This document shows positions 1 to 52,895 of a DNA stretch of 52,895 nucleotides, in pieces; position 1 is the stretch's first letter; each line of letters begins with the position of its first letter. The stretch is taken from the NCBI RefSeq assembly GCF_900070205.1, contig NZ_FAOO01000004.1:1-52895 (forward strand), read 5' to 3'. The position numbers were made by a program, and so were the translations under genes. The DNA is from Candidatus Thermokryptus mobilis. GTDB taxonomy: Bacteria; Bacteroidota; Ignavibacteria; Kryptoniales; Kryptoniaceae. The notes below the pieces were generated by a model, which saw only the letters and a program-made list of their open reading frames with translations, did no database searches and was not told the origin of the DNA.

Positions 1-1
1 A

Positions 2-148
2 AGTGGCTTTATCAACCTGAACGCAACATTGTTGACAAGTGATAACTCAGAGTCGATGCTTGGCTTTATATACTTTTATGGCACAAAAGGTTCTGAGTAT
101 TGGTATTATTCATCTTCTCTTTTTTTAAAAGTTCAATTTTACTTTTGA
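2..148 (+). CDS. C-terminal end of an unidentified protein (5' truncated by the window edge)
   Basis: An open frame of 48 residues runs in from the window edge and stops at TGA 146-148. No family is recognisable. The last strand alternates polar and aromatic residues and ends in Phe (SLFLKVQFYF). This is typical of the closing beta strand of outer-membrane barrels, so an outer-membrane protein is an inference. It converges on dtd and the two genes overlap by 10 bp at their 3' ends. Without upstream sequence, a chance open frame cannot be excluded. Confidence 0.45.
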   Translation, partial: SGFINLNATLLTSDNSESMLGFIYFYGTKGSEYWYYSSSLFLKVQFYF

Positions 149-600
149 ACCTTTTCCTTGCTTTCAACGATGAGGGTAACTGGTCCATCGTTTGTGATTT
201 CAACCACCATCATAGCTCTAAAGACACCAGTTTTTACTTTTTCTTCACCGATTAATTGCTTTAAATAATCAACAAATTTGTTGTAAAGTGTCTCCGCTTG
301 TTCTGGTTTTGATGCTTGTGTGAAATCAGGTCTATTGCCGTATCTTGTGTCACCATATAGTGTGAATTGAGAAACGACAAGGGCTTCACCGTTTATGTCC
401 TTTACAGAAAAATTCATCCGTCTGTTCTCATCGTCAAAAATTCTCAAATTTGCACATTTGTTTGCGAGATATTTTGCGTCCTCTTCAGTGTCGTCGTTTT
501 TTACGCCAAGGAGAATCAAAATTCCCTTTCCTATTTGGCTGTGAATTTTACCGTCAATTAAAACGCTACTGCGATTAACCCTTTGCACTACAGCTCTCAT
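139..600 (-). CDS. dtd: D-aminoacyl-tRNA deacylase
   Basis: It hydrolyses D-amino acids (classically D-Tyr), and also Gly, wrongly charged onto tRNA; it acts in the cytosol as a homodimer. The 153-residue length is the family norm. Both active-site signatures are visible: SQFTLYGD near residue 78 (family SQFTL) and NDGPVTLIVES near residue 137 (family GPVT with the cis-Pro gate). The ATG start overlaps the stop of the upstream prmC by an ATGA-type junction, so it is the last gene of a translationally coupled operon Mut7-C/prmC/dtd. The 3' end overlaps the convergent gene at the window edge by 10 bp and no terminator hairpin is seen there. Confidence 0.95.
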   Translation of the reverse strand: MRAVVQRVNRSSVLIDGKIHSQIGKGILILLGVKNDDTEEDAKYLANKCANLRIFDDENRRMNFSVKDINGEALVVSQFTLYGDTRYGNRPDFTQASKPEQAETLYNKFVDYLKQLIGEEKVKTGVFRAMMVVEITNDGPVTLIVESKEKVQK

Positions 601-1496
601 TTCAGATTGACTTTTATTTTTGCAACTCTTTCTATACCGAGATAATCTTTGAAAATTTCTATTTTCTCATATCCTCTTGATTTAAAAATATCAATGACTT
701 TTTCGGATTGACCATAGGACATTTCAACTATGATATGTCCACCATCGTAAATTATATCTCTACCTATGTCAGCAATCCTCCTGTAAAACTTGAGACCATC
801 ATTTCCATCTGTAAGAGCTATTAACGGCTCAAAATTTTTCACCTCTTCCTGAAGTTTATCAAGTTCATCACCGGGAATGTAAGGAGGATTGGAAACCGCG
901 ATGTTGAACTTCCCCCCAAGGCGATCAAAAAGATTATCGTCAAATATATCAGCAATGAGGAAGTTTATGTTTTTGACATCGTTTGATATGGAATTTTCTC
1001 TGGCGACTTCAATTGCTTTTTCGGATAAATCAATTCCTGTTACGAAAACCTTATCCCCGAGAAATTTTGCGATGCTTATGGCTATGTTCCCGCTTCCAGT
1101 GCCAATGTCAAGAACCTTAACAACCTCGGAAGTGGTAAAATTTTTATTTATCGTCTCAATTGCTTTCTCAACGAGAATTTCAGTTTCAGGTCTTGGAATT
1201 AAAACATCTGGTGTGACTTTAAACTTAATGCCCATGAACTCAGTTTCGCCAAGTATATATTGAAGTGGTTCTTTTTTTAATCTTCTTTTAATCATCTCCT
1301 TTAAGGTTTCAATTTCACTTTTTGAGAGTGGTCTTTCAAAGTCAACATAAAGGTCAACCCTTCTGCAATTCAAGATATGGCAAAGCATAAGTTCAATCGT
1401 TAATCTTGCTTCGTCAATCCCCTTTGATTTAAAATACTGCGTCCCCCAGTTTATTATGTCAATTATGCGCCATGTTTTCATTTCTGTTTGGCTCAT
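597..1496 (-). CDS. prmC: Peptide chain release factor N5-glutamine methyltransferase
   Basis: PrmC methylates the Gln of the GGQ motif in release factors RF1/RF2 using S-adenosylmethionine. The 299-residue protein has the N-terminal helical substrate-recognition part (residues about 1-100, with EPLQYILGETEFMG), then a Rossmann methyltransferase domain with VLDIGTGSGNIAI as SAM motif I and the catalytic NPPY tetrad in AVSNPPYIPG near residue 202. Its start overlaps the upstream Mut7-C gene and its stop overlaps dtd, both by 4 bp. In many genomes prmC follows prfA; here it does not, and prfA is not in the window. Confidence 0.95.
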   Translation of the reverse strand: MSQTEMKTWRIIDIINWGTQYFKSKGIDEARLTIELMLCHILNCRRVDLYVDFERPLSKSEIETLKEMIKRRLKKEPLQYILGETEFMGIKFKVTPDVLIPRPETEILVEKAIETINKNFTTSEVVKVLDIGTGSGNIAISIAKFLGDKVFVTGIDLSEKAIEVARENSISNDVKNINFLIADIFDDNLFDRLGGKFNIAVSNPPYIPGDELDKLQEEVKNFEPLIALTDGNDGLKFYRRIADIGRDIIYDGGHIIVEMSYGQSEKVIDIFKSRGYEKIEIFKDYLGIERVAKIKVNLK

Positions 1497-1945
1497 TTTT
1501 TCAGGTCACTTAAAATTTTTAAAATTCTTGCTGTATGTGAACCGCTCCAGTAAATTTTCCCACAGTTCGGGCATTTGTAAAACTCATCAAAGGATTTAGC
1601 GGTCTCCTCTGGGATCAAATCAATGACGCTTGACTTATCAACTTCAACTATCTCTGTGTTGCAAATTGAACATCTTGAGAATAAATTTGTCTGTGTGTCA
1701 AGGTTTAAATTTTTTATGATCTCGTTCAATTGTTCTTTAAATTTTTCTGACTTGACGATGTAAAAATTTTTGATATCATTTTCCTCAATTATTCTTTTGC
1801 TTCTCGTGAGAAAGATTCTATCTTCTGTCTTTGCGATTTTGACGAGCTCTTTCAAAGGTAATTTAGGATCGTAAATCGTATCATAGCCGAGGAGTCGTAG
1901 CCATCGTGCGAGTTTGCCGAGCATGATATCGGCGACGAATTTCAT
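1493..1945 (-). CDS. Mut7-C family RNase-domain protein with zinc ribbon
   Basis: This 150-residue protein belongs to the Mut7-C (formerly DUF82) family, a PIN-like fold predicted to be an RNase. The N-terminus VADIMLGKLARWLRLLGYD and the later DRIFLTRSKR are the conserved family stretches and carry the acidic and basic residues expected in the active site. The C-terminal third has a zinc ribbon with CSIC and CPNC pairs, followed by the family's WSGSH. I chose the ATG at 1943-1945 because the family starts with the MKFVAD-type strand. A longer frame starting at 2023 would add 26 residues unlike the family and overlap the divergent gene. It heads the operon with prmC and dtd. The cellular substrate is unknown. 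Confidence 0.85.
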   Translation of the reverse strand: MKFVADIMLGKLARWLRLLGYDTIYDPKLPLKELVKIAKTEDRIFLTRSKRIIEENDIKNFYIVKSEKFKEQLNEIIKNLNLDTQTNLFSRCSICNTEIVEVDKSSVIDLIPEETAKSFDEFYKCPNCGKIYWSGSHTARILKILSDLKK

Positions 1946-2003
1946 GCTGACGGTGACTTTATTTTTCAAATAAAATAAAAAACTAACCGAGTTTTTGCAA
2001 TTA

Positions 2004-3892
<1,889 letters not shown>

Positions 3893-3941
3893 AAATTTTT
3901 GAACGATTTTATCTTTTAAAAAACAAAGGAGAGGAATAAAA

Positions 3942-4739
3942 TTGGCTCAAGATATCAAGAAATGGGCTTTAATTCTCGGTTCATCAAGCGGATTTGGTGC
4001 AGCTACAGCGATTGAGCTGTCAAGAAATGGTTATAATATCTTTGGTGTTCATCTTGACAGAGCAGCTACTATGCCAAATGTTGAGAGAGTTATTGAACAA
4101 ATTAAATCAAATGGTGTTGAAGTTGAATTTTTCAATGTCAATGCAGCTGATCACGAGAAAAGGAAAGAGGTTCTTGATGTGATTGAGAGAAAATTTCAGA
4201 ATGAGCCATCAATGATAAAAGTTGTTCTTCATTCACTTGCTTTTGGGACTTTAAGACCTTATATCGCTGAAAATCCCGATGATCAGGTAACGCCTAAGCA
4301 AATGGAGATGACGCTTGATGTTATGGCGCATAGTTTGGTCTATTGGGTTCAAGATTTATTTCATAGGAAATTGATAGGGAAGGGGACGAGAATTTTTGCA
4401 ATGACAAGCGAGGGTTCAACAAGGGTTTGGGCTTATTATGGACCGGTTTCAGCAGCAAAAGCTGCTCTTGAATCACATATAAGACAGCTTGCGTTTGAGC
4501 TTGCAAAGTATGGAATAACCGTAAATGGCATAAGGGCTGGCGTCACAGATACTCCAGCTTTGAGGAAAATTCCAGGAAATGAGCAGATGATTGAGTATTC
4601 CTTGAAGAGGAATCCCTCTGGGAGATTAACCACACCTGAGGATGTTGCGAAGGCAATAGTTCATTTGAGCCATGATGATATGCAATGGGTGACAGGGAAC
4701 ATAATCGGTGTTGATGGTGGGGAGTTCATAGCGGGTTAA
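3942..4739 (+). CDS. Short-chain dehydrogenase, probable FabL-type enoyl-ACP reductase
   Basis: This 265-residue SDR has the N-terminal dinucleotide motif GSSSGFG (G-x3-G-x-G) and a catalytic Tyr-x6-Lys in YYGPVSAAK. Tyr-x6-Lys spacing marks enoyl-ACP reductases (FabI, FabL), whereas ordinary SDRs have Tyr-x3-Lys. The G-x3-G-x-G N-terminus matches FabL rather than FabI. The expected role is the last reduction of the fatty-acid elongation cycle with NADPH. Translation starts at a TTG with a strong AAAGGAGAGG site 8 bp upstream. No other fatty-acid genes are nearby. The gene follows enolase by 49 bp and ends at a strong terminator. Confidence 0.8.
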   Translation: MAQDIKKWALILGSSSGFGAATAIELSRNGYNIFGVHLDRAATMPNVERVIEQIKSNGVEVEFFNVNAADHEKRKEVLDVIERKFQNEPSMIKVVLHSLAFGTLRPYIAENPDDQVTPKQMEMTLDVMAHSLVYWVQDLFHRKLIGKGTRIFAMTSEGSTRVWAYYGPVSAAKAALESHIRQLAFELAKYGITVNGIRAGVTDTPALRKIPGNEQMIEYSLKRNPSGRLTTPEDVAKAIVHLSHDDMQWVTGNIIGVDGGEFIAG

Positions 4740-4746
4740 TTTAAAA

Positions 4747-4775
4747 GGCGGGCGTGAAAGCCCGCCTATTTTTTT
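4747..4775. terminator. Rho-independent terminator between convergent genes
   Basis: A perfect 7-bp GC stem (GGCGGGC/GCCCGCC) with a 6-nt loop is followed by TATTTTTTT on the plus strand. AAAA also precedes it, so it can act in both directions. It ends the enoyl reductase transcript; its T tract overlaps the stop codon of the PII-like gene on the other strand. Confidence 0.92.
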
Positions 4776-5067
4776 AAATCATCTTTTCTACATTTAAAAC
4801 GAATGCGTGTAATCCTTCCTCTTCAAACCTTGAATTGAGAACCTCAATCGCTTCAATGAGCATTTCTACTTTTTCATCTGGAACAACAGTAAAGATTAAA
4901 GTGTTAATTTCTGGCCATACATGAGTTCCAAGATGTGGTTCTCCTTTATTTGAGCCCTGACCATAGACATCAGTGATCTTGGTGTAACCGCGAATATCTG
5001 AATCTTCAAAAATTTTCAAAACTTCGTCTTCAAGGGCTTGATTTAGAACGAGCAAAATTAACTTCAT
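4774..5067 (-). CDS. PII-like protein linked to an RND efflux pump (PII-NG type)
   Basis: The 97-residue protein has the PII/ferredoxin-like fold pattern: N-terminal KLILLVLNQALEDEVLKIF, a long loop region after Y-x-K-I-T-D, then a final strand FVLNVEKMI. The loop where canonical PII has its uridylylated Tyr reads YGQGSNKGEPHLGTHVWPE, which is short, His-containing and unlike GlnB/GlnK. A PII subgroup encoded next to CusA/CzcA-type RND transporters (PII-NG) is described, and the 4-bp overlap with the RND gene fits it. A regulatory or sensor role for the pump is inferred. The ligand is unknown; the two His residues could bind metal. Confidence 0.8.
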   Translation of the reverse strand: MKLILLVLNQALEDEVLKIFEDSDIRGYTKITDVYGQGSNKGEPHLGTHVWPEINTLIFTVVPDEKVEMLIEAIEVLNSRFEEEGLHAFVLNVEKMI

Positions 5068-8000
5068 TTAACCTCCAAGCTTTTTCTTTCAAAAATTGAG
5101 TAAATCGTTGGGACGAGGACTAGAGTTATAAGAGTTGAGACGGTTAAACCGCCAAGCATAACTATCCCGAGTGGGCGCCAGAGTTCCGAGCCCTCGCCTC
5201 TGAAAAGCGCAAGTGGAAGTGTTCCAAGTATCGTTGTGAAAGTTGTCATCAAAACCGGACGCAAACGAGCTCTACCTGCATTGACGATAGCATCAAATAA
5301 ACCGTATCCGCGAGCTCTCAAAAGATTTGTGTAATCAACTAATACTATTGCATTGTTAACGACTATACCAACGAGCATTATAAGACCCATAAATGCTGTC
5401 AATCCAAATGGAACGCCGAAAATCAAAAGTCCGAGTACAACTCCAGTGAAAGCAAATGGAACGGAAAACATTATGACAAATGGATGAAGTAGCGATTCAA
5501 ATTGAGATGCCATTATCATATAAGTCAGAATAACTCCAAGTATTAAAACTTGGAAAAGGTCTGAGAAAGCTTTTGCTTGTTCTTCTACTTGACCTGCAAA
5601 TCTTATTTCAACACCAGGAGGTATATCCATTTTTTGAATTCTTTTTTGTAGGTCATTTACGACATCGCCAAGGGCGCGACCCTCAACATTTGCCCCAACA
5701 GGGATAATTCTTTGTCTATCGCGTCTTTGAATTTCAATCGGTGAAAATGTATCGTAAATTCTTGCGACATCTTTAACCTTAACAATGTTCCCAGAGAAAG
5801 TTTTTATGGGTATGTTGCTTAGGTATGAGATGCTGTTTCTTATGTCTGAGCCGGGTTGAATTGTGATGTCGTATTCATCCCCAAGCTCTTTATATGATGT
5901 TGCTTTAAGTCCGTAGATGTTTGCTCTTATCGTTGAAGCTATGATAGCGGTGTTAAGTCCAAGAGCTGCGCTTTTTTGTTTATCAACTTCAATTCTAATT
6001 TCTGGTGCAAGTCCACTTCTTCCTATTTGAACATCTTTTGCCCCCGGGATTTTTTCAAGTTCAAACTTTATTTGTTCGGCGACTTTTGAAGTTAAATTCA
6101 AGTCGTATCCGACGACTTCAACTGTGAGTGGTTTGCCACCGCCAAACAAAAGCGCCTGAAAGTCCGAGCCACGCGAAATTTCAAACTTTTCAATCCCTGG
6201 AATGAACTTCACTCTTTCTCTTATCCTCGCTCCAAGTTCTTGAGCTGAAACACCTCTCTCTTTGAACGGAACAAGCCGAGCTCCAACCGTTACAACATTG
6301 TTTCCCTCAACTTGTCCCGTAATAGTTGCGAATCCTTGTTCGGTCGTGCCAGCACGCATAAAAACATATTTACGCCATTTCGCTGGAATTTCCTCAAGAA
6401 CTATCCTCTGAATTTCTTCTCCAACTTTTATCGTTTCTTCAATTCTTGTTCCAACTGGTAGTTGAGCTACAACCTGAATCTGTCCTGTATCACTTGCGGG
6501 AAAGAATTCAAAACCAACAAATCTAAAGCCAACGAAGGAAAGGACAAAAAGCAAAATTGCAGTTAAAATTATAATTCTTCTATGTTTTAATGCCCAAGAT
6601 ATTAGCCCCCCATAGAAGTTTTCAATCGTTTTAAATAATTTCTCGCTCCTCTCAAAAAGGTTTGCCAAAAATCGGTTTCTTATTCTCTCTTGAGGTTTCA
6701 GCCATCTTGAAGCAAGCATAGGAGTTAATGTAAGGGAGGCGATAAGTGAGGTTAGAACCATAACTGTGACAAGGTAGCCAAGTTCTTTGAAAAGAAAACC
6801 AGCAATACCAGTGAGAAACGCAAGCGGTAAAAATACCGCTATATTCGTAAACGATGATGCTGTAATCGCAAGACCAATTTCATTTGATGCGATCACAGAG
6901 GCGGTTTTTGGATTTTCTCCTCTTTCAATATGTCTTGTTATGTTTTCAAGGACAACAATTGCGTTATCAACAACTATTCCGACGGCAATAGCAAGGGAAG
7001 AAAGTGAGATAAGGTTAATTGTACCGCCGATCAAATACAAAACTATGAAAGCGACTATCAAAGAAAATGGAATTGTGAGGATTATTATCAAACTTGCTCT
7101 AATTTTCCTTAAAAACAGCATAACTATAAGAATTACAAACACGGCACCATATATGACTGCCCGACTTAGATTTCTGATTGAGTTTTTGATAAATTCTGAT
7201 GAATCAAATGCTATGTTCAAAACCACATCTTTCGGAAGGGTGCGTTGAATTCGTGGCAGTGCTTTTTTAACGGCATCAACAACTTCAATGGTGTTTGCCG
7301 TTGCCTGTTTCTGAATGAAAAGTAAAACTCCTGGGATATTATTAATTTTTACATCTATTGTTTGTTCCTTAATGGTGTCAACCACATCTGCAACATCTCT
7401 CAAATAAACAAGAGCCCCTTGAAAATTCCCGATCACAGTTGATTTGATTTCATCAATTGACCTGAATTCACCCGGCACACGAACATTATATTCTTTCATC
7501 CCAACTTTTATAATCCCGGCAGGTAGCCCAAGATTTTCACTTTGAAGAACTTGTGCTATTTGAGGGATTGTTAAATTGTATGCCTCAAGCTTTTTGGGGT
7601 CAACTTTTATCAAGATTTCCCTTTGAGGACCTCCTATGGCAAAAACAGCACCCACTCCCGGTACTTGTCTTAACGGTTGAGCAATTTTATCCTCAATAAT
7701 TTTATTTATTCCTGGAAAACTTTCAGACGAATTGATACCTATCATCATAACAGGTAAAGTTGATGTGCTAAACTTAAAAATTGATGGTTCTTCAGCGTCA
7801 TCTGGTAATCTTCGTTTAACTCTGTCAATTGCATCGCGAATGTCATTTGTCGCCTCTGCTATATCTGTTCCCCAATTAAATGTAACTGTTATGATTGAGA
7901 TGTTATCCTTTGAGCTTGATGTTACCTTTGAGACATTGTTTATAGTGCTTACTTGTTCCTCAATTAATTTTGTGACTTTTTGCTCAACATCTTCTGCTGA

Positions 8001-8162
8001 GGCTCCAGGATAGATTGTCACAACGCTTATAGCTGGTGGCTCAAGTTTTGGGAGCAAATCAACCGCAAGGCGCAAAAATGCAAATGCCCCAATGACAGCC
8101 AAGGCAAGATAAAACATTAAAGTTGTCACAGGTCTGCTTACGGAAAGTTTTGATAAACTCAT
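5064..8162 (-). CDS. RND efflux transporter, inner-membrane permease (AcrB/HAE1 family)
   Basis: This 1032-residue proton-driven permease of the AcrB fold has two repeats. Each repeat has one N-terminal membrane helix, a large periplasmic porter/docking domain and five to six further helices. Helix 1 is at about residues 11-32. The TM4 segment GIVVDNAIVVLENI has one of the AcrB Asp pair and Asn in the second position, which is usual for the HAE1 group. The second repeat has the equivalent GIVVNNAIVLVDYTN. The N-terminus SVSRPVTTLMF is typical. It sits between the adaptor and the PII-like gene in a tetR-led operon. The substrate (drug, lipid or metal) cannot be told. The single TM4 Asp argues against a CusA-type metal relay, although the PII neighbour hints at it. 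Confidence 0.93.
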   Translation of the reverse strand: MSLSKLSVSRPVTTLMFYLALAVIGAFAFLRLAVDLLPKLEPPAISVVTIYPGASAEDVEQKVTKLIEEQVSTINNVSKVTSSSKDNISIITVTFNWGTDIAEATNDIRDAIDRVKRRLPDDAEEPSIFKFSTSTLPVMMIGINSSESFPGINKIIEDKIAQPLRQVPGVGAVFAIGGPQREILIKVDPKKLEAYNLTIPQIAQVLQSENLGLPAGIIKVGMKEYNVRVPGEFRSIDEIKSTVIGNFQGALVYLRDVADVVDTIKEQTIDVKINNIPGVLLFIQKQATANTIEVVDAVKKALPRIQRTLPKDVVLNIAFDSSEFIKNSIRNLSRAVIYGAVFVILIVMLFLRKIRASLIIILTIPFSLIVAFIVLYLIGGTINLISLSSLAIAVGIVVDNAIVVLENITRHIERGENPKTASVIASNEIGLAITASSFTNIAVFLPLAFLTGIAGFLFKELGYLVTVMVLTSLIASLTLTPMLASRWLKPQERIRNRFLANLFERSEKLFKTIENFYGGLISWALKHRRIIILTAILLFVLSFVGFRFVGFEFFPASDTGQIQVVAQLPVGTRIEETIKVGEEIQRIVLEEIPAKWRKYVFMRAGTTEQGFATITGQVEGNNVVTVGARLVPFKERGVSAQELGARIRERVKFIPGIEKFEISRGSDFQALLFGGGKPLTVEVVGYDLNLTSKVAEQIKFELEKIPGAKDVQIGRSGLAPEIRIEVDKQKSAALGLNTAIIASTIRANIYGLKATSYKELGDEYDITIQPGSDIRNSISYLSNIPIKTFSGNIVKVKDVARIYDTFSPIEIQRRDRQRIIPVGANVEGRALGDVVNDLQKRIQKMDIPPGVEIRFAGQVEEQAKAFSDLFQVLILGVILTYMIMASQFESLLHPFVIMFSVPFAFTGVVLGLLIFGVPFGLTAFMGLIMLVGIVVNNAIVLVDYTNLLRARGYGLFDAIVNAGRARLRPVLMTTFTTILGTLPLALFRGEGSELWRPLGIVMLGGLTVSTLITLVLVPTIYSIFERKSLEVK

Positions 8163-8181
8163 CTTTTAAAACCTCCTTTTT

Positions 8182-9219
8182 TTATTCAATAATTTTTACT
8201 TTCATTCCATCGGCTAACTTTGTCTGACCAGTTATGACGACAATATCATCTTCATTTACACCGCTTAAAACTTCAATCTCACCGTCAAACTTTCGCCCAA
8301 TCGTTATATTTCTTCTCCTTGCCGTATCGCTTTTTAAAACAAAAACATAATTCACATTTGACCCTGGCAATGGAACAACAGCGGACTCTGGTATTATCAC
8401 CCCCTGACCTTGACCAACTTTTATTTTAACTCTGGCGAACATCCCCGGTCTTAACAAAAATCCTGGGTTTGGGACTTCAACCTCGGCGGTAAATGTTCTG
8501 GTGATTGAACTAAGTGCAGGATTTTTCTGAACGACTTTACCGAGAAAGACCTTATCTGGATAAGCATCAACTTGTACCTCAGCTGGCTGGTTTAACTTTA
8601 TCAGTGGGAAGTCCTTTTCAGCGATGCTTAATTTTATTTTGACAATGTCAATTCTCATTAAAGTAACTATCCCAGGTCCACCGCCTGCCCCAGGCATAAG
8701 GGTGAAAACCTCTCCTTCGTTCATAAGCTTTTCCGTAACTATACCGTCAAAAGGTGCGCGAATCTGTGTGTTTGAAAGCATCAATTCATAAGACGCTTTT
8801 GCGCTTTCATAATTTGCTTTTGCTCTTTCAAGTTGTTGCTCAGGGATTGAGCCGATTTCAAAAAGCGATCTCATGCGATTATAATCAGATTGTGCAAGTT
8901 CAAATTGAATTTTTGCCTGTGTCAATTGTTGTGTGTTCATTTGAACGAGAATTTGACCCTGTTTCACAAAATCACCCTCATTGACATAAATTTTCTCAAT
9001 CGTCCCGGACATCTGAGCTCCTATTCTGGCTTTCTGGTATGGCTCAACCGTTCCAGCATATTCAAGGATGATATCGTAGGTTTTTTTCTGAGCTTTTGCA
9101 ATCTTAACAGGTACGACTTCATCATCAATTGTATTGTTTAAATTTTCATTCTTTGATGCGCATCCGAAAGTAAAAATTAAGCCAGCAATTAAAATTATAG
9201 GTAAAATTAACTTTTTCAT
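8182..9219 (-). CDS. RND efflux periplasmic adaptor lipoprotein (membrane fusion protein)
   Basis: This 345-residue adaptor links the RND permease to TolC. It has a lipoprotein signal MKKLILPIILIAGLIFTFGC with the lipidated Cys at residue 20, a lipoyl-like half (ARIGAQMSGTIEKIYVNEGD), an alpha-helical hairpin (about residues 90-140), the second lipoyl half (IRAPFDGIVTEKLMNEGE) and beta-barrel/membrane-proximal domains. I chose ATG 9217-9219 because GGAGG sits 5 bp upstream. An ATG four codons earlier (9229-9231) overlaps the tolC stop and is part of that same site. The gap to the permease gene is 19 bp. Confidence 0.92.
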   Translation of the reverse strand: MKKLILPIILIAGLIFTFGCASKNENLNNTIDDEVVPVKIAKAQKKTYDIILEYAGTVEPYQKARIGAQMSGTIEKIYVNEGDFVKQGQILVQMNTQQLTQAKIQFELAQSDYNRMRSLFEIGSIPEQQLERAKANYESAKASYELMLSNTQIRAPFDGIVTEKLMNEGEVFTLMPGAGGGPGIVTLMRIDIVKIKLSIAEKDFPLIKLNQPAEVQVDAYPDKVFLGKVVQKNPALSSITRTFTAEVEVPNPGFLLRPGMFARVKIKVGQGQGVIIPESAVVPLPGSNVNYVFVLKSDTARRRNITIGRKFDGEIEVLSGVNEDDIVVITGQTKLADGMKVKIIE

Positions 9220-9230
9220 CTTTTCCTCCA

Positions 9231-10547
9231 TTAATGGTTTGTTTTACCGATTAATTTTTCAAAATCACTTATTGCGATCAAATAGTCATAAATTGCTTGC
9301 AGGTAGTTCAAACGTGCTTGTGCGAGATTGACCTCGGCGTTGCTTACTTCAAGTTGTGTTCCGACACCGCTTTCAAATCTTTTTCTTGCGATTTTATACC
9401 CAAGTTCAGCAAGTTCAACAGCTTTTCTTTGTGATTCAATTCTGCGCCTAGATTGTTCAATTTTGTAGATGGTGCTTTTAAGCTCGTTTTCAAGTGCCTG
9501 CTTTGTGAAGTTTAACCTCTCAATCGCCTGTTGAAGTGATGCCCTTGCCTGATCAACTCTTGCTTGCGTCCCGAAACCATTGAAGATCGGTATCTGAATT
9601 TGTAAACCGATAAATGTTGTTCTTATCCAACGATATTGATTGAAGTTGAAATCATTTGCTTGAGCTTGATATTGAAAATTTCCTGTCAAAAATAGCGCTG
9701 GGAGATGACCAGAAACCTCAAGTGAAACAATTTCACGTGAGAGCTCAACTGATAACTCGGCTTGCTTTAAATCTGGGTTGTTCTCATAAAGCTCTTTTAA
9801 GGAGCTCTCATAATCAATGGCGATTAAACTGTCAACTTTCATCTCACCCTCAATTTCAATTTCTTCTTTGACATCAATCCCAAGCACAAGTTTCAAAGCG
9901 TTTTTCGCAAGTTCAAGGTTATTTTCAGCTTGAATTAGTAAGGGTTGAAGGTTTTGATACTGAACTTGTGCGTTGATGTAGTCATATTCAGATGCTATCC
10001 CTTGACGATACATCTTCTCAACATTCTTTAAATTATCTTCAGCAAGGTCAACCCTCATCTTTGTTATCTTGTAGTTTTCTCTTGCGAGGAGAGCTCCGTA
10101 GAACGCTTTTTTAACATCTGAAACTGTCTTCAAAGTGATAGCTTTATATGATTGTTCGGCTATGGATTTAGCTTTGGCAGCAGACCTTATCCCAGCATAG
10201 ATATTCCAGGAAAAGACAGGCATTTGCAAAGAAATTGCACCGAGATATGAATTATCAAATCCGATCTCAATGACGCCACCTGTCATCCTTCCAAAAGGTG
10301 AATCGGGTGGAAGAAAAAGCACTGGCTTTTTCAAATACCTTGAATAACTTCCAGAGGCGTTTATCCTTGGAATCAACCCAGACCTTGCTTCAACGAGTTT
10401 TTCGTCCGACTTTAAAATTTCAAGCTGTGCTAATTTAACCTGATTGCTGTTCTCAAGTGCGATTTTAATGGCGTCTTCAAGCGTGAGAACCGTTCTTTGG
10501 GCTAACAAAGAAAGTGGTAAAAAAATTAACAAAATTAGTTTTCTCAT
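9231..10547 (-). CDS. TolC-family outer membrane efflux protein
   Basis: The 438-residue protein starts with a Sec signal peptide (MRKLILLIFLPLSLLAQ) and then LTLEDAIKIALENSNQVKLAQ, the TolC repeat opening. Two similar halves, each with long amphipathic helices, follow; the second contains LKELYENNPDLKQAELSVEL and ARKRFESGVGTQLEVSNAEVNL. This layout forms the trimeric outer-membrane barrel and periplasmic tunnel. The start overlaps the tetR stop by 4 bp and the stop touches the adaptor start, so the pump components are translated from one message. Confidence 0.92.
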   Translation of the reverse strand: MRKLILLIFLPLSLLAQRTVLTLEDAIKIALENSNQVKLAQLEILKSDEKLVEARSGLIPRINASGSYSRYLKKPVLFLPPDSPFGRMTGGVIEIGFDNSYLGAISLQMPVFSWNIYAGIRSAAKAKSIAEQSYKAITLKTVSDVKKAFYGALLARENYKITKMRVDLAEDNLKNVEKMYRQGIASEYDYINAQVQYQNLQPLLIQAENNLELAKNALKLVLGIDVKEEIEIEGEMKVDSLIAIDYESSLKELYENNPDLKQAELSVELSREIVSLEVSGHLPALFLTGNFQYQAQANDFNFNQYRWIRTTFIGLQIQIPIFNGFGTQARVDQARASLQQAIERLNFTKQALENELKSTIYKIEQSRRRIESQRKAVELAELGYKIARKRFESGVGTQLEVSNAEVNLAQARLNYLQAIYDYLIAISDFEKLIGKTNH

Positions 10548-11182
10548 TTTTCGGCTTCTTTTTTATTTTTTGAAATCCCATCAAATATGATTTCAAGAAT
10601 TGAGTCAACTATTCTCTCGGGGGAAGCATCCGAGACCTCATCAATCAAACAACCGTATATAACATCCCTTAACATCCCGTTAAAAGCCATGATGACGAGG
10701 TTTGGATCGATGTTTTTGAGGTTTCCACTTTTTATGTCGGCTTTGATTATGTCCGTTAAAATTTTTGAGATATGTGATAACCTCTGAAGGACATAATTTC
10801 TTGTTGACTCTTTTTCATCCGATTCCATCTGCATAATCGCTTGTATCATGACATTAAAAGAGAATTTACTTTCGATCAAGAAGAATTTGATGAGTTCGAG
10901 GGCGTAGAATCTCAACCTATCTCTTGCATTTCCTCTTAATCTTTTCGCTTCATCAGCGAGCGATTGAACCCTATCAAAAAGATTCGTCAGGATTTCATTA
11001 AATAGTTGTTTTTTGCTTTTGAAGTAAGAATAGATAGCCCCTTTGCTAAACTGGGCTTGTTCAGCTATTTCCTCCATTGTTGTGTCTTTATAACCCTTTG
11101 TGCCGAAGAGATGCAGAGCAGCTTCAATTATTTCTTGTTTATGCCTTTCCTTGAGGATTTCTCTTCTTTTTGATTTCGCCAA
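10544..11182 (-). CDS. TetR/AcrR-family transcriptional regulator of the efflux operon
   Basis: The 212-residue protein has an N-terminal TetR HTH: KQEIIEAALHLFGTKGYKDT, then TMEEIAEQAQFSKGAIYSYF with the recognition helix SKGAIYSYFKSK around residues 48-60. The rest is an all-helical ligand-binding and dimerisation domain. The start is a TTG; no better ATG restores the HTH. It is the first gene of the tolC-adaptor-RND-PII operon, and dyads in its promoter (11221-11249) suggest autorepression relieved by a pump substrate. The ligand is unknown. Confidence 0.9.
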   Translation of the reverse strand: MAKSKRREILKERHKQEIIEAALHLFGTKGYKDTTMEEIAEQAQFSKGAIYSYFKSKKQLFNEILTNLFDRVQSLADEAKRLRGNARDRLRFYALELIKFFLIESKFSFNVMIQAIMQMESDEKESTRNYVLQRLSHISKILTDIIKADIKSGNLKNIDPNLVIMAFNGMLRDVIYGCLIDEVSDASPERIVDSILEIIFDGISKNKKEAEK

Positions 11183-11212
11183 CTTTCAGCCGTTTTTATT
11201 TTTGTTTGACTC

Positions 11213-11249
11213 AATATAATACTTTTTGACCAAAAAGTCAAATTTTGAC
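11213..11249 (-). promoter_or_regulatory. Promoter of the tetR efflux operon with overlapping operator dyads
   Basis: On the minus strand TTGACT (11236-11241) is separated by 17 bp from TATATT (11213-11218), a good sigma-70 type promoter pointing into tetR. Overlapping dyads cover it: ACTTTTT-N4-AAAAAGT at 11221-11238 and GTCAAA-T-TTTGAC at 11237-11249. TTGAC/GTCAA half-sites recur. The position fits a TetR operator; binding is inferred. Confidence 0.65.
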
Positions 11250-11262
11250 TAATTAGTTCATC

Positions 11263-11291
11263 TTGATTTTATTTTTTCTGTTTTTTAAATT
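11263..11291 (+). promoter_or_regulatory. Candidate promoter of mnmE
   Basis: TTGATT (11263-11268), a 17-bp spacer and TAAATT (11286-11291) lie 38 bp before the mnmE start. The region is AT-rich, so chance matches are possible. It is divergent from the tetR promoter. Confidence 0.4.
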
Positions 11292-11329
11292 GAAAAACGA
11301 ATTTCCGCATAAAAATTAATTTACAAATC

Positions 11330-12721
11330 ATGAAATATCTTGAGGATACAATTGTGGCTATTTCAACTGCGATTGGGGAAGCTGCGATTTCGGTAATAAG
11401 GATAAGCGGGAAGGATGCTATAAAAGTTGCCGATAGAGTTTTTGTTGGGAAGAGGAAGCTTGCTGATGTTAAAACGCACACTGCTCACTATGGTAAGATA
11501 GTTGATAAAAATGGTGATGTTGTGGATTATGTTGTTGCGACTGTTTTCAAGGCACCAAATTCTTATACTGGTGAAGATACGGTTGAAATAAGTTGTCATG
11601 GAGGGATATTGGTCACAAGAAAAGTTCTTGAGACGGTTCTTGAAGCTGGGGCACGACTTGCTCAACCGGGTGAGTTTACAAAGAGGGCGTTCTTAAATGG
11701 GAAGATTGATCTATCACAGGCGGAGGCGGTAGCTGACCTTATAAGGTCGGCAACGGAGCTTGCTTATCAAAGCTCGCTTTCTCAACTTGAAGGAGCTCTT
11801 TCAAGAAAGATAAGAAAGATGAGAGAAGATCTTATAAATCTTTGTTCTCTTGTTGAACTTGAGCTTGATTTCGCTGATGAAGACCTTGAATTTGTTGACA
11901 AAGCACAGCTTGCTGAAAAGATAAAAGACGTAATAGGTGAGATAGATGAGTTGATTGAGACATTCAGATTTGGAAAGATTTATCGCGAGGGAATAAAAGT
12001 TGTCATCGCAGGGAAGCCCAACGCTGGTAAATCAAGTTTGTTGAACGCGCTTTTAAATGAGAATAGAGCAATCGTGAGCGAAATCCCTGGGACTACAAGA
12101 GATGTAATTGAGGAGAGTTTGAACATTGAAGGTGTTCTTTTTAGAATCGTTGATACAGCTGGTTTAAGGGAGACATTTGATATAGTTGAACGCGAAGGCG
12201 TGAGAAGAACCGAAGAACAGCTTAAAAAGGCGGATATGATTTTACTTGTCATTGACTCAACAGATGAAATAAATGAAGAAGATGTGAGGATTTATCATCG
12301 TGTTTTAAATTTTGCCGTGGATGAATCAAAAAGATGTATAATTGTTTTCAATAAAGTTGATTTGCTTGATGGCAAGAGACCGAATATGAAGATAATGGTT
12401 GATTTTCCTGTTGTTTATATTTCGGCATTAACTGGATTTGGGCTTGAGAAATTGAAAAAGCTTATGGTTGAGCAATCGTTTTTGGGTATGACTCGGACAG
12501 AGTCAAGCGTTGTCGTCACCAATGTAAGACATAGAGATGCGCTTTTGAGAGCTAAACAAAGTTTGATTTATGCTTTAAGGTCACTTGAGCAGGGTATGAG
12601 TGGAGACCTTGTAGCGGTTGATTTAAGGGCTGGATTGAATCATCTCGGCGAGATAATAGGCGAAGTTACAACGGATGATATTTTGAACAACATATTTTCA
12701 AAGTTTTGCATCGGGAAGTGA
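11330..12721 (+). CDS. mnmE: tRNA uridine-5-carboxymethylaminomethyl modification GTPase
   Basis: With MnmG, MnmE makes the cmnm5 modification at U34 of tRNAs reading split codon boxes, using methylene-THF. The 463-residue protein has the folate-binding N-terminal domain (DTIVAISTAIGEAAISVIRI), a central helical domain carrying an inserted G domain with P-loop GKPNAGKSSLLNAL and DTAG (IVDTAGLRET), NKVD (FNKVDLL), and the C-terminal CIGK motif with the essential Cys. It is the first gene of mnmE-mnmG-rsmG, and a parS site follows its stop. Confidence 0.97.
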   Translation: MKYLEDTIVAISTAIGEAAISVIRISGKDAIKVADRVFVGKRKLADVKTHTAHYGKIVDKNGDVVDYVVATVFKAPNSYTGEDTVEISCHGGILVTRKVLETVLEAGARLAQPGEFTKRAFLNGKIDLSQAEAVADLIRSATELAYQSSLSQLEGALSRKIRKMREDLINLCSLVELELDFADEDLEFVDKAQLAEKIKDVIGEIDELIETFRFGKIYREGIKVVIAGKPNAGKSSLLNALLNENRAIVSEIPGTTRDVIEESLNIEGVLFRIVDTAGLRETFDIVEREGVRRTEEQLKKADMILLVIDSTDEINEEDVRIYHRVLNFAVDESKRCIIVFNKVDLLDGKRPNMKIMVDFPVVYISALTGFGLEKLKKLMVEQSFLGMTRTESSVVVTNVRHRDALLRAKQSLIYALRSLEQGMSGDLVAVDLRAGLNHLGEIIGEVTTDDILNNIFSKFCIGK

Positions 12722-12726
12722 AAAAG

Positions 12727-12742
12727 TGTTTCACGTGAAACA
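12727..12742. other. parS centromere site 1
   Basis: TGTTTCACGTGAAACA, a perfect 16-bp palindrome identical to the bacterial ParB-binding parS consensus, lies in the 46-bp gap between mnmE and mnmG. ParB nucleates here for chromosome segregation. parA and parB are not in the window. Confidence 0.93.
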
Positions 12743-12767
12743 TTTTAAAACAAAGTGAATTGAAAAA

Positions 12768-14657
12768 ATGGTGATAAATCCAACAATAGATGAAATTTAC
12801 GATGTGATAGTCGTCGGTGGAGGGCATGCTGGGATTGAAGCTGCCCTTGCTTCAGCAAGAATGGGAATGAAAACACTTTTGATGACGATGGATATAACCG
12901 CAATCGGTCGTATGTCCTGCAATCCTGCTGTTGGAGGAACAGCTAAGGGACATCTCGTTCGCGAAATTGATGCCCTTGGTGGGGAAATAGGTAAAATAGC
13001 TGATGCAACAGCAATACAGTATAGAGTTTTGAATAAATCAAAGGGACCAGCTGTTTGGTCGCTTAGGACTCAAAATGACAGGGAACAGTATTCCATTGAA
13101 GCAAGAAGAAGGGTTGAGGCGCAAGAAGGGCTTGACATAATGCAAGATATGGTGACGGAAATCTTTGTTGAGAATGGGAAAGTTGTCGGTGTGAGAACAG
13201 GGCTTGATATAAAGATCGCCTGCAAGGCGCTTATAATAGCGGCTGGGACTTTTTTAAACGGGAAAATGTACACAGGGCTTGTGAGTAGGGTTGGAGGGAG
13301 ATTTGGTGAGCCAGCAGCAACAGGTTTAACTGAATGTTTGGAGAAGCTTGGTTTTGTTAGCGGAAGGTTGAAAACTGGAACTCCACCCAGGATTGATGCC
13401 AGGACAGTTGATTATTCAAAGGTTCAAATTGAACCAGGAGACCCTGATGCAGAGCCGTTTTCCTTTCAAACGAAGGAAATCATAAAGGATCAAATTCCTT
13501 GTTATTTAACCTATACAAATGAAGAGACGCACAGAATTCTTGAGAAGGGCTTTGATAGGTCACCCCTCTTTACGGGGTTAATTAAGGGTCGTGGTCCAAG
13601 ATATTGTCCGTCTATAGAGGACAAAGTTTATAGATTCAGGGATAAAGAGAGACATCAAATTTTCCTTGAACCAGAGGGGAAAAACACGCATGTTATGTAT
13701 GTAAATGGTTTTTCAACGAGCTTGCCTGTTGAGATCCAACTTGAAGGATTAAAAAGTATCTCAGGGCTTGAAAATGTTAAAATGCTCCGTCCTGGTTATG
13801 CTGTTGAATATGATTTTTTCCCGCCACATCAGCTCAAATTGACGCTTGAGACGAAGCTTGTTGAGGGTCTTTATTTTGCGGGGCAGATAAATGGAACATC
13901 GGGTTATGAGGAAGCAGCTGCTCAGGGGATAATGGCAGGCATAAATGCTGCTTTGAAAATCAAGGGCGAAGGTGAGTTCGTTTTGAAGAGAAGCGAAGCA
14001 TATATTGGTGTTTTGATAGATGATTTGATAAATAAGGGAACAGATGAACCATACAGGATGTTTACATCAAGAGCGGAATATCGTCTTATGTTAAGACAAG
14101 ACAATGCAGATAGGCGTTTGATGAAGTATGGATATAAGTTTGGTCTTATACCAAGCGATGTGTATCAAAGATTGATAGAAAAAGAAGAATTGATAAAAGA
14201 GGGGCTTTATTTCATCAAAAATAGAAGCGTCAAACCAAGCGAAGTTAATTCATATCTTGAGAGAATTGGGTCAAAACCAATTGAGCAACCGGAAAAACTT
14301 GAACAAATAGTAAAACGTCCTGAGGTAAATATCGCTGAACTTTTTGAACTTGAAGCGTTTAAGTCAGATAACACCTTGCAAAAGCTTTTAAGACGAAAAG
14401 ACGCTTTGAGACAGGTTGAGATTGAAATAAAATATGAGGGTTATATTCAAAGACAACTTGAAGAGATAGAGAGGTTTGAAAAGTATGAGGCGATTGAAAT
14501 CCCGGAGGATTTTGATTATACAAAAGTCAAATCTCTTTCAAGCGAAGCGAGGGAGAAGCTGATGCGGGTAAGACCCCGCTCAATTGGGCAAGCATCAAGA
14601 ATTTCAGGTGTTTCCCCGGCTGATATATCGGTTTTGATGGTTTATTTGAAGGGTTAA
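12768..14657 (+). CDS. mnmG: tRNA uridine-5-carboxymethylaminomethyl modification FAD enzyme
   Basis: The FAD- and NADH-dependent partner of MnmE. The 629-residue protein has the N-terminal dinucleotide motif [21 protein letters not shown], the signature [26 protein letters not shown] with a conserved Cys, the second family signature [16 protein letters not shown], and a C-terminal helical MnmE/tRNA-binding region ending [19 protein letters not shown]. The ATG at 12768 gives the usual N-terminus. parS palindromes lie immediately before and after the gene. Confidence 0.97.
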
Positions 14658-14680
14658 AAGTGTTTCACGTGAAACACTTT
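14657..14680. other. parS centromere site 2
   Basis: The 16-bp parS consensus TGTTTCACGTGAAACA is at 14661-14676. Here the symmetry extends to a perfect 24-bp palindrome whose first base is the last base of the mnmG stop codon. It lies in the 45-bp gap before rsmG. Two identical sites 1.9 kb apart make coincidence very unlikely. Confidence 0.94.
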
Positions 14681-14702
14681 GTAAAGCAAAATTTTTTGTT
14701 AA

Positions 14703-15419
14703 ATGGATTTTGAGGATTTCGTAAGTGTGTGCGATATAAACGGTTTAAAGATTAAGAATGAGCAAGGCGAGCTTCTAAAAAGATATGTTGATTTATTGAT
14801 TGAATGGAATTCAAGGGTTAATCTTATATCGCGCAAAGAGGAAGATGTATGGGGTAGACATATATTACATTGTGTTTCTCCGCTTTTTAAAATCTCTATA
14901 AAGCCAAACGCTTACATTCTTGACCTTGGGACGGGGGGAGGACTTCCTGGAATACCTTGGGCAATTTTAAATGAGAGTGCAAACTTTCTCTTGTTGGATG
15001 GGACGAAGAAAAAAATTGATGCTGTTTCTAACATTGTGAAAGAACTTGGGCTTGAAAATGTCAAAACACTTTGGGGAAGAGCTGAAAACATCGGAAAGAT
15101 GGATGAGTATAAAAATAGGTTTGATTATGTTATCTGTAGAGCGGTTGCTGATTTAAAAACGCTCGTTAAATGGAGTTTTAATTTTTTGTCAAAATTCTCA
15201 AAAAAGTTCTTGGAGAATACATCCGAAGGATATTATCTTCATTCAGGCTGTTTAATCGCCTTTAAAGGCGGTGATGTTAAATATGAAATTGAAGATGCGC
15301 TTAAAACTAAACTTGTTTCTGGAGTTGAGGTGATAGATTTGAATTTTAAAGGATTTGAAAAGGTAGGGCTTGAAGATAAAAAAGTTGTTCTTTTGAAATT
15401 AACAACAAAAAGGGATTAA
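14703..15419 (+). CDS. rsmG: 16S rRNA (guanine-527-N7)-methyltransferase
   Basis: RsmG (GidB) methylates G527 in the 530 loop of 16S rRNA. The 238-residue protein has the family opening [25 protein letters not shown] motif [18 protein letters not shown] near residue 77, and the later motif [16 protein letters not shown]. It follows mnmG after a parS site, the classical gidA-gidB order. murQ starts immediately after its stop. Confidence 0.95.
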
Positions 15420-15420
15420 T

Positions 15421-16389
15421 ATGGCGAAATCAGGGAAGGAATTGTTTGATGAACTTTTAAATTTGACAACCGAGCAAAGAAACCCAGCGAGTATGGATAT
15501 TGATTCTAAATCAACGATTGAGATTTTAAAGATAATAAACGATGAGGATAAGAAAGTTCCATATGCTGTTGAGAAGGAAATACCTTACATTGCTCAAGCC
15601 GTTGAACTTGTCGTTCAAGCATTTAAAAGGGGAGGTAGATTAATTTATGTTGGAGCTGGAACAAGCGGTCGTCTTGGTATTCTTGATGCAGCTGAATGTC
15701 CACCAACATTTGGAACAGACCCGGAGATGGTTCAGGGGATAATCGCTGGTGGTCCTGAGGCGGTTTTCAGGGCACAGGAAGGCGCAGAGGATAGCGAGGA
15801 AAATGGGGCAAGGGATATTGAGGCAAAAAATGTTAATGAAAAAGATGTCGTTTGCGGAATTGCAGCAAGCAGAAGAACACCTTATGTTGTAGGAGCGGTT
15901 AAAAGAGCAAAGGAACTCGGGGCTAAGACGATATTTATTACGACAAACCCTAGGAGTCAGTTTAATTATCCATTCGTTGATGTTGCTATATGTCCCGAAG
16001 TTGGTCCGGAGGTTATTATGGGGTCAACGAGGATGAAATCCGGAACAGCTCAAAAGTTGGTTTTAAATATGATTTCAACCACTGCGATGATTCGTCTTGG
16101 AAAGGTTTATGAGAATCTCATGGTTGATCTTCAAATGACAAGCGAGAAATTGAAGGAAAGAGCGAAAAGGGTAGTGATGATTGTTACAGGGGTTGATTAT
16201 AAAACGGCAGAAAAATATCTTATTGAAGCTGGCGGTCACGCTAAAACTGCAATTGTGATGATTAAAACCGGTTGTTCAGCTGAAGAGGCGAGAGAAAGGT
16301 TAAAAAGAGCAGATGGTTTTGTGAGGGCAGCAATTGAAGGTAAAATATTGGTCAGTGAGGATAACAGTGTTGAAGGAAAGGATTCTTAA
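15421..16389 (+). CDS. murQ: N-acetylmuramic acid 6-phosphate etherase
   Basis: MurQ cleaves the D-lactyl ether of MurNAc-6-phosphate to give GlcNAc-6-phosphate in cell-wall recycling. The 322-residue protein carries a SIS sugar-phosphate domain: [20 protein letters not shown] with the conserved catalytic Glu, [19 protein letters not shown], and [16 protein letters not shown]. The opening [10 protein letters not shown] is standard. No MurNAc PTS or anhydro-MurNAc kinase is adjacent. The 3' end overlaps mfd by 23 bp. Confidence 0.95.
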
Positions 16390-19300
16390 CATAGATGGAT
16401 TTAAAAAACTTGACGATTTCCTTTTTAGTGATGCTGAAAGGGTGAATTTGAAAAATGTCGCTGGCTCGTTGTTTAGTTTCATTGTTGCGTTTTTATTTGA
16501 GAAGTTAAGAGATAATGTCTTCGTTGTGGTTCAAGATGAAGAGTTTGGAAGGAAAATAGCTGACGATATTAATTTTATCGCTGGGGAAGATGTTGTTTTT
16601 GAGTTTATCCCGGATGAAGATATGTTAGTGGACGATATTGATGTAATGAAATTAAAGCTCTCTTTTGAAATTTTTCGCGGGCGTAAAATCTTCTTAACTA
16701 CTGCAAAGCATATTCAGGAAAGAATTCTTGTTAGTAAAGAAATTAACAGTATGTCTTTTCGTTTGAGGGTTGGTGAAAAAGTAGATTATGATGAGTTCAT
16801 ATCGTACCTAATCAGCAATGGTTTTGAAAAAAAGAGATATGTTGAGGCTAGGGGGGATTATAGCATAAGGGGAAGTATAATTGATGTCTTTGGGTTTACG
16901 GGGGAATTACCACTAAGGATTGAAATTTTTGATAATGAGGTCGTTTCAATAAGGGAGTTTGATGTCTTTACGCAAAGGTCTATTCGTTTGCTCTCCGAGG
17001 CAATTGTCGTTCCGAAGCTAAATGGAACGGGGTTTGAAGCCGTAGAGATGTATAAGATGTTCAGTGATTCAGTTTGTGTTATTGAAGATATTGAACTGAT
17101 CTCAAGGGAAATTGATGAAGGTGTGTTTGGTGAGATGAAATTTAAAAAATTTATCAATGTGGTTCGTTTTGCAACTGATGAAATTTATGAGGATGAAATT
17201 GATTTCTTCGCGAAGCGACAACCGTTTTTCAATAGCAGTATGACATTATTTTCTGATGAGATTTACAAATTGCTTAAGGATGGATACGAGGTTTTTTTGC
17301 TTTGCGAAGGAGAGGAACAAATGTCAAGAATGAGGGAATTGCTTGAGGAAATTCTCGGTTTTGAAAATGTTATGATGCTTCGTTTTTACCCAAGGTCTTT
17401 GAATTTTGGTTTTATCGGGATGAGGGATAAGGTTGCTGTTTTAACTGAACACGAGGTTTTCAACAGAGTTAAGCCGAGGAATTTTTTAAAGTCAAGGAAA
17501 TTTAGGGGGATAACGCTTCACGAGCTTAATATGTTAAAGCCAGGTGATTATGTTGTTCACATTGATTTTGGGATTGGGCGATTTGCTGGGCTTCAGAGGA
17601 TAAAGATAAATGGTGTTGAGCAAGAAGTTGTTCGGCTTGAATATGCGGATGACGGAGTTTTATATGTGAATTTAAACTATATAAACAGGATAAAGAAATA
17701 TCGGGGGGAGGAAGGGGTTGTCCCCAAATTGAACCGCCTTGGCTCAAATGAATGGGAAAAATTGAAAGAGAAAACAAAGGACAGCATTAAAAAATTTGCG
17801 AGGGATTTAATTTGGCTATATGCGAAGAGAAGTTATGTTAAGGGCTTTAAGTTTTCACCTGATAACATCTTGCAAAAGGAAATGGAGGCGTCCTTTATTT
17901 ACGAAGATACACCTGATCAGAGGAAAGCAACAATTGAAGTTAAGCAAGATATGGAAAGCGATAAACCAATGGATAGGTTGATATGTGGAGATGTCGGTTT
18001 TGGTAAAACGGAGGTTGCGATCCGGGCTTCTTTTAAAGCGGTTCTTGATAAAAAACAAGTAGCGGTGCTTGTCCCAACTACGATCCTAGCCCATCAGCAT
18101 TATAAAACCTTCAGCGAAAGATTAAAAAATTATCCAGTCAGGATTGAAGTTCTATCCCGTCTTGTCCCGAAAGGAAAGCAATTGAAAATAATTGATGATT
18201 TAGCTAAGGGTGAGGTAGATATAATCATTGGGACGCACAGATTGCTTTCAAATGATGTTAAATTTAAAGACCTTGGATTGCTTATTATTGATGAGGAGCA
18301 TAGGTTTGGAGTTGAGGCGAAAGAGAAATTAAGGAAGATTAAAGTAAATGTTGACACTTTGACCTTGAGTGCAACACCTATACCGAGGACCCTTTACTTT
18401 TCGCTTATGGGAGCGAGGGATATGTCGATAATTAATACTCCACCTCCAAATCGTCTCCCAATAATTACGAAAATAATAAGTATTGATTCGCCGAAGTTCA
18501 AGGATATCGTCAAAGAGGCAATTTATCACGAGATAAGTCGTGGAGGACAAGTTTATTTCGTCGTGGATAAGATCTCAGAAATAGAGTTGATAGCGAAATT
18601 CTTGAGGGAAATGATCCCAGATTTAAGATTTGATGTTGTTCACGGGAAGATGAAACCATCAGCTATTGAAAAGGTCATGCTTAAATTTCTTGATGGGAAG
18701 TTTGATCTGTTGATTTCAACTAAAATAATTGAAGCTGGGATTGATATTCCGAATGTCAACACTATTTTCATTTACAATGCGCATACATTTGGGCTTGCTG
18801 AAATATATCAACTTCGCGGGAGGGTTGGGCGCTCAAATAGACAGGCATATGCGTATCTTTTGATACCACCGGTTGAAGTTATTGGGACAAATGCTATCAG
18901 AAGATTGTTAGCGATTGAGGAATTTACAGAACTCGGTTCTGGTTTAAATCTAGCGTTGAAGGATATGGAAATTCGTGGAATAGGAAATTTATTTGGTAAG
19001 GAGCAAACTGGATTTATAAATTCAGTTGGGTTTGATGTGTATTGTAGGATTCTTGAAGAGGCGGTTGCAGAATTGAAGGAGCAAGAATTTAAAGATATGT
19101 TCAGAGATGAAAAAAAGATGAAGAAGAAATTTGACGCTGTTGTTTCGGTTGACATCAGTGCTTTCATACCCGAGTATTATGTTGATTCTGATTCGGAAAG
19201 ATTTGAATTTTACCAACGACTTTATGAGACAAAAGATTTTGAGACAATTGATCAGATTAGGGATGAACTTGAAGATAGGTTTGGTAAACTACCAGAAGAG

Positions 19301-19615
19301 GTTGAAAATTTGCTTTGTGTTTCCAAGATAAAATTTTTGGCTGAAAAAGTTGGAATTCAAAGGGTGGAAATAAGTAGGGAAGCGGTACGCATTGTACTTA
19401 TTGAAGGGATTTTAAACGAAGTTAGTTTTAAAACGCTCATTGATGTTTTATCAAAGAGTGCAAGTGTAAAATTTGAAAAGAAAGGGAATGAATTGTCTTT
19501 AAAGTTTAAAGGTTCATCTTCAGCCAAGCAGAACATGTTGAGGTTTCTTGATATCCTTGAAGAATTGTCAGGAAATTTTTCTTATTATGAGGGAAACTTT
19601 ACCACCTATCCATAA
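16367..19615 (+). CDS. mfd: Transcription-repair coupling factor
   Basis: Mfd pushes stalled RNA polymerase off damaged template and recruits UvrA. The 1082-residue protein has the UvrB-like N-terminal module (about 1-330), the CarD-like RNA-polymerase-interaction domain starting [19 protein letters not shown] (about 391-450), and superfamily-2 translocase motors with Walker [15 protein letters not shown] and DEEH in [12 protein letters not shown]. The later motifs are [11 protein letters not shown] and [18 protein letters not shown]; a C-terminal TRCF domain follows. I chose GTG 16367 because GAGG lies 7 bp upstream; an in-frame TTG at 16334 lies further inside murQ. Its 3' end overlaps the convergent lexA-like gene by 48 bp. 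Confidence 0.96.
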
Positions 19616-20188
19616 ATTTTTGTCATCCTCGTTAAAGCTTAAAGTTTCATAACCCCTTGCTGATGGGACAAGATATATTTTGCCATGCTCTGATTTGAAG
19701 TATCGTATAAATGCATTGTTTTCGGTAACTGCAAATACGATGTCTCCGTTTTCTATTTTTGTATCCTGTTTGATTATAGCGATGTCATTTTTAAAAATTC
19801 CGACTTTTTGCATACCGTCATCTGGAACTATAACTGCAAAAGAACTTGGGTGGTCAAACATTTTGGAGTCAATTTTTACCGTGCCGATTAAATTTGTGAA
19901 CATAAGAAGTGGATTTTTTGAGTTAAATTTTGATATGAGCGGTATCTCTTTGATGTCATTTTCCTCTTTAAGCATTATGTCCTTGGGTGTGATATTTCTT
20001 GATTTTCCGTTAACTTTTTCTATGTAGCCTTTTTTCTCAAGCGATTTTAAAATTGTGTAAACCGCGTTCGTTGATTTGAATTTAAATTCTTCACATATCT
20101 CACGGACGGTTGGCGGTTTTAAATTTTTTGAGATGTAATCCCTTATGAATTCAAGTATTTGGTTTTGTCTTTCCGTTAAGGGTCTCAT
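19568..20188 (-). CDS. lexA: LexA-like repressor lacking the autocleavage residues
   Basis: The 206-residue protein is collinear with LexA. Residues 1-66 form the winged HTH (LTERQNQILEFIRDYI, PPTVREICEEF, STNAVYTILKSLEKKGYI). Residues 80-206 form the S24 peptidase-like domain. Compared with E. coli LexA, the scissile Ala-Gly is S90-K91, catalytic Ser119 is G125 (PDDGMQKVG in place of the GxSM motif) and catalytic Lys156 is R162 (AFIRYF in place of VTVKRL). RecA-stimulated self-cleavage should be impossible. DNA binding is probably kept, because a GAAC-N4-GTTC box sits in its own promoter. Synechocystis LexA is a known precedent for lost cleavage residues. It is convergent with mfd and divergent from mraZ. 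Confidence 0.88.
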   Translation of the reverse strand: MRPLTERQNQILEFIRDYISKNLKPPTVREICEEFKFKSTNAVYTILKSLEKKGYIEKVNGKSRNITPKDIMLKEENDIKEIPLISKFNSKNPLLMFTNLIGTVKIDSKMFDHPSSFAVIVPDDGMQKVGIFKNDIAIIKQDTKIENGDIVFAVTENNAFIRYFKSEHGKIYLVPSARGYETLSFNEDDKNLWIGGKVSLIIRKIS

Positions 20189-20222
20189 TCGCTATGCTTT
20201 TCATTTGTTTAGTTTACTCGTT

Positions 20223-20251
20223 AATATACTGAACATTTGTTCAAAAATCAA
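20223..20251 (-). promoter_or_regulatory. lexA promoter with embedded LexA (SOS) box
   Basis: On the minus strand TTGATT (20246-20251), a 17-bp spacer and TATATT (20223-20228) form a promoter about 35 bp before the lexA ATG. The spacer contains TGAACATTTGTTCA (20230-20243), a perfect palindrome of the GAAC-N4-GTTC type bound by Gram-positive LexA/DinR. A repressor bound there would block its own transcription. Confidence 0.85.
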
Positions 20252-20331
20252 GAAGGGGTTAATTATTTTAAAAAAGGTGTGTTTTGTGAAAGGAAAATAA
20301 CGCCTTTTGGGTTAGGTATATCCAATCCCTC

Positions 20332-20359
20332 TTGATAAATAAGTTTAAAGACATATATT
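20332..20359 (+). promoter_or_regulatory. Promoter of the mraZ division/cell-wall cluster
   Basis: TTGATA (20332-20337), a 16-bp spacer and TATATT (20354-20359). The predicted start point near 20366 places the MraZ boxes immediately downstream, a repressing position. Confidence 0.65.
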
Positions 20360-20368
20360 TAAAGTGCA

Positions 20369-20393
20369 GTGGTAGATTGTGGTGAATTGTGGA
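20369..20393 (+). promoter_or_regulatory. MraZ-binding direct repeats
   Basis: GTGG recurs at 20369, 20379 and 20389 (GTGGT, GTGGT, GTGGA), each separated by 5-6 AT-rich bases, giving an exact 10-bp period. MraZ of E. coli binds TGGG-type repeats with 5-bp spacers upstream of mraZ. The repeats lie 21 bp before the chosen mraZ GTG, so autoregulation of the cluster is the likely role. Confidence 0.8.
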
Positions 20394-20413
20394 AGAAAAA
20401 TAAAGGACCCCCT

Positions 20414-20860
20414 GTGTCATCGTTTAAAGGAAGTTACAGATATGCGGTTGATGAGAAGGGCAGGGTGAGCATCCCCGCCCGGATGAGGAAATATCTATCG
20501 CCAGAAGCGAACGAGACCTTTGTTATAACGAGAGGGACGGAGACTTGTCTTTTTCTTTTTCCGCTTGATGAGTGGGAGAAGCTTGAAAATAGATTGAAAG
20601 AGTTGAATACTTTTAATCCTGAACATCGGTTTTTGATAAGGGTTCTTCTTATGTGGGCTGTAGAAGTGACTCTTGATAATCAGTCAAGGATTATGATACC
20701 GCGGAACTTGTTGGAGTTTGCAAAAATAGAGAAAGAGGTTTTGATGATCGGGACACTTGATAAAATTGAGATTTGGAATCCAGACATATATGAGCAGTAC
20801 ATTGCTTCTCAGCCAGAAAATTATGAGAAGGTTGTAGAAAAAGTTTTGGGTATGAAATGA
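20414..20860 (+). CDS. mraZ: Transcriptional regulator MraZ
   Basis: MraZ is a ring-forming AbrB-fold DNA-binding protein that controls the dcw cluster. The 148 residues contain the two SpoVT/AbrB-like repeats: FKGSYRYAVDEKGRVSIPAR near the N-terminus and VEVTLDNQSRIMIPRNLL near residue 93. I chose GTG 20414, with AAAGGA six bases upstream, because it gives the conserved N-terminus. The longer in-frame start at 20369 would lie inside the MraZ boxes. The stop overlaps the rsmH start by ATGA. Confidence 0.95.
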   Translation: MSSFKGSYRYAVDEKGRVSIPARMRKYLSPEANETFVITRGTETCLFLFPLDEWEKLENRLKELNTFNPEHRFLIRVLLMWAVEVTLDNQSRIMIPRNLLEFAKIEKEVLMIGTLDKIEIWNPDIYEQYIASQPENYEKVVEKVLGMK

Positions 20861-21732
20861 ACCAGGGAGTGTTTCACATACCGGTGATGGTTGATGAGGT
20901 AATTAGATATTTGATAACAAAGGAGGATGGGATTTACATTGATGGGACAATTGGTGGTGGAGGACATAGTGAAGAGATTTTGAAAAGAACAAAGTGCAAA
21001 GTGATTGGATTTGATATTGACCCGGAGGCGATTAAATTTGCTCAGGAGCGTTTGAAGCCATTTGGCGAAAGAGTTATAATTTTGCGCCGAAATTACGCTC
21101 AAGTTAAGGAAGCATTGGCTGAGTTGGGTGTAAGCAAGGTGTCGGGATTTTTGCTTGACCTTGGGGTTTCGTCTTTTCAACTTGATTACGGCGGTGGTTT
21201 TAGCTTTAGATTTGATGAAAAACTTGATATGAGGATGGACAGGGCTTCTGATTTGACGGCTGAACGAATTTTGAATGAGTTTTCGGAAGAAGACATTGCT
21301 TTGATAATTCGTTTTTTCGGAGAGGAGCGAAGGGCGAAGTTGATAGCGCGAGAAATAGTTAGGTATCGGCAGAGGAAAAAAATAGAAAGAACCAGCGAAC
21401 TCGTGAAATTGATTGATAAGGTTGTGCCAAGGAAATATAGATTAAAAACTTTGGCGAGAGTTTTTCAAGCGTTGAGGATAGCAGTAAATAAAGAACTTGA
21501 CAATCTTAAGGTTGCCCTTGATTCATCGGTTGATATCCTGGAGAAGGGCGGAAGAATTGTCGTGATTTCATATCACTCACTTGAGGATAGAATTGTTAAG
21601 TCATTTTTCAAATCAAATGAGAAGATAAGGAACTTGACGAAAAAGCCGGTGGCGCCAAAGGAGGAGGAGATCAGGTTGAACCCTCGTTCAAGGAGTGCTA
21701 AATTGAGAGCGGGAGAAAAGATAACGGAGTGA
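20857..21732 (+). CDS. rsmH: 16S rRNA (cytosine-1402-N4)-methyltransferase
   Basis: RsmH (MraW) N4-methylates C1402 in the ribosomal P site. The 291-residue protein shows the family N-terminus HIPVMVDEVIRYL, the SAM motif YIDGTIGGGGHSEEIL, GFLLDLGVSSFQLD, the inserted helical domain with LDMRMD, the NKELDNL segment and VISYHSLEDRIVKSFF near the C-terminus. It follows mraZ as in most dcw clusters. Confidence 0.97.
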   Translation: MNQGVFHIPVMVDEVIRYLITKEDGIYIDGTIGGGGHSEEILKRTKCKVIGFDIDPEAIKFAQERLKPFGERVIILRRNYAQVKEALAELGVSKVSGFLLDLGVSSFQLDYGGGFSFRFDEKLDMRMDRASDLTAERILNEFSEEDIALIIRFFGEERRAKLIAREIVRYRQRKKIERTSELVKLIDKVVPRKYRLKTLARVFQALRIAVNKELDNLKVALDSSVDILEKGGRIVVISYHSLEDRIVKSFFKSNEKIRNLTKKPVAPKEEEIRLNPRSRSAKLRAGEKITE

Positions 21733-21738
21733 ATTTCA

Positions 21739-22023
21739 ATGCAAAGGTTAAGCGGTGTGAAAATACTTGCTTTTTTATTTATAGTTGGTGCCCTCGTGCT
21801 TGTGTATATATGGAATTCTTATGTTGTTGATAGGAAAGCAAGTGAGATTATAGCTCTTGAAAAGCAGATTGAAGCACTGAAAATTGAAAACATCATCCTT
21901 GAAGCTAGGTATGATAGGCTTGTCTCTGCGAATTATATAATCCCATTTGCAAGGCGAAAGCTTGGGCTTGTTTTTCCGAAAGAAAATCAAAAAGAGATCC
22001 AGGTGGATAGAGGTGAATTTTGA
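21739..22023 (+). CDS. ftsL: Cell division protein FtsL-like
   Basis: This 94-residue bitopic protein has a short cytosolic tail, one membrane helix (about residues 9-27, AFLFIVGALVLVYIW) and a periplasmic coiled coil (about 33-65, with leucine/isoleucine heptads). It ends in the FtsL-like ARRKLGLVFPKENQ. FtsL forms the FtsQLB complex that activates FtsW-FtsI. The assignment rests on topology and position between rsmH and ftsI, since the family has little sequence conservation. GGAGTGA precedes the ATG. The 3' end overlaps ftsI by 11 bp. Confidence 0.85.
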   Translation: MQRLSGVKILAFLFIVGALVLVYIWNSYVVDRKASEIIALEKQIEALKIENIILEARYDRLVSANYIIPFARRKLGLVFPKENQKEIQVDRGEF

Positions 22024-24034
22024 ACCCAAAAATACCATTGGACGAGATTTTGTCGGTGTTTTCAGTTCAAGGTTAAGGTTTGCGTTCTATCTTTTATCTT
22101 TCGTGCTTTTGCTCTATGTTTTAAGATTGTTGGAGTTGCAAATTTTTAAGCATTCATATTTTTCCACCGCCTCAAGGAAACAGTATTTTACGGAAGTGAT
22201 TTTACCAGCTAAGCGCGGTTTAATTTTGGACAAAGAGGGTAGAATTCTTGCGACAAATGTTAAGATGTATCAAATCGCTGTGGACCCGTATCATCTCAAA
22301 AAAATGAAGGCAAATTTAAAAGAGGTTGCTTGGAATCTCTCAAAAATTTTCGGCGGGGACTCAAGGTATTATCTTGACAAGTTAAAAGACACGAGCAAAA
22401 GGTATGTGGTGTTGGTAAAAGATGCGAGTCCTGTTTCGGTTGCGAAGTTTAGTTCTTTTCTGAATAGTTTGAGGTCCAAAACTGAAAGGTATATTTATCG
22501 CGGGATTATTAAGGTTGAAAGTTTTAGAAGGTTTTATCCTTACGAGGAAGTCGCTGGGCATATTATCGGTGCTGTTGGTTCAGAAGGTGAGGGGTTGATG
22601 GGGATAGAGTATGAGTTTGATGAAATTTTAAAAGGGCGAAACGGTTTAATTCGCTTAGCAAGGGATGGGCTTGGTGAGGTGAGGGCTTCTGGAGAGCTGG
22701 AAAAAATTGAACCGATGGATGGTTACAGTGTGAAATTAACGATTGATGTCGGATATCAAAGCATAGTTGAGGAAGAGCTCAAAAAGGCGGTAAACGAATT
22801 TGATGCTGATGGTGGAGTTGCTATTGTTGTTGACCCGTGGAGTGGGGATATACTTGCGCTTGCAAATTATCCGAGTTTTAATCCAAATCATTTTTGGTCC
22901 TTTGATCCGCAAAGCTATAAAAACAAGGCGATTTCAGATGCTTTTGAGCCAGGGTCAACTTTTAAAATTGTCCCAGCTTCAATTTTGTTGGAGGAGGACA
23001 CGATGAAACTTTACAGGAAGGTTAATGTTGATGGCGGGAATAGCTTGATTCGGGGTGTGAGAGTTGTTGATCATAAACCTTATAATGTGTTAAGTTTCAG
23101 CGAGGTTTTGAAATATTCAAGCAATATCGGCATAGCGAAATTAAGCTTGGAAATAGATGGAGTGAAGTTGTACAGAAAGGCAAGGGATTTTGGTTTTGGG
23201 GCTTATACTGGGATCAGATTGCCTGGAGAGTCAAAGGGGGAATTGAAAACCCCAGATAAGTGGAGTCCTGCTTCAAAAATTTACATTTCTTTTGGATACG
23301 AGTTGAGAGCGACACCGCTTCAGATAGCTATGGCGTATGCAAGCATAGCAAACGGTGGGATTTTGATTCAGCCACGACTTATCAAAGAGGTTTTGGATTC
23401 AAAAGGTAAGGTGGTGAAGGAGTTTCCGATTATTCCGGTGAGAAGAGTTATTTCTGAGAGAACAGCGAAAATTTTAACACAAATTCTTGAAGATGTTGTA
23501 AATAGCGGGACGGGAATTCAAGCAAAGATTGATGGTTTAAGAATTGCTGGTAAAACTGGGACAGCTCAAATTTATGAGTCGGGATTTTACTCAAAATCGC
23601 GATATAGGGCTTCGTTTGTCGGTTTCTTCCCAGTGGAGAATCCGAAATTTGTTTGCTTTGTTATGCTTGAATCACCAAAGAAAAATTATGCGGGTGGAAT
23701 AGTTGCTGCTCCTGTCTTTAAAAGAATAGCGGAACAGTTGATCAAACTTTCACCGGTTAATAATGAAAATTCATCAAAAACTTTCACCGATGTTTCCGAT
23801 GAGAATTTTAAGAAGGTTAGTGAGGTTGATGTTGGGAATAAGATGCCAGATTTGAGGAATATGAGTGTCAGGTCAGCGATTGAAAAAATTTTGCCTTTGA
23901 ATTTGGATGTCGCTATAGTTGGTTCTGGAATTGTTGTTGAGCAAATCCCAAAACCAGGTTCAGCGGTTTTTCCGGGAATGAGGTGCATCCTTTATTGTAG
24001 GGATGATTTAAAATTTAGCTTGCTTGAAAGATGA
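22013..24034 (+). CDS. ftsI: Peptidoglycan D,D-transpeptidase FtsI (PBP class B) with C-terminal PASTA
   Basis: Septal transpeptidase, the partner of FtsW. The 673-residue protein has one N-terminal membrane helix (about 23-42), a PBP dimerisation domain (AKRGLILDKEGRILATN) and the penicillin-binding domain with active-site S315 in EPGSTFK, SSN at about 369 and KTG at about 514. A single PASTA domain follows (about 610-668, MPDLRNMSVRSAIEKI). I chose GTG 22013 with AGGTGG eight bases upstream. An earlier in-frame start would overlap ftsL by 77 bp. The stop overlaps murE by ATGA. Confidence 0.95.
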   Translation: MNFEPKNTIGRDFVGVFSSRLRFAFYLLSFVLLLYVLRLLELQIFKHSYFSTASRKQYFTEVILPAKRGLILDKEGRILATNVKMYQIAVDPYHLKKMKANLKEVAWNLSKIFGGDSRYYLDKLKDTSKRYVVLVKDASPVSVAKFSSFLNSLRSKTERYIYRGIIKVESFRRFYPYEEVAGHIIGAVGSEGEGLMGIEYEFDEILKGRNGLIRLARDGLGEVRASGELEKIEPMDGYSVKLTIDVGYQSIVEEELKKAVNEFDADGGVAIVVDPWSGDILALANYPSFNPNHFWSFDPQSYKNKAISDAFEPGSTFKIVPASILLEEDTMKLYRKVNVDGGNSLIRGVRVVDHKPYNVLSFSEVLKYSSNIGIAKLSLEIDGVKLYRKARDFGFGAYTGIRLPGESKGELKTPDKWSPASKIYISFGYELRATPLQIAMAYASIANGGILIQPRLIKEVLDSKGKVVKEFPIIPVRRVISERTAKILTQILEDVVNSGTGIQAKIDGLRIAGKTGTAQIYESGFYSKSRYRASFVGFFPVENPKFVCFVMLESPKKNYAGGIVAAPVFKRIAEQLIKLSPVNNENSSKTFTDVSDENFKKVSEVDVGNKMPDLRNMSVRSAIEKILPLNLDVAIVGSGIVVEQIPKPGSAVFPGMRCILYCRDDLKFSLLER

Positions 24035-25527
24035 AACTCAATGAGCTTATAAAATATGTTAAGGTTAGAAAAGTCGTTGGTGATGAATTCGTTGAAGTAA
24101 AGGGTGTATCCTATGATTCGCGTGAGGTTAAAGAGGGTGATTTGTTTGTCGCTATAAAAGGTCTTAATGTTGACGGGCATAGGTTTATCCCAGAGGCGGT
24201 TCTTTCCGGAGCTGTTGCAGTTGTCCTTGAGAATGATGCTGTGATTGATGATTCTTATTTTGTTGAGAGGGGCGTGACGAAAATTGTTGTTCAGGATTCT
24301 CGCAAAGCGCTTGCTTTAATTTCCTCGGCTTTTTACGGCTTTCCATCCCAAAAGTTGAAATTGATAGGTGTGACTGGGACAAACGGGAAAACCACCACAA
24401 CTCATCTAATAAAAGCGATACTTGAAAACGCCGGATTTGGCACTGGATTAATAGGGACGATAAATTATGTCGTCGGGGATGAGGTAATTCCAGCTATTCA
24501 AACGACGCCCGAGTCGCTTGAGATTAATGGGTTTCTTAAACACATGGTTGACAAGGGTCTTTCGGTTTGTGTGATGGAGGTATCTTCACATGCATTGGCG
24601 TTAGATAGGGTTTTTGGTCTTGATTTTGATGTTGGCGTTTTTACAAATATAACTCGTGACCATCTTGATTTCCACGGGACATTTGAAGCTTATTTCCAAG
24701 CGAAGAAAATTTTGTTTGATTCGTTAAAAGGGGATGCATGCGCTATTTACAATATAGATGACCCGAATGGTGAAAAAATAGTTGCTGACACGAAAGCGAT
24801 GAAATTATCATACGGTAGAGATGAAAGGGCGGTGATCAAACCGAAAGATGTTATGTTAAGTTTTAATGGGATTGAACTTGTTATACAAACGCCAACAGGT
24901 GTAATTGATGTTAAGTCAAAATTAATCGGCGAGTTCAATGTTTATAACATTTTATCAGCGGTTGCGGTCGGATATGCACTTGGGGTTGATTTTGAAAATA
25001 TAAAGAAGGGAATTGAAAGTGTTGAAAATGTTAAAGGGAGGTTTGAGAGGATAGTTTCTCCATTCGGGTATACTGTGATAATTGACTACGCTCACACACC
25101 CGATGCGCTTGAAAAGTGTATAAATGCGATTTTAAATCTGCGGGAGAAAACAGGTGGTGGGAAGTTGATAACTATATTTGGGTGTGGCGGGGATAGGGAC
25201 AGAGGCAAGAGAGCTATAATGGGGAGGATTTCAACCGAAAAAAGCGATGTAACCGTTATAACTTCAGATAATCCAAGGTTTGAAGACCCTGAGAGAATTA
25301 TCTCCGATATACTTGAGGGAGTTAAGGAGGATTCAGTTTATTATGTTTTCGTTGATAGGAAGGAGGCGATAATTAGGGCTTTGGAGATGGCTCAAGAAGG
25401 CGATATAGTTTTAATTGCTGGTAAAGGTCACGAAGAATATCAAATCATAAGGGATATGAAAATTCCATTTAGCGATGTTCAAGTCGTCAAAGAGTATTTT
25501 GAAATAAAATCCAAGGAAAAAGTTTGA
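24031..25527 (+). CDS. murE: UDP-MurNAc-tripeptide synthetase, probable meso-DAP adding
   Basis: MurE adds the third residue of the peptidoglycan stem peptide in the cytosol, using ATP. The 498-residue protein has the N-terminal VSYDSREVKEGDLFVAIKG, P-loop GVTGTNGKTTTTHLI, and the C-terminal DNPR motif in ITSDNPRFEDP. DNPR is the known signature for meso-diaminopimelate; Lys-type enzymes differ there. DAP peptidoglycan is inferred from that motif. The start overlaps the ftsI stop and the stop overlaps murF. Confidence 0.96.
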   Translation: MKLNELIKYVKVRKVVGDEFVEVKGVSYDSREVKEGDLFVAIKGLNVDGHRFIPEAVLSGAVAVVLENDAVIDDSYFVERGVTKIVVQDSRKALALISSAFYGFPSQKLKLIGVTGTNGKTTTTHLIKAILENAGFGTGLIGTINYVVGDEVIPAIQTTPESLEINGFLKHMVDKGLSVCVMEVSSHALALDRVFGLDFDVGVFTNITRDHLDFHGTFEAYFQAKKILFDSLKGDACAIYNIDDPNGEKIVADTKAMKLSYGRDERAVIKPKDVMLSFNGIELVIQTPTGVIDVKSKLIGEFNVYNILSAVAVGYALGVDFENIKKGIESVENVKGRFERIVSPFGYTVIIDYAHTPDALEKCINAILNLREKTGGGKLITIFGCGGDRDRGKRAIMGRISTEKSDVTVITSDNPRFEDPERIISDILEGVKEDSVYYVFVDRKEAIIRALEMAQEGDIVLIAGKGHEEYQIIRDMKIPFSDVQVVKEYFEIKSKEKV

Positions 25528-26918
25528 GTTTAAGTTATGGACACATAGAGCGGATGGGTTTTACTGATGCGACAAATTTTGAGAAGCTCAAGAAAGTGAA
25601 GATTACAGGAGTTTCAACTGATACGAGAAAGTTAAGTAAAGGGGAGGTATTTTTTGCGATCAAGGGTGAGAGATTTGATGGGCATGATTTTGTTGATGTT
25701 GCTTTTAAAAAAGGGGCGGTTGCTTGTGTTGTTAATTCAAATTGGTTTGTTGAGAATAAAGCGAGATTTAAGGGCAAAGTTTTGGTTGCGGTTGAAGATA
25801 CTGTTAAATCGCTTGGGCGTCTTGCGGGTGTTTATAGAGATGATTTTAGTTTGCCCGTAATTGCCGTCGCTGGAAGTAATGGGAAAACAACGACGAAGGA
25901 GATGATCGCCTCTGTTTTATCCCAAAAGTATAAAGTTTTAAAATCCGAAGGTAATTTGAACAATCAAATTGGTGTTCCTTTAACGCTTTTCAAATTGAAG
26001 AAGACACATCAAGTCGCAGTTATAGAGTTTGGGACGAATCATTTCGGTGAGATTTGGTATCTTTGCGAGGTCGCACGTCCCAATTATGGTTTAATTACGA
26101 ACATCGGACGTGAGCATATTGAATTTTTTGAAGATGTTGAAGGTGTTGCAAGGGAAGAGCTCTCTTTATTTGATTATTTGCTTGAGGTAGATGGATTCGC
26201 CTTCGTTAACATTGACGATGAATTTATAAGGGAAGTTGGAAAAAGGTTTAATAATAAGATGACTTTTGGTTTTTCCAATGGGGCTGATGTTAAAGGTGAG
26301 ATTTTAGATGTTGATGAACTTGCCAGGTTTAGTTTTAAGGTTAAGTTTGAAAATAGAGAGACGATTTTAAAACTTAAAGTCCCTGGCGAACATATCGTTT
26401 CAAGTGGGATTTGTGCTTTTGCTGTTGGTTTGAAGTTTGGCGTGCCTGTTTCATTGATGAAGAAGGCGCTTCAGTCGTATAAACCATTTTCAAAGAGAAT
26501 GGAAGTTTTAAAAGTTAGAGGCATAACTATAATTAACGACACTTATAATGCGAACCCTGATTCTGTTATAATGGCGCTGAAAACACTTTCGCAAATGAAA
26601 TGTTCAGGCAAGAAGATAGTTGTACTTGGTGATATGCTTGAGCTTGGTTCGTATAGTAGAACTGCTCATGAGGAAATAGGACGGAAGGTTGCGGAATTTG
26701 GAATTGATTACTTTTTCGCTTATGGTGAAGCGATGAGAGACGCTTATAAAGTCGCCTCTGATGTTTTAAAACATGCTATGCATTTTAGTGATAAGGATTT
26801 GCTTGTGTATCATATCTTTGAGGTGGCGGAAAAGGGTGATATTATTTTGGTTAAAGGTTCAAGAGGTATGATGATGGAGCAAGTTGTTGAGAAATTTATA
26901 AATAAAATCAGGAGCTAA
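25524..26918 (+). CDS. murF: UDP-MurNAc-tripeptide-D-alanyl-D-alanine ligase
   Basis: MurF adds D-Ala-D-Ala, completing the cytoplasmic pentapeptide. The 464-residue protein has the N-terminal GVSTDTRKLSKGEVFFAIKG, P-loop AGSNGKTTTKEMIASVLS, NIGREHIEFF and the C-terminal INDTYNANPDSVIMAL. The TTG at 25524, coupled to the murE stop, gives about the usual distance to the TDTR motif. An ATG at 25554 is the alternative. No ddl gene lies in this cluster, so D-Ala-D-Ala must come from elsewhere. Confidence 0.95.
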   Translation: MSLSYGHIERMGFTDATNFEKLKKVKITGVSTDTRKLSKGEVFFAIKGERFDGHDFVDVAFKKGAVACVVNSNWFVENKARFKGKVLVAVEDTVKSLGRLAGVYRDDFSLPVIAVAGSNGKTTTKEMIASVLSQKYKVLKSEGNLNNQIGVPLTLFKLKKTHQVAVIEFGTNHFGEIWYLCEVARPNYGLITNIGREHIEFFEDVEGVAREELSLFDYLLEVDGFAFVNIDDEFIREVGKRFNNKMTFGFSNGADVKGEILDVDELARFSFKVKFENRETILKLKVPGEHIVSSGICAFAVGLKFGVPVSLMKKALQSYKPFSKRMEVLKVRGITIINDTYNANPDSVIMALKTLSQMKCSGKKIVVLGDMLELGSYSRTAHEEIGRKVAEFGIDYFFAYGEAMRDAYKVASDVLKHAMHFSDKDLLVYHIFEVAEKGDIILVKGSRGMMMEQVVEKFINKIRS

Positions 26919-28034
26919 ATGCTTTATTATCTTTTTGACTGGCTAAATAAGAAGTATGCTCCGCCCGGGTTTGATGCTTTTAGGTTCATAACTTTTAGAA
27001 GTGGGCTTGCGGTTTTGACCTCGCTTATAATTTGTTTTTGGCTTGGTCCGAAGATAATTAATAAGTTGAGAGAGCTTCAAATCAAGGAGACGGTGAAAGA
27101 AAATGGACCCGAAAGGCATAAGGAAAAAGCTGGGACTCCAACGATGGGTGGGTTGATAATCCATCTTGGTATTCTCGTCCCTGTTCTGCTTTGGGGTGAC
27201 TTAAAGAACATATATGTTTGGTTGGCGATACTTGTCACTGTTTGGCTTGGGATTGTTGGTTTTATTGATGATTATTTGAAAGTGGTGAAGAAACTACCTA
27301 AGGGTTTAATAGCAAGATATAAACTCATAGGACAGACAAGCATAGGTTTAATTGTTGGTGTTATACTTTACAATTCGCCTGAATTTGATGGGATTGAGAC
27401 GCTTACGACCCTGCCATTCATAAAGAATTTGAACTGGGACTATCTTTATTGGTGGGTTTATATTCTCGTGATCGTTTTTATAATAACTGCGACATCAAAT
27501 GCTGTTAATTTAACGGATGGTCTTGATGGTCTTGCGATTGGGACGGTTGGTATTTCGGCTTTGACATTGACAGTTATGGCATATGTATCAGGGCATATTG
27601 AATTTAGCAGGTATTTGAGCATAATTTATCTTCGTGGTTCGGGTGAGCTTGTGGTTTTTCTTTCGGCACTTGTTGGGGCATCGCTTGGTTTCCTTTGGTT
27701 TAATGCCTATCCGGCGCAGGTCTTTATGGGAGATACTGGCTCGCTTGCCCTTGGTGGAATAATTGGCGCTGTTTCTGTGATGATAAAAAAAGAGCTTTTG
27801 CTTCCTGTTTTCGGCGGTATTTTCGTCATTGAAACTTTGAGTGTTATAATACAACGGCTTTATTTCAAGTATACAAAGCGAAAGTATGGTCAAGGTCGCA
27901 GGGTTTTCAAAATGGCACCGCTTCATCATCACTTTGAACTTCTCGGCTGGGCTGAGCCAAAGATCGTCATAAGATTTTATATCGTTGCGATTATATTCGC
28001 AATTTTGAGTTTGGTCACATTTAAAATCAGGTGA
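26919..28034 (+). CDS. mraY: Phospho-MurNAc-pentapeptide translocase
   Basis: MraY transfers phospho-MurNAc-pentapeptide to undecaprenyl phosphate, making lipid I. The 371-residue polytopic membrane protein has about ten helices. It shows the family motifs KAGTPTMGGL, FIDDYLKV, NAVNLTDGLDGLAIG with the catalytic Asp residues, FMGDTGSLALGG, and the His cluster APLHHHFELLGW. AGGAG lies 5 bp before the ATG. The stop overlaps the site used to start murD. Confidence 0.97.
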   Translation: MLYYLFDWLNKKYAPPGFDAFRFITFRSGLAVLTSLIICFWLGPKIINKLRELQIKETVKENGPERHKEKAGTPTMGGLIIHLGILVPVLLWGDLKNIYVWLAILVTVWLGIVGFIDDYLKVVKKLPKGLIARYKLIGQTSIGLIVGVILYNSPEFDGIETLTTLPFIKNLNWDYLYWWVYILVIVFIITATSNAVNLTDGLDGLAIGTVGISALTLTVMAYVSGHIEFSRYLSIIYLRGSGELVVFLSALVGASLGFLWFNAYPAQVFMGDTGSLALGGIIGAVSVMIKKELLLPVFGGIFVIETLSVIIQRLYFKYTKRKYGQGRRVFKMAPLHHHFELLGWAEPKIVIRFYIVAIIFAILSLVTFKIR

Positions 28035-28039
28035 TTTTT

Positions 28040-29407
28040 ATGATTGAGCGAGAGAAAAATATCAAAGAAAAAAAGGTAAGTGTAATTGGCGGAGCAAGGA
28101 GTGGTCTTGCTGTTGCAAAACTTTTGAAAAAACTCGGCGCTGATGTTTTCATAAGCGATATGAAAAAGATTGAGGAGATAAAATATGTGAGGTTTACAAC
28201 CAGTGAGCTTGATTCGCTCGGTATAAAGTATGAATTCGGCGGACACAGTGATAGGGTTTTTGACTGTGATTTTATTGTTATAAGTCCGGGTGTTCCATCA
28301 AATGCTGATGTTATAGTTAAGGCGAAAAATATGGGAATTAAAGTGTTAAGCGAAATTGAAGTTGCTTCTTGGTTTTGCAAAGCTCCGATTGTAGCTGTCA
28401 CCGGGACAAATGGGAAAACCACGACGACTAGTTTGATAGGGTTCATTTTTAGAAACGCTGGTTTTAGGACAATAGTTGCTGGAAATATCGGCTCGCCATT
28501 TTCGGATTTTGTCTTTGATGCGGATGAAAAGAGCGTCGTCGTGCTTGAGGTTAGCAGTTTTCAACTTGACCATATTGAGACATTCAAGCCAAGGGTTGCG
28601 GTTCTTTTGAATATAACGCCGGACCATCTTGACAGATATGCTTCTTTTGGGGACTATATACTCTCAAAGTTTAGGATTTTCAAAAATCAAAAGGGCGACG
28701 ATTTCGCCGTTTACAATTACGATGATGAGATAGTTCAACCGTATGTTGAGAGTTTGAATCTTGTTAAAATGCCCTTTAGCGTCGTGGAGAGGTTACCTGT
28801 GGGGGCGTTCATTGATGAAGGTTATATTGTTTTAAAGTTTGAAAACAAAGAAAATAGAATCATCAAAATGGGAGAGCTTAAAATTAGGGGAATTCATAAT
28901 GTCTACAATTCGCTTGCTGCAGCTCTTGCAGCGAGGGCGATGGAGGTTAAAGATGAGATAATAAGGGAGAGTTTAAAGGCCTTTGAGGGGGTTGCACATC
29001 GGCTTGAGTTTGTAAGGGAGATAAACGGTGTTAAGTTCATAAATGATTCAAAGGCGACGAATGTGAATTCGCTCTGGTATGCGCTTGAAAGTTTTGATGA
29101 GCCTATAATTCTGATCGCTGGCGGAAGGGACAAAGGAAACGATTATTCAAAAGTTTATGACCTGGTGAAAAGAAAAGTCAAGTTGATAGTTGCGATAGGT
29201 GAGTCAAAGGAGAAAATTTACAATGAGTTTAAAACACTCACCAGTGTCGTCAAGGCAAATTCCATGGAGGAGGCAGTTAAGATATCTTTTGAAAACGCAA
29301 GTCCAGGTGATGTTGTTCTTCTTTCGCCTGCCTGTGCGAGTTTTGATATGTTTGAGGATTATGAACATCGTGGAGAAGTTTTTAAAAAATTAGTGAATGA
29401 ACTTTGA
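28040..29407 (+). CDS. murD: UDP-MurNAc-L-alanine-D-glutamate ligase
   Basis: MurD adds D-Glu to UDP-MurNAc-L-Ala. The 455-residue protein has the N-terminal Rossmann-like VSVIGGARSGLAVAKLL, the P-loop VTGTNGKTTTTSLIG, LNITPDHLDRY, FINDSKATN and the C-terminal LLSPACASFDMFEDYEHRG. I chose ATG 28040 because AGGTGA (28028-28033), which overlaps the mraY stop, is at ideal spacing; a GTG at 28031 is the alternative. The stop overlaps the ftsW ATG. Confidence 0.96.
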   Translation: MIEREKNIKEKKVSVIGGARSGLAVAKLLKKLGADVFISDMKKIEEIKYVRFTTSELDSLGIKYEFGGHSDRVFDCDFIVISPGVPSNADVIVKAKNMGIKVLSEIEVASWFCKAPIVAVTGTNGKTTTTSLIGFIFRNAGFRTIVAGNIGSPFSDFVFDADEKSVVVLEVSSFQLDHIETFKPRVAVLLNITPDHLDRYASFGDYILSKFRIFKNQKGDDFAVYNYDDEIVQPYVESLNLVKMPFSVVERLPVGAFIDEGYIVLKFENKENRIIKMGELKIRGIHNVYNSLAAALAARAMEVKDEIIRESLKAFEGVAHRLEFVREINGVKFINDSKATNVNSLWYALESFDEPIILIAGGRDKGNDYSKVYDLVKRKVKLIVAIGESKEKIYNEFKTLTSVVKANSMEEAVKISFENASPGDVVLLSPACASFDMFEDYEHRGEVFKKLVNEL

Positions 29408-30480
29408 TGCGATCACCTGAGCAAAATATTGATAGAATATTGCTCGGAAGCGTGATAATTTTGATAATAATTGGGATTTGGCTCGTTTTCTCAGCGACGA
29501 TTTATCTTGCTGATTTAAAGTATAAGTCAGCTTTCTACTATCTTGAAAGACACATACTTCGCAGTGCGCTTGGTCTTCTTGTTATGATTTTGCTTATAGC
29601 TTTGCTTGATTATAGAAAACTGCGTGAATATGCGTTTTTAATCTTCGGTGTGGCCGTTATTTTGATGGTTTTGACTTTAATTTTTGGGGGCAAGAGGTGG
29701 CTTAAAATCGGTCCGCTTATACTTCAACCATCGGAGTTTGCGAAACTTGCTATGCTAATTTATCTTGCTCATCTTGTTGAAAAGAACCGTGAGAGGTTGG
29801 GCAGTTTTAAACTTGGGTTTTTACCTTTAATTTCTGTTGTTTTTCTCGTTTCTGCTCTGACGCTTGTACAGAAAAGTTTCACGATGTCGTTTTTGATTTT
29901 TATTTCTGGTTTGTTTTTAATTTATTTTGGCGGTGCGAGATTTAGGCATATTGCAATTGTTTTAATTGCAATGGTCCCGCTTGGGGTTTTTGCGGTTCTT
30001 CTTGAACCGTATAGAGTAAAAAGATTGCTTTCTTATTTTGGCGAGGGTATGCCGTATCAAACGATGCAATCTTTAATAGGGCTTGGCAATGGTGGTTTGT
30101 TTGGCGTTGGACCAGGGCACAGCAGACAAAGGGAGCTTTTTTTACCGCTTGCTTATAACGACTATATTTTTTCAATACTCGGTGAAGAGTATGGATTTAT
30201 AGGTGCCCTTTTTGTCCTCTTTATATTTTTTGTGATTTTTTACCGTGGTTTTAAAATAGCGGAATCCGTTTATGATGACTTCGGCAAGCTTCTTGCAAGT
30301 GGGATTACATTTATGATTTTTTTGACGACACTTGTTCATATCGGCGTTGCCCTTGGTTTGCCAGCGACTGGAATCCCTTTGCCGTTTATAAGTTACGGTG
30401 GCAGTTCCATGATTGCGAATTGTATAGCTGTTGGAATTTTACTTAACATTTCAAAGCAAACTAAAACTTTAAAGCGATGA
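29407..30480 (+). CDS. ftsW: Peptidoglycan glycosyltransferase FtsW (SEDS family)
   Basis: FtsW polymerises lipid II at the septum with FtsI. The 357-residue protein has about ten membrane helices and SEDS motifs: FGGKRWLKIGPLILQPSEFAKL near residue 97, NDYIFSILGEEYGFIGALFV near 250, and GIPLPFISYGGSSMIANCIAVG near the C-terminus. The ATG overlaps the murD TGA (TGATG), preferred to an in-frame TTG one codon earlier. Confidence 0.95.
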   Translation: MRSPEQNIDRILLGSVIILIIIGIWLVFSATIYLADLKYKSAFYYLERHILRSALGLLVMILLIALLDYRKLREYAFLIFGVAVILMVLTLIFGGKRWLKIGPLILQPSEFAKLAMLIYLAHLVEKNRERLGSFKLGFLPLISVVFLVSALTLVQKSFTMSFLIFISGLFLIYFGGARFRHIAIVLIAMVPLGVFAVLLEPYRVKRLLSYFGEGMPYQTMQSLIGLGNGGLFGVGPGHSRQRELFLPLAYNDYIFSILGEEYGFIGALFVLFIFFVIFYRGFKIAESVYDDFGKLLASGITFMIFLTTLVHIGVALGLPATGIPLPFISYGGSSMIANCIAVGILLNISKQTKTLKR

Positions 30481-31571
30481 GGATAATGTTTGCTGGTGGA
30501 GGAACAGGTGGACATATTTTCCCCGGAATAGCGATTGCAGATGCAATTATGAAACTTGAACCGAAAGCGGAAATTTTATTTGTGGGAGCAAAGGGAAAAA
30601 TTGAGGAAAGAGCTGTCCCGAAAGCAGGATATAAGTTCAAATCAGTTTGGATTTCTGGGTTTGTTCGCAGTTTTGATGTGAAAAATGTTTTGTTCCCTTT
30701 AAAACTTATAGTGAGTTTGGTTCAGTCGTTTATCTTGATAAGGAAATTTAAACCAAACGTTGTTGTTGGAACGGGTGGATATGTGAGTGGTCCGGTTGTT
30801 TTTGTTGCTTCGGTGCTTGGGATACCGACTTTGATTCAAGAGCAAAATAGTTACCCTGGTGTGACGACGAGGTTTTTAACTCATTTTGTGGATGAGGTTC
30901 ATTTGAGTTTTGAATCAGCAAGAAAATATCTCAAAGGTAAAGCAAGAGTTTTTGTTTCGGGAAATCCAGTTCGTAGTAGTTTGAAAATTTATCCAAAGGA
31001 AGATGCGGTTAGATATTTTGGGCTTGATCCTAAAAGAAGAACATTGTTTGTTTTTGGAGGTAGTTCTGGTGCGAGGTCTATAAATGAAGCAATGCTTGAA
31101 ATTTTAGATGAAATCCTTGAAAGAGGGATACAGGTTATATGGCAAACGGGAGCTTTTGATTATGAGAGAATTAAACTTGCATGTGGAGGGAAGGACGAGG
31201 TCAAGGTTTTTAAATTTATTGATGAGATTGATCGGGCTTATTCTGCGTGCGATCTTGTGCTTTGTAGGGCTGGGGCAACAACAATAGCAGAGATAACTTA
31301 TTTTGGGGTGCCTGCAATTCTTGTCCCGTATCCATTTGCGACGGCGAATCATCAATTTGAAAATGCGAGGGTTCTTTTTGAATCGGGCGCAAGCGAACTT
31401 TTATTGGATACTGAATTGAAGATGAAGTTGAGGGAGAAAATTTTTAATTTGCTTAATGACGAGGAAAGATTGGAGAAAATGCGTCAAAAGGTCAGGGAGT
31501 TTGCTAACCCGGATGCTGGAGTTAGAATTGCGAAGTCAATTTTAAAATTAGCTGGGAGAGATGATGTTTAG
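30477..31571 (+). CDS. murG: Lipid I GlcNAc transferase
   Basis: MurG adds GlcNAc to lipid I to make lipid II on the inner face of the membrane. The 364-residue GT28 protein has the N-terminal glycine loop MFAGGGTGGHIFPGIAIAD, VVGTGGYVSGPVV, QEQNSYPGVTTR, FGGSSGARSINEA and the UDP-binding ADD-equivalent region CRAGATTIAEITYFGVPAILVP. It overlaps ftsW by ATGA and murC by about 8-11 bp. Confidence 0.97.
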   Translation: MRIMFAGGGTGGHIFPGIAIADAIMKLEPKAEILFVGAKGKIEERAVPKAGYKFKSVWISGFVRSFDVKNVLFPLKLIVSLVQSFILIRKFKPNVVVGTGGYVSGPVVFVASVLGIPTLIQEQNSYPGVTTRFLTHFVDEVHLSFESARKYLKGKARVFVSGNPVRSSLKIYPKEDAVRYFGLDPKRRTLFVFGGSSGARSINEAMLEILDEILERGIQVIWQTGAFDYERIKLACGGKDEVKVFKFIDEIDRAYSACDLVLCRAGATTIAEITYFGVPAILVPYPFATANHQFENARVLFESGASELLLDTELKMKLREKIFNLLNDEERLEKMRQKVREFANPDAGVRIAKSILKLAGRDDV

Positions 31572-32952
31572 AAGCGTGAAGAAAATACATTTCATTGGTA
31601 TCGGTGGAATTGGAATGAGCGGTATCGCCGAGATTTTGCTTGATCAGGGTTTTGGTGTCACTGGTTCAGATAAACAACTTTCTGAGATAACGGAGCGACT
31701 TGAGAAGCTCGGGGCGAAAATTTATGAAGGGCACTCACCTGAACATATTGAGCCAGATGTTGATGTTGTGGTTTATTCGTCAGCAATTAAAATGGATAAT
31801 CCTGAGGTTCAAGAAGCCATCAGGCGGAAGATTCCTTTGATAAGGAGGGCTGAGATGTTGGCTGAGTTGATGCGCCTTAAGTATGGGATTGGTATCGCTG
31901 GGACGCATGGGAAAACGACAACCACATCAATGGTTGGGCTTATTTTGATTGAGGGTGGTTTTGACCCGACTGTTATAGTCGGAGGTGTGTTAAGGGACCT
32001 TGGTGGAACTAACGCACGCCTTGGGCATGGCAATTTTATAGTTGTTGAAGCCGATGAATTTGATCGTTCTTTTCTTCAACTTACACCGACAATTGCTGTC
32101 ATAACCACTCTTGAACCCGAACATCTGGATTGTTACGGAAGCGTTGAAGAATTGAAGAATGCTTTTATTGATTTTGCTAACAAAGTCCCATTTTATGGTT
32201 TCGTTGTTTTGTGCCTTGATGAGCCAATGATTCAAGACATAATACCGAAGATAAAGAAAAAGATCGTTACTTACGGTTTGAATGCTCAGGCAGATGTTCA
32301 AGCAATTGACCCGGAGTTCAGCGGTAGGAAAGCGTCATATACATTGATTTACAAAGGCAAAGATTACGGCAGAATAAATTTACAAGTTCCAGGGATTCAT
32401 AACATCAAAAACTCACTTGCTGGGATTGCTGTTGGGATGGAACTTGGGATAGAGTTTGAAAAGATTAAAAAAGCGGTTGAGAGGTTCAGAGGTGTTTACA
32501 GGAGATTTGAAATAAGGGCGGAGGTGAATGGAATAATAGTTGTTGACGATTACGCACATCATCCGACAGAAATAAGGGCAGTTCTACAAGCAGCAAAGGA
32601 TGGATGGAAGAGAAGAGTTGTTGCGGTTTTTCAGCCACATCTTTATTCACGCACGAAGGATTTTTATCTTGATTTCGGGCGTTCATTTTTCAATGCTGAT
32701 GTGTGTGTATTAACGGATGTTTATCCAGCGCGGGAGGAGCCGATTGAGGGAGTGTCAGGTAAATTGATAGCGGATGCAGCGAGGGATTTCGGACATAAAG
32801 ATGTCCATTATGTTCCTAACAAGATGAAGCTTGCTGATTATGTTTTGGGTCTTGTTAAATCAGGTGATATGGTGATTTTCATGGGCGCGGGTGATATAAC
32901 GAAAATTTGTGGTGAATTTATAAAGAAACTTGAATCTCTCAGAAATGATTGA
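31564..32952 (+). CDS. murC: UDP-N-acetylmuramate-L-alanine ligase
   Basis: MurC attaches L-Ala to UDP-MurNAc, the first stem-peptide step. The 462-residue protein has the N-terminal IHFIGIGGIGMSGIAEIL, P-loop IAGTHGKTTTTSMVG, VVEADEFDRSF, and DDYAHHPTEIRAVLQAA near residue 322. Two adjacent ATG codons are possible (31561 and 31564). GGGAG at 31554-31558 is better spaced for the second. Confidence 0.96.
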   Translation: MFRSVKKIHFIGIGGIGMSGIAEILLDQGFGVTGSDKQLSEITERLEKLGAKIYEGHSPEHIEPDVDVVVYSSAIKMDNPEVQEAIRRKIPLIRRAEMLAELMRLKYGIGIAGTHGKTTTTSMVGLILIEGGFDPTVIVGGVLRDLGGTNARLGHGNFIVVEADEFDRSFLQLTPTIAVITTLEPEHLDCYGSVEELKNAFIDFANKVPFYGFVVLCLDEPMIQDIIPKIKKKIVTYGLNAQADVQAIDPEFSGRKASYTLIYKGKDYGRINLQVPGIHNIKNSLAGIAVGMELGIEFEKIKKAVERFRGVYRRFEIRAEVNGIIVVDDYAHHPTEIRAVLQAAKDGWKRRVVAVFQPHLYSRTKDFYLDFGRSFFNADVCVLTDVYPAREEPIEGVSGKLIADAARDFGHKDVHYVPNKMKLADYVLGLVKSGDMVIFMGAGDITKICGEFIKKLESLRND

Positions 32953-33862
32953 CCTCGGGCAGATAAGAGAAATAGTCAGTGGTAAGATTTTGCTCAATGA
33001 ACCGCTCGCAAAGTATACGACTTTTAAAATTGGTGGTCCAGCTGACATCTATGTTGAGCCGATGAACATCAATGAGCTTTTAAATCTTTTGAGATACCTT
33101 GACGATAGAGAGATTGATTTTGTGGTTCTCGGGAATGGAAGTAATGTTTTGATAAGTGATGATGGCTTCAGAGGCGCTGTGATAAATCTTGAAGCGGGGT
33201 TTAATTTTGTTAAGGAGGAAAGTGGATGTGTTGTAGCTGGTGCGGGCATCAAATTGGCGAGGTTCGTTGATTTCTGTGTGGAAAACGGTTTGCGCGGTGT
33301 TGAAATGCTTGCGGGAATTCCCGGAACCCTCGGCGGAGCGATAATAATGAACGCCGGCGCTTATTCAGGTGAAATATCGGATTATCTACTTGATGTTGAA
33401 GTGATAAGAAATATGAAACTTGTGCGACTTAAAAAAGAGGAGTGTGGTTTTGGCTATAGGACTTCAAATCTGACAAATGATATCGTCATCCAAGCGAGAT
33501 TTAAGTTTCCCCCGGGGGATGTTGAGGAGATGAAAAAAATAAGGCGTGAGATTTTGTTGAAGAGGAATAAATCTCAGCCAGTTGATTTCCCGAACGCTGG
33601 AAGTATATTTAAGAATCCTCCCGGGGATTATGCTGGAAGATTGATTGAAAAAGCCGGGTTAAAGGGAATTTGTATCGGTGATGCTCAAATTTCCGAAAGG
33701 CATGCAAATTTCATAATCAATAAAGGTAACGCAAAAGCAATTGATGTCCTTGAGTTGATAAAACTTGCTCAAACAAAGGTTTACGAAAAGTTTGGGATAA
33801 AACTTGAACTTGAGGTTAGATTGATCGGTTTTAAAGAAAGTGAAATTGTAGAACTTTTATGA
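32945..33862 (+). CDS. murB: UDP-N-acetylenolpyruvoylglucosamine reductase
   Basis: MurB reduces the enolpyruvyl group with NADPH and FAD to form UDP-MurNAc. The 305-residue protein has the type II layout without the extra C-terminal insert: LAKYTTFKIGGPADIYVEP, VVLGNGSNVLI, GVEMLAGIPGTLGGAIIMNAGAYSGEI, and PVDFPNAGSIFKNPPG, the last with the catalytic Ser. I chose ATG 32945, which overlaps the murC stop by 8 bp; the TTG at 32930 is less likely. Confidence 0.95.
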   Translation: MIDLGQIREIVSGKILLNEPLAKYTTFKIGGPADIYVEPMNINELLNLLRYLDDREIDFVVLGNGSNVLISDDGFRGAVINLEAGFNFVKEESGCVVAGAGIKLARFVDFCVENGLRGVEMLAGIPGTLGGAIIMNAGAYSGEISDYLLDVEVIRNMKLVRLKKEECGFGYRTSNLTNDIVIQARFKFPPGDVEEMKKIRREILLKRNKSQPVDFPNAGSIFKNPPGDYAGRLIEKAGLKGICIGDAQISERHANFIINKGNAKAIDVLELIKLAQTKVYEKFGIKLELEVRLIGFKESEIVELL

Positions 33863-34587
33863 GGTTGAACGAAAGAGAAATAAAGCTTTGGCAATTTTTG
33901 GTGTTTGTGTTCTTTCTTTTGCCTTTAGTTTTAGGTGCGATAAATTGGCGAGATAAAAGAGTTGTGAACAAGATTATCGTAAAAGGAAACAAGGTGCTTT
34001 CATCGGAGAAAATCGTTAAGCTTGCTGGTGTTAAGCTTGGGGAGCGCATCGTTGAATTGAATCTTTCTGAGTTGAGAGGAAGAATTGAGAAACACAAGTT
34101 TATAAGGTTTGCAGATGTTTATACTAACTTGCCCGATGTGATTTTCATTGAAGTTGTTGAAAGAGAGCCGATAGCGATGTTTACGAGCAAAGGTAAAATT
34201 TATTTCGTTGATTTGGAAGGTGTTGTAATTCCAGCTGAAGAAGTTGGTCGGTTGTTTTCTGTGCCGTTTCTAGGTGAAATTGAAAGACCGGTTGCAAATG
34301 TTAATTTTGATTCAACAGGGTTGCGCAAATGTTTTGAACTGTTGAAAATAGCACTTGAGAAAAGAGCTTATGAATTGATTTCTGAGTTGAGGGTTAAAAA
34401 TGGAGAGATTGTGCTATTAACTACTGATGGCGCTGTTCCTGTTTTTCTTGGGGACGATGAATTTGATAGAAAGTTTGTTTATTTGAGGGAATTTTGGAAG
34501 CAAGTTGTTTTGAAGAGAGGTTATCCGTCTTATATTGACCTTAGATATAGCGGTAGCATTTTTGCAAAGTTTGATTCAAAAAATTAA
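33859..34587 (+). CDS. ftsQ: Cell division protein FtsQ
   Basis: The 242-residue bitopic protein has a membrane helix at about residues 13-28 (FLVFVFFLLPLVLGAI), a POTRA domain (about 37-105, NKIIVKGNKVLSSEKIVKLAG to VVEREPIAMF) and a C-terminal FtsQ/DivIB-like domain. It forms the periplasmic FtsQLB complex with FtsL. It is recognised by this layout and by position between murB and ftsA. The ATG overlaps the murB stop. Confidence 0.9.
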   Translation: MRLNEREIKLWQFLVFVFFLLPLVLGAINWRDKRVVNKIIVKGNKVLSSEKIVKLAGVKLGERIVELNLSELRGRIEKHKFIRFADVYTNLPDVIFIEVVEREPIAMFTSKGKIYFVDLEGVVIPAEEVGRLFSVPFLGEIERPVANVNFDSTGLRKCFELLKIALEKRAYELISELRVKNGEIVLLTTDGAVPVFLGDDEFDRKFVYLREFWKQVVLKRGYPSYIDLRYSGSIFAKFDSKN

Positions 34588-34598
34588 AATGATGTTTT

Positions 34599-35828
34599 AT
34601 GTCACATATAATTGTTGGACTTGACATAGGGACGAGCAAAGTTTCAGCGCTTATAGCTTCGCTTGAGGGAAATGGCAATGTCAATATTCTCGGTTTGGGT
34701 AAAAGTCCATCGTCTGGACTTTTGCGCGGTAGCGTTGTTAATATTGAGACGACATCGCGGTCAATTCGCGAGGTTATTAGCCTTGTTGAGAATCAATCCG
34801 GGGAGAAGGTTCATAGCGTTATAGTTGGGATTGCTGGGAACGAGGTTCAGGGTTTTACGAGTAAGAGTATGATAACGACCCGTGCTCCAAATCATGAAAT
34901 AAAAAAGGAAGATATCAAGCGTTTGATAGATGATGCCAAACAGGTTCGCTTGCCTTCAGATAGAGTTATCTTGCATGTTTTACCGCAGGAATTCATAGTT
35001 GACGGGATAGAGGGGATTAAGGACCCTGTCGGGATGACGGGGATTAAGGTTGAGGCGATAGTTCACATCGTGACGGCTCATATAACCCCAATTGATAACA
35101 TACGAAGGAGCGTCAACCGAGCAGGTCTTGAAGTTGAATTAATTGCTTTTGAACCGCTTGCCTCATCTTATTCGGTTTTAAGCGAGGAAGAAAAGGAAAT
35201 TGGCGTTGCTTTGATTGATATTGGAGCTGGAACTACGGATGTGGCTGTGTTTGAGGATGGAATAGTAAAATACACCGGCTCTTTGCCTATTGCTGGAAAT
35301 CAGATAACAGACGATATAAGGAAAGCATTCGGTATCCAGAGGGACGAAGCAGAACGTTTAAAAATCACTGAGGGGTATGCGTATCAAAACTCAATAGTAG
35401 AAGACAAAAGGATAATCGTCCAGGGTTTGGGTGGGAGGAAACCACTTGAAATAAGCAGAAGTATATTGTGTAATGTAATTCAGCCGAGGGTGGAGGAGAT
35501 ATTTGAACTTCTTTACAAGGAACATTTAAAGAAATCAGGCTACATCAAGTCACTTTCCGCTGGGATTGTTCTTACTGGAGGGAGCGCTTTGTTGAAGGGT
35601 ATAGTTGAGCTTGCGATGGATAAATTTGAGATGTCAGTTCGTATTGGAATACCGACGGGATTTTCTGGAGGTTTGGTTCAAGAGGTTCAAAACCCGATAT
35701 ATGCTACTGTTGCGGGTCTTGTTTTGTATAAAGTTGAGGAGATTAAAAAGGGGTATCTTTCGTCTGATGGTGGGTTTAGGGAACCGTTGAAAAGAATATG
35801 GGAATTTCTGAAGTCAATCTTTCGGTAA
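34599..35828 (+). CDS. ftsA: Cell division actin-like protein FtsA
   Basis: FtsA tethers FtsZ filaments to the membrane and recruits late divisome proteins. The 409-residue protein has actin/Hsp70 ATPase motifs: GLDIGTSKVSALIA (phosphate 1), ALIDIGAGTTDVAVF (phosphate 2) and GIVLTGGSALLKGI (adenosine), plus the SHS2/1C domain (about 84-162). The last 16 residues (REPLKRIWEFLKSIFR) form the amphipathic membrane-targeting helix. There is no clear ribosome-binding site in the 11-bp gap after ftsQ. Confidence 0.96.
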   Translation: MSHIIVGLDIGTSKVSALIASLEGNGNVNILGLGKSPSSGLLRGSVVNIETTSRSIREVISLVENQSGEKVHSVIVGIAGNEVQGFTSKSMITTRAPNHEIKKEDIKRLIDDAKQVRLPSDRVILHVLPQEFIVDGIEGIKDPVGMTGIKVEAIVHIVTAHITPIDNIRRSVNRAGLEVELIAFEPLASSYSVLSEEEKEIGVALIDIGAGTTDVAVFEDGIVKYTGSLPIAGNQITDDIRKAFGIQRDEAERLKITEGYAYQNSIVEDKRIIVQGLGGRKPLEISRSILCNVIQPRVEEIFELLYKEHLKKSGYIKSLSAGIVLTGGSALLKGIVELAMDKFEMSVRIGIPTGFSGGLVQEVQNPIYATVAGLVLYKVEEIKKGYLSSDGGFREPLKRIWEFLKSIFR

Positions 35829-35854
35829 AAATAAAAATTATCAGGGAGGTTTAT

Positions 35855-37036
35855 ATGATAACATTGGCTGATTCATCGGAAAGAGCTGAGTCAACATTAG
35901 CCAAGATAAAAGTTGTAGGTGTTGGCGGTTGCGGTTGCAATTCTGTTAAGATGATGGCTTTAAAAGGTGTGCCGTTAAATGTTGAACTTATCGCTGTGAA
36001 CACGGATGCTCAATCCCTTGACGGAATTGATAGCGAGCTCGGAATAAAAAAGATTTATGTCGGGAGTAAAAAGCTTGGTGCTGGAGCTAAACCTGAAATC
36101 GGACAAAAAGTTGTTGAGGAGGCAAGCGCGAGGATTGAAGAGGTTCTCTCCGGGGCGGACCTTGTGTTTGTAACCGCTGGGCTTGGCAAAGGTACCGGGA
36201 CAGGAGGTGCACCTGTTGTAGCTAATATCGCAAAGTCACTTGGGGCTTTGGTCATTGCGGTTGTTTTCACCCCGTTTAGAAATCAAGGTAAAAGAGCACT
36301 TCAGATCGCTGAAGAAGGGCTTAAAAATCTCAAAGAGGTTTCTGATACCGTCATAGCCATAAGTAATGAAAAATTGCTCAACAGTGTTGGCAAACAAGAT
36401 ATTCAAGAGGCATTTGATTTCGGGAATGAAGTGCTTTACAATGCTGTCAAAGGCATAACCGACATAATAAGTAAACCTGGGCTTGTAAATGTTGATTTCA
36501 TGGATATCAAAACAGTGATGAGTGACACTGGGAATGCCTTGCTTGGAACTGGAATTGCAAGGGGTGAGCACAGGGCAATTGAAGCAACGCAAAAAGCAAT
36601 TTCTCACCCGCTTGTTGAAGGTGTGTCAATTGACGGAGCTAAAAATGTTCTAATTAACATTGTCGCAGGCAAGCTAAGTTTGACTGAAGTGGACGAGGCA
36701 ATTAAAGTGATCACTGATAGAACAGGCGATGATATAAACTTAATTTATGGCGTTGTTAAAGACGAAACAATGGGCGATGATTTTATGGTCACAGTTATAG
36801 CAACTGGGATGGATACCGTTAGCGTTTCGCCCAAAAAAACTCCATTAGCGCCAAGAAGGGTGACCCCCGTTTATGATATTGACGATGAAAGAATAGATTA
36901 CAAAGAGACAGAAATTAAAAGACCGGCATACTTGCGCAAAGGGATAATGATTGAAAGTAAGGGAGAAGCCAGTGATCTTGATAATAGAAAGACACCGGAA
37001 GCAAAACCACCATTTTTGAGAAATGTAATGGATTGA
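35855..37036 (+). CDS. ftsZ: Cell division tubulin homologue FtsZ
   Basis: FtsZ forms the GTP-dependent division ring. The 393-residue protein starts at ATG 35855, with AGGGAGG 5 bp upstream, the strongest such site in the cluster; an upstream in-frame start would overlap ftsA. The tubulin signature at 111-117 reads GKGTGTG instead of the usual GGGTGTG. The first GTP-contacting loop is GVGGCGCNSV (22-31), with two Cys where Gly/Asn are usual. The T7 loop NVDFMD (212-217) keeps its Asp residues. The tail has two conserved-C-terminal-peptide-like segments, RPAYLRKG (356-363) and KPPFLRNVMD (384-393). It ends the dcw cluster. Confidence 0.96.
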   Translation: MITLADSSERAESTLAKIKVVGVGGCGCNSVKMMALKGVPLNVELIAVNTDAQSLDGIDSELGIKKIYVGSKKLGAGAKPEIGQKVVEEASARIEEVLSGADLVFVTAGLGKGTGTGGAPVVANIAKSLGALVIAVVFTPFRNQGKRALQIAEEGLKNLKEVSDTVIAISNEKLLNSVGKQDIQEAFDFGNEVLYNAVKGITDIISKPGLVNVDFMDIKTVMSDTGNALLGTGIARGEHRAIEATQKAISHPLVEGVSIDGAKNVLINIVAGKLSLTEVDEAIKVITDRTGDDINLIYGVVKDETMGDDFMVTVIATGMDTVSVSPKKTPLAPRRVTPVYDIDDERIDYKETEIKRPAYLRKGIMIESKGEASDLDNRKTPEAKPPFLRNVMD

Positions 37037-37062
37037 GATGAAATATTAAAAGGGATAAAGTT

Positions 37063-37353
37063 ATGAAATTTACAATTGAGGAAATCAAAGATAGATTAAA
37101 GCGTTTAGAAGGTTGGGCTTACGATGAGCAAGGTGATAGGATTTGGCGTGAGTTTAAGTTTAAAAATTTTCGTGAGGCGATGGCGTTTGTTTTAAAAGTG
37201 GCGTTTGAGTCGGAGAAAGTTGATCATCATCCTGACATTTTAATTGAATATAATCGGGTTAAAATTTATTTGCGGACTCATAGTTTGAACGGTGTGACAG
37301 AGAAAGATTTCAATCTTGCTGAAAAAATTGAGGGGATTTTTGGGGCGGGTTGA
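37063..37353 (+). CDS. phhB: Pterin-4a-carbinolamine dehydratase
   Basis: The 96-residue protein fits the DCoH/PhhB family: LEGWAYDEQGDRIWREFKFKNF, then KVDHHPDILIEYNRVKIYL with the His pair of the active site, and RTHSLNGVTEKDFNLAEKI. The family dehydrates 4a-hydroxytetrahydrobiopterin in pterin recycling; bacterial homologues often lack a matching aromatic hydroxylase and may serve other pterin reactions. No hydroxylase is in view. It follows ftsZ by 26 bp. Confidence 0.93.
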   Translation: MKFTIEEIKDRLKRLEGWAYDEQGDRIWREFKFKNFREAMAFVLKVAFESEKVDHHPDILIEYNRVKIYLRTHSLNGVTEKDFNLAEKIEGIFGAG

Positions 37354-37414
37354 TAAATCCCTTGATTTTTTTTAAATTTAGGGGAATACTTGAAAACAAA
37401 CTTTGTGAAGCTTG

Positions 37415-38488
37415 ATGAAGGCACTTATTGCAAGCGGGGGAAGGGGAACCCGTCTTAGACCTTTAACCCACACTCAGAATAAACATTTAATACCGATAGC
37501 TAACAAACCAATGCTTCATTATGCGATTGAGACAGTGGCTGAAGCGGGTATAAAGGAGATTGGTATAGTTCATAATGCGGATAGCGATGAGGTCCCAAAA
37601 GCCATAGGTGATGGGAGTCGTTGGGGAGTCAAGATAACTTACATACCTCAGGAAGCACCACTTGGGCTTGCGCATGTTGTTTTGATAGCTGAAGATTTCA
37701 TCGGGGATGATAAATTCGTTTTTTATCTTGGGGATAATATGTTCGTTGGTGGAATAAAAAAGTTTGTTGAGGAGTTTGAAAAAAATCATTACAATTGTTT
37801 TTTAACCCTCGCAAAGGTGAAAGACCCACAGAGGTTTGGTGTTCCTGAAATAGTTGATGGTAAAATTGTCAGAATTGAAGAGAAACCGAAAACTCCGAAA
37901 AGTAATTTTGCGGTTGCTGGAATTTATTTTTACGACAGTTCAATTTTTGAAGCCGTTAAAAATATAAAACCAAGTTGGCGTGGTGAACTTGAAATATCAG
38001 ATGCGCATACATACTTGATTGAGAAAGGTTATAAAGTCGGCTACGCAGAGATAACCGGTTGGTGGAAGGATACAGGAAAACCCGAGGATTTGCTTGAAGC
38101 GAATCGCCTTGTTTTAGATTCTCTTGAAGCCAGGATTGAGGAAAATGTTGAAGTTGATCAAAGCACGAAAATTGAAGGAAAAGTTATACTTGAGAGGGGT
38201 GCAAAGGTTAAAAACAGCATAATCCGAGGTCCAGCTATCATTGGGAAAAGTTGTATAATTGAGGGAAGTTATATCGGTCCTTATACCTCTATTGATGAGG
38301 GCAGTTTCGTTCTTAACAGTGAAATTGAATATAGCATAGTGATGAAGAATTGCAAAATTTTGAATGTGGGAATAAGAATTGAGAGTAGTTTGCTTGGTAA
38401 TGATGTTGAGATAGTTGAGGCGGTTGGGAAGCCCAGAGTTCATAAATTTATGATCGGCGATCAATCAAGAATAGAGATAGCGTGGTGA
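37415..38488 (+). CDS. rmlA: Glucose-1-phosphate thymidylyltransferase, long form
   Basis: The 357-residue protein has the nucleotidyltransferase N-terminus ALIASGGRGTRLRPLT, then NKHLIPIANKPML, FYLGDNMFVGGI with the metal-binding Asp, RIEEKPKTPKSNFAVAGIYFY and GWWKDTGKPEDLLEAN. A C-terminal left-handed beta helix runs from about residue 245 to the end with hexapeptide repeats (IEGKVILERGAKV). This matches the RmlA-long class, which makes dTDP-glucose for deoxysugars. rmlBCD are not nearby. I chose ATG 37415; a TTG one codon earlier is possible. The HEPN gene starts 1 bp after the stop. Confidence 0.9.
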   Translation: MKALIASGGRGTRLRPLTHTQNKHLIPIANKPMLHYAIETVAEAGIKEIGIVHNADSDEVPKAIGDGSRWGVKITYIPQEAPLGLAHVVLIAEDFIGDDKFVFYLGDNMFVGGIKKFVEEFEKNHYNCFLTLAKVKDPQRFGVPEIVDGKIVRIEEKPKTPKSNFAVAGIYFYDSSIFEAVKNIKPSWRGELEISDAHTYLIEKGYKVGYAEITGWWKDTGKPEDLLEANRLVLDSLEARIEENVEVDQSTKIEGKVILERGAKVKNSIIRGPAIIGKSCIIEGSYIGPYTSIDEGSFVLNSEIEYSIVMKNCKILNVGIRIESSLLGNDVEIVEAVGKPRVHKFMIGDQSRIEIAW

Positions 38489-38489
38489 T

Positions 38490-38885
38490 ATGGGAAAAGA
38501 GGAGTTTTTGAAGAAGAGAGCGATGGAATTTTACAAATTAGCCCGAAGAAATTTTGAAGATGGTTTTTATAATATCAGCGCTTTTGAAATTGAACAAGCA
38601 TGCCAACTTTATCTTAAATATATCCTTTTCAAGAAAGCTGGTGATTATCCGAAAGTCCATTTTTTGACGATATTGCTTGAGGAATTACACAAAGCGATCG
38701 GCGATATCAGAATAAAGGAATTTTTGAAAGAGAATACCCTTGCATTTCAAAGTATGGAAAGTGCTTATCTCTCGTTAAGGTATCTTGGTAAGGAATACAA
38801 TCGTGATGAAGTTGAATCGCTTTTGGATTTCGCCGATAAACTAGTGAAATTTTTGGGGGAAGTGGCAAATGAAAAGCTTTTATGA
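38490..38885 (+). CDS. HEPN-domain protein of a HEPN/MNT pair
   Basis: The 131-residue all-helical protein fits the HEPN family: ARRNFEDGFYNISAFEIEQACQLYLK near the N-terminus and AYLSLRYLGKEYNRDEVESLL near the C-terminus. HEPN toxins of the HepT type need R-x4-6-H for RNase activity. In the matching place this protein has RYLGKEY with no His, so RNase activity looks unlikely. It overlaps the downstream MNT gene by 17 bp. Such pairs are common in thermophiles and archaea and are often called toxin-antitoxin; here a regulatory or substrate-binding role is as likely. Confidence 0.85.
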   Translation: MGKEEFLKKRAMEFYKLARRNFEDGFYNISAFEIEQACQLYLKYILFKKAGDYPKVHFLTILLEELHKAIGDIRIKEFLKENTLAFQSMESAYLSLRYLGKEYNRDEVESLLDFADKLVKFLGEVANEKLL

Positions 38886-39216
38886 AATAGTCCTTGAGGA
38901 AGCACGGGAGAGGAAAGAATATCTTGAGAATTATTTGATATATGCGCGCGAGATTAAAGAAAGAGCAAAAAAATTGCTTGGAGATGTAAAGGTTTTCGTT
39001 TTCGGCTCTGTTGTCAGCGAAGATTACAACCCTATGAGCGACATTGACATTTTGATAATCTCGGATAGTGTCCCTGATGGAGCGATTGAACAGGCGAAAA
39101 TAAAGGTTTTGCTTACAGAGGGCTTCAAGCCAGGCGTTTTTCAAATTCATCTGGCAAAACCGGATGAATATGAAAACTGGTATAAAAATTTCGTCAAATG
39201 TAAAGTTGAAATTTAA
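38869..39216 (+). CDS. Minimal nucleotidyltransferase (MNT) domain protein
   Basis: The 115-residue protein has the polymerase-beta superfamily motif G-S-x10-D-x-D in FGSVVSEDYNPMSDIDILII (G46 S47, D58, D60). The third acidic position is occupied by the IHLA stretch (FQIHLAKPDEYENWY) seen in many stand-alone thermophile MNTs. MntA-type antitoxins AMPylate their HEPN toxin partners; whether this one does is unknown. It is the second gene of the pair and probably pairs with the HEPN protein. Confidence 0.88.
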   Translation: MKSFYEIVLEEARERKEYLENYLIYAREIKERAKKLLGDVKVFVFGSVVSEDYNPMSDIDILIISDSVPDGAIEQAKIKVLLTEGFKPGVFQIHLAKPDEYENWYKNFVKCKVEI

Positions 39217-39234
39217 AAGTAATTGGAGGGAGAA

Positions 39235-40014
39235 ATGTATCAAAACATTTTATTTGAGGTCAAAGACAAAATCGCTTATGTTACAATTAACAGACCTGAG
39301 AAATTAAACGCCTTAAATTTCCAGACGATGTCCGAGTTAAGGGATGTTTTTATAAGGATTAAAAATGATGATGACATTTACGCAGTCATCATTACTGGTG
39401 CTGGGGAAAAAGCCTTTGTTGCTGGTGCAGATATTTCTGAACTTAACAAACTTGATGCTGTCACCGGTCGTGAATTCGCAGAGCGTGGGCAGGAAATTTT
39501 CAACTTAATTGAAAACCTTGGAAAACCAGTCATCGCTGCTGTGAATGGATACGCTTTGGGAGGTGGGAGTGAACTTGCTTGGGCTTGTCATTTTAGAATT
39601 GCAGCAGAAAACGCGGTTTTCGGTCAACCCGAAATTGACCTCGGGATAATCCCCGGATATGGTGGGACACAACGACTGACACGACTCGCTGGTAAGACGA
39701 AAGCGATGGAACTCATCCTGACGGGTAGAAGATTTACAGCAAAAGAAGCTTATGAAATGGGGGTCGTAAATAAAGTCGTCCCTCTATCAGAGCTTATGAA
39801 GGAGGCGGAAGAACTCGCAAAGGCGCTTGCATCAAAACCGCAAATCGCGGTTCGTATGGCGATCAAAGCTGTTAATATGGCTTATGAAACAACTTTAACA
39901 GATGGGTTACATCTTGAAGCAACACTCTTCGCTATATGCTGTGGAACGGAGGACTTTAAAGAGGGAACATCTGCATTCCTTGAAAAAAGAAAGCCCGTCT
40001 TCAAGAATAAATGA
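39235..40014 (+). CDS. Enoyl-CoA hydratase/isomerase (crotonase family)
   Basis: The 259-residue crotonase-fold enzyme hydrates 2-enoyl-CoA, or does a related reaction. The oxyanion-hole stretches are FVAGADISEL and AAVNGYALGGGSELAWAC. The second acid segment FGQPEIDLGIIPGYGGTQRL contains the catalytic Glu, and both Glu residues of true hydratases appear present. I chose ATG 39235 because GGAGGG sits 4-5 bp upstream. No beta-oxidation partner is adjacent; the beta-mannosidase gene overlaps the stop by ATGA. Confidence 0.9.
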   Translation: MYQNILFEVKDKIAYVTINRPEKLNALNFQTMSELRDVFIRIKNDDDIYAVIITGAGEKAFVAGADISELNKLDAVTGREFAERGQEIFNLIENLGKPVIAAVNGYALGGGSELAWACHFRIAAENAVFGQPEIDLGIIPGYGGTQRLTRLAGKTKAMELILTGRRFTAKEAYEMGVVNKVVPLSELMKEAEELAKALASKPQIAVRMAIKAVNMAYETTLTDGLHLEATLFAICCGTEDFKEGTSAFLEKRKPVFKNK

Positions 40015-42473
40015 AAAAAATCATTGACCTGAATGGAGAATGGGAGTTTAAGGTCTGTTCTGAAAGTTTTATTCCAGATGAATTAAAACGAAAACTTTTT
40101 AACTGGCAAGTCGCATTTGTCCCAGGAGTTGTGCACCTTGACCTTTTAAGGAGTGGTTTAATCCCCGATCCATTTTTTGAAACAAATGAAAATCTCGTTC
40201 AATGGGTTGATAAAGTTGATTGGGTTTACAGGAAAAGATTTATCGTTGATTTTGATTTCTCTGACTTTCATTCAGTAAAGCTTACCTTTGAAGGGCTTGA
40301 CACAGTTGGAACTGTTAAGTTGAATGGCTTGGAAATTGGCTCGTTTGAAAATATGTTCATTTCGTATTCTTTTGATGTAAAGGGAAATTTAAACCAAGGG
40401 GAGAACGAAGTTGAGGTTGTTTTTAAAGCGCCAACTTTTGTCGCGAAAGAGCTTGAAAATAAATATGGGAAGTTGCTAGTTGAACTTGCTTCCCACAGGG
40501 TTTATCTAAGAAAGGCACAGTATTCATTTGGCTGGGATTGGGGACCGATATTAACAACATCCGGGATTTGGAAGCCGGTTTATATTGAATTTTTGAAGTT
40601 TGCAAGGATAAAGAATGTTTGGTTCAAAACCGTTTCAATATCAAGTTCAAAGGCTGATATTTTTACAGAGATTGAGATTGAAAAATTTACCGATGATGAT
40701 ATTGATTTAGTTCTTACGGTTTTGTCCGAAGGCGAAAAAATTTATGAGAGAAAATTTGTTCAGAAAGGAGGGGATAGGGTAAGGGGACATAGATTTGAAA
40801 TTTATGAGCCGAGATTATGGTTTCCAAGTGGTTATGGGGAGCAGGCACTTTATAACGCGGTCGTTGAAATTTTTAAAGGTGGAGAGTTGATTGATAGAGT
40901 GGAGAAAAAGTTTGGGATAAGAACGGTTCGCTTGATTCAGGAAAAAGATGAGGACGGTGAAAGTTTTATATTTGAGGTAAACGGAGAGAAAATCTTCTGC
41001 AAAGGGGCAAATTGGATTCCGGCGGATAGTTTCTTGCCAAGAGTTAGAAAAGATGATTATGATAAACTACTTGAGATGGCAAAGGAAGCAAACCTAAACA
41101 TGCTTAGGGTTTGGGGTGGCGGGATTTATGAAGATGACTACTTTTATGAAAAGTGTGATGAACTTGGCATAATGATATGGCAGGATTTTATGTTTGCGTG
41201 TGCAAGTTATCCTGAATTTCAAGAGTTCATTGAAAATGTCAAAAATGAAGCAATACAAGTCGTCAAGCGCTTGAGGAATCACCCGTCAATAGTAATTTGG
41301 TGCGGGAACAATGAAAACGAGTGGATATGGGTTGATAAAACCGGGAAATCTCCAGATGAAATGCCAGGGGCAAGTATTTTTAACGAGATTTTACCATCCG
41401 TTTGCGATTCATACGATGGAACAAGACCTTATTGGCGAAGCTCACCCTGGGGGAAGAATTACCCAAATTCTGAGACCGATGGGAATCATCATCAATGGAA
41501 GGTTTGGAGCGGTTGGCTTGATTATAAAAATTATGAATTTGTCAAGGCAAGATTTATAACCGAGTTTGGTTTTCAAAGCCCGCCCCATGTGAAGACTTTA
41601 AATGAAGTTATAAAGCCGGAGAATAGAGATTTTAATTCACCCTCAATCCACCATCGCAATAAACAAGTTGAAGGTATTGAACGACTTTTCAGATTTTTAA
41701 TTGCTCATCATAAAGTTGTTTCTGATTTTGAAGAGCTAATTTATAGGATGCAGTTAAACCAGGCGGAAGCGATAAAATTTGCTGTTGAAAATTGGCGGGT
41801 AAGAAAATTTAAAACTTCGGGGACAATTTTCTGGCAGTGGAACGATCCTTGGCCTGTGATAAGTTGGTCAGCAATTGATTATAAGAGGAGACCGAAAGCG
41901 TTGTATTTCTTCGCAAAAAAATTTTTCAGCCCAGTTCTGTTAGTGATTAAAAAAGTTGAGGATAGAGCGCAAATTTTTATCGTTAATGATTTGCTGAACC
42001 CTATCTCGTGTGGGGTTATAATCAAGACGATGACGACGAGAGGGGAGGTGAAATTTTTTAGTAAGTTTAATGCCAGCGTTAGGGGAAACGATGTCGCTTT
42101 GGCTTTAGATGTCCCTTTAAGTGAATTAAAGGTTGAAGATTTTAAAACGGATTATATCTATGCAAAGCTTGAAGTGGACGGCTCGGTCATAGCTGAAAAT
42201 TCACTTTATTTGACCGAGCCGAAGTTTCTAAAACTTAAAAATCCTGGTTTGAGGTATAAACTCATTAAATCAGACGAGGAAACGCTCACATTAAGAATTA
42301 CATCAAGCGGTCTTGCGAAATCCGTTTTCATAAACTTTGAAAACGGTGATGACATTTGGCTTAGCGATAACTTTTTTGATGTTCACCCATCCGCGACGGT
42401 TGAGATCAAAGTTAAATCAAATAAAAGTGTCGCCGAGTTGTTGAGGTCTCTTCGGATAAAGTATTTGACCTAA
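40011..42473 (+). CDS. Beta-mannosidase, GH family 2
   Basis: The 820-residue protein matches the MANBA-type GH2 layout: an N-terminal jelly roll (LNGEWEFKV, PGVVHLDLLRSGLIPDPFFETNE, SFGWDWGP), Ig-like domains, a TIM barrel and a C-terminal beta domain. The acid/base Glu is E435 in WCGNNENEW and the nucleophile E518 in ITEFGFQS, by comparison with BtMan2A. It should release terminal beta-mannose. There is no signal peptide, so it is probably cytoplasmic. No transporter or other mannan gene is near. It ends 3 bp from the convergent BtuG-like gene. Confidence 0.92.
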   Translation: MKKIIDLNGEWEFKVCSESFIPDELKRKLFNWQVAFVPGVVHLDLLRSGLIPDPFFETNENLVQWVDKVDWVYRKRFIVDFDFSDFHSVKLTFEGLDTVGTVKLNGLEIGSFENMFISYSFDVKGNLNQGENEVEVVFKAPTFVAKELENKYGKLLVELASHRVYLRKAQYSFGWDWGPILTTSGIWKPVYIEFLKFARIKNVWFKTVSISSSKADIFTEIEIEKFTDDDIDLVLTVLSEGEKIYERKFVQKGGDRVRGHRFEIYEPRLWFPSGYGEQALYNAVVEIFKGGELIDRVEKKFGIRTVRLIQEKDEDGESFIFEVNGEKIFCKGANWIPADSFLPRVRKDDYDKLLEMAKEANLNMLRVWGGGIYEDDYFYEKCDELGIMIWQDFMFACASYPEFQEFIENVKNEAIQVVKRLRNHPSIVIWCGNNENEWIWVDKTGKSPDEMPGASIFNEILPSVCDSYDGTRPYWRSSPWGKNYPNSETDGNHHQWKVWSGWLDYKNYEFVKARFITEFGFQSPPHVKTLNEVIKPENRDFNSPSIHHRNKQVEGIERLFRFLIAHHKVVSDFEELIYRMQLNQAEAIKFAVENWRVRKFKTSGTIFWQWNDPWPVISWSAIDYKRRPKALYFFAKKFFSPVLLVIKKVEDRAQIFIVNDLLNPISCGVIIKTMTTRGEVKFFSKFNASVRGNDVALALDVPLSELKVEDFKTDYIYAKLEVDGSVIAENSLYLTEPKFLKLKNPGLRYKLIKSDEETLTLRITSSGLAKSVFINFENGDDIWLSDNFFDVHPSATVEIKVKSNKSVAELLRSLRIKYLT

Positions 42474-42476
42474 AAT

Positions 42477-43520
42477 TTAATTTACAAAGCCAAACGAGCT
42501 TGGGATTACTCCAACTTGAAATTTTTTTATGAACTTACCGCTTAAATCGTAGACATAAACTTCACCTTTCCGGACATAATCTTTTGCATCGGCGCAATAT
42601 AAAAGTTTGTTCAAGATATCAATCCCAAGGGAATAGAAATTTCCTTCTATGAAGTTTTCTTGAATTTCTTTCGTTGAAAGGTTTATCCTTGCGATATTTC
42701 CGTCTTTTATCGTATAAGCAAAGCCCTCTAAAATGACGAGTCGTGAGGGATGACCACCAACTATTATTGAATCAACGATGTTGTCAGTTGTGATGTCAAT
42801 AGCGAACATTTTCCCGTATGTATCATCATCTGGGTTTTGCCAGTCACCGTATGAACCATAACATAAAACCCACAGGCGATTTTTGCTTTCCTCTAATGCG
42901 AAAGCATCAGGACCATCGTGAAGTTTAATTTCTTTTATGACTTTATCGGTTTGGGGATTTATCACTGAAACTCGGTTATCGTAACCGAAGCCAGAGTTAG
43001 CGACATAAATTTTACCATTTATGGAGAAAATCCCCGTCGGATTGTTTCCGACTTTCAAAGTGTCAATTAAAACCGAACCAGTGTTAACATCTATCACAGT
43101 GACGGCATTTCTATATAAGTTCGTTACATATCCCTTTGTCCCCCAAATTGCAATTTTATATGGGCTTGCGTTTGGAGTTAATATGGTCCTTAGCCATTTA
43201 TGTGTAATTGGTTCTATGACTTCAATTTTATCAGAGTTATTCACAACGATGTAAACTCTATTTCCTGCTATAACGATGTCATTTCCTGTATCCCCAAGGT
43301 TTCTACCGTTGACCTGATAAAAAACATCTTCGTATACAAGATTTGAATCCGGGATGTAATAGCTTAGTGTTGAATTGTTGCGTCCGAAATTCCCCTCATT
43401 TAGAATATATACACCTTTTAGCTTCGGTGTTTCTGAAGTCAATGGTTCACTTTTTTTGCAGCTGTTCAGACTTAAAAGCAAAATGATTGAGAGCACGAGA
43501 AACGATTTTAGAGGCTTCAT
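42477..43520 (-). CDS. Surface-type beta-propeller lipoprotein, BtuG/DUF5074-like, candidate cobalamin capture protein
   Basis: The 347-residue protein has a lipoprotein signal ending LNSC with the lipidated Cys at residue 21, followed by KKSE. The mature part starts GVYILNEGNFGRNNSTLSYY, a hallmark of the DUF5074/YncE-like propeller family. Repeated blades follow (YIVVNNSDKIEVI, GYVTNLYRNAVTVIDV, IYVANSGFGYDNRVSVI, LWVLCYGSYGD). In Bacteroides, BtuG lipoproteins of this fold bind B12 very tightly on the cell surface and sit next to btuB. Here it follows btuB by 14 bp under a cobalamin riboswitch, which supports the same role. Direct B12 binding is inferred. Confidence 0.85.
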   Translation of the reverse strand: MKPLKSFLVLSIILLLSLNSCKKSEPLTSETPKLKGVYILNEGNFGRNNSTLSYYIPDSNLVYEDVFYQVNGRNLGDTGNDIVIAGNRVYIVVNNSDKIEVIEPITHKWLRTILTPNASPYKIAIWGTKGYVTNLYRNAVTVIDVNTGSVLIDTLKVGNNPTGIFSINGKIYVANSGFGYDNRVSVINPQTDKVIKEIKLHDGPDAFALEESKNRLWVLCYGSYGDWQNPDDDTYGKMFAIDITTDNIVDSIIVGGHPSRLVILEGFAYTIKDGNIARINLSTKEIQENFIEGNFYSLGIDILNKLLYCADAKDYVRKGEVYVYDLSGKFIKKFQVGVIPSSFGFVN

Positions 43521-43534
43521 TTCTAATCTCCTTT

Positions 43535-45700
43535 TTAGTTTTTGTTTTTTCTTTTTAATCCAGATGTGATTTCAAAGAAGAAACTCCGCAGTGGCATAGG
43601 ATAGCCGATCATTGTCTCATAATTTTCATTTAGCAAATTCTTAACAGAGAATTTCGCTTTGCCGAAGAAGAACCCAATTTCATAGTTGAAGCCACAGGAT
43701 AAATCAACCACATAATACGGATTGAGCCATCTATCATTTGTTTCGCTTGTGTATCTTAAGCCAGTATAATTTACTTGTGAGATGAAAAAGAAATTACCGA
43801 GTTCAACTTCAAGTTTGAGGTTGCCCGTTGATTTTGGGATGTAAATGAGGTATTTATTTTGTGTTTCGTCGTCTTGCGTTCTTTTATTGCGTCTTATACT
43901 TTCAAGGATTGAAAAATTCCCGGCGATGTTTATGAGTTTCAGAAGTTTCATCTCGCCAGCGAATTCAATTCCCCTTGAATTTACTTCATCAATGTTTATG
44001 GGTCTCCATATTGATTGATTTTCACGCGAAGGTAACCAAACAATTCTGTTAGTTATGTTTATGTTGAAAAGTGAAATCTCTAATTTTAGCGAGGGGATTA
44101 GGCTTTTTTTAAGCGAGGAGAAAAACACAAAACCAAAGTCAATCCCTTTTGATGTTTCTGACTTCAGATTTTTATTCCCGCTCCCAAGCCAGTAAAGGTC
44201 GTTAAATGTCGGCGCGCGAAAACCAGTGCCGTAGGAAAATTTTAAGTTTAAAATCGGATCATCAACGAGCTTAATGTTAAGTCCAGCCCTGTAAACGGTT
44301 CTGCTACCAAAATCCGAGAAATAATCGTTTCGTATCATTGGATAAATTTTTATCTCCGGTAAAAATTTTAATTTAAAGTTTCCCTCCGCCCCGATAAATA
44401 AGCCGATGTTAAATCTTTTCGCCTTTTCAAATGAATTTCCCTGCGCCAAGCCGAAAGAGGTTTCTATGCCAGATGAGATCAAAAAATTTTGTCTTAACTT
44501 GAAAAGTGCGTTCACAAGGTTGGAGTAGAAAAGATTATGGTAATAACTATCAATCCCAGACCCTGCTATGATGATGTCGTTGTTTGTGTATCTGAGGTAA
44601 GAGTTTTTGTATAGGAAGTTCATCTTGATTGTTGATTTTGCGGTTGTCTTTAGCGTTGAAATGGATAGTGTTAAGTCCCAGTCAAGTTGACTTGCTGTGC
44701 TCGCTGGGTCAAATTTGGTCGTTTGTGAGGGTATCCCACGATTTGAACGCATATAAACGAAAGATAAAGATGTGTTTTGAGCTGAAATGTCAAAATATAA
44801 ATTTGTGATGCTGAAGTGGGCGTTCTTTCGTCTTAAATTTATCTCATCGTTGCCAATTTTGTACTTGTATTTAAAATCCCCCGAACCGTAACTTCGCGTA
44901 AATGAACCAAGATAAGTCAAAGTTCCAAATTCACCCGATATGTTTGAGTTAAACTTCCTATATCCGAAATCCCCACTTCCAACGGTTAACTCAAGGGACT
45001 TTCCGAGGTTTTCACCTTTCGTGATTATGTTTATAACTCCGCCGATCGCATCAGCCCCGTAAAGTGAGGATATGTTTGAATGGATCACCTCAACTCTATC
45101 AATAATCTCAACAGGGATTAAACTTAAATCAACGATGCCATTTTGATAGCTTGATATTCTCATCCCGTTTAAAAGGAATATGCTATGTTCCGATCCAGTT
45201 CCACGAAGTGATATCGTTTTCAACTGGGCTGGCATTCCACCATAATCGCGAATATAAGCCGATGTTAAGTTTTTTAAAATGTCCGAAAAGGAAAGCGTTT
45301 TTACTTTTTCTATATCTTCGCTTTTGACGATCTCAACAAAATTTGATACATCAAACGAATTCGTTTCATATCTTGTCGCTGTTACTATTACCTCCCCAAA
45401 TTTAAATGTCATCGGTTCAAGCGAAATGAAAAGTAGCGTATCGGTGTGAACTCTTATTTCTTTTTCAAATGGTTCATAAGCGATGTGTTTTGCGCTTATT
45501 TTGAATATCCCTGGTTTAACTTTGAAGTTGAAGAAACCAATGGTGTCAGAAATTGTTTTTAAATGTGTGCTTTCGCCCTTTATTTCAACCACTGCATCCT
45601 TTACTGGGTTTTCATCGGGGTTTATGACATATCCACTTATCTTGACATTTTGAGCCCAGAGGGTCAGTGCGATAAAAATTGATGCGATGATTTTTTTCAC
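43535..45700 (-). CDS. btuB: TonB-dependent outer-membrane receptor, probable cobalamin transporter
   Basis: The 721-residue protein has a signal peptide (MKKIIASIFIALTLWAQ) and a carboxypeptidase-regulatory-like domain (about 20-92, KISGYVINPDENPVKDAVVEIKG). A plug domain follows (about 105-235, VIVTATRYETNSFDV, LRGTGSEHSIFLLNGMRI, SSLYGADAIGGVINIITKG) and then a beta barrel. The substrate is inferred from the upstream cobalamin riboswitch and the downstream BtuG-like gene. The start is a GTG with no ribosome-binding site visible, not unusual for this bacterial group. No TonB, ExbB or BtuCD genes are in the window. Confidence 0.9.
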   Translation of the reverse strand: MKKIIASIFIALTLWAQNVKISGYVINPDENPVKDAVVEIKGESTHLKTISDTIGFFNFKVKPGIFKISAKHIAYEPFEKEIRVHTDTLLFISLEPMTFKFGEVIVTATRYETNSFDVSNFVEIVKSEDIEKVKTLSFSDILKNLTSAYIRDYGGMPAQLKTISLRGTGSEHSIFLLNGMRISSYQNGIVDLSLIPVEIIDRVEVIHSNISSLYGADAIGGVINIITKGENLGKSLELTVGSGDFGYRKFNSNISGEFGTLTYLGSFTRSYGSGDFKYKYKIGNDEINLRRKNAHFSITNLYFDISAQNTSLSFVYMRSNRGIPSQTTKFDPASTASQLDWDLTLSISTLKTTAKSTIKMNFLYKNSYLRYTNNDIIIAGSGIDSYYHNLFYSNLVNALFKLRQNFLISSGIETSFGLAQGNSFEKAKRFNIGLFIGAEGNFKLKFLPEIKIYPMIRNDYFSDFGSRTVYRAGLNIKLVDDPILNLKFSYGTGFRAPTFNDLYWLGSGNKNLKSETSKGIDFGFVFFSSLKKSLIPSLKLEISLFNINITNRIVWLPSRENQSIWRPINIDEVNSRGIEFAGEMKLLKLINIAGNFSILESIRRNKRTQDDETQNKYLIYIPKSTGNLKLEVELGNFFFISQVNYTGLRYTSETNDRWLNPYYVVDLSCGFNYEIGFFFGKAKFSVKNLLNENYETMIGYPMPLRSFFFEITSGLKRKNKN

Positions 45701-45725
45701 GCTTTTTAGATCAAATTAATTTTTC

Positions 45726-45778
45726 AAAACAAAAAACCCAACCAACTCCCGGAAGAACCGCCGAGAGAAGGTTGGGTT
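45726..45778 (-). terminator. Switchable Rho-independent terminator of the cobalamin riboswitch
   Basis: On the minus strand AACCCAACC (45770-45778) pairs with GGTTGGGTT (45735-45743), with CTC/GAG pairing possible inside, and is followed by TTTTG-TTTTG. It lies between the aptamer and the btuB start and fits the expression platform. Confidence 0.85.
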
Positions 45779-45822
45779 GAAAATTTCAAAAACAAAACTC
45801 AAAGATTTTGTTCTTGAATCCT

Positions 45823-45840
45823 CAACCTTCCCTCGAAGGT
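45823..45840 (-). promoter_or_regulatory. Antiterminator strand and competing hairpin of the B12 riboswitch
   Basis: On the minus strand ACCTTC-GAGG-GAAGGT (45825-45840) forms a hairpin just after the aptamer. Its 3' arm extended by TG (GAAGGTTG, 45823-45830) is exactly complementary to CAACCTTC at 45767-45774 in the terminator's 5' side. The two pairings exclude each other, so B12 binding can decide between termination and read-through. Confidence 0.7.
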
Positions 45841-45852
45841 CTTGGATTCGCG

Positions 45853-46039
45853 GGGATTCTGGCAGGTCTCCTGGCTTTCCCGAAGCTCTGGCTTGCCTTC
45901 CCATCCCGGATCGGGGACAGTGGCTTTGGCGTTTCAATCACGCCCGCCAGAGCTCAGTTTTTTCGGGATTACAGTTGCGGGGCAGCGCCGGACTTTCACC
46001 GGACTTCCCTTTTAATCCCTTGACGGGAACCAGAATCCC
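45853..46039 (-). promoter_or_regulatory. Cobalamin (AdoCbl-type) riboswitch aptamer
   Basis: The minus strand carries the full set of B12 riboswitch landmarks. P1 is a 10-bp stem between GGGATTCTGG at the 5' end and CCAGAATCCC at the 3' end. The aptamer also has GGGAAGTCCGGTGAAAGTCC, GCCCCGCAACTGTAA, GCCACTG and the B12 box AGCCAGGAGACCTGCC (45861-45876). It binds coenzyme B12 and controls btuB and the BtuG-like gene. Confidence 0.97.
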
Positions 46040-46072
46040 ATCTGAAAAAGAACGAGATGAAAACCAATGCAA

Positions 46073-46101
46073 AATATATCAAGGTGAAATTAAAAAGTCA
46101 A
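46073..46101 (-). promoter_or_regulatory. Promoter of the B12-uptake operon
   Basis: On the minus strand TTGACT (46096-46101), a 17-bp spacer and TATATT (46073-46078) lie about 35 bp before the aptamer. The -35 and -10 are identical to those of the tetR promoter. Confidence 0.75.
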
Positions 46102-46245
46102 GTTGAAAGTTTTCTCCATTTTTTTCTCCAAAAAGTCTTTGAAGGTGAGATTTGTCCCCTGAAAAAGCTTAAAGGCAAAAACCTTTGCAAAAAATATAGC
46201 AATTGAGTAAATTTTTTTGATGTTGAAATTAAATTTCGTTTTAAA

Positions 46246-46817
46246 ATGCCAGTTAGTGCGAATTTCATAAGGATACTTGAGAGGGTTCAACCAGGGCTTC
46301 GCGAAGTGTTTTCGGCTTTGTGGGATGAAATAGTGCAACAAAGAATGGCGACGAAGGATGAATTTAACGAATTGAAGGAAATCGTAAGCGATATATCCGA
46401 AAACTTGAAGGGACTTGCTGAGGCACAGAGGAGGACGGAAGAGAGGGAGATAGAAAAGCTTGCGAAAGGGCTTGAATCATTGAGTAGGGAAGTTGGTGAA
46501 CTTGCTCATATGGTTGAATACCAACTTGAAGATGAAGCTGTGAAAGCACTACTTGAACTTTTGAAAAGGGATTATATTGAAATTGCCCCAGGGAAATATA
46601 TTGAAGTTAATAGATGGTGAAGAATATATCATTGTGGGTGAAGCAAGGTCAGAGATACATCCCGAAAGAACAGATCAAAATTCTCGTCAATTATCAAGCA
46701 TCGCCAGTTGTCAAAAAATACGCTGAGGAAAAATTTTTAGCTTTCTTGTGTTCGGGTGTTGAAGTTGGGTTGTACAGTGTCCTTGCTTTTAAATGTATTG
46801 TCAACAGATTTATGTGA
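46246..46817 (+). pseudogene. Frameshifted coiled-coil/PD-(D/E)XK-like protein remnant
   Basis: An intact 124-codon frame begins at ATG 46246 and includes a coiled coil (about 35-85, many Glu/Lys/Leu heptads). It then stops near 46620 just after RDYIEIAPGKYIEVN. The expected continuation, LIDGEEYIIVGEARSEI, is in another frame from 46607. A third frame carries NYQASPVVKKYAEEKFLAFL onward to 46817. This order matches coiled-coil proteins with a C-terminal restriction-endonuclease-like fold (DUF3782-type) of thermophiles, in which E-A-K/R is part of the active site. Two frameshifts suggest a broken gene; sequencing error is the alternative. Confidence 0.7.
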
Positions 46818-46834
46818 AATTAAAAACGCTGATC

Positions 46835-47680
46835 ATGTCAAACAGAACTTGGGTGGAAGTTGAGATAATCGTAGCCGAAGAAGCAAAGGATGATATCATT
46901 TTAATGGCTGGTGAGCTTGGCTCATCTGGGGTGTGGGAAACGGGAAATTCTTTAAGATGCTACTTCAAGAAGGATGAGTGGCAGAAAGAAAAAGGGGAGA
47001 TTTTTTTGAGTTTTCTTCGCAGTTTGGAAAAAGAAAATAAAGTTGAATTCGTAGTCAAAGAGCTTCAAGACAAGAACTGGAATGAAATATGGGAAAAATC
47101 AATTGAACCAATTGAGGTTGGTGAAAGATTTGTTATAAAGCCAACTTGGAAAAGTTATAATAAGAGTGATAGAATTGTCATCCAAATTGATCCGAAGATG
47201 TCGTTTGGAACGGGATACCATGAAACGACGAGGTTGATGCTAAGAGCAATTGAAAAATATATAAAACCAGGAAGTAAGGTTCTTGATGTTGGCACCGGAA
47301 CAGGGATTTTGGCTATAGCTTCAATAAAACTTGGTGCAAGGGAGGCGGTTGGCGTTGACATTGATGAATGGGCATATGTAAATGCAATTGAAAACGCTCA
47401 ATTAAACGATGTTAAGGAATGCTTCAAAATTATCCTTGGCTCAATTGAAGATGTCGTGGATAGAGATTTTGATTTTATCCTTGCAAACATAAACAAGAAC
47501 GCGGTCGTTGGGATGATGAGTTCGTTTTATGATAAGTTGAAAGATGAAGGCATCCTCATAACATCAGGGTATCTTGACTTTGAACAGGGTGACATTGAAG
47601 AAAGTTTGAGAACTTTTGAATTTGAAATAATTGATGTCTTCAAAGAAGGCGATTGGATCGCGATTGTATCAAAGAAATGA
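46835..47680 (+). CDS. prmA: Ribosomal protein L11 methyltransferase
   Basis: PrmA methylates amino groups of ribosomal protein L11. The 281-residue protein has the N-terminal L11-recognition domain (WVEVEIIVAEEAKDDIILMAGELG), DKNWNEIWEKSIEPIEVG, then the methyltransferase domain with DPKMSFGTGYHETTRLML, SAM motif VLDVGTGTGILAIASIKLGA and the LANIN motif in DFILANINKNA. I chose ATG 46835; the earlier in-frame start overlaps the upstream remnant. It precedes the Ppx/GppA gene by 9 bp. Confidence 0.95.
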   Translation: MSNRTWVEVEIIVAEEAKDDIILMAGELGSSGVWETGNSLRCYFKKDEWQKEKGEIFLSFLRSLEKENKVEFVVKELQDKNWNEIWEKSIEPIEVGERFVIKPTWKSYNKSDRIVIQIDPKMSFGTGYHETTRLMLRAIEKYIKPGSKVLDVGTGTGILAIASIKLGAREAVGVDIDEWAYVNAIENAQLNDVKECFKIILGSIEDVVDRDFDFILANINKNAVVGMMSSFYDKLKDEGILITSGYLDFEQGDIEESLRTFEFEIIDVFKEGDWIAIVSKK

Positions 47681-47689
47681 ACTCTTAAT

Positions 47690-48613
47690 ATGCGAATCGC
47701 ATCAATTGATGTTGGTACAAATACATTGCTTCTTTTAATCGCAGATGTAAACGGGGATGAGATATTTCCGATACATAACGAGCAGGTCATTTCAAGATTG
47801 GGCAAAGGGGTTGATTCAAGCGGTTTAATACTGAAAGAGGCGTTTGATAAAGTAGTTGATGCGCTTTTGAATTTTAAAGCGAAAGCTCAAAGTTTCAATG
47901 TTGAGAAAATAGTTGCTGTCGGAACGAGCGCCCTGAGAGATGCGAAGAATAAAATTGACTTCTTGAAGTTCATAGAACAAAAAACGGGGATAAAAATAAA
48001 AGTCATCTCCGGCGAAGAAGAAGCAAAGTTAACTTACCTTGGCGCTGTAAGTGGTCTTAGAGTTAGAAATTCTAAAATAAGCGTCATTGACATTGGCGGT
48101 GGCAGTACAGAAATCATTACAGGGGTCGGTTATGGGGTGAAAAAATTTGTTTCGCTTAACATCGGGACTGTCCGATTAACTGAAAAATTTTTGAAGCATT
48201 CGCCACCGCTTGATGAAGAAATAAACGAAGTTAGAAATTTCCTCAATGAACAATTTGAAAAAATTGAAAAGGAATTTGACTTTTCTGGTTCAAGGCTTGT
48301 CGGAGTTGCTGCGACTGTTACGACGATTGCTTCGTATGATTTGAAACTTGAAAAATACGATGGCGAAAAAGTCAACGGTCATAAAATGACATTTGAAACG
48401 ATAAGTAAAATTTATGAGACATTCAAAGATTTAAGCGTTGAAGAGATAAGAAAGATACCTCAGGTTTCAAGTGGTAGGGAAGATGTCATCTTTGCGGGGA
48501 TTTTGATTCTATCTGAATTTATGAGGAAGTTCAATTTTACTGAAATAACCGCAAGCGATAGGGGATTAAGATATGGCGTTATATTTGACTTGATCCGAAC
48601 AAACTCTTTATAG
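47690..48613 (+). CDS. Ppx/GppA-family exopolyphosphatase / pppGpp phosphohydrolase
   Basis: The 307-residue protein has the actin/ASKHA fold: phosphate loop ASIDVGTNTLLLLIAD at the N-terminus, VAVGTSALRDAKN, ISGEEEAKLTYLGAV and the second loop SVIDIGGGSTEIITG near residue 130. It corresponds to the short form without the HD-like C-terminal domain of E. coli Ppx. The family removes terminal phosphate from polyphosphate or pppGpp; which one is used here is not decidable. Its last 35 bp overlap the convergent histidine kinase. Confidence 0.9.
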   Translation: MRIASIDVGTNTLLLLIADVNGDEIFPIHNEQVISRLGKGVDSSGLILKEAFDKVVDALLNFKAKAQSFNVEKIVAVGTSALRDAKNKIDFLKFIEQKTGIKIKVISGEEEAKLTYLGAVSGLRVRNSKISVIDIGGGSTEIITGVGYGVKKFVSLNIGTVRLTEKFLKHSPPLDEEINEVRNFLNEQFEKIEKEFDFSGSRLVGVAATVTTIASYDLKLEKYDGEKVNGHKMTFETISKIYETFKDLSVEEIRKIPQVSSGREDVIFAGILILSEFMRKFNFTEITASDRGLRYGVIFDLIRTNSL

Positions 48614-51600
48614 CTGTTTCAATCTCGTTTAGTTGATATGGTTTTTGTATGTATCTTACATTTGGCTCCATTGCGGTCAGGTTAATCATCATCTTTTCAT
48701 CGGCGGAGAAACCAGATGTGAATATAACCTTGACATCGCTTTTTATTTGTTTTAATTCTTTAAAGACATCAAAACCATCCATGAATGGCATTATGATATC
48801 AAGAATTACGAGGTCAATTTCATCTTTCATATTTTTGTAAATTTTTAGCGCTTCAACACCATTTTCCGCTTGTATGACTTCGTGCCCAAGTTCACCGAGT
48901 AAATCGGCAAGCAATATCCTTAAGAATTCCTCATCATCAACCACGAGGATTTTTAATTTTGATTTAGAAGTTTTTAATTGAGCGTTGATTGTTTTTCTTT
49001 CTTTTCTTAACACAGGGATGAATATGTTAAAGGAAGTCCCTTGCCCCAGTGTGCTTGATACAGTTATAAAACCGCCGTGATTTTTTATGACACCATAAGC
49101 CATAGAAAGCCCAAGCCCGCTTTTTCCAAGCGCTCTTTTCGTTGTGAAAAACGGTTCAAAGATATGTTTTAAAATATCATCGTTCATCCCAATCCCAGTA
49201 TCAGAGATGCTAATATGAACATACTCACCCGGATTAAAGCCAGGTTCAGTGATTTTATCTTTATCATAGTAACCTTGGGTGGTTCTTATAGTTAAAGTCC
49301 CGCCGTTTGGCATCGCTTCAATACCATTTTGAGCGATGTCAATTAAAACTTGTGTGAGCTGTTCACGGTCGCATTCAATTTCAGGAACGCTCGGATCAAG
49401 TTCGGTCTTGATTTTTACATTTTCCAAAGGAGGTATTTTTTTCAGGACATCAATTATCATTTCGTTTGGGTTTACAACTGAAACCTTGATTTTTCCGCCC
49501 CTTGCGTAGCCGATTAGTTTTCGCACAAGGTCAGCTCCTTTTGAAACGGACCTTTCTATTATATCCGCCCAGTAATAAATTTTATCCTCTTTTGGTATCT
49601 TCGTTTTTATAAGTTGAGCTGAGCCAAGAATTCCCGTGAATATATTGTTGAACTCATGGGCGATTCCACCAGCTATTTGAGCGAGCCCACGGAGTTTATC
49701 CGCCTCGTGAAGTTTTTCAAGCGCTTTCATATACTCAGTTAAATCAACTATTACACCATCGTAATAGAAGTCATCAAACTTTCGCATTGAAATCTTCACA
49801 TTTAAAATCTCGCCCGACTTGTTCTTCATTTGCGCATCAAAGTTGGCTATAAAGTTGCTTTTTGAAATCTCCCTCCTGAATTCATCCGCTATCTCGTCAG
49901 AGACAAAAAGCTGATAGAAATTGATGCTTTCAATGTCATCAAAACCGAAAACCTTTTTAAAGGTCGGATTGACCTCAATGAATTTCCCTTCATGGTTTAT
50001 CCTTATTATCGCCTCGCTTGAGTTCTCAAATATAGTTTTGTATTTGCTCTCCGACTCCAAAATTTTGTGATACATCCTCGCATTTTGGATTGCTATTGAA
50101 AGCATATCAGCTATTGTTTGAAGCACAAGTATATCAAGATCGTCAAAGACATTTACTTGCGGTGATTCGCAATTTATCACTCCGATGGGCTCACCTGCAA
50201 CTATAAGGGGAACTGCGACTTCAGAAGATGTCGTCATATAAAATTTTTTTGCTTCGGGTTCAAGTATAATATCTGGGGCATAAATTGTTTTTTTCTCTTT
50301 TATCGCTTTGCCAATTATGCCCTCACCGACAGATTGGACATATTCATAAGGTAGTGTCTCCTTCAAGTTCCCGTATATACCTCTCATCACAAGTTTGTCT
50401 TCAACAATTTCGTAAATCTCAACGACGATTTCTTTCTTTCCGAGCACCGAATGAATAAGTTTAACTGCGTCCGAGAAAATCTTTTCAACATCTCTGACAA
50501 GCACAAGCTCACGGGTTAGCTTATACACTGTTTCAAGTTTAAATATCAACCTTATGTTTTCCGTCATTGATTCAAATTTTTCAAGGACAACGGATATAGT
50601 TTCGCCGATCGTTTTAAAAATTTTAACATCTTCGGATGTGAAGGCATTGATCTTTTCAGATGTTATATCAATTATTCCGACTATTTTCCCCTTCTTTTTT
50701 ATTGGGATTGACATTTCAGATAAAATCGGTGCATCGTGTATAGGGACAAACTGAGGGCTTTTTGATGTATCATTTATCACAACGACATCGCCAAGTAATG
50801 CAGATGAACCTGGAATACCGTAGCCGGGTTCATAGGTGTAGCTCTCGCCAATATAATTTTCAAGATAACCGGAAATCGCTAATAATCTCAATTTCCCGTT
50901 CGGCTCAGCTGTGAAATAAGAGACATTTAAAAAGTTAAATTCATCCCTTATTAGTGAAACAACTTTTCTAAAGAAGTCCTCCGTTGAATTTATTTCAAGC
51001 CCAAGACGTGAGATTTCAGAGATAAGTTTAAACTGTGACTTTTGGCGTTCAAGTCGCCTTTCTTTTTCATCAAGAAGCTTCACCATCTGGTTGAAGCTTT
51101 CGGCGAAATTGTAAATATCCGAAGACCTCGGAACCTCAAGTTGAACATTATAAATGCCACGAGCTATATCTTGCATAAGACCAGAGATGCGATCAATTGG
51201 CTTGACAACCCGGCGCCTGAAGGTAAGCGTCATAAAAGAGAAGCCAAAAAATATAAGGATGGTAATAATCGTAAAAATTAACAAACTCGCTCTTCTTGTA
51301 TCTTCCTTATAGGGCTTGGTGTCAAGTTTTATTAGTAAAAACCCCTTTAAATCATTGATGGGGACAAATGCCTCATAAATTCCCTTGTCAGACCAATACC
51401 TCAATGTTTTTGAATTGACTTTAAAATCAATTTGCAACTCCTCCGGATCACCGATGGCGCATAAAACATCACCAGTGCTATCAACTATTGCTACAAGCTT
51501 AATATCAGGAAATTTCTTATAAAGTGAGATTTGTTCAATTAGTTTCTGCTTATTCAAATCCCCAAGGTAGGTTTGAATTTCTCGGTTTAAATGTATAGTC

Positions 51601-51731
51601 ATCACATTGATTTTATCCTTTATGAAGCCGTCAAGATTTCTTATGAAAATATGCTCGTTAAAGTAAATTAAAACAGCGACCAAAAGTATGATTAGAAACG
51701 AATATAGGATTGAAAGTGTACCACTTTTCAT
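48579..51731 (-). CDS. Membrane-bound hybrid sensor histidine kinase with two GAF domains, PAS and receiver
   Basis: The 1050 residues contain, in order: TM1 (about 6-24); a periplasmic sensor (25-147); TM2 (148-170); HAMP (about 171-225); a GAF domain (about 245-385); a second GAF (about 405-553); PAS (about 560-665); HisKA with H692 in AGGIAHEFNN; HATPase with N-box AQNGIEAM (800-807), DTGIGM and GKSGLGLSM; and a receiver with D978 in LVILDIIMP. It should autophosphorylate at H692 and pass phosphate to D978. No separate output regulator or phosphotransfer gene is adjacent, so the target is unknown. It overlaps the 3' end of the Ppx/GppA gene. Confidence 0.93.
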   Translation of the reverse strand: MKSGTLSILYSFLIILLVAVLIYFNEHIFIRNLDGFIKDKINVMTIHLNREIQTYLGDLNKQKLIEQISLYKKFPDIKLVAIVDSTGDVLCAIGDPEELQIDFKVNSKTLRYWSDKGIYEAFVPINDLKGFLLIKLDTKPYKEDTRRASLLIFTIITILIFFGFSFMTLTFRRRVVKPIDRISGLMQDIARGIYNVQLEVPRSSDIYNFAESFNQMVKLLDEKERRLERQKSQFKLISEISRLGLEINSTEDFFRKVVSLIRDEFNFLNVSYFTAEPNGKLRLLAISGYLENYIGESYTYEPGYGIPGSSALLGDVVVINDTSKSPQFVPIHDAPILSEMSIPIKKKGKIVGIIDITSEKINAFTSEDVKIFKTIGETISVVLEKFESMTENIRLIFKLETVYKLTRELVLVRDVEKIFSDAVKLIHSVLGKKEIVVEIYEIVEDKLVMRGIYGNLKETLPYEYVQSVGEGIIGKAIKEKKTIYAPDIILEPEAKKFYMTTSSEVAVPLIVAGEPIGVINCESPQVNVFDDLDILVLQTIADMLSIAIQNARMYHKILESESKYKTIFENSSEAIIRINHEGKFIEVNPTFKKVFGFDDIESINFYQLFVSDEIADEFRREISKSNFIANFDAQMKNKSGEILNVKISMRKFDDFYYDGVIVDLTEYMKALEKLHEADKLRGLAQIAGGIAHEFNNIFTGILGSAQLIKTKIPKEDKIYYWADIIERSVSKGADLVRKLIGYARGGKIKVSVVNPNEMIIDVLKKIPPLENVKIKTELDPSVPEIECDREQLTQVLIDIAQNGIEAMPNGGTLTIRTTQGYYDKDKITEPGFNPGEYVHISISDTGIGMNDDILKHIFEPFFTTKRALGKSGLGLSMAYGVIKNHGGFITVSSTLGQGTSFNIFIPVLRKERKTINAQLKTSKSKLKILVVDDEEFLRILLADLLGELGHEVIQAENGVEALKIYKNMKDEIDLVILDIIMPFMDGFDVFKELKQIKSDVKVIFTSGFSADEKMMINLTAMEPNVRYIQKPYQLNEIETAIKSLFGSSQI

Positions 51732-51914
51732 AAACGGAATATTTTAAAATTTTTAAAAAGAGCTCTTTTCCGTCCCGCCGAGAAAGGTTAAAGAACAAAA
51801 TTTGATTGACTTATTTAATTTAGTGTTTTAAAACAATTAAATCAACTCTTCAAGGCAGGGGCAACGAGAAATAGTCCTTCAACTGAACTATTAAAAATTT
51901 TTCTTTCTTTTCAT

Positions 51915-51951
51915 CTCCTCTCTCCTTGTGGGGGAGGGTTGGGGTGAGGGG
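51915..51951. repeat. Repeat-like GC-rich palindromic element
   Basis: CTCCTCTCTCC followed by TTGTG and GGGGGAGGG, then TTGGGGTGAGGGG. This resembles the dispersed elements (CCCTCACCCCAACCC-type) found intergenically in many bacterial genomes. Only one copy is in the window, so repetition here is an inference. Confidence 0.5.
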
Positions 51952-52342
51952 TTCTTTTATCATTGAAGGGGAAAACCGCTCCCATTTTAATTATCCCCCG
52001 TCAAGGAGAAGGATAAAGTTTTTTGCAAACTTTTTCTCTCTTAACGATGAAGAAAGGCAAACCAATTACCTCCTGCAAGCAATTTTTTCACTTGCCTTAA
52101 CTTTTACTTCAGCAGGATTTCTATTCCCACAATCTCAAGAATGGATATCTACAACACATTGGATAAATACATAAAATGTCTTGATGAGGGGGTAATTACA
52201 TTTGGATTGAAACATTGAGCGGGGAACTTACAAAGTTTAATGGAGTAAGATGAACTGTTTATAAAACTTGGAATTCTGGTTTGATAGATAACTATAATTG
52301 AAATCCCATTATATTTAAATCGTCCCCGACCGCGATATCAAT

Positions 52343-52358
52343 TGTGATGTAAATCACT
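52343..52358. promoter_or_regulatory. CRP/FNR-type operator
   Basis: TGTGATGTAAATCACT fits TGTGA-N6-TCACA with one mismatch; the inner GTGAT-N4-ATCAC is a perfect dyad. It could be bound by a CRP/FNR-superfamily regulator. A weak promoter follows. Confidence 0.55.
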
Positions 52359-52364
52359 CACCCC

Positions 52365-52393
52365 TTGATTTTTATTGAGAAGCTTTTTAAACT
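52365..52393 (+). promoter_or_regulatory. Weak candidate promoter downstream of the CRP/FNR-type box
   Basis: TTGATT (52365-52370), a 17-bp spacer and TAAACT (52388-52393). The box centre would be near -50 relative to the expected start point. It points toward the secreted protein gene 240 bp away. Confidence 0.35.
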
Positions 52394-52439
52394 ACTTTTA
52401 GAAAAACCAAGAACATAACAACATGAAAAAACTTCAAAC

Positions 52440-52485
52440 AATTTCCCCGCCTTGTTAGATTAAATAAGGAAACGACGGGGGAATT
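52440..52485. repeat. Compound inverted repeat
   Basis: AATTTCCCCG (52440-52449) pairs with CGGGGGAATT (52476-52485) with one mismatch or bulge, and CCTT (52450-52453) with AAGG (52466-52469) inside. No T tract follows, so it is not a typical terminator. Confidence 0.45.
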
Positions 52486-52635
52486 AAAAATATGGCATTT
52501 AGGTTAAAGATTGGGAAAAAACCGCCAAAAAGAAATTAAGAGACGAATTCAAGAATTGGTTCTAATTCTTGAGATTGAACATCTACTTGACATAGATCCA
52601 AAACAATGAAATCAAATTAAAATAGGGAGGAAAAA

Positions 52636-52895
52636 ATGAGGTACTTATTATCATCAATTCTCGTGATTATCACCTTTAATTTTCTTCAAGCACAAGATTA
52701 TCAAGTAACAAATATGCAGGGGTATGTGGTTGAAACTCCAAAATTTTCAATCGCTAATGATATTGTTTATCTGACATTTAGAACTAATACAAAGCTTTAC
52801 AAATTTCCCGCAACAGGTCCACAATCCCCAATTTCTAATCCGATTAGATTTGATCCAACTTTTTGGGGACCTAACGCAGTGGATATAGCTGCTCA
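52636..52895 (+). CDS. Secreted protein of unknown function (3' truncated by the window edge)
   Basis: An ATG with AGGGAGG 5 bp upstream opens a frame that runs off the window after 86 codons. The first 20 residues, MRYLLSSILVIITFNFLQAQ, are a Sec signal peptide with the short A-Q cleavage end common in this group. The mature part (VETPKFSIANDIVYLTFRTNTKLYKF) alternates like a beta propeller or a sorted surface protein. No family can be named from the fragment. Confidence 0.8.
   Translation, partial: MRYLLSSILVIITFNFLQAQDYQVTNMQGYVVETPKFSIANDIVYLTFRTNTKLYKFPATGPQSPISNPIRFDPTFWGPNAVDIAA

Follow-up and report, generated by a model that had tools for sequence, protein, structure and literature searches.

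A putative BtuG-type lid beside a riboswitch-controlled BtuB in the thermophile Candidatus Thermokryptus mobilis

The closest described relatives of the system reported here are the BtuBG complexes of Bacteroides, in which the lipoprotein BtuG serves as lid of the vitamin B12 transporter BtuB. According to the text of Abellon-Ruiz 2023 (PMC10404256), residues Asn54-Thr64 of BtuG2 form a 'plier' loop, loop EL8 of BtuB has a known role in the complex, and BtuG2 has a net charge of -18; the published Bacteroides complexes, in that account, were seen only closed. We treat the long-range electrostatic steering described for BtuG2 as a property of that protein and not of the family. In Wexler 2018 (PMC6143338), 313 human-gut genomes were searched and BtuG was called exclusive to Bacteroidetes. 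The view in the initial annotation of our locus that BtuG is known mainly from human-gut Bacteroides is partly a matter of sampling, those 313 genomes all being from the human gut. We found no report of a BtuG from a thermophile in the open-access literature, most subscription papers lying outside this search.

The btuB-btuG locus and the family of the btuG product

The pair lies on the minus strand of the window (the whole analyzed stretch of 52,895 nucleotides from Candidatus Thermokryptus mobilis), with btuB upstream and 15 bases between the two genes. The features are as follows, in window positions:

42477-43520 including the stop codon, minus strand: predicted btuG ortholog, DUF5074 propeller lipoprotein, 347 residues, ATG start (Pfam, PDB, fold, tree)
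43458-43520, minus strand: signal peptide and lipobox, residues 1-21, with Cys21 the predicted lipidation site (LNS|CKKSEP; alignment)
43368-43400, minus strand: NEGNFGRNNST loop (residues 41-51), the counterpart of the 'plier' loop formed by Asn54-Thr64 in BtuG2 (alignment; role as given in the text of PMC10404256)
42576-42851, minus strand: stretch with Tyr224, His257, Tyr296 and Tyr315, equivalent to BtuG2 Tyr239, Trp272, Tyr316 and Tyr335 (alignment; BtuG2 roles as given in the text of PMC10404256)
43535-45700, minus strand: btuB, TonB-dependent transporter, 721 residues, GTG start (Pfam, NCBIfam, PDB sequence, fold)
45422-45646, minus strand: BtuB N-terminal CarboxypepD_reg-like domain, residues 19-93 (Pfam; alignment columns)
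43961-44059, minus strand: BtuB EL8 neighborhood, residues 548-580, with Trp565 at the BtuB3 Tyr538 position (alignment; role as given in the text of PMC10404256)
45844-46049, minus strand: cobalamin riboswitch aptamer RF00174, 107.1 bits, upstream of btuB (RNA family scan)

A genome scan identified this aptamer as the sole cobalamin riboswitch match in the 2.42-Mb assembly. As the downstream neighbor of btuG is a convergent ORF (40011-42473, plus strand), the transcript most likely comprises btuB and btuG only. The convergent ORF encodes a large protein of glycoside hydrolase family 2 that carries mannosidase Ig domains (Pfam), and elsewhere in the window two small overlapping ORFs (38490-38885 and 38869-39216) make up what we take to resemble a HEPN/MNT (nucleotidyltransferase) pair. 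GC skew over window positions 1-52000 is ~+0.3 at 12-36 kb and near zero toward both ends.

The initial annotation had seen a DUF5074-type propeller lipoprotein directly after a riboswitch-controlled btuB, and this description stands: next to the short intergenic gap and the aptamer score, the protein matched PF16819 (Pfam) with 68.6 bits against a cut-off of 27.2. The top 12 matches in a PDB sequence search were BtuG chains, the Bacteroides uniformis relative 3DSM or members of the same 8b/8o/8p entry series, the best being to 8bmx_D (BtuG2; 3.7e-32). The comparison with BtuG2 by structure prediction that had been proposed as a check came out in the same direction. An AlphaFold2 model with a mean pLDDT of 93.2 (input alignment of 47 sequences) matched only BtuG1, BtuG2, BtuG3 or 3DSM at Foldseek ranks 1-16, after which came BtuK1 and a surface-layer propeller of the YVTN type; E. 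coli YncE ranked 45th. By VIA-align the BtuG entries reached Z-scores of 38-40, the next propeller 33.6 and E. coli YncE 28.5; all 977 aligned chains had a Z of at least 8, so that the fold class itself is little informative and it is the step below 38-40 that counts. The lipobox cysteine (LNS-C21) is invariant across the 47 aligned sequences, the window protein among them. Where a surface export signal might lie, the non-acidic C-K-K-S-E at and after this cysteine is kept in 6/6 genus members; the residues that follow it are acidic in some relatives (e.g., SDDD), against KKSE in the window protein.

An unrelated propeller of the YncE/YVTN type, standing beside btuB by chance, would also be expected to score against the YVTN repeats of TIGR02276, as the window protein does (69.2 bits), and E. 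coli yncE likewise adjoins a gene for a TonB-dependent receptor, pqqU; however, the YncE equivalog NF052280 gave 29.6 of the 400 bits needed and the gene order with btuB is conserved (see below). To count the residues characteristic of the family we used 57 BtuG-like rows from outside the genus, which gave 87 consensus columns in which at least 60% of the rows share the majority residue. The window protein has the consensus residue in 73 of them and BtuG2, a fragment without its N-terminus, in 54, in contrast to E. coli YncE with 21 and the YncE-like propeller encoded by the genome itself with 33. This second propeller (L122:2532-3527, contig C4 near 131 kb) has no evident lipobox and was used as an outgroup in a midpoint-rooted tree of 66 proteins, the others being E. 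coli YncE and 64 BtuG-like rows. Grouping with unrelated YncE propellers had been named beforehand as the outcome that would count against a BtuG; instead, the branch between the two YncE-type rows and the 64 BtuG-like rows had support of 100/94, both outgroup rows being long-branched. On family scores, tree and gene order we reject an unrelated neighbor, a reading we consider very improbable, and chance as an explanation of the ORF is excluded, on the sequence evidence, by its length, its profile score and the conserved synteny. We are confident that the 42477-43520 product is a BtuG ortholog, predicted to be a seven-bladed propeller with a lipid anchor and to serve as outer lid of the adjacent B12 transporter BtuB; the sequence or the model shows the gene order, the riboswitch, the family membership, the predicted fold and the lipobox. 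Points that speak against it are the changed pocket aromatics and net charge described below, the KKSE after Cys21, the 31% identity to BtuG2, and the scores of BtuB and of the BtuC-like and BtuF-like proteins, which are below their NCBIfam cut-offs.

Within the tree the window protein grouped with its genus (100/100), and the genus in turn joined family f2 of its order and three other members of its class in a group of 16 (99/97); BtuG2 grouped with one sequence of Muribaculaceae, one of Bacteroidales and one further sequence (100/100). The class of the window did not form one group, its family f3 joining Bacteroidia rows weakly (87/77), and sequences of Sphingobacteriaceae/f36 formed a second deep group. 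Duplications, losses or transfers are therefore possible, and these three features argue against simple vertical descent of btuG.

Corrinoid-binding face and partner transporter

For the binding face we took as reference those residues of BtuG2 that Abellon-Ruiz 2023 (PMC10404256) names in its text. The plier loop aligns to NEGNFGRNNST with NEGNF kept, and the pocket tyrosines Tyr239, Tyr316 and Tyr335 are kept as Tyr224, Tyr296 and Tyr315, these columns holding Tyr in 21/47, 41/47 and 28/47 rows, respectively. The aromatic residues Trp272 and Trp194 are changed: the former is His257 in the window protein, and the latter aligns by MAFFT to Ser176, Phe178 fitting equally well by eye. Since the Trp272 column is mostly occupied by other residues (His, the commonest, in 18 of the 47 rows, Ser in 7, Thr in 6 and Gly in 6), Trp272 is not a family-wide feature. 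The mature window protein has a net charge of -4; values range from -4 to +1 within the genus and from -23 to -1 in twelve other BtuG-like proteins. With blade limits that we set ourselves, the mean majority fraction was 0.47-0.57 in blades 1-4 and 0.40-0.47 in blades 5-7; this would agree, weakly, with blades 1-4 as the source of the hydrogen bonds.

A lid that derives from BtuG and continues to cap BtuB could nonetheless bind corrinoids much more weakly than BtuG2, or prefer another corrinoid, and so give no ultra-tight capture. We consider this unlikely, as the NEGNF loop and the three tyrosines are kept, most of the family-consensus residues (73/87) are present and a B12 riboswitch governs the locus, although the altered aromatics (Trp272 to His257, Trp194 to Ser176 or Phe178) and the small negative charge of the protein and its genus would fit such a lid, as would the many BtuGs, His-bearing or otherwise, without Trp at the Trp272 column. 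For the window BtuG, corrinoid binding is predicted, and the altered pocket and charge make the affinity worth measuring. The differences that merit bench work are the Trp272 to His change, the altered Trp194, the charge of -4 against the published -18 and an extra N-terminal domain in the BtuBs of the genus.

The partner BtuB matched the TonB plug and barrel domains of Pfam, and its best PDB sequence match was B. thetaiotaomicron BtuB1 (6.5e-40). Its model (pLDDT 86.4) likewise had BtuB1 as best Foldseek match (8.4e-41), with chains of BtuB1, BtuB3 and BtuB2 ahead of E. coli BtuB. The TonB-B12 equivalog TIGR01779 scored 203.1 bits, below its cut-off of 599.7, yet it was the top NCBIfam match. 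In EL8 the window BtuB has Trp565 where BtuB3 has Tyr538 and BtuB1 a Trp, and in a 34-row alignment the neighborhood of this loop is slightly longer in the genus than in the other BtuBs. The EL8 aromatic lies in a region with features common to TonB receptors, and we give minor weight to the [WFY]xPxN pattern that the window BtuB shares with BtuB2 and BtuB3. The columns of the N-terminal CarboxypepD_reg-like domain are filled in 6/6 genus BtuBs, whereas the remaining 28 of the 34 rows fill them to 17% at most, two Pfam models for it matching 5/34 and 4/34 BtuBs. BtuG and BtuB distances were correlated (r = 0.91 over 34 loci and 0.87 over 25 dereplicated loci, with 0/2000 permutations as high), for which common species history alone could suffice.

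Host genome and a proposed route of B12 uptake

The genome (97.5% complete; no SSU rRNA match was found in the assembly) encodes a full-length reverse gyrase:

Contig C3:172183-175311 of the window genome (G000), loci L058 and L059: reverse gyrase (profile search)

This 1165-residue open frame scored 951.9 bits including its in-frame neighbor, against a cut-off of 471.7, and backs thermophily in the earlier view of the host as a probably free-living thermophile. Eloe-Fadrosh 2016 (PMC4737851) reports a reverse gyrase for all 'Ca. Kryptonia' genomes. We also tried amino-acid make-up as an indicator, and rejected it as too noisy (74 °C for the window and 43-60 °C for stretches of sister species), so the case for thermophily rests on reverse gyrase. 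Such growth-temperature estimates come from the IVYWREL formula.

Two ORFs of 565 and 596 residues represent methylmalonyl-CoA mutase; a stand-alone B12 domain of the mutase type scored above its cut-off, as did a PduO adenosyltransferase. There is one FecCD permease, whose best named match is BtuC (247 of 461 bits). Of two PF01497 proteins, the better reached 123 of 234 bits against BtuF, its top NCBIfam match being another ABC binding protein, TIGR04281; all of these are under the NCBIfam equivalog cut-offs, and the BtuC-like and BtuF-like genes lie at separate places. A search of the genome identified no CbiC, one marker of B12 synthesis, and no B12-binding domain of the MetH type, the two B12-binding-domain matches being the mutase domain and a radical SAM protein. 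Given the lack of CbiC and the presence of BtuC-like and BtuF-like proteins, PduO and the mutases, the host is likely an importer and user of B12.

By analogy with Bacteroides BtuBG, scarcity of B12 would lead the riboswitch to allow btuB-btuG expression, and the corrin ring would be held by the BtuG face of blades 1-4 and the Asn41-Thr51 loop. The BtuG lid would then close on BtuB, EL8 with its Trp565 would displace the corrinoid from BtuG, and TonB would drive it into the periplasm. From there the BtuF-like and BtuC-like proteins, whose genes lie outside this locus, would carry it inward for conversion by PduO to adenosylcobalamin, to be used by methylmalonyl-CoA mutase. In all likelihood, if the Bacteroides systems are a guide, the BtuG ortholog would catch B12 as the lid of BtuB, in a B12-importing thermophile with reverse gyrase.

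Spread, origin and comparison with known systems

Beyond the window, the btuB-btuG pair is present in five sister species and is widespread in Bacteroidota. In the genus, 6/7 genomes including that of the window have btuG, the one without it being 71% complete. Matches at an E-value of 0.001 were present in 48/61 genomes of relatives, and 281/392 genomes (152/179 genera) of a phylum sample had a match, both counts being upper bounds for BtuG that include weak matches to other propellers. The DUF5074 profile also reaches other propellers; among fourteen control genomes, which with Bacteroidota made up the scope of the homolog search, it had matches in Escherichia coli, Bacteroides ihuae and Methanosarcina acetivorans, above the cut-off in two. 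A btuB-like gene adjoined btuG in 20/20 stretches from relatives in the genus, order and class (L064-L083), chosen by us among the 48 matching genomes. Among 21 named loci (L002-L022) btuB was at the btuG locus in 18, the misses being L022 and two loci that start close to the end of a contig, L004 and L010; the gap was 0.9-2.0 kb in L014, L016 and L019, and btuG came first in L015 and L018. Of 17 further phylum loci (L125-L141), chosen by us from strong matches, 16 had the two genes together, the miss being L134. These locus sets overlap slightly (L070 and L012 are the same contig, and the contigs of L128 and L009 are equal in length). A cobalamin riboswitch was located in front of btuB in 17/17 other scanned loci (8/8 and 9/9), eight of them among the 20 stretches. 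L125 has two such riboswitches (10793-11011 and 11713-11926), separated by ~700 bases, ahead of a single btuB-btuG pair. The 21 named loci are all titled Bacteroidota and include Mucilaginibacter and Pedobacter, genera mostly from soil; most MAG titles tell no habitat.

It had been suggested from the window alone that the capture strategy is both wider and older. The first part holds, the unit of btuB, btuG and riboswitch being found in many Bacteroidota, and this wide spread surprises little because the BtuG family is phylum-wide; the two-gene outer-membrane device looks like a general Bacteroidota tool and not a gut invention. The second part is likely, although the gene tree does not hold the class of the window together. 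We speculate, well short of a firm preference, that the common ancestor of Bacteroidota already had the BtuBG device, at a time before animal guts, and that the thermophile genus has a distinct subtype (near-neutral lid, pocket Trp to His change, extra BtuB N-terminal domain) that would capture corrinoids in the heat without the electrostatic steering of BtuG2. If a reverse-gyrase thermophile and soil genera share the riboswitch-controlled device, it is unlikely to have arisen through competition in the dense gut or through theft from intrinsic factor, and the gut is weakened as an explanation of BtuG. Because the published Bacteroides complexes are only closed, a heat-stable BtuBG could aid structural work on the open lid, and it could also act as a robust corrinoid binder in assays.

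Among known systems, the B. thetaiotaomicron proteins BtuG1, BtuG2 and BtuG3 (8bmy, 8bmz, 8bn0, 8ptf, 8okv) share with the window protein the DUF5074 propeller lipoprotein, the btuB neighbor, the cobalamin riboswitch, the NEGNF loop and the three pocket tyrosines. The window protein differs from all three in the CKKSE at and after the lipid cysteine and in its reverse-gyrase host, and from BtuG2 (31% identity) in the His at Trp272, the altered Trp194 region and the charge. The window BtuB is closest in sequence and fold to B. thetaiotaomicron BtuB1 (8blw_A), both having Trp in EL8, but adds the CarboxypepD_reg-like domain and the slightly longer EL8 neighborhood. BtuK1 (9s6c, titled 'B12 Binding protein') shares the propeller fold but is more distant (Foldseek 1.1e-15 and 18% identity, compared with 2.9e-26 for BtuG2), and E. 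coli YncE (3vgz, 7seu), also a beta-propeller encoded beside a TonB-dependent receptor gene, has 18% identity, few of the family residues (21/87) and a separate place in the tree. DUF4465 proteins, with a jelly-roll fold, belong to another family than BtuG; these B12-binding proteins (BtuJ and relatives) are reported from gut, soil and hydrothermal vents (PMC13398666), and they are a precedent for B12 capture outside the gut.
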